Below, piece by piece: positions 1 to 32,886 of a stretch of DNA of 32,886 bases (the first letter of the stretch is position 1; every line of letters begins with the position of its first letter). A program made the translations under genes and the position numbers. This DNA is from a virus, in IMG/VR virus record IMGVR_UViG_3300030117_001489, positions 1 to 32,886 of that record; one strand, given 5' to 3'. Below the pieces are notes generated by a model that was not told where the DNA came from, did no database searches, and worked only from the letters and a program-made list of their open reading frames with translations.

Positions 1-180
1 ATGTGGTGTATAATCTTTAGCATGTGGATGGGTAGCATTGTGGTTTTTGGCATCAGTGCCATAGCCCATGCACTGCTGATTGCTGGCGTGTTCATCACTG
101 CTGGCGTGTTTGAAACAGCCAAGCGTAAGCCACAGTATTTTGGTGGTTTAGGTAGAGGCAATGGAGGTGAGCATGAGTAA
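1..180 (+). CDS. small hydrophobic membrane protein, unknown (possibly 5' truncated)
   Basis: This open frame of 59 codons plus stop begins with ATG on the first base of the window, so the true start may lie upstream. The product has one long hydrophobic stretch over about residues 3-35, rich in Ile, Val, Ala and Gly, followed by a short polar tail with Lys and Arg. That fits a single-pass or hairpin membrane peptide. Its stop overlaps the next small gene, which begins at 173, as expected of translationally coupled phage genes. I do not recognise a family. The reading frame is supported by the overlap chain rather than by homology. Confidence 0.5.
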   Translation: MWCIIFSMWMGSIVVFGISAIAHALLIAGVFITAGVFETAKRKPQYFGGLGRGNGGEHE

Positions 181-313
181 ATACTGGCGCAAAGCAAAGC
201 ACTACTACCTCACGCATGATGGCATTGAGATGTTGCTGTTTGCGTGTATCTGGGCCAGCATAGGCTGGTTTTTGTATCACTTTGTAATCGGATTGATAGG
301 GAGATTTACATGA
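173..313 (+). CDS. 46-residue membrane peptide, unknown
   Basis: This is an ATG-started frame of 46 codons overlapping the previous gene by 8 bases. Its stop overlaps the next gene's start as ATGA at 310. A GGAGGTGAGC Shine-Dalgarno-like stretch precedes the ATG. The N-terminal half is basic and aromatic, and residues about 20-43 form a hydrophobic helix rich in Trp, Phe, Ile and Gly, consistent with one transmembrane segment. No family is recognised. Its size and membrane character would also suit a small host-takeover peptide, but nothing in the sequence proves a role. Confidence 0.5.
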   Translation: MSKYWRKAKHYYLTHDGIEMLLFACIWASIGWFLYHFVIGLIGRFT

Positions 314-489
314 GTAAGAAAATATATTCAGTACTCGTAATAGGTGCAGTGGAACGCAGGGTAATTGTATCAGGTGGGTCACAGGCAGAGGCAAATGCCT
401 ATTCGGAGTGGACAAACCTGACAGGTGGACACATTGGCACTGCTGAATGTATAGAAGCACATGAGTTAGAGGAGTATGATAATGTATGA
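310..489 (+). CDS. hypothetical 59-residue early protein
   Basis: I chose the start at 310 over an in-frame start at 244. It forms an ATGA overlap with the upstream stop and has GGGAG about 6 bases before it, whereas the longer version would run through most of the upstream gene. The product begins MSKKIYSVLV, is small and soluble, predicted alpha/beta with a strand-rich first half, and ends in an acidic tail (AHELEEYDNV). No domain is recognised. It sits in a chain of overlapping small genes before the DUF932 gene and is probably co-transcribed with them. Confidence 0.6.
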   Translation: MSKKIYSVLVIGAVERRVIVSGGSQAEANAYSEWTNLTGGHIGTAECIEAHELEEYDNV

Positions 490-679
490 TGATGAGGTAA
501 AGAAGAACCTTAGAGCATATGTTGGTTCACTAGAACATTGGGCCGAATGGTTCAGATATAGTGACGAGGACTATGCTAGTGAACTTGCCTATCTACTAGA
601 AGATAAGGCACACGATATTAGGATGTACATTTTAAAAGAGGAGTTCAACCATGAACACACTAAAAGAAAGACGCAGTAA
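482..679 (+). CDS. hypothetical 65-residue acidic protein
   Basis: The frame is open from 476. The ATG at 482 is preferred because the AGAGGAG Shine-Dalgarno site (about 468-474) lies at a workable distance from it and would almost touch the ATG at 476. The product is acidic, helical and aromatic-rich (WAEWFRYSDEDY, residues about 17-28). No family is recognised. It overlaps the upstream gene by 8 bases and the downstream gene by 29, keeping the small genes of this block translationally coupled. Confidence 0.6.
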   Translation: MYDDEVKKNLRAYVGSLEHWAEWFRYSDEDYASELAYLLEDKAHDIRMYILKEEFNHEHTKRKTQ

Positions 680-833
680 AGCTAAACACATTATTGCTTT
701 GATGGATGAGATAGCTTATCTTGATAGCATCATAGAGCCGCAAGATTGTGGGCATCTAATCACGGCACGTAATGTGCTATATGACAACGCAACTAAACTG
801 GTAGAGGAGATAGATAATGGCAAAGAAGTATGA
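651..833 (+). CDS. hypothetical 60-residue helical protein
   Basis: The start codon follows an AAAGAGGAG Shine-Dalgarno site within the end of the upstream gene. The product begins MNTLKERRSKAKHII and is almost entirely predicted helix, with charged residues spaced as in a short coiled coil. One Cys and one Gly-His pair sit in the middle (DCGHL). I do not recognise a family. It overlaps the next gene by 17 bases. Confidence 0.6.
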   Translation: MNTLKERRSKAKHIIALMDEIAYLDSIIEPQDCGHLITARNVLYDNATKLVEEIDNGKEV

Positions 834-1089
834 GAACATGACACACGAAGAACGCTGCGAGTATTGGGCAAAGGAACGTGAAAAAGAACGTGCAGAACGT
901 CAGAAAGTTATTGACGCCATGCCAAAAGATATGATACAACTTATCATAGACATTGCAGATAAAGCACATAGAGTTGTAGACACTGGTGGCTATGGATGTA
1001 ATGGTGGGGTGCGATACCTGTCAGCATTTGATCTGCAAGAATTGGAAGACGCAGTAGACCAAGTTCGCACTAAGTTTAACATTGTATAA
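817..1089 (+). CDS. hypothetical 90-residue protein, charged helical N-terminus
   Basis: The start is preceded by a GAGGAGATAG Shine-Dalgarno site inside the upstream gene. Residues about 8-35 are highly charged (Glu/Arg/Lys rich, with EREKERAERQK) and predicted helical. They are followed by an amphipathic helix and a Gly-rich segment (DTGGYGCNGGVRY) at about residues 56-68. No family is recognised. It ends 14 bases before the DUF932 gene, which has its own TAGGAG ribosome-binding site, so the two are likely on one message. Confidence 0.6.
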   Translation: MAKKYENMTHEERCEYWAKEREKERAERQKVIDAMPKDMIQLIIDIADKAHRVVDTGGYGCNGGVRYLSAFDLQELEDAVDQVRTKFNIV

Positions 1090-1103
1090 TAGGAGAATGA
1101 GAC

Positions 1104-1934
1104 ATGCCTTTTGAATTTATCCCAGAGAATATCGACTTTGAAGTAGGCTATGAAACTACCAAGATGCCTGACAAAAAATATGTAGTCAACAAGAACACCG
1201 ATGAGTACATTGCTATTGTCGGCAATGGTTTTAACTGTGTGCCACATGGTGAGTTCTTTAATAAAGTAATCAATGCCACAACAGACAACATGTCAGCACA
1301 TGACATGGAGGGTGCAGAGATTACATGGAAGGATGCCCACAATAATGGCTGGGCTATGATGGACATGCGTCTGCCTAATGTAGTAAAGAAAATTCAGACT
1401 GATAAGAAAGAGTTTAGTCTGATGAAGCGTATCATTGCACTGCATGGTGTGGATGGCACGTGTTCTAACACGGCTATCTTTGGTGCGATTGATTTCTTCT
1501 GCCTCAATGGGCAGATCAGAGGCAATCACGACAGGGTGATGCGTAAGAATACAGCAGGTCTGTGCATGGAAAAGTTTGCCAGTGATCTAAAAAAATCACA
1601 GCAAGACTTCAACGAACATGCCAAGCAGATGCAACGCTGGGCTAACTCTAGTCTTATGCAAGTCAATGTTAAAGACCTGCTAAAAGATATTGTGAAGGAT
1701 GCTAATCCAGAGAAGATGTACAGTCTGTATCGTTCAGAGGTGACTAATCGTGGTGACAATCTGTTCGCTCTGTACTCTGCCTTTACTAACTACGCAACGT
1801 ATGCTGATGAGCAGAATGGTTTCAAGCTACGTGAGACAGGCAAGGATACGCAGTCTGTAAACATGTTCAAGCGTGAGATTAGTGTAGCCAAGTGGATTGA
1901 AACACCACAGTTCAGACAACTGGAAGCAGCATAA
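1104..1934 (+). CDS. DUF932-like phage/plasmid protein
   Basis: This 276-residue protein resembles the DUF932 (phage/plasmid-related TIGR03299-like) family. Family-like features are the N-terminal region with a strand and Asn-Gly turn (YIAIVGNGFNCVPHGEFF, about 35-52), a central segment around HGVDGTCSN (114-122) with FFCLNGQIRG (131-140), and a later helix with ALYSAFTNYATYAD (about 218-231). The biochemical role of the family is not established. Members are common in phages and plasmids and have been linked by context to replication or recombination. The start has a TAGGAGAATG ribosome-binding site. Its stop overlaps the next start by one base (TAATG). The family call is by motif memory, not a search. 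Confidence 0.65.
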   Translation: MPFEFIPENIDFEVGYETTKMPDKKYVVNKNTDEYIAIVGNGFNCVPHGEFFNKVINATTDNMSAHDMEGAEITWKDAHNNGWAMMDMRLPNVVKKIQTDKKEFSLMKRIIALHGVDGTCSNTAIFGAIDFFCLNGQIRGNHDRVMRKNTAGLCMEKFASDLKKSQQDFNEHAKQMQRWANSSLMQVNVKDLLKDIVKDANPEKMYSLYRSEVTNRGDNLFALYSAFTNYATYADEQNGFKLRETGKDTQSVNMFKREISVAKWIETPQFRQLEAA

Positions 1935-2320
1935 TGCTTAGAAGGTTGCATGATACTGATGAACCCAAAACATTAAATGGAGCATGGTTTTTGCCATGCT
2001 TCCTTTACTGGACTGTAGACTGCTATGTAAAACTAGCTGTGTTAGAAAAATCACCTGATTGGAAATTTTATACCACTTATAAGTTTTATTATGAGAGAGG
2101 GTATGATCCAGAAGAGTATGTACACAGGTCATTTAGCAGAGCAAACATATCTTTGGGTGATGGTGTGTATGTACATGACAAAACTAGCCAGTACTATAAA
2201 TTAGAGAACTATCAATTTATAGATGGTAAAGAGGCTTATGATATGCTAGACTGTTCTTACTTAGATGGTATGTCAATACAATGTCATAGAGAGGAAATAA
2301 GAAATGCTAACAATAGGTAA
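1934..2320 (+). CDS. hypothetical 128-residue protein
   Basis: The gene starts on the last base of the DUF932 stop codon (TAATG), a typical coupled arrangement. The product is rich in Tyr, Trp, Phe and Asp. It has a hydrophobic aromatic segment near residues 16-35 (AWFLPCFLYWTVDCYVKL) that is too polar to be a confident membrane helix. No domain is recognised. It overlaps the following ADP-ribosylglycohydrolase by 17 bases, so the two are probably translated from the same message, though this alone does not show a functional link. Confidence 0.55.
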   Translation: MLRRLHDTDEPKTLNGAWFLPCFLYWTVDCYVKLAVLEKSPDWKFYTTYKFYYERGYDPEEYVHRSFSRANISLGDGVYVHDKTSQYYKLENYQFIDGKEAYDMLDCSYLDGMSIQCHREEIRNANNR

Positions 2321-3167
2321 ATCAATGGGGATGCTGGCTGGACTCGCAGTGGGTGACGCACTTGGCGCACCTCTGGAGTTTACCAAGAGCAGAGAGCCAG
2401 AGGATTATGTAACCGAATACATAAAAGGTGGCAAACACGACATGGACATTGGCGAGTGGACAGATGACACGGCTATGGCAATGGCTATGGCAGATGCTAT
2501 CATAGACAACAAAGGATTTGATGCCTTCTATACCATGAAAAACTTTATCAAATGGTATGATGAGGGAAAGTATATACCACGTGGTGAGTGCTTTGACATA
2601 GGCTGGACAACACAACGTGCGCTTATAAAGTTTATGGAGGATGATGAAACACCGTACAAGGGTGATCGTAGAAACACCTCTGCTGGTAATGGTGGCCTGA
2701 TGCGTATTGCACCAGTGATCATTGCCGCGCCAAGTAAATCAGTAGCAATAACGTGGGCAACCCAACAAACTTTGCTTACACACGGTGCGACTATGGCTGT
2801 AATGTATAGTCAAATATTTGCAGAAGAATTGTGGCACGGTAGTCCACTAGCTAAGTATAAAAATGAGAGACACGATCTTGACATACCTAGACAAGAGGTT
2901 TTGTCTGGGGGTTTTGTAGAGGAGACATATCAGTGTGCTATGTGGGCTTTCCAAACTACTGATACGTTTGAGGACTGCGTTATTAAAGCAGTGAACAGAG
3001 GCCACGATAGCGACACATGTGGTGCTGTAGCTGGCATGATGGCTGGTGCATACTATGGCATTGGAAATATTCCTGACCACCTACTTGACAATCTAATGTG
3101 GAAGGATCATATACTAGAGACAGCCGTTGATTTATACAAAATAAGGAGTACAGGAATATGGGCATGA
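2304..3167 (+). CDS. ADP-ribosylglycohydrolase (DraG/ARH family)
   Basis: Enzymes of this family hydrolyse ADP-ribose from modified proteins or other acceptors, using two divalent metal ions. The 287-residue length is normal for the family and the motifs are complete. They are the N-terminal GLAVGDALGAPLEF (13-26), the metal-binding WTDDT (52-56), NGGLMRIAP (129-137), a His-Gly at 160-161, and the C-terminal NRGHDSDTCG (231-240) whose two Asp residues bind metal. It lies between an unknown gene and the integrase, overlapping both, with GAGAGG upstream of the start. A phage could use it to undo ADP-ribosylation imposed by a host defence or to reset modifications made by the phage itself. The family is clear; the target is unknown. 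Confidence 0.9.
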   Translation: MLTIGKSMGMLAGLAVGDALGAPLEFTKSREPEDYVTEYIKGGKHDMDIGEWTDDTAMAMAMADAIIDNKGFDAFYTMKNFIKWYDEGKYIPRGECFDIGWTTQRALIKFMEDDETPYKGDRRNTSAGNGGLMRIAPVIIAAPSKSVAITWATQQTLLTHGATMAVMYSQIFAEELWHGSPLAKYKNERHDLDIPRQEVLSGGFVEETYQCAMWAFQTTDTFEDCVIKAVNRGHDSDTCGAVAGMMAGAYYGIGNIPDHLLDNLMWKDHILETAVDLYKIRSTGIWA

Positions 3168-4045
3168 CACTTAAAGAACTAAAGGATGAATACTATTCTT
3201 CTCACGATTTCAAACACTTACGTGATGAAACTAAGTCACAGTATAGCTATCTTTTAAACTTTGCATCGTCAACTGATGTCGGCAACAAAACATTCAATGA
3301 CATGAAGTTGTCTGACATAACAACCAAGCAAGCAAAGCTGGCATATGATGGGTGGTGTGACAGGGGATTGGCCTTTGCTAATCACATAGTGTCTGCCACC
3401 ACCATGCTACTGAACTATGCCATACGAATGGAGCATATAAAAACCAATCCTTTCGCTATCGTGCGTAGGAGGTCCACTGAGCCGCGCAAGACTGTTTGGA
3501 GTAGGGAGGATGTCAAGAGACTGCTAGACGTAGCGTACAGCGATTTTAGCACCCGTAACATAGGTTTGATTGCACACATGGCATATGAATGGTGTCAACG
3601 TGTGGGTGACATGCGTATGCTTACATGGGATAGGGTTGACTTTACAAATAGGTCCGTCCATATCAAACAATCCAAGCGTAATGCAGAAGTTTTTCTGCCT
3701 ATTGAGGAGGATTTGTATGGCATGTTAGTAGAACAGGAAAAGGATTTTGGTTTCCAACCCTACGTTGCACCAAGACCAGAGCCATATCAGGGTGAGTACT
3801 TGCCTTATTCGGTATACAAGCTACCACATTATGCACGTAGGCTAATGGATGCAGCAGACTTACCACCTGAGTTACGTCTTAGTGATCTACGTAGGACAGG
3901 CACAACAGAAATGGTTGAGGCAGGTGTAGGAATAGGACAGATTATGTCGGTTACAGGACATGCTAACCCACAGTCAGTAAAACCCTACATGAAAAATACT
4001 TACAAGTCTGCAGAATTAGCCTTGACAGCTAGAAAGAAAGCATGA
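3158..4045 (+). CDS. int: tyrosine recombinase / phage integrase
   Basis: This is a site-specific recombinase of the tyrosine (lambda integrase) family, expected to catalyse phage integration or excision. Residues about 1-105 resemble the core-binding domain and about 110-295 the catalytic domain. Visible catalytic positions are Arg148 (QRVGDM), Lys173 (QSKR), Arg245 in SDLRRTG, His268 in VTGHANPQS and the nucleophile Tyr277 in KPYMKNT. The His expected at the H-x-x-R position is Ser242, a substitution tolerated in some family members. AAGGAG lies 9 bases before the start, and the gene overlaps the glycohydrolase stop by 10 bases. No repressor or excisionase is recognisable nearby, so temperate growth is suggested but not shown. 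Confidence 0.88.
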   Translation: MGMTLKELKDEYYSSHDFKHLRDETKSQYSYLLNFASSTDVGNKTFNDMKLSDITTKQAKLAYDGWCDRGLAFANHIVSATTMLLNYAIRMEHIKTNPFAIVRRRSTEPRKTVWSREDVKRLLDVAYSDFSTRNIGLIAHMAYEWCQRVGDMRMLTWDRVDFTNRSVHIKQSKRNAEVFLPIEEDLYGMLVEQEKDFGFQPYVAPRPEPYQGEYLPYSVYKLPHYARRLMDAADLPPELRLSDLRRTGTTEMVEAGVGIGQIMSVTGHANPQSVKPYMKNTYKSAELALTARKKA

Positions 4046-4114
4046 TATAAGCATTCAACTGCCGCAACGAACTACTATTATATTATATATAATACATATA
4101 GAAAGGACACATAT
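4046..4114 (+). promoter_or_regulatory. AT-rich intergenic gap with possible promoter before the replication genes
   Basis: This 69-base gap between integrase and primase is one of the few untranslated stretches in the plus-strand block. It ends in a run of alternating A and T, with a perfect TATAAT at 4088-4093. I see no good -35 box at the usual distance. GAAAGGA just before the primase ATG serves as its ribosome-binding site. The gap could hold a promoter for the replication operon, or part of the phage attachment site since it directly follows the integrase. Neither can be decided from this sequence alone. Confidence 0.35.
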
Positions 4115-4876
4115 ATGATAAACTTAAATGACTATGACGTGTCTGATGGAGAGACACAGAGGATGGATTGTCCTGTATGTAGGGGCAAGAATACATTCAG
4201 CATCACCAACAACATGGGTGATCTTGTGTGGAACTGTTATAAGGTTAGCTGCACTGTCAGTGGTAGTACCCGTGTAGGCATGAGCATTGATGACATCAAG
4301 GCTAGGTTTAAGAAGATAGATACTGTAGATGACATAGAGTTTGAGTTGCCAGAGTATGTTGTACAACGTAGTGGTGGCTTGTACATGAACAGATGGTGTG
4401 ACAGGTGGGGCTTGAATGCAGACAAGTTAGGTCTTATGTATGATGTAAAGGAAGACAGAGTTGTATTTCCTGTAGTACATGATGGCAAGATTGTGGATGC
4501 AACGGGTAGGTCACTTGGAAAAAGAATACCCAAGTGGAAAAGATATGGAAATAGTGGCTTGCCATATGTACACGGTTGTGGTAAAGTCGCTGTAGTTGTT
4601 GAGGACTGTGTGAGTGCAGCCGTTGTCGGTGATTGGTCTTCTTCTGTTGGGGTCGCGCTTCTTGGAACATCTCTTCAAGATTCGCACAGAAGCTATCTCT
4701 CACAGTTCTCAACAGCCTTGATAGCATTAGACCCTGATGCATTAACCAAGTCACTTCAGATGGCTAAAGAATTACGGGGCTACGTATCGGATGTACGCCC
4801 TATCAAACTGGAAGATGATATAAAATATTGTAACCCAACAGACATGGAGAAGTTAAATGGAATTATCACTAATTAG
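4115..4876 (+). CDS. DNA primase (zinc ribbon plus TOPRIM), T7 gp4 N-terminal type
   Basis: The product makes RNA primers for lagging-strand synthesis at the fork. A zinc ribbon is formed by Cys19, Cys22 (CPVC), Cys41 and Cys46. A TOPRIM core follows, with the glutamate motif VVVEDCVSAAVVG (Glu163) and the aspartate pair in ALDPDA (Asp206, Asp208). At 253 residues it matches only the primase half of T7 gene 4 protein. The helicase half is encoded by the next gene, which overlaps by 20 bases in another frame. The two proteins probably act as a complex. The start follows GAAAGGACACAT after an AT-rich gap. Confidence 0.88.
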   Translation: MINLNDYDVSDGETQRMDCPVCRGKNTFSITNNMGDLVWNCYKVSCTVSGSTRVGMSIDDIKARFKKIDTVDDIEFELPEYVVQRSGGLYMNRWCDRWGLNADKLGLMYDVKEDRVVFPVVHDGKIVDATGRSLGKRIPKWKRYGNSGLPYVHGCGKVAVVVEDCVSAAVVGDWSSSVGVALLGTSLQDSHRSYLSQFSTALIALDPDALTKSLQMAKELRGYVSDVRPIKLEDDIKYCNPTDMEKLNGIITN

Positions 4877-6077
4877 AAGCCTGATGGACAGGGAGTTTTA
4901 TGATGATCACCGTGGCGCACGTTGCCCTGATCGCCTGTTCAGTAAGGATGTAAGAAAGATTAAGAACACTATCGACAAGGCAATGGATCAGTACGAGCGT
5001 ACTGTTACGCCTGATGAGATTGAGGCATTGTTTATGGCAAACAATCCCACTCTGACTACAGCACAGAAGCAAGCATACTCTAATCTGTTTGCTAAGATTA
5101 AGAGAGAGCAGCCCATAGGTGGCGATGTAGCACAAGAGGTATTGTCTAAGCTGTTTCAACAGGCAGTCGGGGAAGACATTGCCAATCTAGGTGTCGAGTA
5201 TGTAGTAGGTGACAAGTCTAGTCTTGAGCCACTGCGTCATATACTTGAGCAGTATGGTGACGACTTTACACCCAACTTAAATATTGAGTGGGATGACATC
5301 GACATTGAGACATTGCTACAGCGTAATGATCTTGAGGCACGTTGGACATTCAACATGCATAACCTTGTGATGAATGTAGAGGGTGTCAATGCTGGTCACT
5401 TGATTGAGATTGGTGCTAGACCCAATACAGGCAAGACATCTTTTCATGCATCAATGATTGCATCGCCCGGTGGCTTTGCCCATCAGGGTGCTAACTGTAT
5501 TATCTTATGTAATGAGGAGGGCTATCACCGTGTCGGTGCTAGATACCTGACTGCTGCTACAGGTATGACGATGCAGGAGATTAAGAAAGACCCCTCTAAG
5601 GCACGTGATCTATATGCCCCTGTTAAGGAACGTATTAAGATCAAGGATGCTACAGGACGTGACATGAATTGGGTGGAGTCTGTGTGCAAGACATACAAGC
5701 CTGACATAGTGCTGTTGGATATGGGTGATAAGTTTGCCAAGGCAGGGGGCTTTGCCCGTCCTGATGAGGCACTCAAGGCTAATGCTGTACATGCCCGTAT
5801 GATAGCCAAGCAACACGAGTGTGCTATATTTTATATGTCACAGTTGTCAGCAGATGCAGAGGGCAGGACAGTTCTTAATCAGTCTATGATGGAGGGATCA
5901 AAGACAGGCAAGGCAGCAGAGGCAGACCTTATGATACTGATTGCTAAGAATGTTATCTCTGATAATAATCAGGAGGAAGACCCTCAACGTCATTTGAATG
6001 TAGTTAAAAACAAATTGACAGGATGGCATGGTAGTGTTACAAGTAATTTAGAATATAGAACAGCGAGGTATACATAA
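4857..6077 (+). CDS. replicative DNA helicase, DnaB/T7 gp4 C-terminal type
   Basis: This is a ring helicase of the RecA-like DnaB superfamily that unwinds the fork. Residues about 1-130 form a helical N-terminal domain. The ATPase core has Walker A GARPNTGKT (186-194, Lys193), an acidic CNEE (218-221), Walker B IVLLDMGD with Asp288, and the motif FYMSQLS around 325-331 with its sensor Gln. A late GSKTGKAAEADLMILI segment matches the H4 region of phage helicases. The start at 4857 has GGAGAAGTTAA upstream and lies within the primase gene. An ATG at 4884 is a poorer alternative because it would cut the N-terminal helix. The stop overlaps the polymerase start by one base. Confidence 0.9.
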   Translation: MELSLIRSLMDREFYDDHRGARCPDRLFSKDVRKIKNTIDKAMDQYERTVTPDEIEALFMANNPTLTTAQKQAYSNLFAKIKREQPIGGDVAQEVLSKLFQQAVGEDIANLGVEYVVGDKSSLEPLRHILEQYGDDFTPNLNIEWDDIDIETLLQRNDLEARWTFNMHNLVMNVEGVNAGHLIEIGARPNTGKTSFHASMIASPGGFAHQGANCIILCNEEGYHRVGARYLTAATGMTMQEIKKDPSKARDLYAPVKERIKIKDATGRDMNWVESVCKTYKPDIVLLDMGDKFAKAGGFARPDEALKANAVHARMIAKQHECAIFYMSQLSADAEGRTVLNQSMMEGSKTGKAAEADLMILIAKNVISDNNQEEDPQRHLNVVKNKLTGWHGSVTSNLEYRTARYT

Positions 6078-8116
6078 TGAAACTAACACTAGACGTAGAA
6101 AACACAACGACAGAACGTAATGGCAAGCTACATCTTGATCCATTTGAGCCAGAGAATACACTCGTCATGGTGGGTATGTTAACAGATACAGGACAAAAAC
6201 TTATCGTCACGTTTGACCATAACGATACCAAGCCAGACTTGTTTGGTCGTGAGATGGTACAGGATTACTTAGATAAGGCTACGATAATTATTGCACATAA
6301 CGCAGCATATGATTTGTTGTGGCTGTGGGAGTCTGGCTTTAAGTATGATGGTCCTGTATTTGACACTATGCTTGGTGAGTATGTGCTACAACGTGGACAG
6401 AAAGAACCACTGTCGCTTGAGGCTTGTGCTGAACGGTATGAGTTACATACTAAGAAACAGGATACACTTAAGGAGTATTTTAAAAAGGGGTACAGCACTC
6501 GTGACATACCCTATTCTGAATTGACGGAGTATCTGTCTGCCGACTTGTACGCTACACAACAGCTATCAGACAAGCTGATGCGAAAGCTAATGACAGATAG
6601 TTCTAGCTTGATGGACACGGTAACACTTACTAATCAGGTATGTGTTACACTTGCACGTATCTACCAGCGTGGGTTCAAGGTTGACATGAATGTGCTTGAA
6701 GAGGTGCGTCAAGAGTTTGAACAGGAGAAGTGTCAACTTATTGACGACTTGCAGGTTCATGTTCGTAGGGTCATGGGCGATACTCCTATCAATCTTAATA
6801 GCCCAGAGCAATTGTCTTGGGTTATCTATGGTCGTAAGATTATTAATAAAACAGATTGGGCTACACAAATTGATCCATACATGAGTGACAAAGAGTTTAA
6901 TCACTTACTATCAACAGGCACACAACGATTGTATCGTACTACGGCTGTTCAGTGTCGGACATGTGGTGGTACAGGTTATATAAGGAAGACTAAGAAAAAT
7001 GGTCAGCCCTTTGCTAAACCTAGCAAGTGTCCTGAGTGTCACACAGAGGGCTATCTGTTTAATCCTACAGACAAGCTGGCTGGCTTTAAGTTCAAGCCAC
7101 CATCAGCTAAGTGGGCTAGTGCAAATGGCTTTAGCACTAGCAAAAATAATTTGCAGTTGCTTGAGGCTGTTGCTAAGTCAAAGGGTATGGACACTGCTGC
7201 TGACTTCTTGTCTAAGGTGAAGAGACTAAGTGCTGTTGATACCTACCTGTCATCCTTTGTTGATGGCATCAAGAATTACACCAAGCAAGATGGTATGCTG
7301 CATGTCAGCTTACTACAACATCGCACTGCGACAGGCAGACTGTCAGGTGCTAATCCAAACATGCAGAACATGCCTCGTGGCGGCACGTTTCCTGTAAAGA
7401 AAGTATTTGTGTCACGATGGGATGGTGGTAAGATACTTGAGGCTGACTTTGCACAGCTAGAGTTTCGTGCTGCTGCATATTTATCACAAGATGGAGTTGC
7501 AATTGAAGAAGTTTCTACTGGATTTGATGTACACGCATACACCGCTGAAGTTATTACCAATGCTGGTCAGCCTACGAGTAGACAGGATGCAAAAGCGCAT
7601 ACATTTGCGCCACTCTACGGGGCCACTGGGTTCGGAAGGACGGCAGCAGAAGCAGCCTACTACGAACACTTTACAGACAAATATACGGGGGTTGCCTCTT
7701 GGCACTCCAAGTTGGCTAAAGAAGCTATATCAACGCAGAAGATAGTCACGCCATCAGGACGGGAGTTTGCTTTTCCTAATGTAGTACGTAAACCTAATGG
7801 CCGTGTGTCATACTTTACGCAGATAAAAAACTATCCGGTACAATCTTTTGCTACTGCTGATATTGTGCCTATTGCTTTACTGCACATTGATAAACTGCTT
7901 GACAACATGCAGTCATGTGTAGTAAACACAGTACATGATTCGATTGTGATTGATGTACATCCAGAGGAGCAGAATAAGGTTATCGACATAATCAACAAGA
8001 CCAATGAAGACTTGCCTAACTTGATCACTCTTAGGTGGGGCATAAAGTTTAATGTTCCACTATTATTAGAATCAAAAATTGGTGACAATTGGCTTGACAC
8101 TAAGGACGTAACCTGA
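6077..8116 (+). CDS. polA: family A DNA polymerase with an internal DnaJ-like zinc module (HMO-2011 type)
   Basis: This 679-residue replicative polymerase has a 3'-5' exonuclease domain: Asp6/Glu8 in LDVENT, HNAAYD at 74-79, and Tyr152/Asp156 in YLSAD. The polymerase domain has TATGRLSGANPNMQNMP (417-433), motif A EADFAQLEFR with Asp457, motif B RQDAKAHTFAPLYG (502-515) and motif C VHDS with Asp621. Between them, residues about 290-326 carry CRTCGGTG (Cys293, Cys296) and CPECHTEG (Cys318, Cys321), half of a DnaJ cysteine-rich domain. This insert is a known marker of HMO-2011-like phages. The residue equivalent to E. coli Phe762 is Phe510. The start overlaps the helicase stop (TAATG). Confidence 0.94.
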   Translation: MKLTLDVENTTTERNGKLHLDPFEPENTLVMVGMLTDTGQKLIVTFDHNDTKPDLFGREMVQDYLDKATIIIAHNAAYDLLWLWESGFKYDGPVFDTMLGEYVLQRGQKEPLSLEACAERYELHTKKQDTLKEYFKKGYSTRDIPYSELTEYLSADLYATQQLSDKLMRKLMTDSSSLMDTVTLTNQVCVTLARIYQRGFKVDMNVLEEVRQEFEQEKCQLIDDLQVHVRRVMGDTPINLNSPEQLSWVIYGRKIINKTDWATQIDPYMSDKEFNHLLSTGTQRLYRTTAVQCRTCGGTGYIRKTKKNGQPFAKPSKCPECHTEGYLFNPTDKLAGFKFKPPSAKWASANGFSTSKNNLQLLEAVAKSKGMDTAADFLSKVKRLSAVDTYLSSFVDGIKNYTKQDGMLHVSLLQHRTATGRLSGANPNMQNMPRGGTFPVKKVFVSRWDGGKILEADFAQLEFRAAAYLSQDGVAIEEVSTGFDVHAYTAEVITNAGQPTSRQDAKAHTFAPLYGATGFGRTAAEAAYYEHFTDKYTGVASWHSKLAKEAISTQKIVTPSGREFAFPNVVRKPNGRVSYFTQIKNYPVQSFATADIVPIALLHIDKLLDNMQSCVVNTVHDSIVIDVHPEEQNKVIDIINKTNEDLPNLITLRWGIKFNVPLLLESKIGDNWLDTKDVT

Positions 8117-8155
8117 TATAACTACGGGTCTAAACTTAAAAGGAAGGAGAATATT

Positions 8156-9025
8156 ATGACACAATTGACAACAGTTGATACCAATAACTATGCTGCTATG
8201 GCAAAGGCTATGGGTATTGCACATGAGAAGACATCATCATCTTCTAGTTCGCTTGCACGACTACGCATTAATCACTCACCTATTATTGGATCAGATAAGG
8301 TGTTGGTTAAGGGTGGCACATATAAGCTAGAGATACCAGATGGCCCTACTCACTATGCTACCAGCATTAAGATGAGGCCATTTATGCAACGCTTTATGCA
8401 CAAGCGTTTCGTTCAAGGTGATGCAAAAAATCCTAACCGTTACATCAAGAGCGTTATGGCAGATACACTGGACATTGACCTCAAAGATAATGACGGTGGG
8501 TTTAACTGTGGTAAACCTGCAGGATACATCAAAGACTTCAAGGCACTCCCGCAAGCACAGCAAGACTTGCTTAAAGCAATCAAGCGTGTACGTGTCGTCT
8601 TTGGTGAGGTGGAGATGATTGACCCTAAGAATGAACAAGGTGAGTCTATAAAGGTAGACACTACACCATTCATCTGGGAGGTTGATAACCGTGACGCATT
8701 TAAGGAGATCGGTTCTAGCTTCACCACATTGGCAAAGATGCAACGCTTGCCAATCCAGCATATCATCACTGCTAATACCAGTGAGCGTAAGATTCCTACG
8801 GGTGCATCATATTATGTACCAGTGGCATCGCTGGATGTTACCAAGACCATTGAGTTGACTGATCAAGATCAGGCATTGTTTGGTGACTTCATGTCATGGA
8901 TTGATAATTATAATAATTACATTATCAATGCGTGGGCAGAGAAGACTAACACTATAATGGAAGATGGCGATATTGATATGGTTGATGACCTAGTTGATAT
9001 TGAAATAGAAGAAGAGGTAGCGTAA
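8156..9025 (+). CDS. putative single-stranded-DNA-binding protein (by context)
   Basis: This 289-residue protein has no motif that I can assign with certainty. It contains a Ser run (residues about 26-32), a strand-rich middle, and a strongly acidic C-terminus (DDLVDIEIEEEVA). Acidic tails of this kind are used by single-strand-binding proteins such as T7 gp2.5 to contact replication partners. It sits directly between the polymerase and the recombination nuclease, where T7-like replication modules need such a protein, and no other gene here fills that role. It has its own strong GGAAGGAG ribosome-binding site after a 39-base gap, which may reflect high expression. The role is an inference; a recombination annealing protein is the main alternative. 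Confidence 0.5.
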   Translation: MTQLTTVDTNNYAAMAKAMGIAHEKTSSSSSSLARLRINHSPIIGSDKVLVKGGTYKLEIPDGPTHYATSIKMRPFMQRFMHKRFVQGDAKNPNRYIKSVMADTLDIDLKDNDGGFNCGKPAGYIKDFKALPQAQQDLLKAIKRVRVVFGEVEMIDPKNEQGESIKVDTTPFIWEVDNRDAFKEIGSSFTTLAKMQRLPIQHIITANTSERKIPTGASYYVPVASLDVTKTIELTDQDQALFGDFMSWIDNYNNYIINAWAEKTNTIMEDGDIDMVDDLVDIEIEEEVA

Positions 9026-9876
9026 TGCATCACCCTGCTGAACTAGCACTCCATCAATATATGGAAGACGCAGTGCAAGGCAAAACAGAAATGTCAGAGA
9101 AAACTATTAAGCAGGTTTCTTCTGACATAGCTGAAGCACTGAAGAAGCAGTTCGGCAGTGGTAAAAAGCGGGGCGATTTTAAACTACGTATGTCAAACGT
9201 AGGTCGCCCCACTTGCCAACTTTGGTATGATAAGAATAAACCAGAGGCGGCATTGCCATTGCCTACTACATTTGTAATGAACATGATGCTTGGTGATATT
9301 GTTGAGGCAGTATTCAAGGGTCTACTAAGAGAAGCAGGAGTAAAGTATGAAGAACCTGAACATGTTACACTGGAGTTGGATGGCACATCCGTTAATGGAA
9401 CATATGATATTGTTGTTAATGGTGCTGTCGATGACGTTAAGTCAGCGTCTGATTGGTCCTATCGAAACAAGTTTGAGTCATATGAAAAGCTGGCTAATGG
9501 GGATGGGTTTGGTTATATAGGACAACTTGCAGGATATGCAAAGGCATCTGGTAAAGATGTCGGTGGCTGGTGGGTAGTAAACAAAGCCAATGGTAAATTT
9601 AAATATGTGCCAGCATCAGGTCTTAACTTAGATGAAGAGATTTCTAAGATACAAAAGACGGTAGACACAGTAAAGGAGAATAAATTTGAAAGATGCTATG
9701 AACCTGTACCAGAGAAGTTTAGAGGTAGGGAGACAGGTAACAAGATACTTAATGATGGGTGTCGGTTTTGCTCTTATCGTTTTGATTGTTGGGATGCTTT
9801 AACAGAGCGTCCATCTGTAATGTCAAAGGCTAAAACACCACCGACAGTTAGCTACATAGGAGAAGTTGTTGTATAG
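9025..9876 (+). CDS. PD-(D/E)XK exonuclease with Cas4/AddB-like four-cysteine Fe-S signature
   Basis: This nuclease of the RecB/Cas4-like PD-(D/E)XK group probably resects DNA ends or degrades host DNA during replication and recombination. Visible catalytic residues are Asp128 in NGTYDIV, Asp137 and Lys139 in VDDVKSAS, and the QxxxY motif at Gln167-Tyr171 (YIGQLAGYAKA). Cys64 together with Cys246, Cys249 and Cys255 (C-x2-C-x5-C) reproduces the spacing seen in Cas4 and AddB, where it holds a 4Fe-4S cluster. The 283-residue length fits. The gene starts on the last base of the preceding stop codon and precedes an endonuclease I-like resolvase, mirroring the T7 gp6 and gp3 functions. Confidence 0.82.
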   Translation: MHHPAELALHQYMEDAVQGKTEMSEKTIKQVSSDIAEALKKQFGSGKKRGDFKLRMSNVGRPTCQLWYDKNKPEAALPLPTTFVMNMMLGDIVEAVFKGLLREAGVKYEEPEHVTLELDGTSVNGTYDIVVNGAVDDVKSASDWSYRNKFESYEKLANGDGFGYIGQLAGYAKASGKDVGGWWVVNKANGKFKYVPASGLNLDEEISKIQKTVDTVKENKFERCYEPVPEKFRGRETGNKILNDGCRFCSYRFDCWDALTERPSVMSKAKTPPTVSYIGEVVV

Positions 9877-10342
9877 TAAAAGTCATCATAAATCATGGAG
9901 GATGGCACGTAAGTATGGCTATCGTAGTAAACTTGAAATGGTTATCTCTGATAAGTTAAAGTCAGATAGGAGAAAGTTTAGATATGAAGAAATAAAAATT
10001 GAATGGGAAGACGTATCATACAGAACATATACTCCTGATTTTGTACTTAACAATGGTATTATTGTTGAGGTTAAGGGTCGATTTGTTCCTGCTGATAGAA
10101 GGAGACAGTTGCTTATACGTAAGCAGCATCCTGATCTTGATATACGATTTGTATTTGAAAATAGTCAGAGTAAAATACTTAAGGGATCAAAAACTACTTA
10201 TGCTAAGTGGTGTATCAAGCATGGCTTTAGATATTATGATCGCATAATACCAGAGGATTGGTTAAAAGAAAAGGGTAAGGACAAACATCCTGACTTTATA
10301 AGTCATCCAAACTCTACTGTAAAAAGGAGGATTAAAAAATGA
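9866..10342 (+). CDS. T7 endonuclease I-like Holliday junction resolvase
   Basis: This enzyme cleaves branched DNA and resolves recombination and replication junctions before packaging. The 158-residue product matches the phage endonuclease I family. RSKLE (20-24) supplies an acidic residue equivalent to T7 Glu20. TPDFVL with Asp58 and IIVEVKG with Glu68 and Lys70 form the PD-(D/E)XK centre. RKQHPDLDIRFVFEN follows, as in T7 gp3. The start is unclear: two TTG codons at 9866 and 9869 follow TAGGAGAAG, the second better spaced, while an ATG at 9902 lies directly behind GGAGG with no spacer. It overlaps the exonuclease gene by up to 11 bases and the next gene by 4 (ATGA). Confidence 0.85.
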   Translation: MLYSKSHHKSWRMARKYGYRSKLEMVISDKLKSDRRKFRYEEIKIEWEDVSYRTYTPDFVLNNGIIVEVKGRFVPADRRRQLLIRKQHPDLDIRFVFENSQSKILKGSKTTYAKWCIKHGFRYYDRIIPEDWLKEKGKDKHPDFISHPNSTVKRRIKK

Positions 10343-10707
10343 GTAAAGATGATATGATAAGTAGAATAAATGATGAAGATTTTGTCATACGCATAAGACC
10401 TTTTGCAGATGATAATGGTGAATGGAGTGGAGAAATAGATATATCTATAATGGCTTTTCCTAATAACCCACTTAATGATAGTGACTATGATAGCCTAATG
10501 CACTTTGTTAAAATGATGTGTTCTAGTGTGCCTATTATGGAACAAGAAGAATCTATAAGACATTTGATACACGAGTATGTTGTAAAAGTTGTTGACAATG
10601 AGGTAGATATTAATGTAGAACTAGAGGAAGAGATGGGCGTAGAAAAAACTTATGATGGTAATGTAGTCCATTTAACATTTAATACGAAGACAGGAGGTAA
10701 TGCATGA
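10339..10707 (+). CDS. hypothetical acidic 122-residue protein
   Basis: The gene starts with an ATGA overlap on the resolvase stop and has a strong AAAGGAGG ribosome-binding site. The product is acidic and alternates predicted strands and helices. An early strand pair carries Arg and Asp residues (FVIRIRPFADDNGEW) and a late one is Glu/Asp rich. No family is recognised. It overlaps the DUF3310 gene by 4 bases (ATGA), so it belongs to the same transcript as the replication and nucleotide genes. Confidence 0.6.
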   Translation: MSKDDMISRINDEDFVIRIRPFADDNGEWSGEIDISIMAFPNNPLNDSDYDSLMHFVKMMCSSVPIMEQEESIRHLIHEYVVKVVDNEVDINVELEEEMGVEKTYDGNVVHLTFNTKTGGNA

Positions 10708-11021
10708 GGCACGAGGAATATATGAAACAGGCTATGAAACAAGCCATGGAGCAATCTGATGTTTTAGAACGGGCAGGTAAAGAAGCCTATGGTAATGTAG
10801 ATATGGTAAATAGTCCTACTCATTACAATCAATCAGGTATTGAATGCATTGCTGCTATTCAGGCTGCACTTGGTCCTAACTTTAAATATTATCTTCAGGG
10901 TAATATTATGAAATACTTGTGGAGATTTGATTACAAGGGTAAACCACTAGAAGACTTGCAAAAAGCACAGTGGTATCTTAATACACTGATTGAAGATACG
11001 GTGGCTAGTGATGAGAGTTAA
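10704..11021 (+). CDS. DUF3310 protein (phage nucleotide-kinase-like annotation)
   Basis: This 105-residue protein carries the DUF3310 core. VNSPTHYNQSGIECIAAIQ (residues about 35-53) is followed by KYYLQGNIMKYLWRFDYKG (61-79) and DLQKAQWYLNTLI (84-96). The family is widespread in tailed phages. It is sometimes labelled a nucleotide kinase, but the activity is not well established. An N-terminal Met/Gln/Lys-rich helix precedes the domain. The start has an AGGAGG site and an ATGA overlap with the upstream gene. It neighbours ribonucleotide reductase, which is compatible with a nucleotide metabolism role. Confidence 0.78.
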   Translation: MRHEEYMKQAMKQAMEQSDVLERAGKEAYGNVDMVNSPTHYNQSGIECIAAIQAALGPNFKYYLQGNIMKYLWRFDYKGKPLEDLQKAQWYLNTLIEDTVASDES

Positions 11022-11169
11022 AGTATTTATTACTCTCGACATAGATGAAGAAGAGTATCCTATACCTGCTGATGGTATGGTCGGAGAAGAAATAGAGGAT
11101 GGCATACGTGAATATTTATACGATGTTAACGGTGCTGACATTAGAACAATGAGAACAATAACGGAGTGA
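11011..11169 (+). CDS. 52-residue conserved-looking phage protein, unknown
   Basis: This short frame starts at an ATG overlapping the end of the DUF3310 gene by 11 bases and ends 3 bases before the ribonucleotide reductase start. The product opens with a strand (MRVKVFITLDID), then an acidic stretch (DEEEYPIPADG), a helix (EEIEDGIREYLYDV) and a final strand. It looks like a small alpha/beta protein. Similar short proteins occur beside replication genes in marine phages, to my recollection, but I know of no function. No clear ribosome-binding site is seen, so it is probably translated by coupling. Confidence 0.55.
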   Translation: MRVKVFITLDIDEEEYPIPADGMVGEEIEDGIREYLYDVNGADIRTMRTITE

Positions 11170-11172
11170 CAG

Positions 11173-13113
11173 ATGAATAATTACCTACCAACAGACTACC
11201 AGAACTTCATTGCGCTATCACGGTATGCACGATGGAAAGAAGATGAACAACGCCGTGAGACATGGCTTGAAACAGTAGAACGATATTTTAATTATATGAA
11301 GGATCATTTACACAGCACCTGTAACTATGTGCTATCAGATGAACTGCGTGGTGAATTAGAAGAGGCTGTTCTTAATCAAGACATTATGCCTAGCATGAGA
11401 GCATTGATGACTGCTGGCCCCGCACTAGATCGCTGCCACGTGGGTGCATACAACTGTTCCTACGTGCCTATAGACAGCCCTAGAGCATTTGATGAGACTA
11501 TGTACATACTAATGTGTGGAACAGGTGTAGGCTTCTCTGTAGAGCGTGAGAACGTAGACAAGCTGCCCATAGTTAATGAGGTAATGCATCACACAGATAC
11601 GGTAATCAAGGTAGGTGACAGCCGCCCCGGTTGGGCAAAGTCTTTGCGTGAACTTATATCTTTGCTGTATGCTGGGCAGATACCAAAGTGGGATGTATCA
11701 GAAGTGCGTCCTGCTGGGGCAAGACTCAAAACATTTGGTGGTCGTGCCAGTGGCCCAGCACCACTAGAAGAACTGTTTGAGTTTGTTATAGCTAAGTTTA
11801 AGGCAGCTACAGGTCGTAGGCTTTGGCCTGTAGAGTGTCACGACATCATGTGCAAGATTGGTGAGGTCGTGGTTGTAGGTGGTGTGCGCCGTTCTGCTCT
11901 CATCAGCCTGTCTAATCTTGGTGATGACCAGATGGCACACGCCAAGTCAGGGCAGTGGTGGGATACAGAGCCGCAACGGTCACTAGCTAATAACTCTGTA
12001 GCCTACAAAGGCAAGCCAGAGATGGGTACATTTATGCGTGAGTGGGTAGCACTGTACGAATCTAAGTCAGGTGAGCGTGGTATCTTTAATCGTGAGGCGG
12101 CAAAGACACAAGCGGCTAAGAATGGTAGACGTGATACAGAACATAGTTTCGGCTGTAACCCTTGCAGTGAAATTATACTACGTCCATATCAGTTCTGTAA
12201 CTTGTCAGAGGTAGTTGCTCGTGCTAGTGATACGCAGCAGACGCTACGTGAGAAGGTGCGCCTTGCTACAATCTTAGGCACGTTTCAATCCACACTGACA
12301 AACTTTAAATATTTGCGTAACGTGTGGAAAAAGAATACAGAGGAAGAGCGTTTGCTTGGTGTGTCATTGACAGGTATCATGGACAACGACTTGCTAAGTG
12401 GTACATCAGCCCATCTTGGCAAGAACATTGGGCAGACATTGGAGACATTGCGTGACACGGCAGTAGAGACTAACGCTGCTATGGCTGAACAGCTTGGTAT
12501 TCCACAGTCAACGGCTATTACATGCGTCAAGCCTAGTGGTACAGTGTCGCAGCTTGTAGACAGTTCTAGTGGCATCCATGCTAGGCATAACCCACACTAC
12601 ATTCGCACTGTACGTGGCGATAACAAAGACCCACTTACGCAGTTTATGGCTAGTGCAGGAGTGCCAGCAGAGCCAGATGTTATGAAGCCAGAGTCTACGA
12701 CAGTGTTTAGCTTTCCAATGGCATCGCCACGTGGGGCAGTTACACGTACAATCTTGTCGGCTATTGAACAGCTTGAGTTATGGCTTACCTATCAGCGTTA
12801 TTGGTGCGAACATAAACCTAGCGTAACAATTTCTGTGAAGGAAAATGAATGGATGGACGTAGGTGCTTGGGTATACAAACACTTTGATGAAGTATCAGGC
12901 ATCAGCTTCCTGCCATTCAGTGACCATACATATAAACAAGCACCATATCAGGACTGTACAGAGGACGAGTATCATGCTATGATGGCAAAGATGCCAAAGT
13001 CTATTGATTGGACATGGCTACAAGATTATGAGAAAGAAGACACAACAACAGGAGGTCGTGAGTTGGCATGTACAGCAGATGCTTGTGAAGTGGTGGACTT
13101 AAACGCAGCATGA
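11173..13113 (+). CDS. nrdJ: adenosylcobalamin-dependent (class II) ribonucleotide reductase, monomeric type
   Basis: This enzyme reduces ribonucleotides, in this subclass the triphosphates, to deoxyribonucleotides using vitamin B12. The 646-residue protein has the active-site loop FGCNPCSEI with Asn329, Cys331 and Glu333. The redox cysteine partners are probably Cys95 (AYNCSYV) and Cys342. A phosphate-binding VKPSGTVSQL lies near residue 528, and a C-terminal pair Cys633/Cys638 (ACTADAC) can shuttle electrons, as in the Lactobacillus leichmannii enzyme. It is shorter than that enzyme's roughly 740 residues. Such genes are common in marine podoviruses and help convert host nucleotides to phage DNA. 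GGAG lies 6 bases before the start. The stop overlaps an alternative start of the next gene (ATGA). Confidence 0.93.
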   Translation: MNNYLPTDYQNFIALSRYARWKEDEQRRETWLETVERYFNYMKDHLHSTCNYVLSDELRGELEEAVLNQDIMPSMRALMTAGPALDRCHVGAYNCSYVPIDSPRAFDETMYILMCGTGVGFSVERENVDKLPIVNEVMHHTDTVIKVGDSRPGWAKSLRELISLLYAGQIPKWDVSEVRPAGARLKTFGGRASGPAPLEELFEFVIAKFKAATGRRLWPVECHDIMCKIGEVVVVGGVRRSALISLSNLGDDQMAHAKSGQWWDTEPQRSLANNSVAYKGKPEMGTFMREWVALYESKSGERGIFNREAAKTQAAKNGRRDTEHSFGCNPCSEIILRPYQFCNLSEVVARASDTQQTLREKVRLATILGTFQSTLTNFKYLRNVWKKNTEEERLLGVSLTGIMDNDLLSGTSAHLGKNIGQTLETLRDTAVETNAAMAEQLGIPQSTAITCVKPSGTVSQLVDSSSGIHARHNPHYIRTVRGDNKDPLTQFMASAGVPAEPDVMKPESTTVFSFPMASPRGAVTRTILSAIEQLELWLTYQRYWCEHKPSVTISVKENEWMDVGAWVYKHFDEVSGISFLPFSDHTYKQAPYQDCTEDEYHAMMAKMPKSIDWTWLQDYEKEDTTTGGRELACTADACEVVDLNAA

Positions 13114-13127
13114 TTGAGGGAATAGAC

Positions 13128-13286
13128 ATGCCTACATGGTGGCAGTGGTGGCTGATAGTGGTCATCACTGTTAACACTGTAATCAACGCTATAGTATTTT
13201 GTATAGGTCGTAAGTTTAAAAAAGGAAAGGAGTTGACATATGAGAGAACAGATGATACAAACACTAAGACAACACGCAAAGGCTAG
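13128..13286 (+). CDS. 52-residue single-pass membrane peptide
   Basis: The start at 13128 follows GAGGG at a good distance. An in-frame ATG at 13110 overlapping the reductase stop is the alternative. The product begins MPTWWQWW and continues into a hydrophobic helix (residues about 8-26) rich in Val, Ile and Asn. A strongly basic and Thr-rich cytoplasmic-looking tail follows (GRKFKKGK, then TKTTRKG). This fits a type of small phage membrane protein. No family is recognised. It overlaps the next gene by 47 bases, so its reality rests on the start signal and membrane pattern. Confidence 0.5.
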   Translation: MPTWWQWWLIVVITVNTVINAIVFCIGRKFKKGKELTYERTDDTNTKTTRKG

Positions 13287-13443
13287 TAGCCAGTTGCATT
13301 GTATGAATATTGAGGTTTATCTTAAAAACCCAGCAGGTATAGGGGAACATTCAGATATCATGGAAGCCATACAAGTAGAGTTAGATAAGATGGCTATGCA
13401 TGAAGACAGACTAGATATTCTGGACAACTACTTTAATGAGTAA
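13240..13443 (+). CDS. hypothetical 67-residue helical protein
   Basis: The start is preceded by AAAGGAAAGGAG, a strong ribosome-binding site. The product is predicted helical: an N-terminal helix (MREQMIQTLRQHAKAS), a central NIEVYLKNPAGIGEHSDI segment and a final Met/Asp-rich helix. I recall similar short proteins with the VYL-NP-GIGEHSDI pattern in marine cyanophages and pelagiphages. No function is known to me. The stop overlaps the start of the next small gene (TTTAATGAGTAA). Confidence 0.65.
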   Translation: MREQMIQTLRQHAKASSQLHCMNIEVYLKNPAGIGEHSDIMEAIQVELDKMAMHEDRLDILDNYFNE

Positions 13444-13567
13444 GTTGGTATGGAAACGTGGGGAGGATTACATAATCTACAATCCTCCTCGCAAGTCTGA
13501 GCAATGGGAAGAGTGGCAAAAACTAAAAGAAAAGGAGAAGCACGATGACAAAAAAGAAAGTAAGTGA
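13436..13567 (+). CDS. 43-residue charged peptide, unknown
   Basis: This short frame starts at an ATG overlapping the previous stop by 8 bases and ends inside the next gene. The product begins MSKLVWKRGEDYIIYNPP and ends in a run of Lys, Glu and Asp. No family is recognised. No strong ribosome-binding site is visible, so expression would depend on translational coupling. Its support is that it exactly fills the gap between two credible genes on the same strand. Confidence 0.45.
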   Translation: MSKLVWKRGEDYIIYNPPRKSEQWEEWQKLKEKEKHDDKKESK

Positions 13568-13763
13568 AGATAAACAAATGATTACTATTGATGGTGAAGA
13601 TTACGCATTTGATGATCTAACAGACCTGCAAAAGTATATGCTTGAACAAGTAATAGACTTGAAAGGCAGGATAAAAACTGCTAGAATGCATTTAGATCAA
13701 CTTCAAGTTGCCAGCGCAGAGTTTGGCAGGAACCTTTCTCAATCAGTTAAAAAAGGAGAATAG
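13545..13763 (+). CDS. hypothetical 72-residue coiled-coil protein
   Basis: The start has AAAAGGAGAAGC upstream. After a basic start and a short strand-turn (MITIDGEDYAFDDLTD), the rest of the product is a predicted amphipathic helix (LQKYMLEQVIDLKGRIKT, then RMHLDQLQVASAEF). Its spacing is compatible with a coiled coil. I recall similar small proteins in marine phages but no function. It is in the same transcript as its neighbours, with the next start 3 bases after its stop. Confidence 0.6.
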   Translation: MTKKKVSEDKQMITIDGEDYAFDDLTDLQKYMLEQVIDLKGRIKTARMHLDQLQVASAEFGRNLSQSVKKGE

Positions 13764-13765
13764 AT

Positions 13766-14293
13766 ATGAAGCCTAGTAATGGAGACATACGTGCAGATGG
13801 TCGGCGTTTTGATGGTACAACATGGCGCAAGACAGGGATTAATCATCACATGAATACAGACGGCTTGGTTTATTACAAACGTAAGCATCGCACACTAGAT
13901 AGTTACATCCAACAGGGTGGTAGTTTGGACAAGATTGTATTCAACAGTGTTAAGGCACGAGACTATAATGAGTTGGTTCGTAGGCTATACGAATCAGGAG
14001 AGTCGGGAGATGTCTACGCTATTATTAATCCTGCTTGGCCTGAATGGGTTAAGGTAGGTAAGGCTATGGACGCACAGAATAGATGCCATAGTTACCAAAC
14101 GTCTTCACCATTTCGTGATTACGAGATAATTGCTAGAGTGTACTCTGATAACTACTCCCGTAAGGAAACAGAAATGCATCAGATATTTGAACACTTTGCA
14201 AAAGAACGTAGGAATGAGTGGTTCAACATAGATCGTGTGACAGCGATTAAACTTTTCAATTATCAAGCAAAGGAGATTGTTAATGCGGCGTAA
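13766..14293 (+). CDS. GIY-YIG-fold T5orf172 / MUG113-like domain protein
   Basis: The C-terminal half (about residues 80-156) resembles the T5orf172 group of the GIY-YIG nuclease superfamily. It opens with GDVYAIINP (81-89) and continues WVKVGKAMDAQNR (94-106, with conserved Lys and Arg), a YQTSSPF turn, and ETEMHQIFEHF (134-144) with its acidic helix, then NEWFNI (150-155). The N-terminal 80 residues have no known domain and may bind DNA. Family members are thought to be DNA-binding or nuclease-like, though activity is rarely shown. AAAGGAGAATAG precedes the start, and the gene overlaps the next by 11 bases. Confidence 0.7.
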   Translation: MKPSNGDIRADGRRFDGTTWRKTGINHHMNTDGLVYYKRKHRTLDSYIQQGGSLDKIVFNSVKARDYNELVRRLYESGESGDVYAIINPAWPEWVKVGKAMDAQNRCHSYQTSSPFRDYEIIARVYSDNYSRKETEMHQIFEHFAKERRNEWFNIDRVTAIKLFNYQAKEIVNAA

Positions 14294-14522
14294 CGGACTT
14301 AGTAAGTATGATGCCCCACTTAGAGTACAGTATGAATGGGGATATCAAGACTTTTTTAATTGGGGAGAGTCTGTTGAAAACAACAGGATTAAACCCAAGA
14401 CAGAAAGAAAACTGCACACTAACACTATGCAGTTTCGTGAGTGGCAAAGGGGATGGAATGATGCCTACTATGCTAACCTAAAGAGAGTGCAACGCAATGA
14501 ACAAACTAGAGCAAGAAGCTAA
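14283..14522 (+). CDS. hypothetical 79-residue basic protein
   Basis: The frame is open from a TTG at 14277. The ATG at 14283 is chosen because AAAGGAG lies 7 bases before it. The product is basic and rich in Trp, Tyr and Arg, with QFREWQRGWNDAYYANL near residues 50-66. It faintly resembles the GW repeats of ribosome modulation factor-like proteins, but that is too weak to name it. It overlaps the preceding GIY-YIG-like gene by 11 bases. Confidence 0.55.
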   Translation: MRRNGLSKYDAPLRVQYEWGYQDFFNWGESVENNRIKPKTERKLHTNTMQFREWQRGWNDAYYANLKRVQRNEQTRARS

Positions 14523-14544
14523 GAACTGGATGAAGGAGAAATAT

Positions 14545-14883
14545 ATGTATGGCATTACAGCTAAAGCCTATCAAATAGCAGCATGTGAAACTGCTATCTT
14601 TCCAAAAGAAAAGGCCACAGAGTATTTAACTCTGGGCCTGACTGGGGAAGCAGGAGAGATTGCTAATAAGGTAAAAAAATTTATACGTGATGGCGCACCA
14701 CCAGATGAATATGAATCCAAGAGGATTGAGATTGGTTATGAGATAGGTGATGTTATGTGGTATTGTGCAGTACTAGCAGAAGAAATGGAGATGGACCTTG
14801 GGCATATTATGGAAAACAATTTGCGAAAGCTGGCTGATAGAAAAGCTAGGGGTACTCTGTCTGGCTCTGGTGACAATCGCTAA
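14545..14883 (+). CDS. mazG: MazG-like nucleotide pyrophosphohydrolase
   Basis: Members hydrolyse nucleoside triphosphates or related alarmones to monophosphates and pyrophosphate. The metal-binding residues are present. GEAGEIANKVKK carries Glu35 and Glu38, and EIGDVMWY carries Glu66 and Asp69. The typical phage end LADRKARGTLSGSGDNR also matches. The start at 14545 has AAGGAG at 6 bases and gives a family-typical N-terminus (YQIAACETAIFP). An in-frame ATG at 14497 would add 16 residues and has only a weak GAGAG site. In marine phages MazG usually accompanies ribonucleotide reductase and may tune host nucleotide or (p)ppGpp pools. It overlaps the next small gene by 14 bases. Confidence 0.85.
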   Translation: MYGITAKAYQIAACETAIFPKEKATEYLTLGLTGEAGEIANKVKKFIRDGAPPDEYESKRIEIGYEIGDVMWYCAVLAEEMEMDLGHIMENNLRKLADRKARGTLSGSGDNR

Positions 14884-15022
14884 GTATGTTATAGGAGGTG
14901 CTATATGTCTATGGTTAATATATATCATAGGCATGGCACTAACTAATACCATATGTGATTGTGTTAGAGACTTCAATGGATGGTGGGAGTTAGAATACTG
15001 GACAAAAAAAGAGGGGTCTTAG
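14870..15022 (+). CDS. 50-residue putative membrane peptide (GTG start)
   Basis: This frame can start at a GTG at 14870 inside the mazG end and runs to a TAG at 15022. It gives a hydrophobic helix (KYVIGGAICLWLIYIIGMAL, about residues 5-24) followed by an acidic and aromatic tail. A longer version from a TTG at 14798 is open but has no good ribosome-binding site. A fine AGGAGG at 14896-14901 sits inside the gene but leads only to a 13-codon frame at 14913. It is the last plus-strand gene before the terminator. The membrane pattern supports it; the start is uncertain. Confidence 0.4.
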   Translation: MTIAKYVIGGAICLWLIYIIGMALTNTICDCVRDFNGWWELEYWTKKEGS

Positions 15023-15034
15023 TTGCCCCTTTTT
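15004..15034. terminator. bidirectional rho-independent terminator between converging gene blocks
   Basis: The 14-base gap between the converging plus and minus genes holds the arm GAGGGG (15011-15016) pairing with CCCCTTTTT (15026-15034), with a 9-base loop. Upstream A residues (15004-15010) pair with the trailing T run. Read on the plus strand it ends in five T; read on the minus strand it ends in TCTTTTTTT. It can therefore stop transcription arriving from both sides. This is the expected place for such an element where early and late transcription units collide. Confidence 0.75.
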
Positions 15035-15036
15035 AC

Positions 15037-17301
15037 TTACCTTTTTGCCATCAACCCGCCACGATTTAATTTCTGTGTCAGTAAAAACATGGCACGTTTA
15101 GCATCAGTATATGTTTCAGGAAAGATACCTCTCATTGGTGGTCTATCAATACCATCTGCAAGTCCAAGGGCTGCCATTCTTTCGTATCTCTTTAGTTTAT
15201 CCTGATACTTAACACTAGCATTTATTCCACTTAAAAATTCTCTATCTCCTAATTCCGCTACAGGTGATCTAGCTTGTAAACCGTCCATAGCTTGTGCCGA
15301 TGATCCTCGTTTTCTCATGTTACGCACACTTTCTAATACTGAAACTATAGCTTTCATAGTTTCTTTTTTCTCTGACCCTTCAGGTAAATTAAAGGCTAAT
15401 GTTTCTAAATTACTTCTATCCTTTGCTGCTTCTGTTAGAAACGTATCGTAGGTTCCTCTCGCACCATACTGTTCAGTATACTGCCCAAGAGACTGCATGT
15501 CTTTGAAATACTGTCGTACTAATGAGTATTGTTTTGCTGGACTCAAATCTTCAAACATTTTTCCATCTGAAAATTTTGTAAACTCATCGCCTATTTCACC
15601 GCCCATTTCTGTTGCAGCTTTACCCTGAATAAAATCGCCAGTATATCTAACAGTGTTAGCAAGTTTTTGACCCTCTCTAACTCTATCTTTTAGGGGTAGC
15701 TTACCTATATTTTTACGTCTGTTTGTATCTCCCACTGAATAAAAGTCTCTTACTTTATCATCCAATACATCTGACAATCTATCAACACCTAATTGTTCTG
15801 GGTTCTTAGAAGCTATCTCTGCTTCTAGGTGTATACTTTTAGGTATACTAATACCTATAGCATCTTCTAGTTGTTTTCTTTCTCTTTCATTTATTGCTGC
15901 TAAATTTTCTTGCGTAAGTATATCACTTAATCTTGCGTCACCCTCATTAATTCTGTCATAATCTCTTGGATTTAAATTACGCACCATAGACTTGGGTAGT
16001 CTGCTTACCATAATATTGTCTAGTCTTCTGTCACCAAATGATTCCTTCAATGATACGAGTGGATCACGAGATAAAGATATAGCTTTTTCTTTTAGTTCGG
16101 CGTGTCTGCCTGACGCATCAGCACTTGTCAAGCCTTCTGCACCTGCAAAACCCATATCGTCATCACGATAGGGGAGGAACGCACCTTCTTCTGCTAATTC
16201 ATCTGCTCTAGATGTAGCCCTTTCTGCCATATCCCCCGGACTTGTGTAGAACGTGTCTGTTTTACTACGTGACATAGACTCTTGATCATCTAATATTCTT
16301 GTAAGGTCTTTTAAACTAATTTTATTATCATCAGAAACTTTAACAGTCATTTCATTTGTTTGTTTGCCGTCCTCATCAATAAATTTAATTCTTTGATAGT
16401 TCTGTGTTCTGGCTGGTGTTCGGGATGTGCCATCAAATGTTTTAGTATATTTTTCTCCTGCCATAATAGCTTCATTGCCTACATATTTTTTTCCATCCAT
16501 CATAAAAACAACAGGAGTTTGAATGGGTCCACCCCCACGAATATAATTAAACAAGTCATCAGCATCTACTAGATCGTTGTCTGGCCCCTCACCTAATAGT
16601 TCACTTACTTTTTTAAGCTGCTCATCACGTATAGATTCTCTATTTTCTTTTAGGTCATTTATAATCTGATTGTTTTCTTTTAGTTTTACATCTGTGTCAC
16701 CCAAGGTCGGCGCACCGTGATATACTCTAGGTGTAGGGCGTAAACTTTCTTGTATAAATTGTCTACGCTCACCAGAAGGTAGTCCTTTAGACAATCTAAT
16801 TAGTCTTTGTTTTCTTTCACTGTCCATGCTGGCAGGATCAGCCCTAAATGCAGCACGTGTTTGTTCTACAACATCACCTGCAGTTTCCTTAACACCTTCC
16901 TTGATAGCACGTTGCCCTAAGTCTGTGGCTATCTTAGCACCGGGCAAGAAACCTGCAGCAGTAAGCACACCAAACCCTGCACCAAGACCCATCTTCTTAA
17001 TGCTGCCTTCATCATACCCTTCCTCAAGAAGTTTATATGCAAACTGTGCATCCTCTGGTAATTCAGTCAGGGCTTTGGCAGAGCCTACAAATGGTGCTAT
17101 GTCTGTTGCTAGGTCAAGAGCCTGTGTTAAACCCTCTTTTGCTCCCTCAAAACCTCTGCCCTTAATAGTAATGGGTTCAAAGCGTGAGTCAGACGTTTCT
17201 GGTTCTATACCTTTTAATGTATCAGAACCATACATCATATCAGACACAGAAATATCTGACTCTTCAAGAAATTTGTTTTCTTGTATTTGAGATACTTTCA
17301 T
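15037..17301 (-). CDS. large internal virion / ejection-type protein with ART-like motifs
   Basis: This 754-residue protein is last in the minus-strand structural block, where HMO-2011-like and T7-like phages encode proteins stored in the capsid and ejected with DNA. Residues about 60-130 include Gly/Ala-rich hydrophobic stretches that could insert into membranes. The rest is mostly charged helix. RVYHGAP at 192-198 and TFYTSPGDMAERAT at 350-363, with EEG at 371-373, loosely recall the His, Tyr and Glu motifs of ADP-ribosyltransferase folds, although about 150 residues separate the first two. The start overlaps the upstream stop by one base (TAATG). Virion placement is by context; the enzymatic idea is speculative. 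Confidence 0.65.
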   Translation of the reverse strand: MKVSQIQENKFLEESDISVSDMMYGSDTLKGIEPETSDSRFEPITIKGRGFEGAKEGLTQALDLATDIAPFVGSAKALTELPEDAQFAYKLLEEGYDEGSIKKMGLGAGFGVLTAAGFLPGAKIATDLGQRAIKEGVKETAGDVVEQTRAAFRADPASMDSERKQRLIRLSKGLPSGERRQFIQESLRPTPRVYHGAPTLGDTDVKLKENNQIINDLKENRESIRDEQLKKVSELLGEGPDNDLVDADDLFNYIRGGGPIQTPVVFMMDGKKYVGNEAIMAGEKYTKTFDGTSRTPARTQNYQRIKFIDEDGKQTNEMTVKVSDDNKISLKDLTRILDDQESMSRSKTDTFYTSPGDMAERATSRADELAEEGAFLPYRDDDMGFAGAEGLTSADASGRHAELKEKAISLSRDPLVSLKESFGDRRLDNIMVSRLPKSMVRNLNPRDYDRINEGDARLSDILTQENLAAINERERKQLEDAIGISIPKSIHLEAEIASKNPEQLGVDRLSDVLDDKVRDFYSVGDTNRRKNIGKLPLKDRVREGQKLANTVRYTGDFIQGKAATEMGGEIGDEFTKFSDGKMFEDLSPAKQYSLVRQYFKDMQSLGQYTEQYGARGTYDTFLTEAAKDRSNLETLAFNLPEGSEKKETMKAIVSVLESVRNMRKRGSSAQAMDGLQARSPVAELGDREFLSGINASVKYQDKLKRYERMAALGLADGIDRPPMRGIFPETYTDAKRAMFLLTQKLNRGGLMAKR

Positions 17302-20300
17302 TACTGTACACCTCTCTTAGCAATAGGTAATGCTTCTCTCAAAGCCCATTGTAATGCATTAACTCTTCTGCCGCCTATGTCAATAATCATATCTTTATCT
17401 TCACCTACTTTTCTTCCTTCGTAGCCTTCGTAAGTTTGATATATTTCATTTATTCTTTCTTTTACTTTTTTAGATAAATTATCCCATTCAGCAATTTCTA
17501 CTCTGCTGTATGGCAAACCTCTACGTCTAGCCTGTGCCTGAATACGTAACTTAGCTACTTGTTCTGCTTTAGTTTTTATTGTACTGCCAGCCCTCTCAAG
17601 CATTTGTTGTTGAAAAGCGGGTGAAGAATTTTTGTATTCATCTGAATTTATTATTGCACGTAACTTTTCATCTAAATTATTAGGTGATCCTGCGCGAGAT
17701 AATTCTAGACGTGTATAAAAATCTATCTTGTCATCTTTATTTCTTTTATACATGTCCGTATATGACATGCCTAGTCTAGACATCTCTTTCATAACCCTAC
17801 TTTTTCGTATGGTTGTAGCACCAAAAAGTTGTTTTTCTATAGGATTAACAGCACGTAGTGTTCCTGATTTAAGTGGTGATACAGCAGGTGTATCGTAATC
17901 TTCAGTTGTAATCATATCTGCAGACCAAGAAGCTAATGGAAAGTCTGGTAAATTTCTTGTTGCTTTCTTATACATAAAATCAAAAAAGTTTTCATCTCCT
18001 GTAGATGTAGCTGGTATGTCTCTTGAGCGAGGATCAAACTGACCATAAACATCTTTGACCAGACCTGCAGGAATTGTCCATCTCCCTAAGAATCCACCAA
18101 GTCCTTCTGCTACAGTTTTAGTATTACCTGCTTTAATACCATCTTCAAACACTTTATCTAGCATAGCAATACCCATGCCTGTTCTAAAAGTAGAACCAAG
18201 AGTAGCCTGTAGTAACGCTTGTGAATAATATTTACCAAAAGATACAGGAAGTTTAGAAAAATTATCTGTTTGTGCGCGGTATATCATATCTGCAACTAAC
18301 ATGAATGGAGCCATAGGACCGTATATAGCACGGCCATCAATATAATCATCCCCACCCTTATGTATTTCATACCATTCTGCTTCATCACCTTGTTTTAAAC
18401 GCCATGCATAAGCTGTTGTCAACATAGCAGCACCTGCTAATTGTTTAGGTAAACGCTCTCTGGCTATAGAAGGATTAATAACTACATCTAACATGCCTAT
18501 GATTGGCATATGTTGATATTGAAATTTAAGTTGATTGGCTACAAATCTAGGAAAGGGCATAAACGCAGAAATAGCAAATGGATATTTATCATTAGCACGT
18601 ATCAATCCTCTAGCTGCACTGCTAAATATATCATCACCTTTCATGCCTGACTGATAAGTAAATTCGTATGCATCTTTTACAGCAGCCTGATAAATGTCTT
18701 CAGGAATATCTCCAAAAGAACCATCTCTAATTACATCATATAAATTAATACCTTTATCTGATAGTCTTCGTTTTAAAGAGGCAGCTAACACACCCTGTTT
18801 AAATATATTGTCAGATGCAGTATTTAATACTTGAACTTTTCTTCCTACTCTAGCTAGTGCAGTTTCAGTATCTGTAGCAGCCGATAAGTCAGCAGCATCA
18901 CGAAACAATCTTTTTGCTTCTTCTGGCATATTCTCTTCAAATAAAGTACGGATTACCCTACCCTCTTGTGGGTTCATCATGTACTTAGCTAAATCAAACG
19001 TACCATCAAACAAATTTCTTTTAGGTGCGTAGTAACCTTTTGTAGTTGAATCTAAAAATGATTGTATGGCATTGTCCATAGTTCTAGTGGCAGCATCTAC
19101 TCCTATTCTGAAACCACCACCAATGGTATTACGCATGGTTGTTGCTGGCTGAATAGTCATAAAACTAATACCAGCTTTATCAAAGTCTCTTATACCCTGC
19201 AATACTTTTGCTTTTAACGCAGCGTTACCAATAACGTCTGCAGAATCTTGGCGAGTTATAGACGATACACCTAACTGATTCATATCGTCTACTTCGTCTA
19301 ATAATTTATTTATTTGAGCAAACGCTTGAGCGTCTGTCTTTTTTAATTCTTTAGATAGTCTACCTTGTATACCCAATGTTCTTCCTGCTTCTGATACTTC
19401 TGCAAGATATACAAGTGAAAACTGATCCATATTTAAATTATGTTCACGTAAAATATTACTAATACCTAAATCTTCTAATTTACCTTCTTTCATTGCCGTA
19501 TACATTGCAGTGGTAATTCTATCACCCGGTTTAATATCTAGCCTACTTTGTACTTGTATGGCTGCTGCCATAATATTTTTAAATACGTCTGAACCCAGTG
19601 ATGCCTCTAATGTATCACTAGGATTTAAATCTTTCTTTAATCTTCTGCCTTCCATAACTCGTGCAGGATCAAGTTCATTTAATTTTTCTCTTACCTTTTT
19701 TACAGTTTCACTGTCTGCTGTTTCTAAAACTTCTTTTGATTTTCTTGCGGCAACTTGAGCCTTTTTTGCTGCTCCTATTTTAGCTGCTTCCATTAACTCA
19801 TTTGCAGATGAGGCACGACTTAATGCGCCCTTACCTGTAAGAGAGCCAAGAGCAGAAGCACCTCCACCTATTAACGCACCACCAATACCACTAGCTACAC
19901 CTGTAGTTACTGTTCGTCCACCCGTAAACTCTTCTTGTTGTCCTGTTGTTACACGAGTAAATTCTTGAGCCGCACCTTGACCTGTTCCAATCACAGCTTC
20001 AGGCACAGCCGCACGAACAGCAGACCTTCCTACATCACCAAGTATTTTACGTACACCTAGTTTAGCAGCTTGTGTACCTGCTACAGCAGCAGCCTTGCCC
20101 GTGCCACCTGAAATAAGACCTATGTAGGTAGAAGGTGCTGTTAACAAACCCATAGCATAGTCACCTAACATACGGCCTGTGTCTGTGTCATTTACTTTAT
20201 CATAGGCATCAATAAGTCTAGCAAAACCCTCTTTGCCTGAAGCATCTGCATTTTGTGCATATTCTAAATCACGAATAGTAGTTACTTCATTAACATCGTG

Positions 20301-20465
20301 ATAACGCATATGCTCCATAAAATTTTCGTACACTTCTTCGCGGGTCATCTCACCACTAAGACCACCACGGTTTTCTAAAAAAGTAACGGCATCTGCGATA
20401 AAATCATCATCAGATGCCAGTGTGTCTTTGTCGAGTTCATCGACTTCATTATATGCTTTGAACAT
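17301..20465 (-). CDS. very large internal virion protein (ejection protein candidate)
   Basis: At 1054 residues this is the second largest protein here. It lies in the part of the structural block that encodes internal core or ejection proteins in T7-like phages. It starts acidic (VDELDKDTLASDDDF), then has Gly/Ala-rich hydrophobic segments near residues 100-140 and 185-215 (GVASGIGGALIGGGASALG). Those could form membrane-spanning hairpins during DNA ejection. A long helical region and a C-terminal part with aromatic, membrane-like segments follow (AAMLTTAYAWRL). No lysozyme or transglycosylase motif was seen. The function is inferred from size, position and composition. The neighbouring genes are spaced by 0-9 bases. 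Confidence 0.65.
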   Translation of the reverse strand: MFKAYNEVDELDKDTLASDDDFIADAVTFLENRGGLSGEMTREEVYENFMEHMRYHDVNEVTTIRDLEYAQNADASGKEGFARLIDAYDKVNDTDTGRMLGDYAMGLLTAPSTYIGLISGGTGKAAAVAGTQAAKLGVRKILGDVGRSAVRAAVPEAVIGTGQGAAQEFTRVTTGQQEEFTGGRTVTTGVASGIGGALIGGGASALGSLTGKGALSRASSANELMEAAKIGAAKKAQVAARKSKEVLETADSETVKKVREKLNELDPARVMEGRRLKKDLNPSDTLEASLGSDVFKNIMAAAIQVQSRLDIKPGDRITTAMYTAMKEGKLEDLGISNILREHNLNMDQFSLVYLAEVSEAGRTLGIQGRLSKELKKTDAQAFAQINKLLDEVDDMNQLGVSSITRQDSADVIGNAALKAKVLQGIRDFDKAGISFMTIQPATTMRNTIGGGFRIGVDAATRTMDNAIQSFLDSTTKGYYAPKRNLFDGTFDLAKYMMNPQEGRVIRTLFEENMPEEAKRLFRDAADLSAATDTETALARVGRKVQVLNTASDNIFKQGVLAASLKRRLSDKGINLYDVIRDGSFGDIPEDIYQAAVKDAYEFTYQSGMKGDDIFSSAARGLIRANDKYPFAISAFMPFPRFVANQLKFQYQHMPIIGMLDVVINPSIARERLPKQLAGAAMLTTAYAWRLKQGDEAEWYEIHKGGDDYIDGRAIYGPMAPFMLVADMIYRAQTDNFSKLPVSFGKYYSQALLQATLGSTFRTGMGIAMLDKVFEDGIKAGNTKTVAEGLGGFLGRWTIPAGLVKDVYGQFDPRSRDIPATSTGDENFFDFMYKKATRNLPDFPLASWSADMITTEDYDTPAVSPLKSGTLRAVNPIEKQLFGATTIRKSRVMKEMSRLGMSYTDMYKRNKDDKIDFYTRLELSRAGSPNNLDEKLRAIINSDEYKNSSPAFQQQMLERAGSTIKTKAEQVAKLRIQAQARRRGLPYSRVEIAEWDNLSKKVKERINEIYQTYEGYEGRKVGEDKDMIIDIGGRRVNALQWALREALPIAKRGVQ

Positions 20466-20474
20466 TGTGTCCTC

Positions 20475-21716
20475 TTAGTTTTTTAAAGTGATGCCACTAC
20501 CTGAATCATCGTCTTGTCTGTACCCATTTGCAAATAAAATGTTATTAATAACACCATCAATACTTTGATCTGTTATTTTAAGACCTTCTTTTCTAGCTTT
20601 TTCTTTCATAACTTTACGAACTTGATCTGCCATAGCCATTGCTGTTGCTCTATCAGGGCGTTTACCTTGCACTTCTTTTAGTTCATCTTTTAGTGTAGAT
20701 TCTAATTGACTAATATTCAAACCTTCTAATTGAAGTGGTCCTCCTATAGTACCGTCACCTAAAGGTGGGGCAGGATTAACAGCGACTGATCTACCATCTG
20801 CTGTTTTAAGATTAGGAATAGATGCACTTAACATGGCTTCCATATCTCTTAGGTCTTGTGTAGTAAAAGGTCCATAGTCACCCTTTTCTGTTTTTATTTC
20901 TCTTTGTCGTATTGTTATGTTTCTTATTTCATTAGTGATAGCACTAGATATCATATTGTCATCATAGCTATAAAGAACATCTTCATCAAACATACCACCC
21001 CTACCTGCTTGTTTACTAGATTTTATTAAAGGACCAGCAAAAGCATTCAGTTTAATATCCATTTGATTAGCAGTAAAAGTATCTTTAGCTGCAGAGGCAG
21101 CAGCAGCAGGATCAAATAGTGTCACTGTACCTTTAACTCTTGAGTCTTGATATATAATATCGTCAGCAGCAAGAGCAGCTAACTCGTCCATGCTACTGCC
21201 TGTTGCTCTTGCTATAGCAGCCATTCTAGTTTCTCTTGCAGACCTAAGATTACCACCTAACGCTGAAGTTAAAGTTCCATCTTTTCTTCCTGTTACTTTT
21301 TCCATAGCTTCTAGTACAGGAGTTCCCTTTCCAAGTTCTCCCATTATAAGATCAAGAACTTCATCTTTAGTATAGTCTGGTACTTCTTGATTACCGTGAA
21401 GTGTAACTATTTCACCGGGTCTAACTTTATAATTTTCATATTTTCCTCTCATATTTTCAATATGATCTAGCACTTTTTGTCCAGAGCCTTCTTTCATAAT
21501 TACAGCAATTTGATTACTATCAAAGTAGTCATCTAGTTTATCATAGATGGCAGACTTATCGACTCTTTTTTGTCTACGTGCTGTTGCTTTAGGAAGACCA
21601 AGTTGAGTAAGAATTTTAATTTCATCATCAATTGTAGACAAAGCCTCTTCGCGTTCCTCTCTTAAAATTTGAGAGCCACGCTTTGCTGCACCACCTAAAA
21701 ATGCCATTCTCAACAT
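20475..21716 (-). CDS. internal virion / structural protein, 413 residues, unknown
   Basis: The product is soluble, mostly helical and charged, with an Ala-rich segment near the middle (FDPAAAASAAKD) and no membrane stretch. It falls between the small structural proteins and the two giant ejection-type proteins, so a virion role is likely. The start at 21716 has GAGGA 9 bases upstream. An in-frame Met three codons later (MAFLGG) is possible. I do not recognise a named family. Confidence 0.6.
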   Translation of the reverse strand: MLRMAFLGGAAKRGSQILREEREEALSTIDDEIKILTQLGLPKATARRQKRVDKSAIYDKLDDYFDSNQIAVIMKEGSGQKVLDHIENMRGKYENYKVRPGEIVTLHGNQEVPDYTKDEVLDLIMGELGKGTPVLEAMEKVTGRKDGTLTSALGGNLRSARETRMAAIARATGSSMDELAALAADDIIYQDSRVKGTVTLFDPAAAASAAKDTFTANQMDIKLNAFAGPLIKSSKQAGRGGMFDEDVLYSYDDNMISSAITNEIRNITIRQREIKTEKGDYGPFTTQDLRDMEAMLSASIPNLKTADGRSVAVNPAPPLGDGTIGGPLQLEGLNISQLESTLKDELKEVQGKRPDRATAMAMADQVRKVMKEKARKEGLKITDQSIDGVINNILFANGYRQDDDSGSGITLKN

Positions 21717-21720
21717 AACT

Positions 21721-22242
21721 TTATTTCCTCGCCATTAAGCCAGTAGGTTTTTCTTCTGGCATTTCATCAACTATATTTTCAGCAACTACAGTATCTTTAT
21801 CTTTTATTTTTAGACCTGAACCTTTTTTCTCTCGTAATTTATTTAGTTCTAATGCTACCTCTGCCTCAGAAGATGCATCTGGATTGATTTCTTCACCTTC
21901 TACCTTGTGCTTTACACCTGCCTTGGTAGCAATCTGACTAACCAACTCAGTCAATGCTGGTGCTATGATAACGCCTACGTCAACACTATGTACACCCTCC
22001 ATAACCCCTGTAAGCTGCACAGTATCTACAAGAGTATCTACAGGTATACCTAGTTCTAGTAAGTCTAGCATTTGATCTACCTGACGTTCTTCTGTCATAC
22101 GTTCTACATAATATGCTAGTGCTTTTTCTGGAGTAGCTATGGCTGCAGGTTGTTGCCACGGTCTGTCACCTAAAGGTGCAGTTAAACCCTGACCCGGAAT
22201 GGGTGCGTCAAGCATAGGTGCTGGTGCGTTTCTATCACGCAT
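21721..22242 (-). CDS. structural protein of marine podoviruses, 173 residues
   Basis: The ATG at 22242 is preferred to an open TTG two codons earlier, because AGGA sits about 8 bases before it. A Pro-rich N-terminus (NAPAPMLDAPIPGQG) is followed by a helical middle. It contains LLELGIPVDTLVDTVQLTG and MEGVHSVDVGVIIAPALTEL, a pattern I recall from pelagiphage and cyanophage virion proteins. The C-terminus is charged (Lys/Glu) and ends GLMARK. It overlaps the upstream small gene by 8 bases. It is probably an internal or portal-proximal virion component; the exact role is unknown. Confidence 0.6.
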   Translation of the reverse strand: MRDRNAPAPMLDAPIPGQGLTAPLGDRPWQQPAAIATPEKALAYYVERMTEERQVDQMLDLLELGIPVDTLVDTVQLTGVMEGVHSVDVGVIIAPALTELVSQIATKAGVKHKVEGEEINPDASSEAEVALELNKLREKKGSGLKIKDKDTVVAENIVDEMPEEKPTGLMARK

Positions 22243-22426
22243 TATCAAATTCCTTTTTAATACGTTGCTTTAACATAGAAGCAATATCCATGTTATCATC
22301 TATTTTACCAGCATCTGGCTTATTTAGCAAGCCTTTTGGTATCATAGGTGCAGGTTTAGCTTTAATTCTTGCTTCACGATATCGCACTGTTTGATTAGCT
22401 ATTCTTGTTGCGTTAGTGTATGCCAT
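22235..22426 (-). CDS. 63-residue basic protein in the structural block
   Basis: The gene is squeezed between the repeat-rich virion protein and a structural protein, with no free space on either side, which supports its being real. The product is basic (ARIKAKPAPMIPKG) with a short C-terminal helix (ASMLKQRIKKEF). No family is recognised. It may be a small virion component or assembly factor. Confidence 0.55.
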   Translation of the reverse strand: MAYTNATRIANQTVRYREARIKAKPAPMIPKGLLNKPDAGKIDDNMDIASMLKQRIKKEFDNA

Positions 22427-24814
22427 TTATCCTATCCCCGGAAATCCACCAGTTAGACCAAACTTAACCAAGTCCATTGCAAATCCACCTAACCCTGCTG
22501 CTGCTTCATAGTCACCCTTAATTTTTTGTGTGTCTCTATCTGCATCAGCGTTGATAGTAGCGACAGCAATATTCATTTGCCTGTCTTGTTCATTCTCTGC
22601 TGTAGTCCATGCCCACTCCATTGTATCAGAGTAGTATCCCCACAAATTATTATACGCTGCATCAGACATACCTAGTATGGCTTGTGCATTTATCTCATTA
22701 GCACGATTAATTGCAGCCGTGTCTGCTGTAGCTATCTGTCTACGCCACTGTGCATTTGACTGTGCCAGCACGGTTTGGTTTTGTGCATTAAACTGATCAC
22801 GTTGATTATTCATTTCTGCGTTAAAACGATTAACTGTATTAGCCTGACCTGCATTAAACTGTGCCTGTGCGTTTGCTTGTGTTGCATTAAACTGGCTAGT
22901 TTGACTGGCGAGATTAGAAAAGAATTGATCCACTTGATTTTGACTAGTAGCATTAAACTGTGCAGCAGCATTGGTTGCAGCTTGATCTGTAAACATAGAC
23001 TGTGTACGCTGCTGTGCTTTAAACAATTCTGTCTGCTGTTGATTAGATAGATTAGCCATATCCATTTGTAGGAATGACTGTGCATTATTCACTGCAGCCT
23101 GTTGTCTGTTATTAAGATTGGCCGCATCCATCTGTGCTACTGCTGATGCTTCTGCCATAACCATAGCCTGTCTATTAGACAAGTTGTTTATGTTCATTGT
23201 ATTAGCAGCACGAGAGTTTTCTAGTTGCACCTGCTGTTCAGCAGTAAAGTTCATATTAGCAATATCAGAAATACGTGCTGCATTTTGTACACGTGTTTGG
23301 AATGCTTGATCAAACTCTTGACCCATAAACGTAGCACGTTGTTGTGCCGCAAGCATGGCACGTGCCTGTCTATTTGATAGGTTTTGTGTTTCAAACTGTG
23401 CCTGTACTTGAGCATCTGCAGAAGCTATTGGTAGTGCAGACTCCATAGCTGCCTGAACCATAGCTTGACCAGCGATAGAAGACGCACCAAGCCCCCTCTG
23501 TGCCATTTGTGCCTGTACCCCCCGCAATGCACCTGCAGCCCATGCAGGAGGATTAGAGGCGTCAAAGTTAGCAGTTAGCTGTGCAAGTTGTCCTTGCACT
23601 GTAGCTTGTGTAGAAGGACTTGCTGTTGCTGCTTGTACTTGTTCAGTAAATGTAGCAGCAGTTTGTGCATCAGCGGCAGCACCAGATATTAATTCACCTG
23701 CTTGAATGTTACGTTGTACAGGGTTATTAATAAGTGTGGCATTACCTTGTGCTTCAGTTAAACTACCCACAGAAGATGCTGTTTGCTGTGCTGCAGTTAC
23801 TTGTGCGCGAGGATCAGCAGGATTAATTACTGCTGCTTGCACTGTGCTAAGAGCCTGTTCAATTGCAGGTGCAGCTTGTGCAGCATTCATGGTGTTAGCT
23901 GCTTTTTCTGCCTCTGGTGCAGACTGTGTTGTTGTAGCCATTGCAGTAGGCACATTAATTTGACCAGTTACCTGACCAGTTCTAGGATCAATATACTGAC
24001 CTGCTTCTGACGGTGTTACTGCAGCAGTGGTAACAGCACCTGTAGGGAGTGCTGGTTGATACATCCGTCTTAGTGATTCTTGACCAATGCCTGTAGCACC
24101 GGGGGCTGCAGTACCCGGTACACCTGTAGGTGGTTCAGGTGTGGGTGCTGGTTGTGCTGTAGGTGGTTGACCTGTAAATGGAATACGACTACCCGGCCCA
24201 TCTGCCATTATGCGTGGGTCAATAGAAGGGCCACGTGCAAGTGCTGCATTGATGGCAGCTTGGTCTTCTGGTGTTTTCATAGCACGGTTAGCATTTGCAG
24301 CCACGGCTTGTTCATATGTGTAATTATATGCTGGTGGAGTATTTATTGTTTCACCTGTTAGCAAGTTAACCGCAGCACCGAAACCACCTAATGGCACGGG
24401 CAGCTTTTGTGTTGTAGGTGGTCTTTCAATAGGCTGACCAGCAGGTGGCCCGGTATTAATTATTGACGGACCATCAAGCACAGCGGGTTGACCACGAGTG
24501 GGTAATAAACCACCACCGGGTTGCGCTGTTTCACCCGGAAATAAACCCGGACCGCCGATAGGCATTGATGTAACAGTACCACTAGGCGGTATGTATCTAC
24601 CGCTGCTTATATTAGGTATAGCACCACCTGTTTGCATTCTTACAACACCACCCTTTGCCATCTCCATAGCGGCATTAGTAAACTGTTTCATACGTGCTTG
24701 ACGTGCAGGGTCTTGTTCTATAAAGTCTTGGAACTGGCCCATGTCACCAGTGTAGCCCATTGACTGTGCAATCTTGTTCATCGCTGTAGGTTTAAATGCT
24801 CTAAAGACTGCCAT
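22427..24814 (-). CDS. repeat-rich Ala/Gln/Asn virion protein with long hendecad coiled coil
   Basis: This 795-residue protein has three parts. Residues 1-70 contain a helical head and a Gly-rich segment (AKGGVVRMQTGGAI) seen in marine podovirus virion proteins. Residues 70-300 are Pro/Gly/Thr rich and likely disordered. Residues 478-719 consist of 22 consecutive 11-residue units, most starting with Asn (NLSNRQA or NAQ forms) and many ending with Phe. That is a hendecad pattern expected of an extended, slightly right-handed coiled coil. A C-terminal hydrophobic Gly-rich end (GGFAMDLVKFGLTGG) could touch membrane. Its place among ejection protein genes suggests a DNA-ejection or internal tube component. 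This is not a match to a named family. Confidence 0.7.
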   Translation of the reverse strand: MAVFRAFKPTAMNKIAQSMGYTGDMGQFQDFIEQDPARQARMKQFTNAAMEMAKGGVVRMQTGGAIPNISSGRYIPPSGTVTSMPIGGPGLFPGETAQPGGGLLPTRGQPAVLDGPSIINTGPPAGQPIERPPTTQKLPVPLGGFGAAVNLLTGETINTPPAYNYTYEQAVAANANRAMKTPEDQAAINAALARGPSIDPRIMADGPGSRIPFTGQPPTAQPAPTPEPPTGVPGTAAPGATGIGQESLRRMYQPALPTGAVTTAAVTPSEAGQYIDPRTGQVTGQINVPTAMATTTQSAPEAEKAANTMNAAQAAPAIEQALSTVQAAVINPADPRAQVTAAQQTASSVGSLTEAQGNATLINNPVQRNIQAGELISGAAADAQTAATFTEQVQAATASPSTQATVQGQLAQLTANFDASNPPAWAAGALRGVQAQMAQRGLGASSIAGQAMVQAAMESALPIASADAQVQAQFETQNLSNRQARAMLAAQQRATFMGQEFDQAFQTRVQNAARISDIANMNFTAEQQVQLENSRAANTMNINNLSNRQAMVMAEASAVAQMDAANLNNRQQAAVNNAQSFLQMDMANLSNQQQTELFKAQQRTQSMFTDQAATNAAAQFNATSQNQVDQFFSNLASQTSQFNATQANAQAQFNAGQANTVNRFNAEMNNQRDQFNAQNQTVLAQSNAQWRRQIATADTAAINRANEINAQAILGMSDAAYNNLWGYYSDTMEWAWTTAENEQDRQMNIAVATINADADRDTQKIKGDYEAAAGLGGFAMDLVKFGLTGGFPGIG
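22658..23383 (-). repeat. 33-bp tandem coding repeat (22 hendecads) inside the virion protein
   Basis: Codons 478-719 of the minus-strand gene repeat with an 11-codon period. Where residues are most alike the DNA also repeats. The plus-strand string GCATTAAACTG recurs near 22785, 22852, 22885 and 22951, at multiples of 33 bases. Asn occupies the first position in 15 of the 22 units. The array is in frame and coding. Confidence 0.85.
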
Positions 24815-24815
24815 A

Positions 24816-25016
24816 CTAATTCATTCCCATAAATACTGTAACTACCATTGCTACGATCATTATTGTGCTACCCATTATCATTGCTTCTAAACGCCACATA
24901 CGTTTGTCTAAACCCTCTAGCTTTTCTTGCACAGAGGCATACCTAATGGCACACTCTTTTTCATGTGCCTCAAGTTCCATCTGTGTTTTCATTGCGGGTT
25001 CTATTGTCATCTTCAT
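24816..25016 (-). CDS. 66-residue coiled-coil plus membrane-anchor peptide (holin / XhlA-like candidate)
   Basis: The first 45 residues are charged helix (EAHEKECAIRYASVQEKLEG, then LDKRMWRLEAM) with heptad-like spacing. Residues about 46-66 form one hydrophobic helix ending at the C-terminus (STIMIVAMVVTVFMG). This layout resembles XhlA-type lysis accessory proteins and other tail-anchored phage peptides. It is the only lysis-like gene in the window, and no endolysin is seen near it. Two Met start codons lie close together (25016 and 25010). Function is inferred from topology. Confidence 0.5.
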   Translation of the reverse strand: MKMTIEPAMKTQMELEAHEKECAIRYASVQEKLEGLDKRMWRLEAMIMGSTIMIVAMVVTVFMGMN

Positions 25017-25021
25017 CTATG

Positions 25022-25369
25022 TTACCAGCCAGAGGGTGTGCCAGTAAGGACTGTTGGCGTTTTTTGTTCTGTAATTCTTGCATCAAGTTTTGCTTTTATT
25101 TCTTTTTCTGTTTCGCCTAATGCAGACAACACTCTAGCCTTACACCAATCTTTTGTAATTGAATTATACGCAGTAAACGCTACACCCGATTCAGCTACTA
25201 TGGGAGTTGCTCCATAAATTTTTGCTTGTAACCAAGCACCTCTACTGTCTTTATCACTATCTGACACAGCCTGTATAACCCAATGTACACGCTTTACAAC
25301 GTCAGATTTGCCTCCCTCTGACGCTACCCTCTCAAGAGTTGGAAATGTCCATGTGTAAGTATTAGCCAT
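25022..25369 (-). CDS. hypothetical tail-region protein, 115 residues
   Basis: An ATG at 25414 is open, but the one at 25369 is preferred. It has GGAG at a correct distance (GGAGATTAAAGATG) and begins with MANTYTWTFPTLE, a start I recall from short phage proteins near tail genes. The N-terminal half is strand-rich (VHWVIQA), followed by a helix (ITKDWCKARVLSALGE) and a Lys/Glu-rich helix. The product ends SGW. It lies 2 bases after the upstream gene in the same transcript. No function is known to me. Confidence 0.65.
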   Translation of the reverse strand: MANTYTWTFPTLERVASEGGKSDVVKRVHWVIQAVSDSDKDSRGAWLQAKIYGATPIVAESGVAFTAYNSITKDWCKARVLSALGETEKEIKAKLDARITEQKTPTVLTGTPSGW

Positions 25370-25371
25370 CT

Positions 25372-25737
25372 TTAATCTCCGTAGGGGCTTGCGCCAAGCA
25401 GTGTGGTATCCCACGCAGCTTTTAGCTTTGCAATCGTATCAGCATTTGTTATAGCGGCAGCAGAAGGTGCATCACGTAACTTTTGTTTATCGGCTACTAT
25501 GGCTGTAGTATCTGCGCTTGTTTCAAGTGCTTTCATGTAGTCAATATCAAGAGCCTCAAGCAATGGCTTTCTAGCTGTGCGTATCTTTTCTTTAAACAAC
25601 GCTTTAGCAGCAGACAAATCTTCACTAATTACTGTGCCACTTAATGACCATGCGCCACGAAAGTGCCTATCACTTGGCACAGTCGCTGATGCAGCATCTA
25701 TGGTTTTTGCATCTTTATCTACAATGGTTCGTGTCAT
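25372..25737 (-). CDS. hypothetical tail-region protein, 121 residues
   Basis: The gene overlaps the upstream one by 4 bases (ATGA). The product has a basic helical centre (AKALFKEKIRTARKPLLEALD) and a C-terminal KQKLRDAPSAAAI followed by an Asp/Ala-rich helix. This is reminiscent of the RQ-LRD segment found in many phage tail-associated or fibre-assembly-like proteins. That resemblance is short and not decisive. It belongs to the cluster of small genes behind the tail fibre. Confidence 0.6.
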   Translation of the reverse strand: MTRTIVDKDAKTIDAASATVPSDRHFRGAWSLSGTVISEDLSAAKALFKEKIRTARKPLLEALDIDYMKALETSADTTAIVADKQKLRDAPSAAAITNADTIAKLKAAWDTTLLGASPYGD

Positions 25738-26159
25738 GCCGCTACTCTCCAGCTATCTCTAAATTCCCTGCTTTGTGGCAGTTGATTCTTTTTACAAATT
25801 TTCATCTTAATACTGTTACTTTTATTGTAATTCCTCCAGATATGTTGTGGAACATCTTTCATAATTAAATACTCAATAGCTTCTTCTTCTGTCTTCGGAC
25901 CTTCTCGTGGCGTGTCATGCAATAGATACCCTCTGCCTTCACTATGACGTGTAAAGTTGGGCTTTGCTTCATCCTTTGCCAACTCCCAATAAACCCATAC
26001 AGGTGGGAATATACCACCAGCCATTAGAGCAGACATCGCATGAGACGCTGGACGCATAACAGCGCAACAATCCATGTCAATATCCTCGTACACTACACAG
26101 TAGTCTGTTTCAAAAGGGGGTAAATCTTGTCTTGATTTACGCAATCTATTTATCAACAT
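25734..26159 (-). CDS. hypothetical protein, 141 residues, tail-fibre-proximal
   Basis: A GTG at 26162 is also open. The ATG at 26159 is favoured, forming TGATG with the upstream stop. The product is acidic at first (TDYCVVYEDIDMDCCAV) and contains EEEAIEYLIMKDVP and a basic C-terminus with IKMKICKKNQLP. I recall similar proteins next to tail fibres in pelagiphages, without known function. Four Cys residues are scattered without a metal-site pattern. Confidence 0.62.
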   Translation of the reverse strand: MLINRLRKSRQDLPPFETDYCVVYEDIDMDCCAVMRPASHAMSALMAGGIFPPVWVYWELAKDEAKPNFTRHSEGRGYLLHDTPREGPKTEEEAIEYLIMKDVPQHIWRNYNKSNSIKMKICKKNQLPQSREFRDSWRVAA

Positions 26160-26488
26160 CACGATGCGTTATCTCCAACATTACCTACAGTATGATATCC
26201 TGTATCAAATCTACCATTTGAGTTTTTAACATCATCAAAAACCAAACATCTCATACTGGATGTGCTTCTGGTGTTAACACTAGATATTGCCGCTTGATCG
26301 TGACCCGGACCAAGAGAGTTGCCAAATATTGCGAAATCGTCATTGTCCATATTATTTGAAAAATTAAAGGTTGTATCACCGCCTTGATTATCAGTAGTGC
26401 TGCTCACATTAAAATTGTCTTGTAAAGTAGCATTTGCGGCTGACGCAAAAGTAGTCACACCGTGATTTAAAAAACTAAAACTACTCAT
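26159..26488 (-). CDS. hypothetical 109-residue Ser/Asn-rich protein behind the tail fibre
   Basis: The gene starts on the last base of the tail-fibre stop codon (TAATG). The product is rich in Ser, Asn, Thr and Asp with few Lys, typical of beta-rich exported or virion surface proteins. Examples are SSTTDNQGGDTTFNFSNN and GRFDTGYHTVGN. No family is recognised. Position and composition suggest a fibre-tip or tail accessory protein, which is an inference. Confidence 0.58.
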   Translation of the reverse strand: MSSFSFLNHGVTTFASAANATLQDNFNVSSTTDNQGGDTTFNFSNNMDNDDFAIFGNSLGPGHDQAAISSVNTRSTSSMRCLVFDDVKNSNGRFDTGYHTVGNVGDNAS

Positions 26489-29400
26489 TACTTACTCTCC
26501 ATCGCCGCAATACGGCTTTCCAACTCTTCAATCTTTTTATGTGCATCTTGCAAAGCTGACACAAGAACAGGTGTAATACGTCCATAGTCCATGCCCATTG
26601 TCTTATTCTCATCCTCACTAATGTTAACACTTTCAGGTACAATTTTTTGCATTTCTTGTGCAATAAAACCTACGTTTCGTGGACCGTCTGGATCAGACTT
26701 CCAATTATAGCTGACAGGATTCATCTGCATTAGTTTATCAGTGGCTTTTAACGGCTCTATGTTTTCTTTAAGACGTATATCAGATGTTGTATTATATGTT
26801 GTTCCACTAGTTGAAACAGAGATAGAACCTTCAGCGTTTGCATCCTCATAAAATTCAATGACATTCCCCTCGTCTCCATTTCTGCGAATAGACAACGGAA
26901 CAGCGTTGGTTCTTGTCATGTTGACTTCGCCGCTGCTTTTTAGTGCAACACCATCAGTGCCAAAACTGTCGGATGTTTTACCAACAAGAAAAGTACCTGA
27001 CCCATCAAATTCACCTACTTGTGCATTTCCAGTGCCAAAAATAAAATGACCACTTTCACAATTGTTAAGAACAGCGGTAGTATTGATAAGAGCAAACTGT
27101 GCGCCACGATTTGACCCAGCAGCAGGGTCAGAAAGTTTAATTACTGCTGCTTCACCATCATTCATATGAAAATATCTAGAACCAGTAGGAATAGACACAC
27201 CAGCTATAGCCGCATCAAGAGTAGGACTAGCATGACCAATTCCAATATTTCCAGTTGAGCCTTCCAAGAAAAATGCGTTTATGTTTTCACCAGACTCAAC
27301 ACGGAAGTCTACACTTTGAGCGTCTTGGTTAAAAGTAGTTTCTACTTCGTTCATTCTTAAACGTGAACGAGAAGAGCCGCCCATAAGAGTAGTAATATCT
27401 ATTTGACCATCTTCAGAACCATTACTTGCATCTCGTAATAAACATCCGATTTGCGCTGCGGTATTTACCTCGCCAGCATCATCATCAAATTTAAATCGTA
27501 TAAAACCAATCTCATCATCGTCAGCAGGACTACCAGAATCACGAATCAAATCTAAGATTGGGCCGTTGTTTGCATCTGCGTCTGTGGACTTGAGTGTAAG
27601 CTGTACGTCATTTCCAGCAGTGGTAATCTGCATAGTACCATCAATATCAACAAATCCATCATCTCTTACAGAAAGTTTTGATGAAAGGCTGGAGTTATAA
27701 AGGACAAGAATAGAACTGCTTGAGCCATCCGTTGCACCCGCTACAGTCAACGCCCTTGCAGAGTTGATTGCGTCAACCCCAATAGAAGCATGGCCTGTGA
27801 TGGAAGCTGTTCCTCCCGCAACAATGTTGCCTGTTGAAGTCACACTATCTACATACGCATCTTTAAATCTTGCACCTGTTGTACCTAAGTCTACGTCACT
27901 ATCTGTCTGTGGTCCGAACACACCGTCTGATACAAAGACTTGTTCAGCGTTGGCTGCATAGAAGTGAATTTCGTCTGCAGTTTCAAAGTCAATTTTGGTC
28001 TGGTCATCTTCACCAATCTTCAGGTCTGTAGCCAAGATGGAGGTGATGCCTGTTTGTGCAGCGTCAACTGTAAACGTAAGATCAAATGGATCACCATCAC
28101 TGCCCGTAGACGTGTCAGTAAAGTTAGTGGTTATTCCTGAACCGATAAACTTTAGTTCTTTGGCGTTGTCAATTGTAACTTCTGTGCCATCATCATCTTC
28201 TATAAAGAAGCTGGTAAAGCTACCTGCATTAGCTTCTACAAATGCCTTAACAGACTGCTGCGTAGGAATAAGAGTAGCACTGTCAGATGACATGTCGTCT
28301 TCGTCAACAAATGCTGTAACTGTAATAGAACCATCAGACAAGCTACCGAATGTCATAGTGCCAGTGGTTGTTATAGCACTTGATCCGTTATTAATAGCAC
28401 CAAATCCGCTGGTAATGCTACCACTGTTTAACGCACCTGTTGTAACAATGTTAGAGTCTCCAGCCGCTGGTGCTGCTGATATGTCAGACAATACCTCTGA
28501 AGCAGAACGCCCCTCAATCGCTGTGCCATCCACACGCAGGAAATCATTATCTGCAACACCACTTGTAAACTTAGGCACGTTGTTGTTTGAGATACCTGTA
28601 TCAAGGGTGGCAGTAGCTGTAATGGCTGTGCCATCTAACGTGATTGCATCAGCTTCCAGAGTGCCATCAAAATCTCCGTCTACTGCGTCTATGTTACCTT
28701 TAAATATAGTTGATGTTATAGTGCCTGTGCTTGGATTGTAGGTAAGATTACCATCCATCTCTAGGCCAACATTACCTGTGCTAGAAGTAGCATCCTCTAC
28801 AAAAGTAATAAGGTTTTCTTCGTTTGTGCTTTCGTTGTCTGTTACTAAAACGTGGGCAGAGTTAGTTGCATCAGTGACGGTCACACCTGCAATAACAGTA
28901 TTTAGTGCTGTGCCATTTACAGTGATCGCATCAGCCTCAAGTGTACCATCAATATCGGCATCGCCAGATATATCCAAACTTGTAGCATCAACTTCACCAG
29001 CCACAGTAAGAACACCACTAGCTACGGTCATCAAGTCTGTGTCGCCCGTGTGTCCAATGGTTGATCCATTGATAATTACATTATCTACAGTTAAAGTTGT
29101 CAACGTGCCGACAGACGTTAAGTTTGGCATCGCTGTAATTTCGTCATCAAAATAGGCAGCTAAGTCAGTAACCGCCACCTGCTTCATAGTTCCAGCATCA
29201 TTGAATACAACACGGTCTGCGTCAGCTACAGTTGTAGAACTGGCAGTTGTGTCACCATCAAGAATATTTAATTCTGTTGTAGTAACCGTAGCACCATCAA
29301 GTATTTCTAGTTCTGTCTCTGATATATCAGCACTACCAATAGTAAGTGTGCCAGATATATCTACGTTACCGTTAATGTCAATGGTAGTGGCAGCTATCTG

Positions 29401-29793
29401 TATTTCTGTGTCAGCTACAAGATCAAGCTGTCCATCTGTGCTTGAGTTAATATAAATGGCTGTGTCACGGAACTGTAGTTTCTCTGTGCTGGCTATAAGT
29501 ATGTCATCCGAAAACTCAAAGTAGTCTTCGTCTTCCATCCACTTTAATTCACCGTCACTAGTTTCACCATCAAAGGTAATAGTAATATCTGTGCCAGCAG
29601 TACCCGCACCAAAGGTTAGTGTATTGCCAAGCAGTTTAGTAATAGGTCCACCTTCAGCAGCAGTGCCATCATGCGTATGCCCTGTGCTGGCAGCAAACGC
29701 CGCAAGAAGCTGATTAAACTCGTTGTTGGTGTGTGCGGCAGTAATAACATCTCCGTCAGTGTAGGAGGACTGCCTAGTATACGTGTCACCCAT
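26488..29793 (-). CDS. tail fibre with C-terminal S74 intramolecular chaperone
   Basis: This is the largest product in the window (1101 residues) and the likely host-recognition fibre. An N-terminal head (about 1-60) should join it to the tail. A long shaft of beta-rich, Thr/Asp/Gly-rich repeats follows, such as TELEILDG (160-167) and TELNILDG (173-180), and two GTLEADAIT units. The last 98 residues are a peptidase S74 chaperone of the endosialidase type. It starts SDIRLKENI with Ser1004 and Lys1009, continues VGFIAQEMQKIVPE, and ends in a coiled coil (KKIEELESRIAAMES). Known members trimerise the fibre and then cut themselves off before the Ser. The gene abuts the tail tube B gene with no gap. 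Confidence 0.88.
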   Translation of the reverse strand: MGDTYTRQSSYTDGDVITAAHTNNEFNQLLAAFAASTGHTHDGTAAEGGPITKLLGNTLTFGAGTAGTDITITFDGETSDGELKWMEDEDYFEFSDDILIASTEKLQFRDTAIYINSSTDGQLDLVADTEIQIAATTIDINGNVDISGTLTIGSADISETELEILDGATVTTTELNILDGDTTASSTTVADADRVVFNDAGTMKQVAVTDLAAYFDDEITAMPNLTSVGTLTTLTVDNVIINGSTIGHTGDTDLMTVASGVLTVAGEVDATSLDISGDADIDGTLEADAITVNGTALNTVIAGVTVTDATNSAHVLVTDNESTNEENLITFVEDATSSTGNVGLEMDGNLTYNPSTGTITSTIFKGNIDAVDGDFDGTLEADAITLDGTAITATATLDTGISNNNVPKFTSGVADNDFLRVDGTAIEGRSASEVLSDISAAPAAGDSNIVTTGALNSGSITSGFGAINNGSSAITTTGTMTFGSLSDGSITVTAFVDEDDMSSDSATLIPTQQSVKAFVEANAGSFTSFFIEDDDGTEVTIDNAKELKFIGSGITTNFTDTSTGSDGDPFDLTFTVDAAQTGITSILATDLKIGEDDQTKIDFETADEIHFYAANAEQVFVSDGVFGPQTDSDVDLGTTGARFKDAYVDSVTSTGNIVAGGTASITGHASIGVDAINSARALTVAGATDGSSSSILVLYNSSLSSKLSVRDDGFVDIDGTMQITTAGNDVQLTLKSTDADANNGPILDLIRDSGSPADDDEIGFIRFKFDDDAGEVNTAAQIGCLLRDASNGSEDGQIDITTLMGGSSRSRLRMNEVETTFNQDAQSVDFRVESGENINAFFLEGSTGNIGIGHASPTLDAAIAGVSIPTGSRYFHMNDGEAAVIKLSDPAAGSNRGAQFALINTTAVLNNCESGHFIFGTGNAQVGEFDGSGTFLVGKTSDSFGTDGVALKSSGEVNMTRTNAVPLSIRRNGDEGNVIEFYEDANAEGSISVSTSGTTYNTTSDIRLKENIEPLKATDKLMQMNPVSYNWKSDPDGPRNVGFIAQEMQKIVPESVNISEDENKTMGMDYGRITPVLVSALQDAHKKIEELESRIAAMESK

Positions 29794-31299
29794 TTATCTT
29801 CTCTCTCCTAGCTGGTATTCTAATTGAAATCCTTTTAATGAATACGGTGCTGTTTCTGCACTATCTTCTACTCTTAGTGCTATAGCAAACCCAGAACCCT
29901 CTACAGATTGTCTTACTAGAGGTTGTGATGCGCCGCCATATATAGGTGTTCCGTACACAGATGTGCCATATATGGCAACAACATCTTCAGAGTCTAGCGG
30001 ATAAGCTGCAGGTCTTGACGAGTTTGCCGCCTCGTAGTCATATCTAACAAGCAAGTTAGAGTTAATAGCAGCTTCAGGTTTATAATTTATAATAACCCTT
30101 TGCATATGTTTTCTAATGCCGGGGTCAGCTAAAGTTAGGTCAGGACTTCTGTATCTACCAAATATTACAGTGCCGTCAAAAGTATTGCCCGATTCTTGTC
30201 TATACACATAGCCCGTTTCGTAAGCACCGTGTAAAACAATTACATCACCAGCAGAAACAAAGTGATCTGTGCTTGCTGGTTTTATTCCTTGCAGTTCTGA
30301 AAACTCAAACCTTTGACCTTTAAGAACACAGATAACACCTTTTGTTACAGTTTCAGCAGTTCCAGACTTTGTAAAAAATATACGATACTGTGTTTTATCT
30401 GGAATAACTACGGAGTCAAATTCTGATGCGCTACTAATGTTATCGTTAAATATAGATTGTACGTTAGAACTTATAGTTCCCAACTCCACGTCACCAATCC
30501 TTGCTGTACCTGCAATTGTACGCAACCCGTCAGGGCCAAGAAAGATAAGATCACCAGCAAATTCCTGAATAGTGTCACCATTTATACAACCAATGTCACG
30601 TGTAACAGGAACTATAACAAAATTAGAACTTGATGTACCACTTAGTTTAAATATACGAGTTTCACAAAAGATAAATAAATCTTCACGGAAAACTTTAAGT
30701 CCTGTTATAGTGTCGTCTACATTAATAGTACCAGCACCAGAACCGCTGCTAAAGGCATCTTCATCTGCTGGCTGGCTAAATACTACAGTCTGTGGTATGC
30801 TAGATTTACCAGCATAGAACATATGATTTTTAAATGCTGCTACAAATTTAGCACCAGCTACATCACTTTCACTTACGTCTGTTGCAGCTAAAGAACTATT
30901 AAATACTGTAGGTGCATTTGCACCATCTACTACTATTATTTTATCTGTGCCATCAAAGTTAAAGCGTTCAAAGTTATATTTACCTGCACTAGTTCTGCCG
31001 CTATCTCTACTTGTCCAAGAAGATCCACCCGGAGTTGCACTAAATATACTTGTTCCTCTAGCTGCTAAAACATTGCTACCAAACGTAGCCACCATAAGAA
31101 TTTTTTCAGAAGATGATGAGGTGTGTGGTACTACTGCAGATACGTACTTAGAGAACCCATTAATTCTTCTATACCCACCTTCAATGTCAGGCTCAAAGTT
31201 ACGTAGTTCTAATGCTTCACCCGGTTGCATCATAAACGTAGAACGATTTAGTATCAAGCCGCCTTCGCAGTTAAAAGCACTAGGTTGTGTTGTTGACAT
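29794..31299 (-). CDS. tail tube / hub protein, T7 tubular B or P22 gp10-like
   Basis: This 501-residue protein is beta-rich throughout, with repeated blade-like segments (FNFDGTDKIIVVDGANAPTVF, DLIFLGPDGLRTI). It lies directly between the tail adaptor and the fibre, where T7-like and P22-like phages encode the distal tail tube or hub. The opening (CEGGLILNRSTFMMQPGEAL, then LRNFEPDIEGGYRRI) matches the start of many marine podovirus tail tube proteins. In the virion it would form the lower tail to which fibres bind. Its start overlaps the adaptor stop by one base. Confidence 0.78.
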   Translation of the reverse strand: MSTTQPSAFNCEGGLILNRSTFMMQPGEALELRNFEPDIEGGYRRINGFSKYVSAVVPHTSSSSEKILMVATFGSNVLAARGTSIFSATPGGSSWTSRDSGRTSAGKYNFERFNFDGTDKIIVVDGANAPTVFNSSLAATDVSESDVAGAKFVAAFKNHMFYAGKSSIPQTVVFSQPADEDAFSSGSGAGTINVDDTITGLKVFREDLFIFCETRIFKLSGTSSSNFVIVPVTRDIGCINGDTIQEFAGDLIFLGPDGLRTIAGTARIGDVELGTISSNVQSIFNDNISSASEFDSVVIPDKTQYRIFFTKSGTAETVTKGVICVLKGQRFEFSELQGIKPASTDHFVSAGDVIVLHGAYETGYVYRQESGNTFDGTVIFGRYRSPDLTLADPGIRKHMQRVIINYKPEAAINSNLLVRYDYEAANSSRPAAYPLDSEDVVAIYGTSVYGTPIYGGASQPLVRQSVEGSGFAIALRVEDSAETAPYSLKGFQLEYQLGERR

Positions 31300-32234
31300 T
31301 AGTTAGCCCTTACATTGCTAGAACTTCTTGAATTACCTGTGTAGGGTATGTAGGTTGATCTAACATACTCAAATTTATTTACTAGGAGTGTCTGCATATT
31401 TTTAATGCCTTGTTCAAACCTAGCAAAAGCTATACCGTACTGTTGTGATTCACCACGATACTGATATATGTAAGACACAGCACCATCTATAACTATAGGC
31501 GTAAATCTATCGGGTATAGATGTAGTATCTCCGTGTGCAGACAAGTCACTAGGAAAAGTAAAGTAGTCATACTTTAGTGTAAATTCTTTATCTGGGTATG
31601 GATACAACAAATAATTATTATCCAATGTTCTGGACACAAAAGATGGAGCATCACCTGAATCAAACTGTGCTACTTGAACACCGCTTGCATGTGCTGCCGC
31701 TGTTGTGCTTTCTGCTCCACGAGTACAGCCAGTAAGATCATTACCTAATATACCAGTGTAAGTTATAATCTCACTACCAATATATACTTTGCCCGTAGAG
31801 TCAAAGCCTGTTGTTGATGTTAGCGTTAGTGTCGTCACAGAATCAGAATGTGAACCGTTTAATGTTGTTGTTGTAATCTCGTCTTCCTGCGTAATAAAAT
31901 GATTTATGTATTCATTGTAGTCTAGTTTATCTAATCTACCACCAGAGATGGCGTTATCGCTATCTTTAACTATTCTAAATGTATTGTAGTCTACAGACTT
32001 AGCATCTGTTGGAATACTATAACGAACAGTACCCGGAACTAGTGTTTCAGTTTTAGTAGAGTGATTAAATGGGTAATTAAATTCACGTTGATTAATATAA
32101 CGAATGGCTTCATTAACAGCGTTCTGTGCTTGGACTTGAACACCACGTGCTGAAGTAAAATTAGCAGAAGTTAACTCTACTTCGTTTAATTTAACTAACA
32201 CTTTATTTGTTAATGTAAGAAATGTTTCAGCCAT
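31299..32234 (-). CDS. tail adaptor, T7 tubular A-like, with an inserted beta domain
   Basis: The first 115 residues fit tail tubular A or adaptor proteins that bind the portal ring. They have a helix rich in Leu and Glu (LTLTNKVLVKLNEVELTSANF), then VNEAIRYINQREFNYPFNH and VPGTVRYSIPTD. Residues about 121-190 hold an extra Thr/Ser-rich segment ending GKVYIGSEIITYTG, LTGCTRG and AAHASGVQV, a beta module seen in other phage tail proteins. The adaptor fold resumes from about 195 (SRTLDNNYLLYPYPDKEFTLKYDYF). It is transcribed from the right, after a hairpin behind the decoration gene. Confidence 0.78.
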   Translation of the reverse strand: MAETFLTLTNKVLVKLNEVELTSANFTSARGVQVQAQNAVNEAIRYINQREFNYPFNHSTKTETLVPGTVRYSIPTDAKSVDYNTFRIVKDSDNAISGGRLDKLDYNEYINHFITQEDEITTTTLNGSHSDSVTTLTLTSTTGFDSTGKVYIGSEIITYTGILGNDLTGCTRGAESTTAAAHASGVQVAQFDSGDAPSFVSRTLDNNYLLYPYPDKEFTLKYDYFTFPSDLSAHGDTTSIPDRFTPIVIDGAVSYIYQYRGESQQYGIAFARFEQGIKNMQTLLVNKFEYVRSTYIPYTGNSRSSSNVRAN

Positions 32235-32240
32235 TATCCA

Positions 32241-32279
32241 TCCTTAAAAGAGTTGGGAGGGCAGCTTATGCCGCCCCCC
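32241..32279 (-). terminator. weak rho-independent terminator between head and tail genes
   Basis: On the minus strand, GGGCGGC (complement of 32270-32276) pairs with GCTGCCC (complement of 32259-32265) around an ATAA loop. This gives a 7-pair stem with one G-U pair, followed by a short CTTTT run at 32246-32250. It lies in the 52-base gap between the decoration and tail adaptor genes. The short T run suggests partial termination, which would make capsid transcripts more abundant than tail transcripts. The same gap may hold a promoter for the tail genes, but I see none. Confidence 0.55.
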
Positions 32280-32286
32280 GTATTAG

Positions 32287-32781
32287 TTATGCAAGTTGGT
32301 CACGATCTACTTCGTCAGCACCAAGGGAGCCAACATCGTCAATGTCCATCAGGACAGCGTAACAACGCACCACACCTGCAGTAGTCGTACCTGTCATTGC
32401 TTGGAGCAGGATATCAATTGTATCTGCTGTTCCACCTACAATTACAGGATTAAAGGCTGCTGCTTGTGGTGAGTAATCACCAACTGATGCACCGTCAAAG
32501 TCAAAGCCGTCAACAAAGTTATCAACGTCACCACCCGTTACACCAAAGTCAAATGCAGTATCGGTGGACGTACCTGCGTGAGCAGTAGTCACCTCAAATC
32601 CTGCATGAAGGATCAGTGTGTTAGCTGGAACGGTAATAGCCTGAATAACGTCAGATGCTGCAAGTGCAGTACCTTTGCTAGATGCGGCTGTCGCAAAATT
32701 GACAGAGTTCTGGACATAGTAAGGTTTACGACCACGTGGCGTGTTGCCAGTTTGGGCGATAGAAAGATCAACTGTTGCCAT
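32287..32781 (-). CDS. putative capsid decoration / accessory head protein, 164 residues
   Basis: This gene directly follows the capsid gene, with a 14-base gap containing a strong GGGGGG ribosome-binding stretch, so high expression is likely. The product is small, Ala/Thr/Gly/Asp-rich, acidic and apparently all beta (PANTLILHAGFEVTTAH, then PVIVGGTADTIDILLQAMTG), ending DEVDRDQLA. Size, composition and position match decoration or head-stabilising proteins in other marine podoviruses. I could not assign a family, and a minor head protein is an alternative. Confidence 0.6.
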   Translation of the reverse strand: MATVDLSIAQTGNTPRGRKPYYVQNSVNFATAASSKGTALAASDVIQAITVPANTLILHAGFEVTTAHAGTSTDTAFDFGVTGGDVDNFVDGFDFDGASVGDYSPQAAAFNPVIVGGTADTIDILLQAMTGTTTAGVVRCYAVLMDIDDVGSLGADEVDRDQLA

Positions 32782-32795
32782 GATTTATTCCCCCC

Positions 32796-32886
32796 TTATA
32801 TACCAGACACATAAAACGCACGAGACAGAGCCTCTGGGCGTAGAATTTTGCGTCCATACAAATGCATACCACGAACAATGTCAGCA
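32796..32886 (-). CDS. C-terminal fragment of the probable major capsid protein (cut by window edge)
   Basis: Only the last 29 codons plus stop lie in the window. They read GMHLYGRKILRPEAL and end FYVSGI. A LYGRKI-RPEAL-like ending followed immediately by a decoration-type gene is typical of major capsid proteins in HMO-2011-like and N4-gp56-like phages, to my recollection. The identification rests on this short tail and on gene order, so it is tentative. Confidence 0.5.
   Translation of the reverse strand, partial: ADIVRGMHLYGRKILRPEALSRAFYVSGI

Follow-up and report, generated by a model that had tools for sequence, protein, structure and literature searches.

The array gene and its neighbourhood

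The window, by which is meant the whole 32,886-base IMG/VR virus record analysed here, represents an HMO-2011-like podovirus. Its central feature is a gene for a 795-aa protein carrying an array of 11-residue rows (Table 1), for which the closest named homologue is gene 25 of Puniceispirillum phage HMO-2011 (67% identity over 79%). Homologues were found in 27 phage records in total, including Roseobacter CRP, Pelagibacter HTVC, Sinorhizobium phiM6 and Rhizobium RHph phages as well as Vibrio CHOED, Aeromonas MQM1 and Pseudoalteromonas Slicky01, and all are annotated as hypothetical proteins or lack a credible name. The window array protein matched no family in Pfam or PHROGs, a profile search of PDB sequences matched no solved structure, and Foldseek with a low-confidence model gave no fold match. 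Two PDB sequence matches, one with a portal barrel (9pdp) at E 7.6 and one with KMP-11 at E 2.1, were at chance level and were dropped.

HMO-2011-type phages are described as ranking with the most abundant ocean viral groups (PMC6918029). The imaged isolates are short-tailed podophages whose heads measure ~70 nm (PMC8528129); in Aeromonas phage MQM1, the head measures 70.6 nm and the tail 9.2 nm (PMC10410586). A prophage origin was considered for relatives found in genome contigs and rejected, as all such matches were on contigs of metagenome-assembled genomes, which are probably phage contigs binned with them. Fifteen loci (L264-L278) come from metagenome-assembled genomes that bear the names Maricaulis, Euryarchaeota, Flavobacteriales and Neomarinimicrobiota, among others. 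Since contigs alike in name and length sit in two differently named bins, the loci appear to be contamination from binning.

Table 1. Positions in the window of the array protein, its parts and the neighbouring genes
Feature	Position	Strand	Basis or remark
1054-aa protein, N-terminal domain homologous to internal virion protein D (T7 gp16-like)	17301..20465	-	tblastn, hhalign
413-aa protein, in the place of the relatives' 500-aa protein (T7 gp15 position)	20475..21716	-	gene order only
P175, 175-aa conserved partner gene	21721..22248	-	co-distribution with array protein
795-aa array protein (HMO-2011 gp25 family)	22427..24814	-	ORF and homologue of HMO-2011 phage1322_25
C-terminal tail, residues 768-795, Gly-rich, mildly hydrophobic (GLGGFAMDLVKFGLTGGFPGIG)	22430..22513	-	hydropathy
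Conserved C-terminal flank, residues 690-745 (WRRQIATADT...W.WT.AENE)	22580..22747	-	right length anchor
Hendecad array, residues 478-719, 22 rows of 11	22658..23383	-	autocorrelation and register in relatives
11-residue Phe half (QFNAxQxN...), residues 610-694	22733..22987	-	constant in relatives, F every 11 residues
22-residue-unit half (NLSNxQQ...), residues 478-609	22988..23383	-	half gaining or losing 110-residue blocks in relatives
Conserved N-terminal flank, residues 422-469 (PPAWAAGAxR...RGLGASS...ALPIAxADAQ)	23408..23551	-	left length anchor
Tail fibre with C-terminal Peptidase_S74 chaperone, upstream neighbour	26488..29793	-	PF13884 3.7e-18; PHROG tail fibre 4.9e-30

The gene order in relatives is tail fibres, array protein, in some cases small genes, then genes for proteins of ~175 aa, 400-600 aa (larger in CRP-738) and 800-1200 aa, the last of which ends the late module in the relatives examined. 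The same order is found in phages of SAR116, Roseobacter, Pelagibacter, Vibrio, Aeromonas, Rhizobium and Sinorhizobium. Homologues of P175 are present in 202 of 229 loci, covering nearly every array-length class, and in all 10 records searched for it; conversely, each of the 24 phage records with P175 carries the array protein too. The 413-aa form has close relatives in 14 loci, and the 500-aa family gave no sequence match to LUZ100 gp46.

The 1054-aa protein is related to LUZ100_gp47, annotated as internal virion protein D, similar to T7 gp16, by tblastn (E 5e-6) and by hhalign (98.6%, E 7.7e-16 over 184 N-terminal columns). As judged by these alignments, it is a divergent relative of the T7 gp16-like internal virion protein D, and the homology provides the best sequence evidence for ejection proteins in the cassette. 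The HMO-2011 homologue is annotated only as hypothetical. The original prediction had placed the array protein among ejection genes, and this location is borne out by the homology of the downstream 1054-aa protein at its N-terminus. In LUZ100, the gp14-, gp15- and gp16-like genes are consecutive; the array protein compared with LUZ100 gp45 and gp46 (gp14- and gp15-like) gave hhalign probabilities of 0.2 and 0.1, respectively, in comparisons that used single templates and were weakly powered. A fold search with a model of the 1054-aa protein (pTM 0.56) returned no informative match, a result that excludes nothing.

Two further genes were recorded. A 754-aa gene (15037-17301, minus strand) closes the late module and has close relatives in only 6 of 229 loci; its product is hydrophobic and Gly-rich around residue 104, and an RVYHG motif in it may point to a domain of the ADP-ribosyltransferase type. 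A 501-aa protein (29794-31299, minus strand) matches PHROG 5107 'amidase' (2.6e-78) and also tail and internal-virion PHROGs; given its position among tail genes, the lysis label may be wrong.

Repeat unit, register and length of the array

Residues 478-719 of the window protein can be written as 22 gapless 11-residue rows that map exactly to the nucleotides given in Table 1, with Asn at row position 1 in 15 of the 22 rows and N-A at the start of nine, all as predicted originally. Phe had been predicted to end seven rows from 610 to 675. Six consecutive rows (610-665) do so, placing Phe at 620, 631, 642, 653, 664 and 675, and the seventh is the row at 588, the row at 676 ending in Ser. Asn and Gln together make up 31% of array residues. 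Against 2,000 shuffles, the self-identity of the array is 0.195 (z 4.4) at lag 11 and 0.241 (z 6.5) at lag 22, with z of 4.6 at lag 33 and 5.4 at lag 44, other lags being at background save lag 55 (z 2.0). The 11-residue period is therefore not due to chance. The array had been called a near-perfect repeat of 11 residues, which is true of its register and not of its residues, and the unit, although the period of 11 is real, is better described as 22 residues. Lag 22 is the strongest, and in relatives the unit is plainly 22 residues long, N-L-[SNTD]-N-x-Q-Q-x-x-L-x-N-A-x(9), with S, N, T or D at position 3 in 97% of cases and Gly at position 21. The final 80-90 residues of the array differ in having an 11-residue Phe unit, QFNAxQxNxxx.

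A sample of 278 loci was fetched with several queries, and array length was taken as the distance from an upstream motif (PIA...DA) to a downstream motif (N.QWRR or ANAKILADVSTANT). Divided by 11, this distance leaves a remainder of 8 in each of the 226 distinct gapless arrays. Sixteen values occur, between 151 and 778 residues (151, 162, 173, 184, 217, 228, 239, 250, 316, 338, 426, 448, 536, 558, 668 and 778), so that the array spans up to ~70 hendecads in the family. Among cultured phages, the length is 173 in CHOED, 184 in MQM1, 228 in HMO-2011 and 316 in HTVC104P. In L251, a relative outside this set, one residue is inserted in the right flank. To guard against a slip of register by a repeat-aware HMM, the count was repeated with the two plain motifs and no HMM, and 159 of 160 arrays agreed modulo 11, the exception being one residue longer. 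Thus, the off-register insertions of other lengths that, if common, would have spoken against the original prediction were not common in the homologues by either count, and the Asn register is conserved among them.

The lengths are quantised further. Arrays of at least 217 residues fall on a ladder of 228+110k (k = 0 to 5, 178 arrays) and a second of 316+110k (k = 0 to 2, 29 arrays), and only three (217, 239 and 250) lie off them. On a tree computed from the flanks together with the C-terminal part that stays constant, with moderate branch support, at least 38 length changes were counted. Among arrays of at least 217 residues, ~26 of ~30 changes were exact multiples of 110, whereas a free choice among multiples of 22 would give one in five; whole-array exchange between phages would make these events less independent. 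Adjacent 330-nt blocks in the 668 and 778 classes are 67-87% identical over the whole block, and in pairs such as L127/L123 (668 to 778 residues, 84% identical) one block has been gained or lost. Of 39 arrays in the 338 class, 29 match themselves best, at the DNA level, at an offset of 66 residues, yet no length change of 66 residues was seen. Simple best-match recombination is hence disfavoured as the cause of the 110-residue step, which is not merely the easiest site for recombination; exchange of whole arrays between phages is a possible cause.

Outside the array, the C-terminal tail includes the most hydrophobic stretch of the 795-aa ORF (maximum 19-residue hydropathy 1.06), and GxxxGxxx[GAST] occurs in 75 of 188 tails of relatives. 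Nearly all relatives have a short Gly-rich end and no receptor-binding or chaperone domain. Pfam Peptidase_S74 was detected at the C-terminus of 1 of 66 aligned A1 members and is absent from the window protein, and the CRP-738 homologue has an S74-like C-terminus, as judged by motif. In 15 relatives (L037, L009, L051 and 12 others), a C-terminal extension, CWVAREVYG...FAKxIxxKPxxKxxxR, follows the Gly-rich tail. The N-terminal half of L058 (9998-11641), L069 and L147 includes the module GQDHMLAYITPEEGELLKxxGGSGKPxPMGIPSF, which recurs in a protein with a LysM domain from Roseobacter phage CRP-901 and has a weak match in a tape measure protein (E 0.02). Swapped-in N-terminal domains were also seen in long-array relatives, namely DUF4214 (L139, L160) and a helix-turn-helix at its cut-off (L153).

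Helical structure and candidate roles

Charge covariation, computed within three length classes aligned without gaps, is negative at lag 3 (-7.6), lag 4 (-6.1) and lag 7 (-2.6; summed values, sd 1.2 over 129 lags), and in every one of the three classes by itself the two lowest values fall at lags 3 and 4. Proline is absent from 54,029 array residues and makes up 5.9% of the region before the array. Because charges covary at i+3, i+4 and i+7 and proline is absent, the array is alpha-helical. AlphaFold2 (monomer, 66 sequences) also gave helix throughout, with low confidence (mean pLDDT 63.6, pTM 0.24); pLDDT is 40-60 for residues 500-620 and ~80 in the Phe half, the best-predicted helix. These three lines of evidence bear out the long helix of the original prediction. 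The residues at positions 3 and 21 of the 22-residue unit led to a possible break of the helix at every unit boundary being considered. Covariation across the junctions of 22-residue units is strong at i+3 and absent at i+4, with few pairs available, and the total absence of proline argues for a helix continuous across these boundaries. At 1.5 Å per residue, the 228-residue span of the window would measure ~340 Å and the longest (778) ~1,160 Å.

Two components, at 131 and 163 degrees, appear in the hydrophobicity spectrum, the second of them strong. On an 11/3 wheel, the second harmonic accounts for 22-45% of the variance of the hydrophobic pattern (p 0.10-0.36 by permutation), and neither a unifacial nor a bifacial pattern is significant. 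A bifacial pattern as proof of a barrel, promising at first, was dropped for this reason. By the same measure, the hendecads of phiX174 H are no clearer.

From the register, the helix and the flanking P175 and gp16-type genes, a role of the array protein in DNA ejection is likely. With moderate confidence, it is proposed to be an internal ejection-type virion protein that forms a helical rod or tube in DNA delivery, and the length-quantised array fits a modular structure of this kind. The C-terminal half would be one continuous alpha-helix, 11 residues in 3 turns, built of 22-residue units rich in Asn, Gln and Ala, and its straight register would allow several copies to pack side by side into a long polar rod or tube. 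This rod or tube would be carried in the head; a helix of at least 270 Å cannot be housed in the tail, because the tails of relatives are short (9 nm in MQM1). For the longest members, a single straight rod inside the capsid is impossible, because a 778-residue helix of ~1,160 Å exceeds the head. The array protein would then leave through the short tail together with P175 and the gp16-like protein and become part of a conduit guiding DNA across the Gram-negative envelope. Its mode of action would resemble that of phiX174 H, with its hendecad tube, or of Sf6 gp12, with its helical stem. By analogy, an Asn-lined tube like that of phiX174 H is plausible, and an Asn-lined lumen in the array-protein tube itself is possible, though it is put forward with reservation. 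Against a rod or tube for ejection, the hydrophobic pattern favours no tube or oligomer significantly. The original prediction took the array protein for a virion protein by assumption, and no proteomics of HMO-2011-type virions was found in the open-access literature; the coiled coil and the Asn-lined polar channel of that prediction are likewise candidate features.

Units would be gained and lost by in-register duplication and deletion, with 110 residues as the preferred step, and as these events stay in register, length changes would leave the packing of the helices intact. A step of 110 residues equals 10 hendecads, ~165 Å or 30 helical turns. More tentatively, it might be a structural superperiod, such that 10 hendecads return each helix to an equivalent position in the oligomer and the phage tunes the length of a DNA-delivery tube, in blocks, to the host envelope. 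Equivalence could arise from a superhelical rotation matching the symmetry or from one docking module per block. If true, the array would be a modular, length-tunable ejection tube of a type not described before.

A ruler or internal scaffold, that is, a tape-measure-like rod with 11-residue graduations in the head, neck or an extended tail complex and not a conduit, is unlikely. Tape measure proteins are the best known 11-residue arrays varying by whole units (PMC3271669), and in TP901-1 helical periodicity outweighs side chains (PMC5099701). The half of the array with Phe every 11 residues resembles their [FW]-x(10) pattern, and the N-terminal module of some relatives matches the phage LysM protein and, weakly, the tape measure protein, as given above. 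However, these are short-tailed phages with no long tail to measure, genome size does not track array length in the few genomes available for comparison, and neither the window protein nor the A1 members belong to a tape measure family in Pfam or PHROGs.

The position of the array gene directly downstream of the tail fibre genes would also suit an external appendage, in which the array, as a trimeric coiled coil, forms the shaft in a tail fibre or at the tail tip. Peptidase_S74, a trimeric fibre chaperone domain, ends one aligned relative, and the CRP-738 homologue is S74-like; such domains in a few relatives hint at three-fold symmetry and keep the fibre reading alive. At ~3.626 residues per turn, 110 residues would by calculation be about one third of a superhelical turn, which would keep a three-fold register. 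Nevertheless, a receptor-binding or chaperone domain is missing from nearly all relatives, and the array gene stays with P175 and the gp16-like ejection gene and does not follow the variable fibres. An Asn-, Gln- and Ala-rich array in which strongly hydrophobic positions are few would also make a poor trimer core, and a role of this kind is thus quite improbable.

Repeats of 11 residues of the apolipoprotein or alpha-synuclein type lie flat on membranes. Another candidate is an amphipathic 11/3 helix of this type with membrane activity, which would coat the inner membrane at entry without self-association, and the Gly-rich tail is mildly hydrophobic. The array nonetheless has no clear single hydrophobic face, and coating needs no exact quantisation of length over hundreds of residues, making this role very improbable. 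Finally, a beta-solenoid of 22-residue coils with an Asn ladder, as might be read from the 22-residue units, the conserved Asn and the strong 163-degree component, is largely refuted by the charge covariation at i+3, i+4 and i+7 with nothing negative at lag 22 in the three length classes; an 11/3 helix, at 98.2 degrees, also has its second harmonic at 163.6 degrees, and steps of 11 (151, 162, 173 and 184) would mean half coils.

Comparison with known phage systems

Arrays of 11-residue units are already known from tape measure proteins (PMC3271669, PMC5099701) and from phiX174 H. An unannotated podoviral family of up to ~70 hendecads, with a register kept through dozens of length changes and a quantum of 110 residues, appears to be new; no earlier description was found in the open-access literature, to which the search was confined. 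The family constitutes a natural experiment in which one helix occurs in 16 lengths and 38 or more changes of length have left its register intact. The question of what determines length and register in the DNA-delivery structures of podoviruses is testable in the cultured phages HMO-2011, CRP-1, HTVC104P, phiM6, MQM1 and CHOED.

With the T7 ejectosome (gp14, gp15 and gp16), the locus shares its gene order and the gp16-like 1054-aa neighbour, whereas the array protein has no match in the LUZ100 proteins like gp14 or gp15. Sf6 gp12 is a decameric channel with a coiled-coil stem (PMC4755594). Like Sf6 gp12 and P22 gp20, the array protein comes from a short-tailed phage, lies in an ejection-gene neighbourhood and has a predicted coiled-coil segment; the coiled coil of Sf6 gp12 is set apart, by description, in having ~70 residues and no reported variation in steps of 11.

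Tape measure proteins resemble the array protein in that their arrays gain or lose complete 11-residue units and keep the reading register (PMC3271669), and one half of the array likewise has Phe every 11 residues. Unlike them, the array protein is podoviral, serves phages without a long tail and matches no tape measure family, and its main unit is 22 residues, marked by Asn and Gln, with steps of 110 residues.

The phiX174 H protein forms a decameric tube from three hendecads and eleven heptads (PDB 4JPP), and 18 of its 23 inward side chains are Asn, Gln or Arg (PMC7354561). No sequence relation between it and the array protein was found in the profile search of PDB sequences. The two are alike in having hendecads in a long helix rich in Gln and Asn (with Arg too in H), in a helix long enough to span the envelope, and, for the array protein as proposed here, in DNA delivery through a Gram-negative envelope. 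In contrast to H, the array is 2 to 6 times longer, purely hendecad and variable in copy number. Two observations made separately, the hendecad tube in phiX174 and the 11-residue units in tape measure proteins, are brought together by the array family in phages of a third kind.
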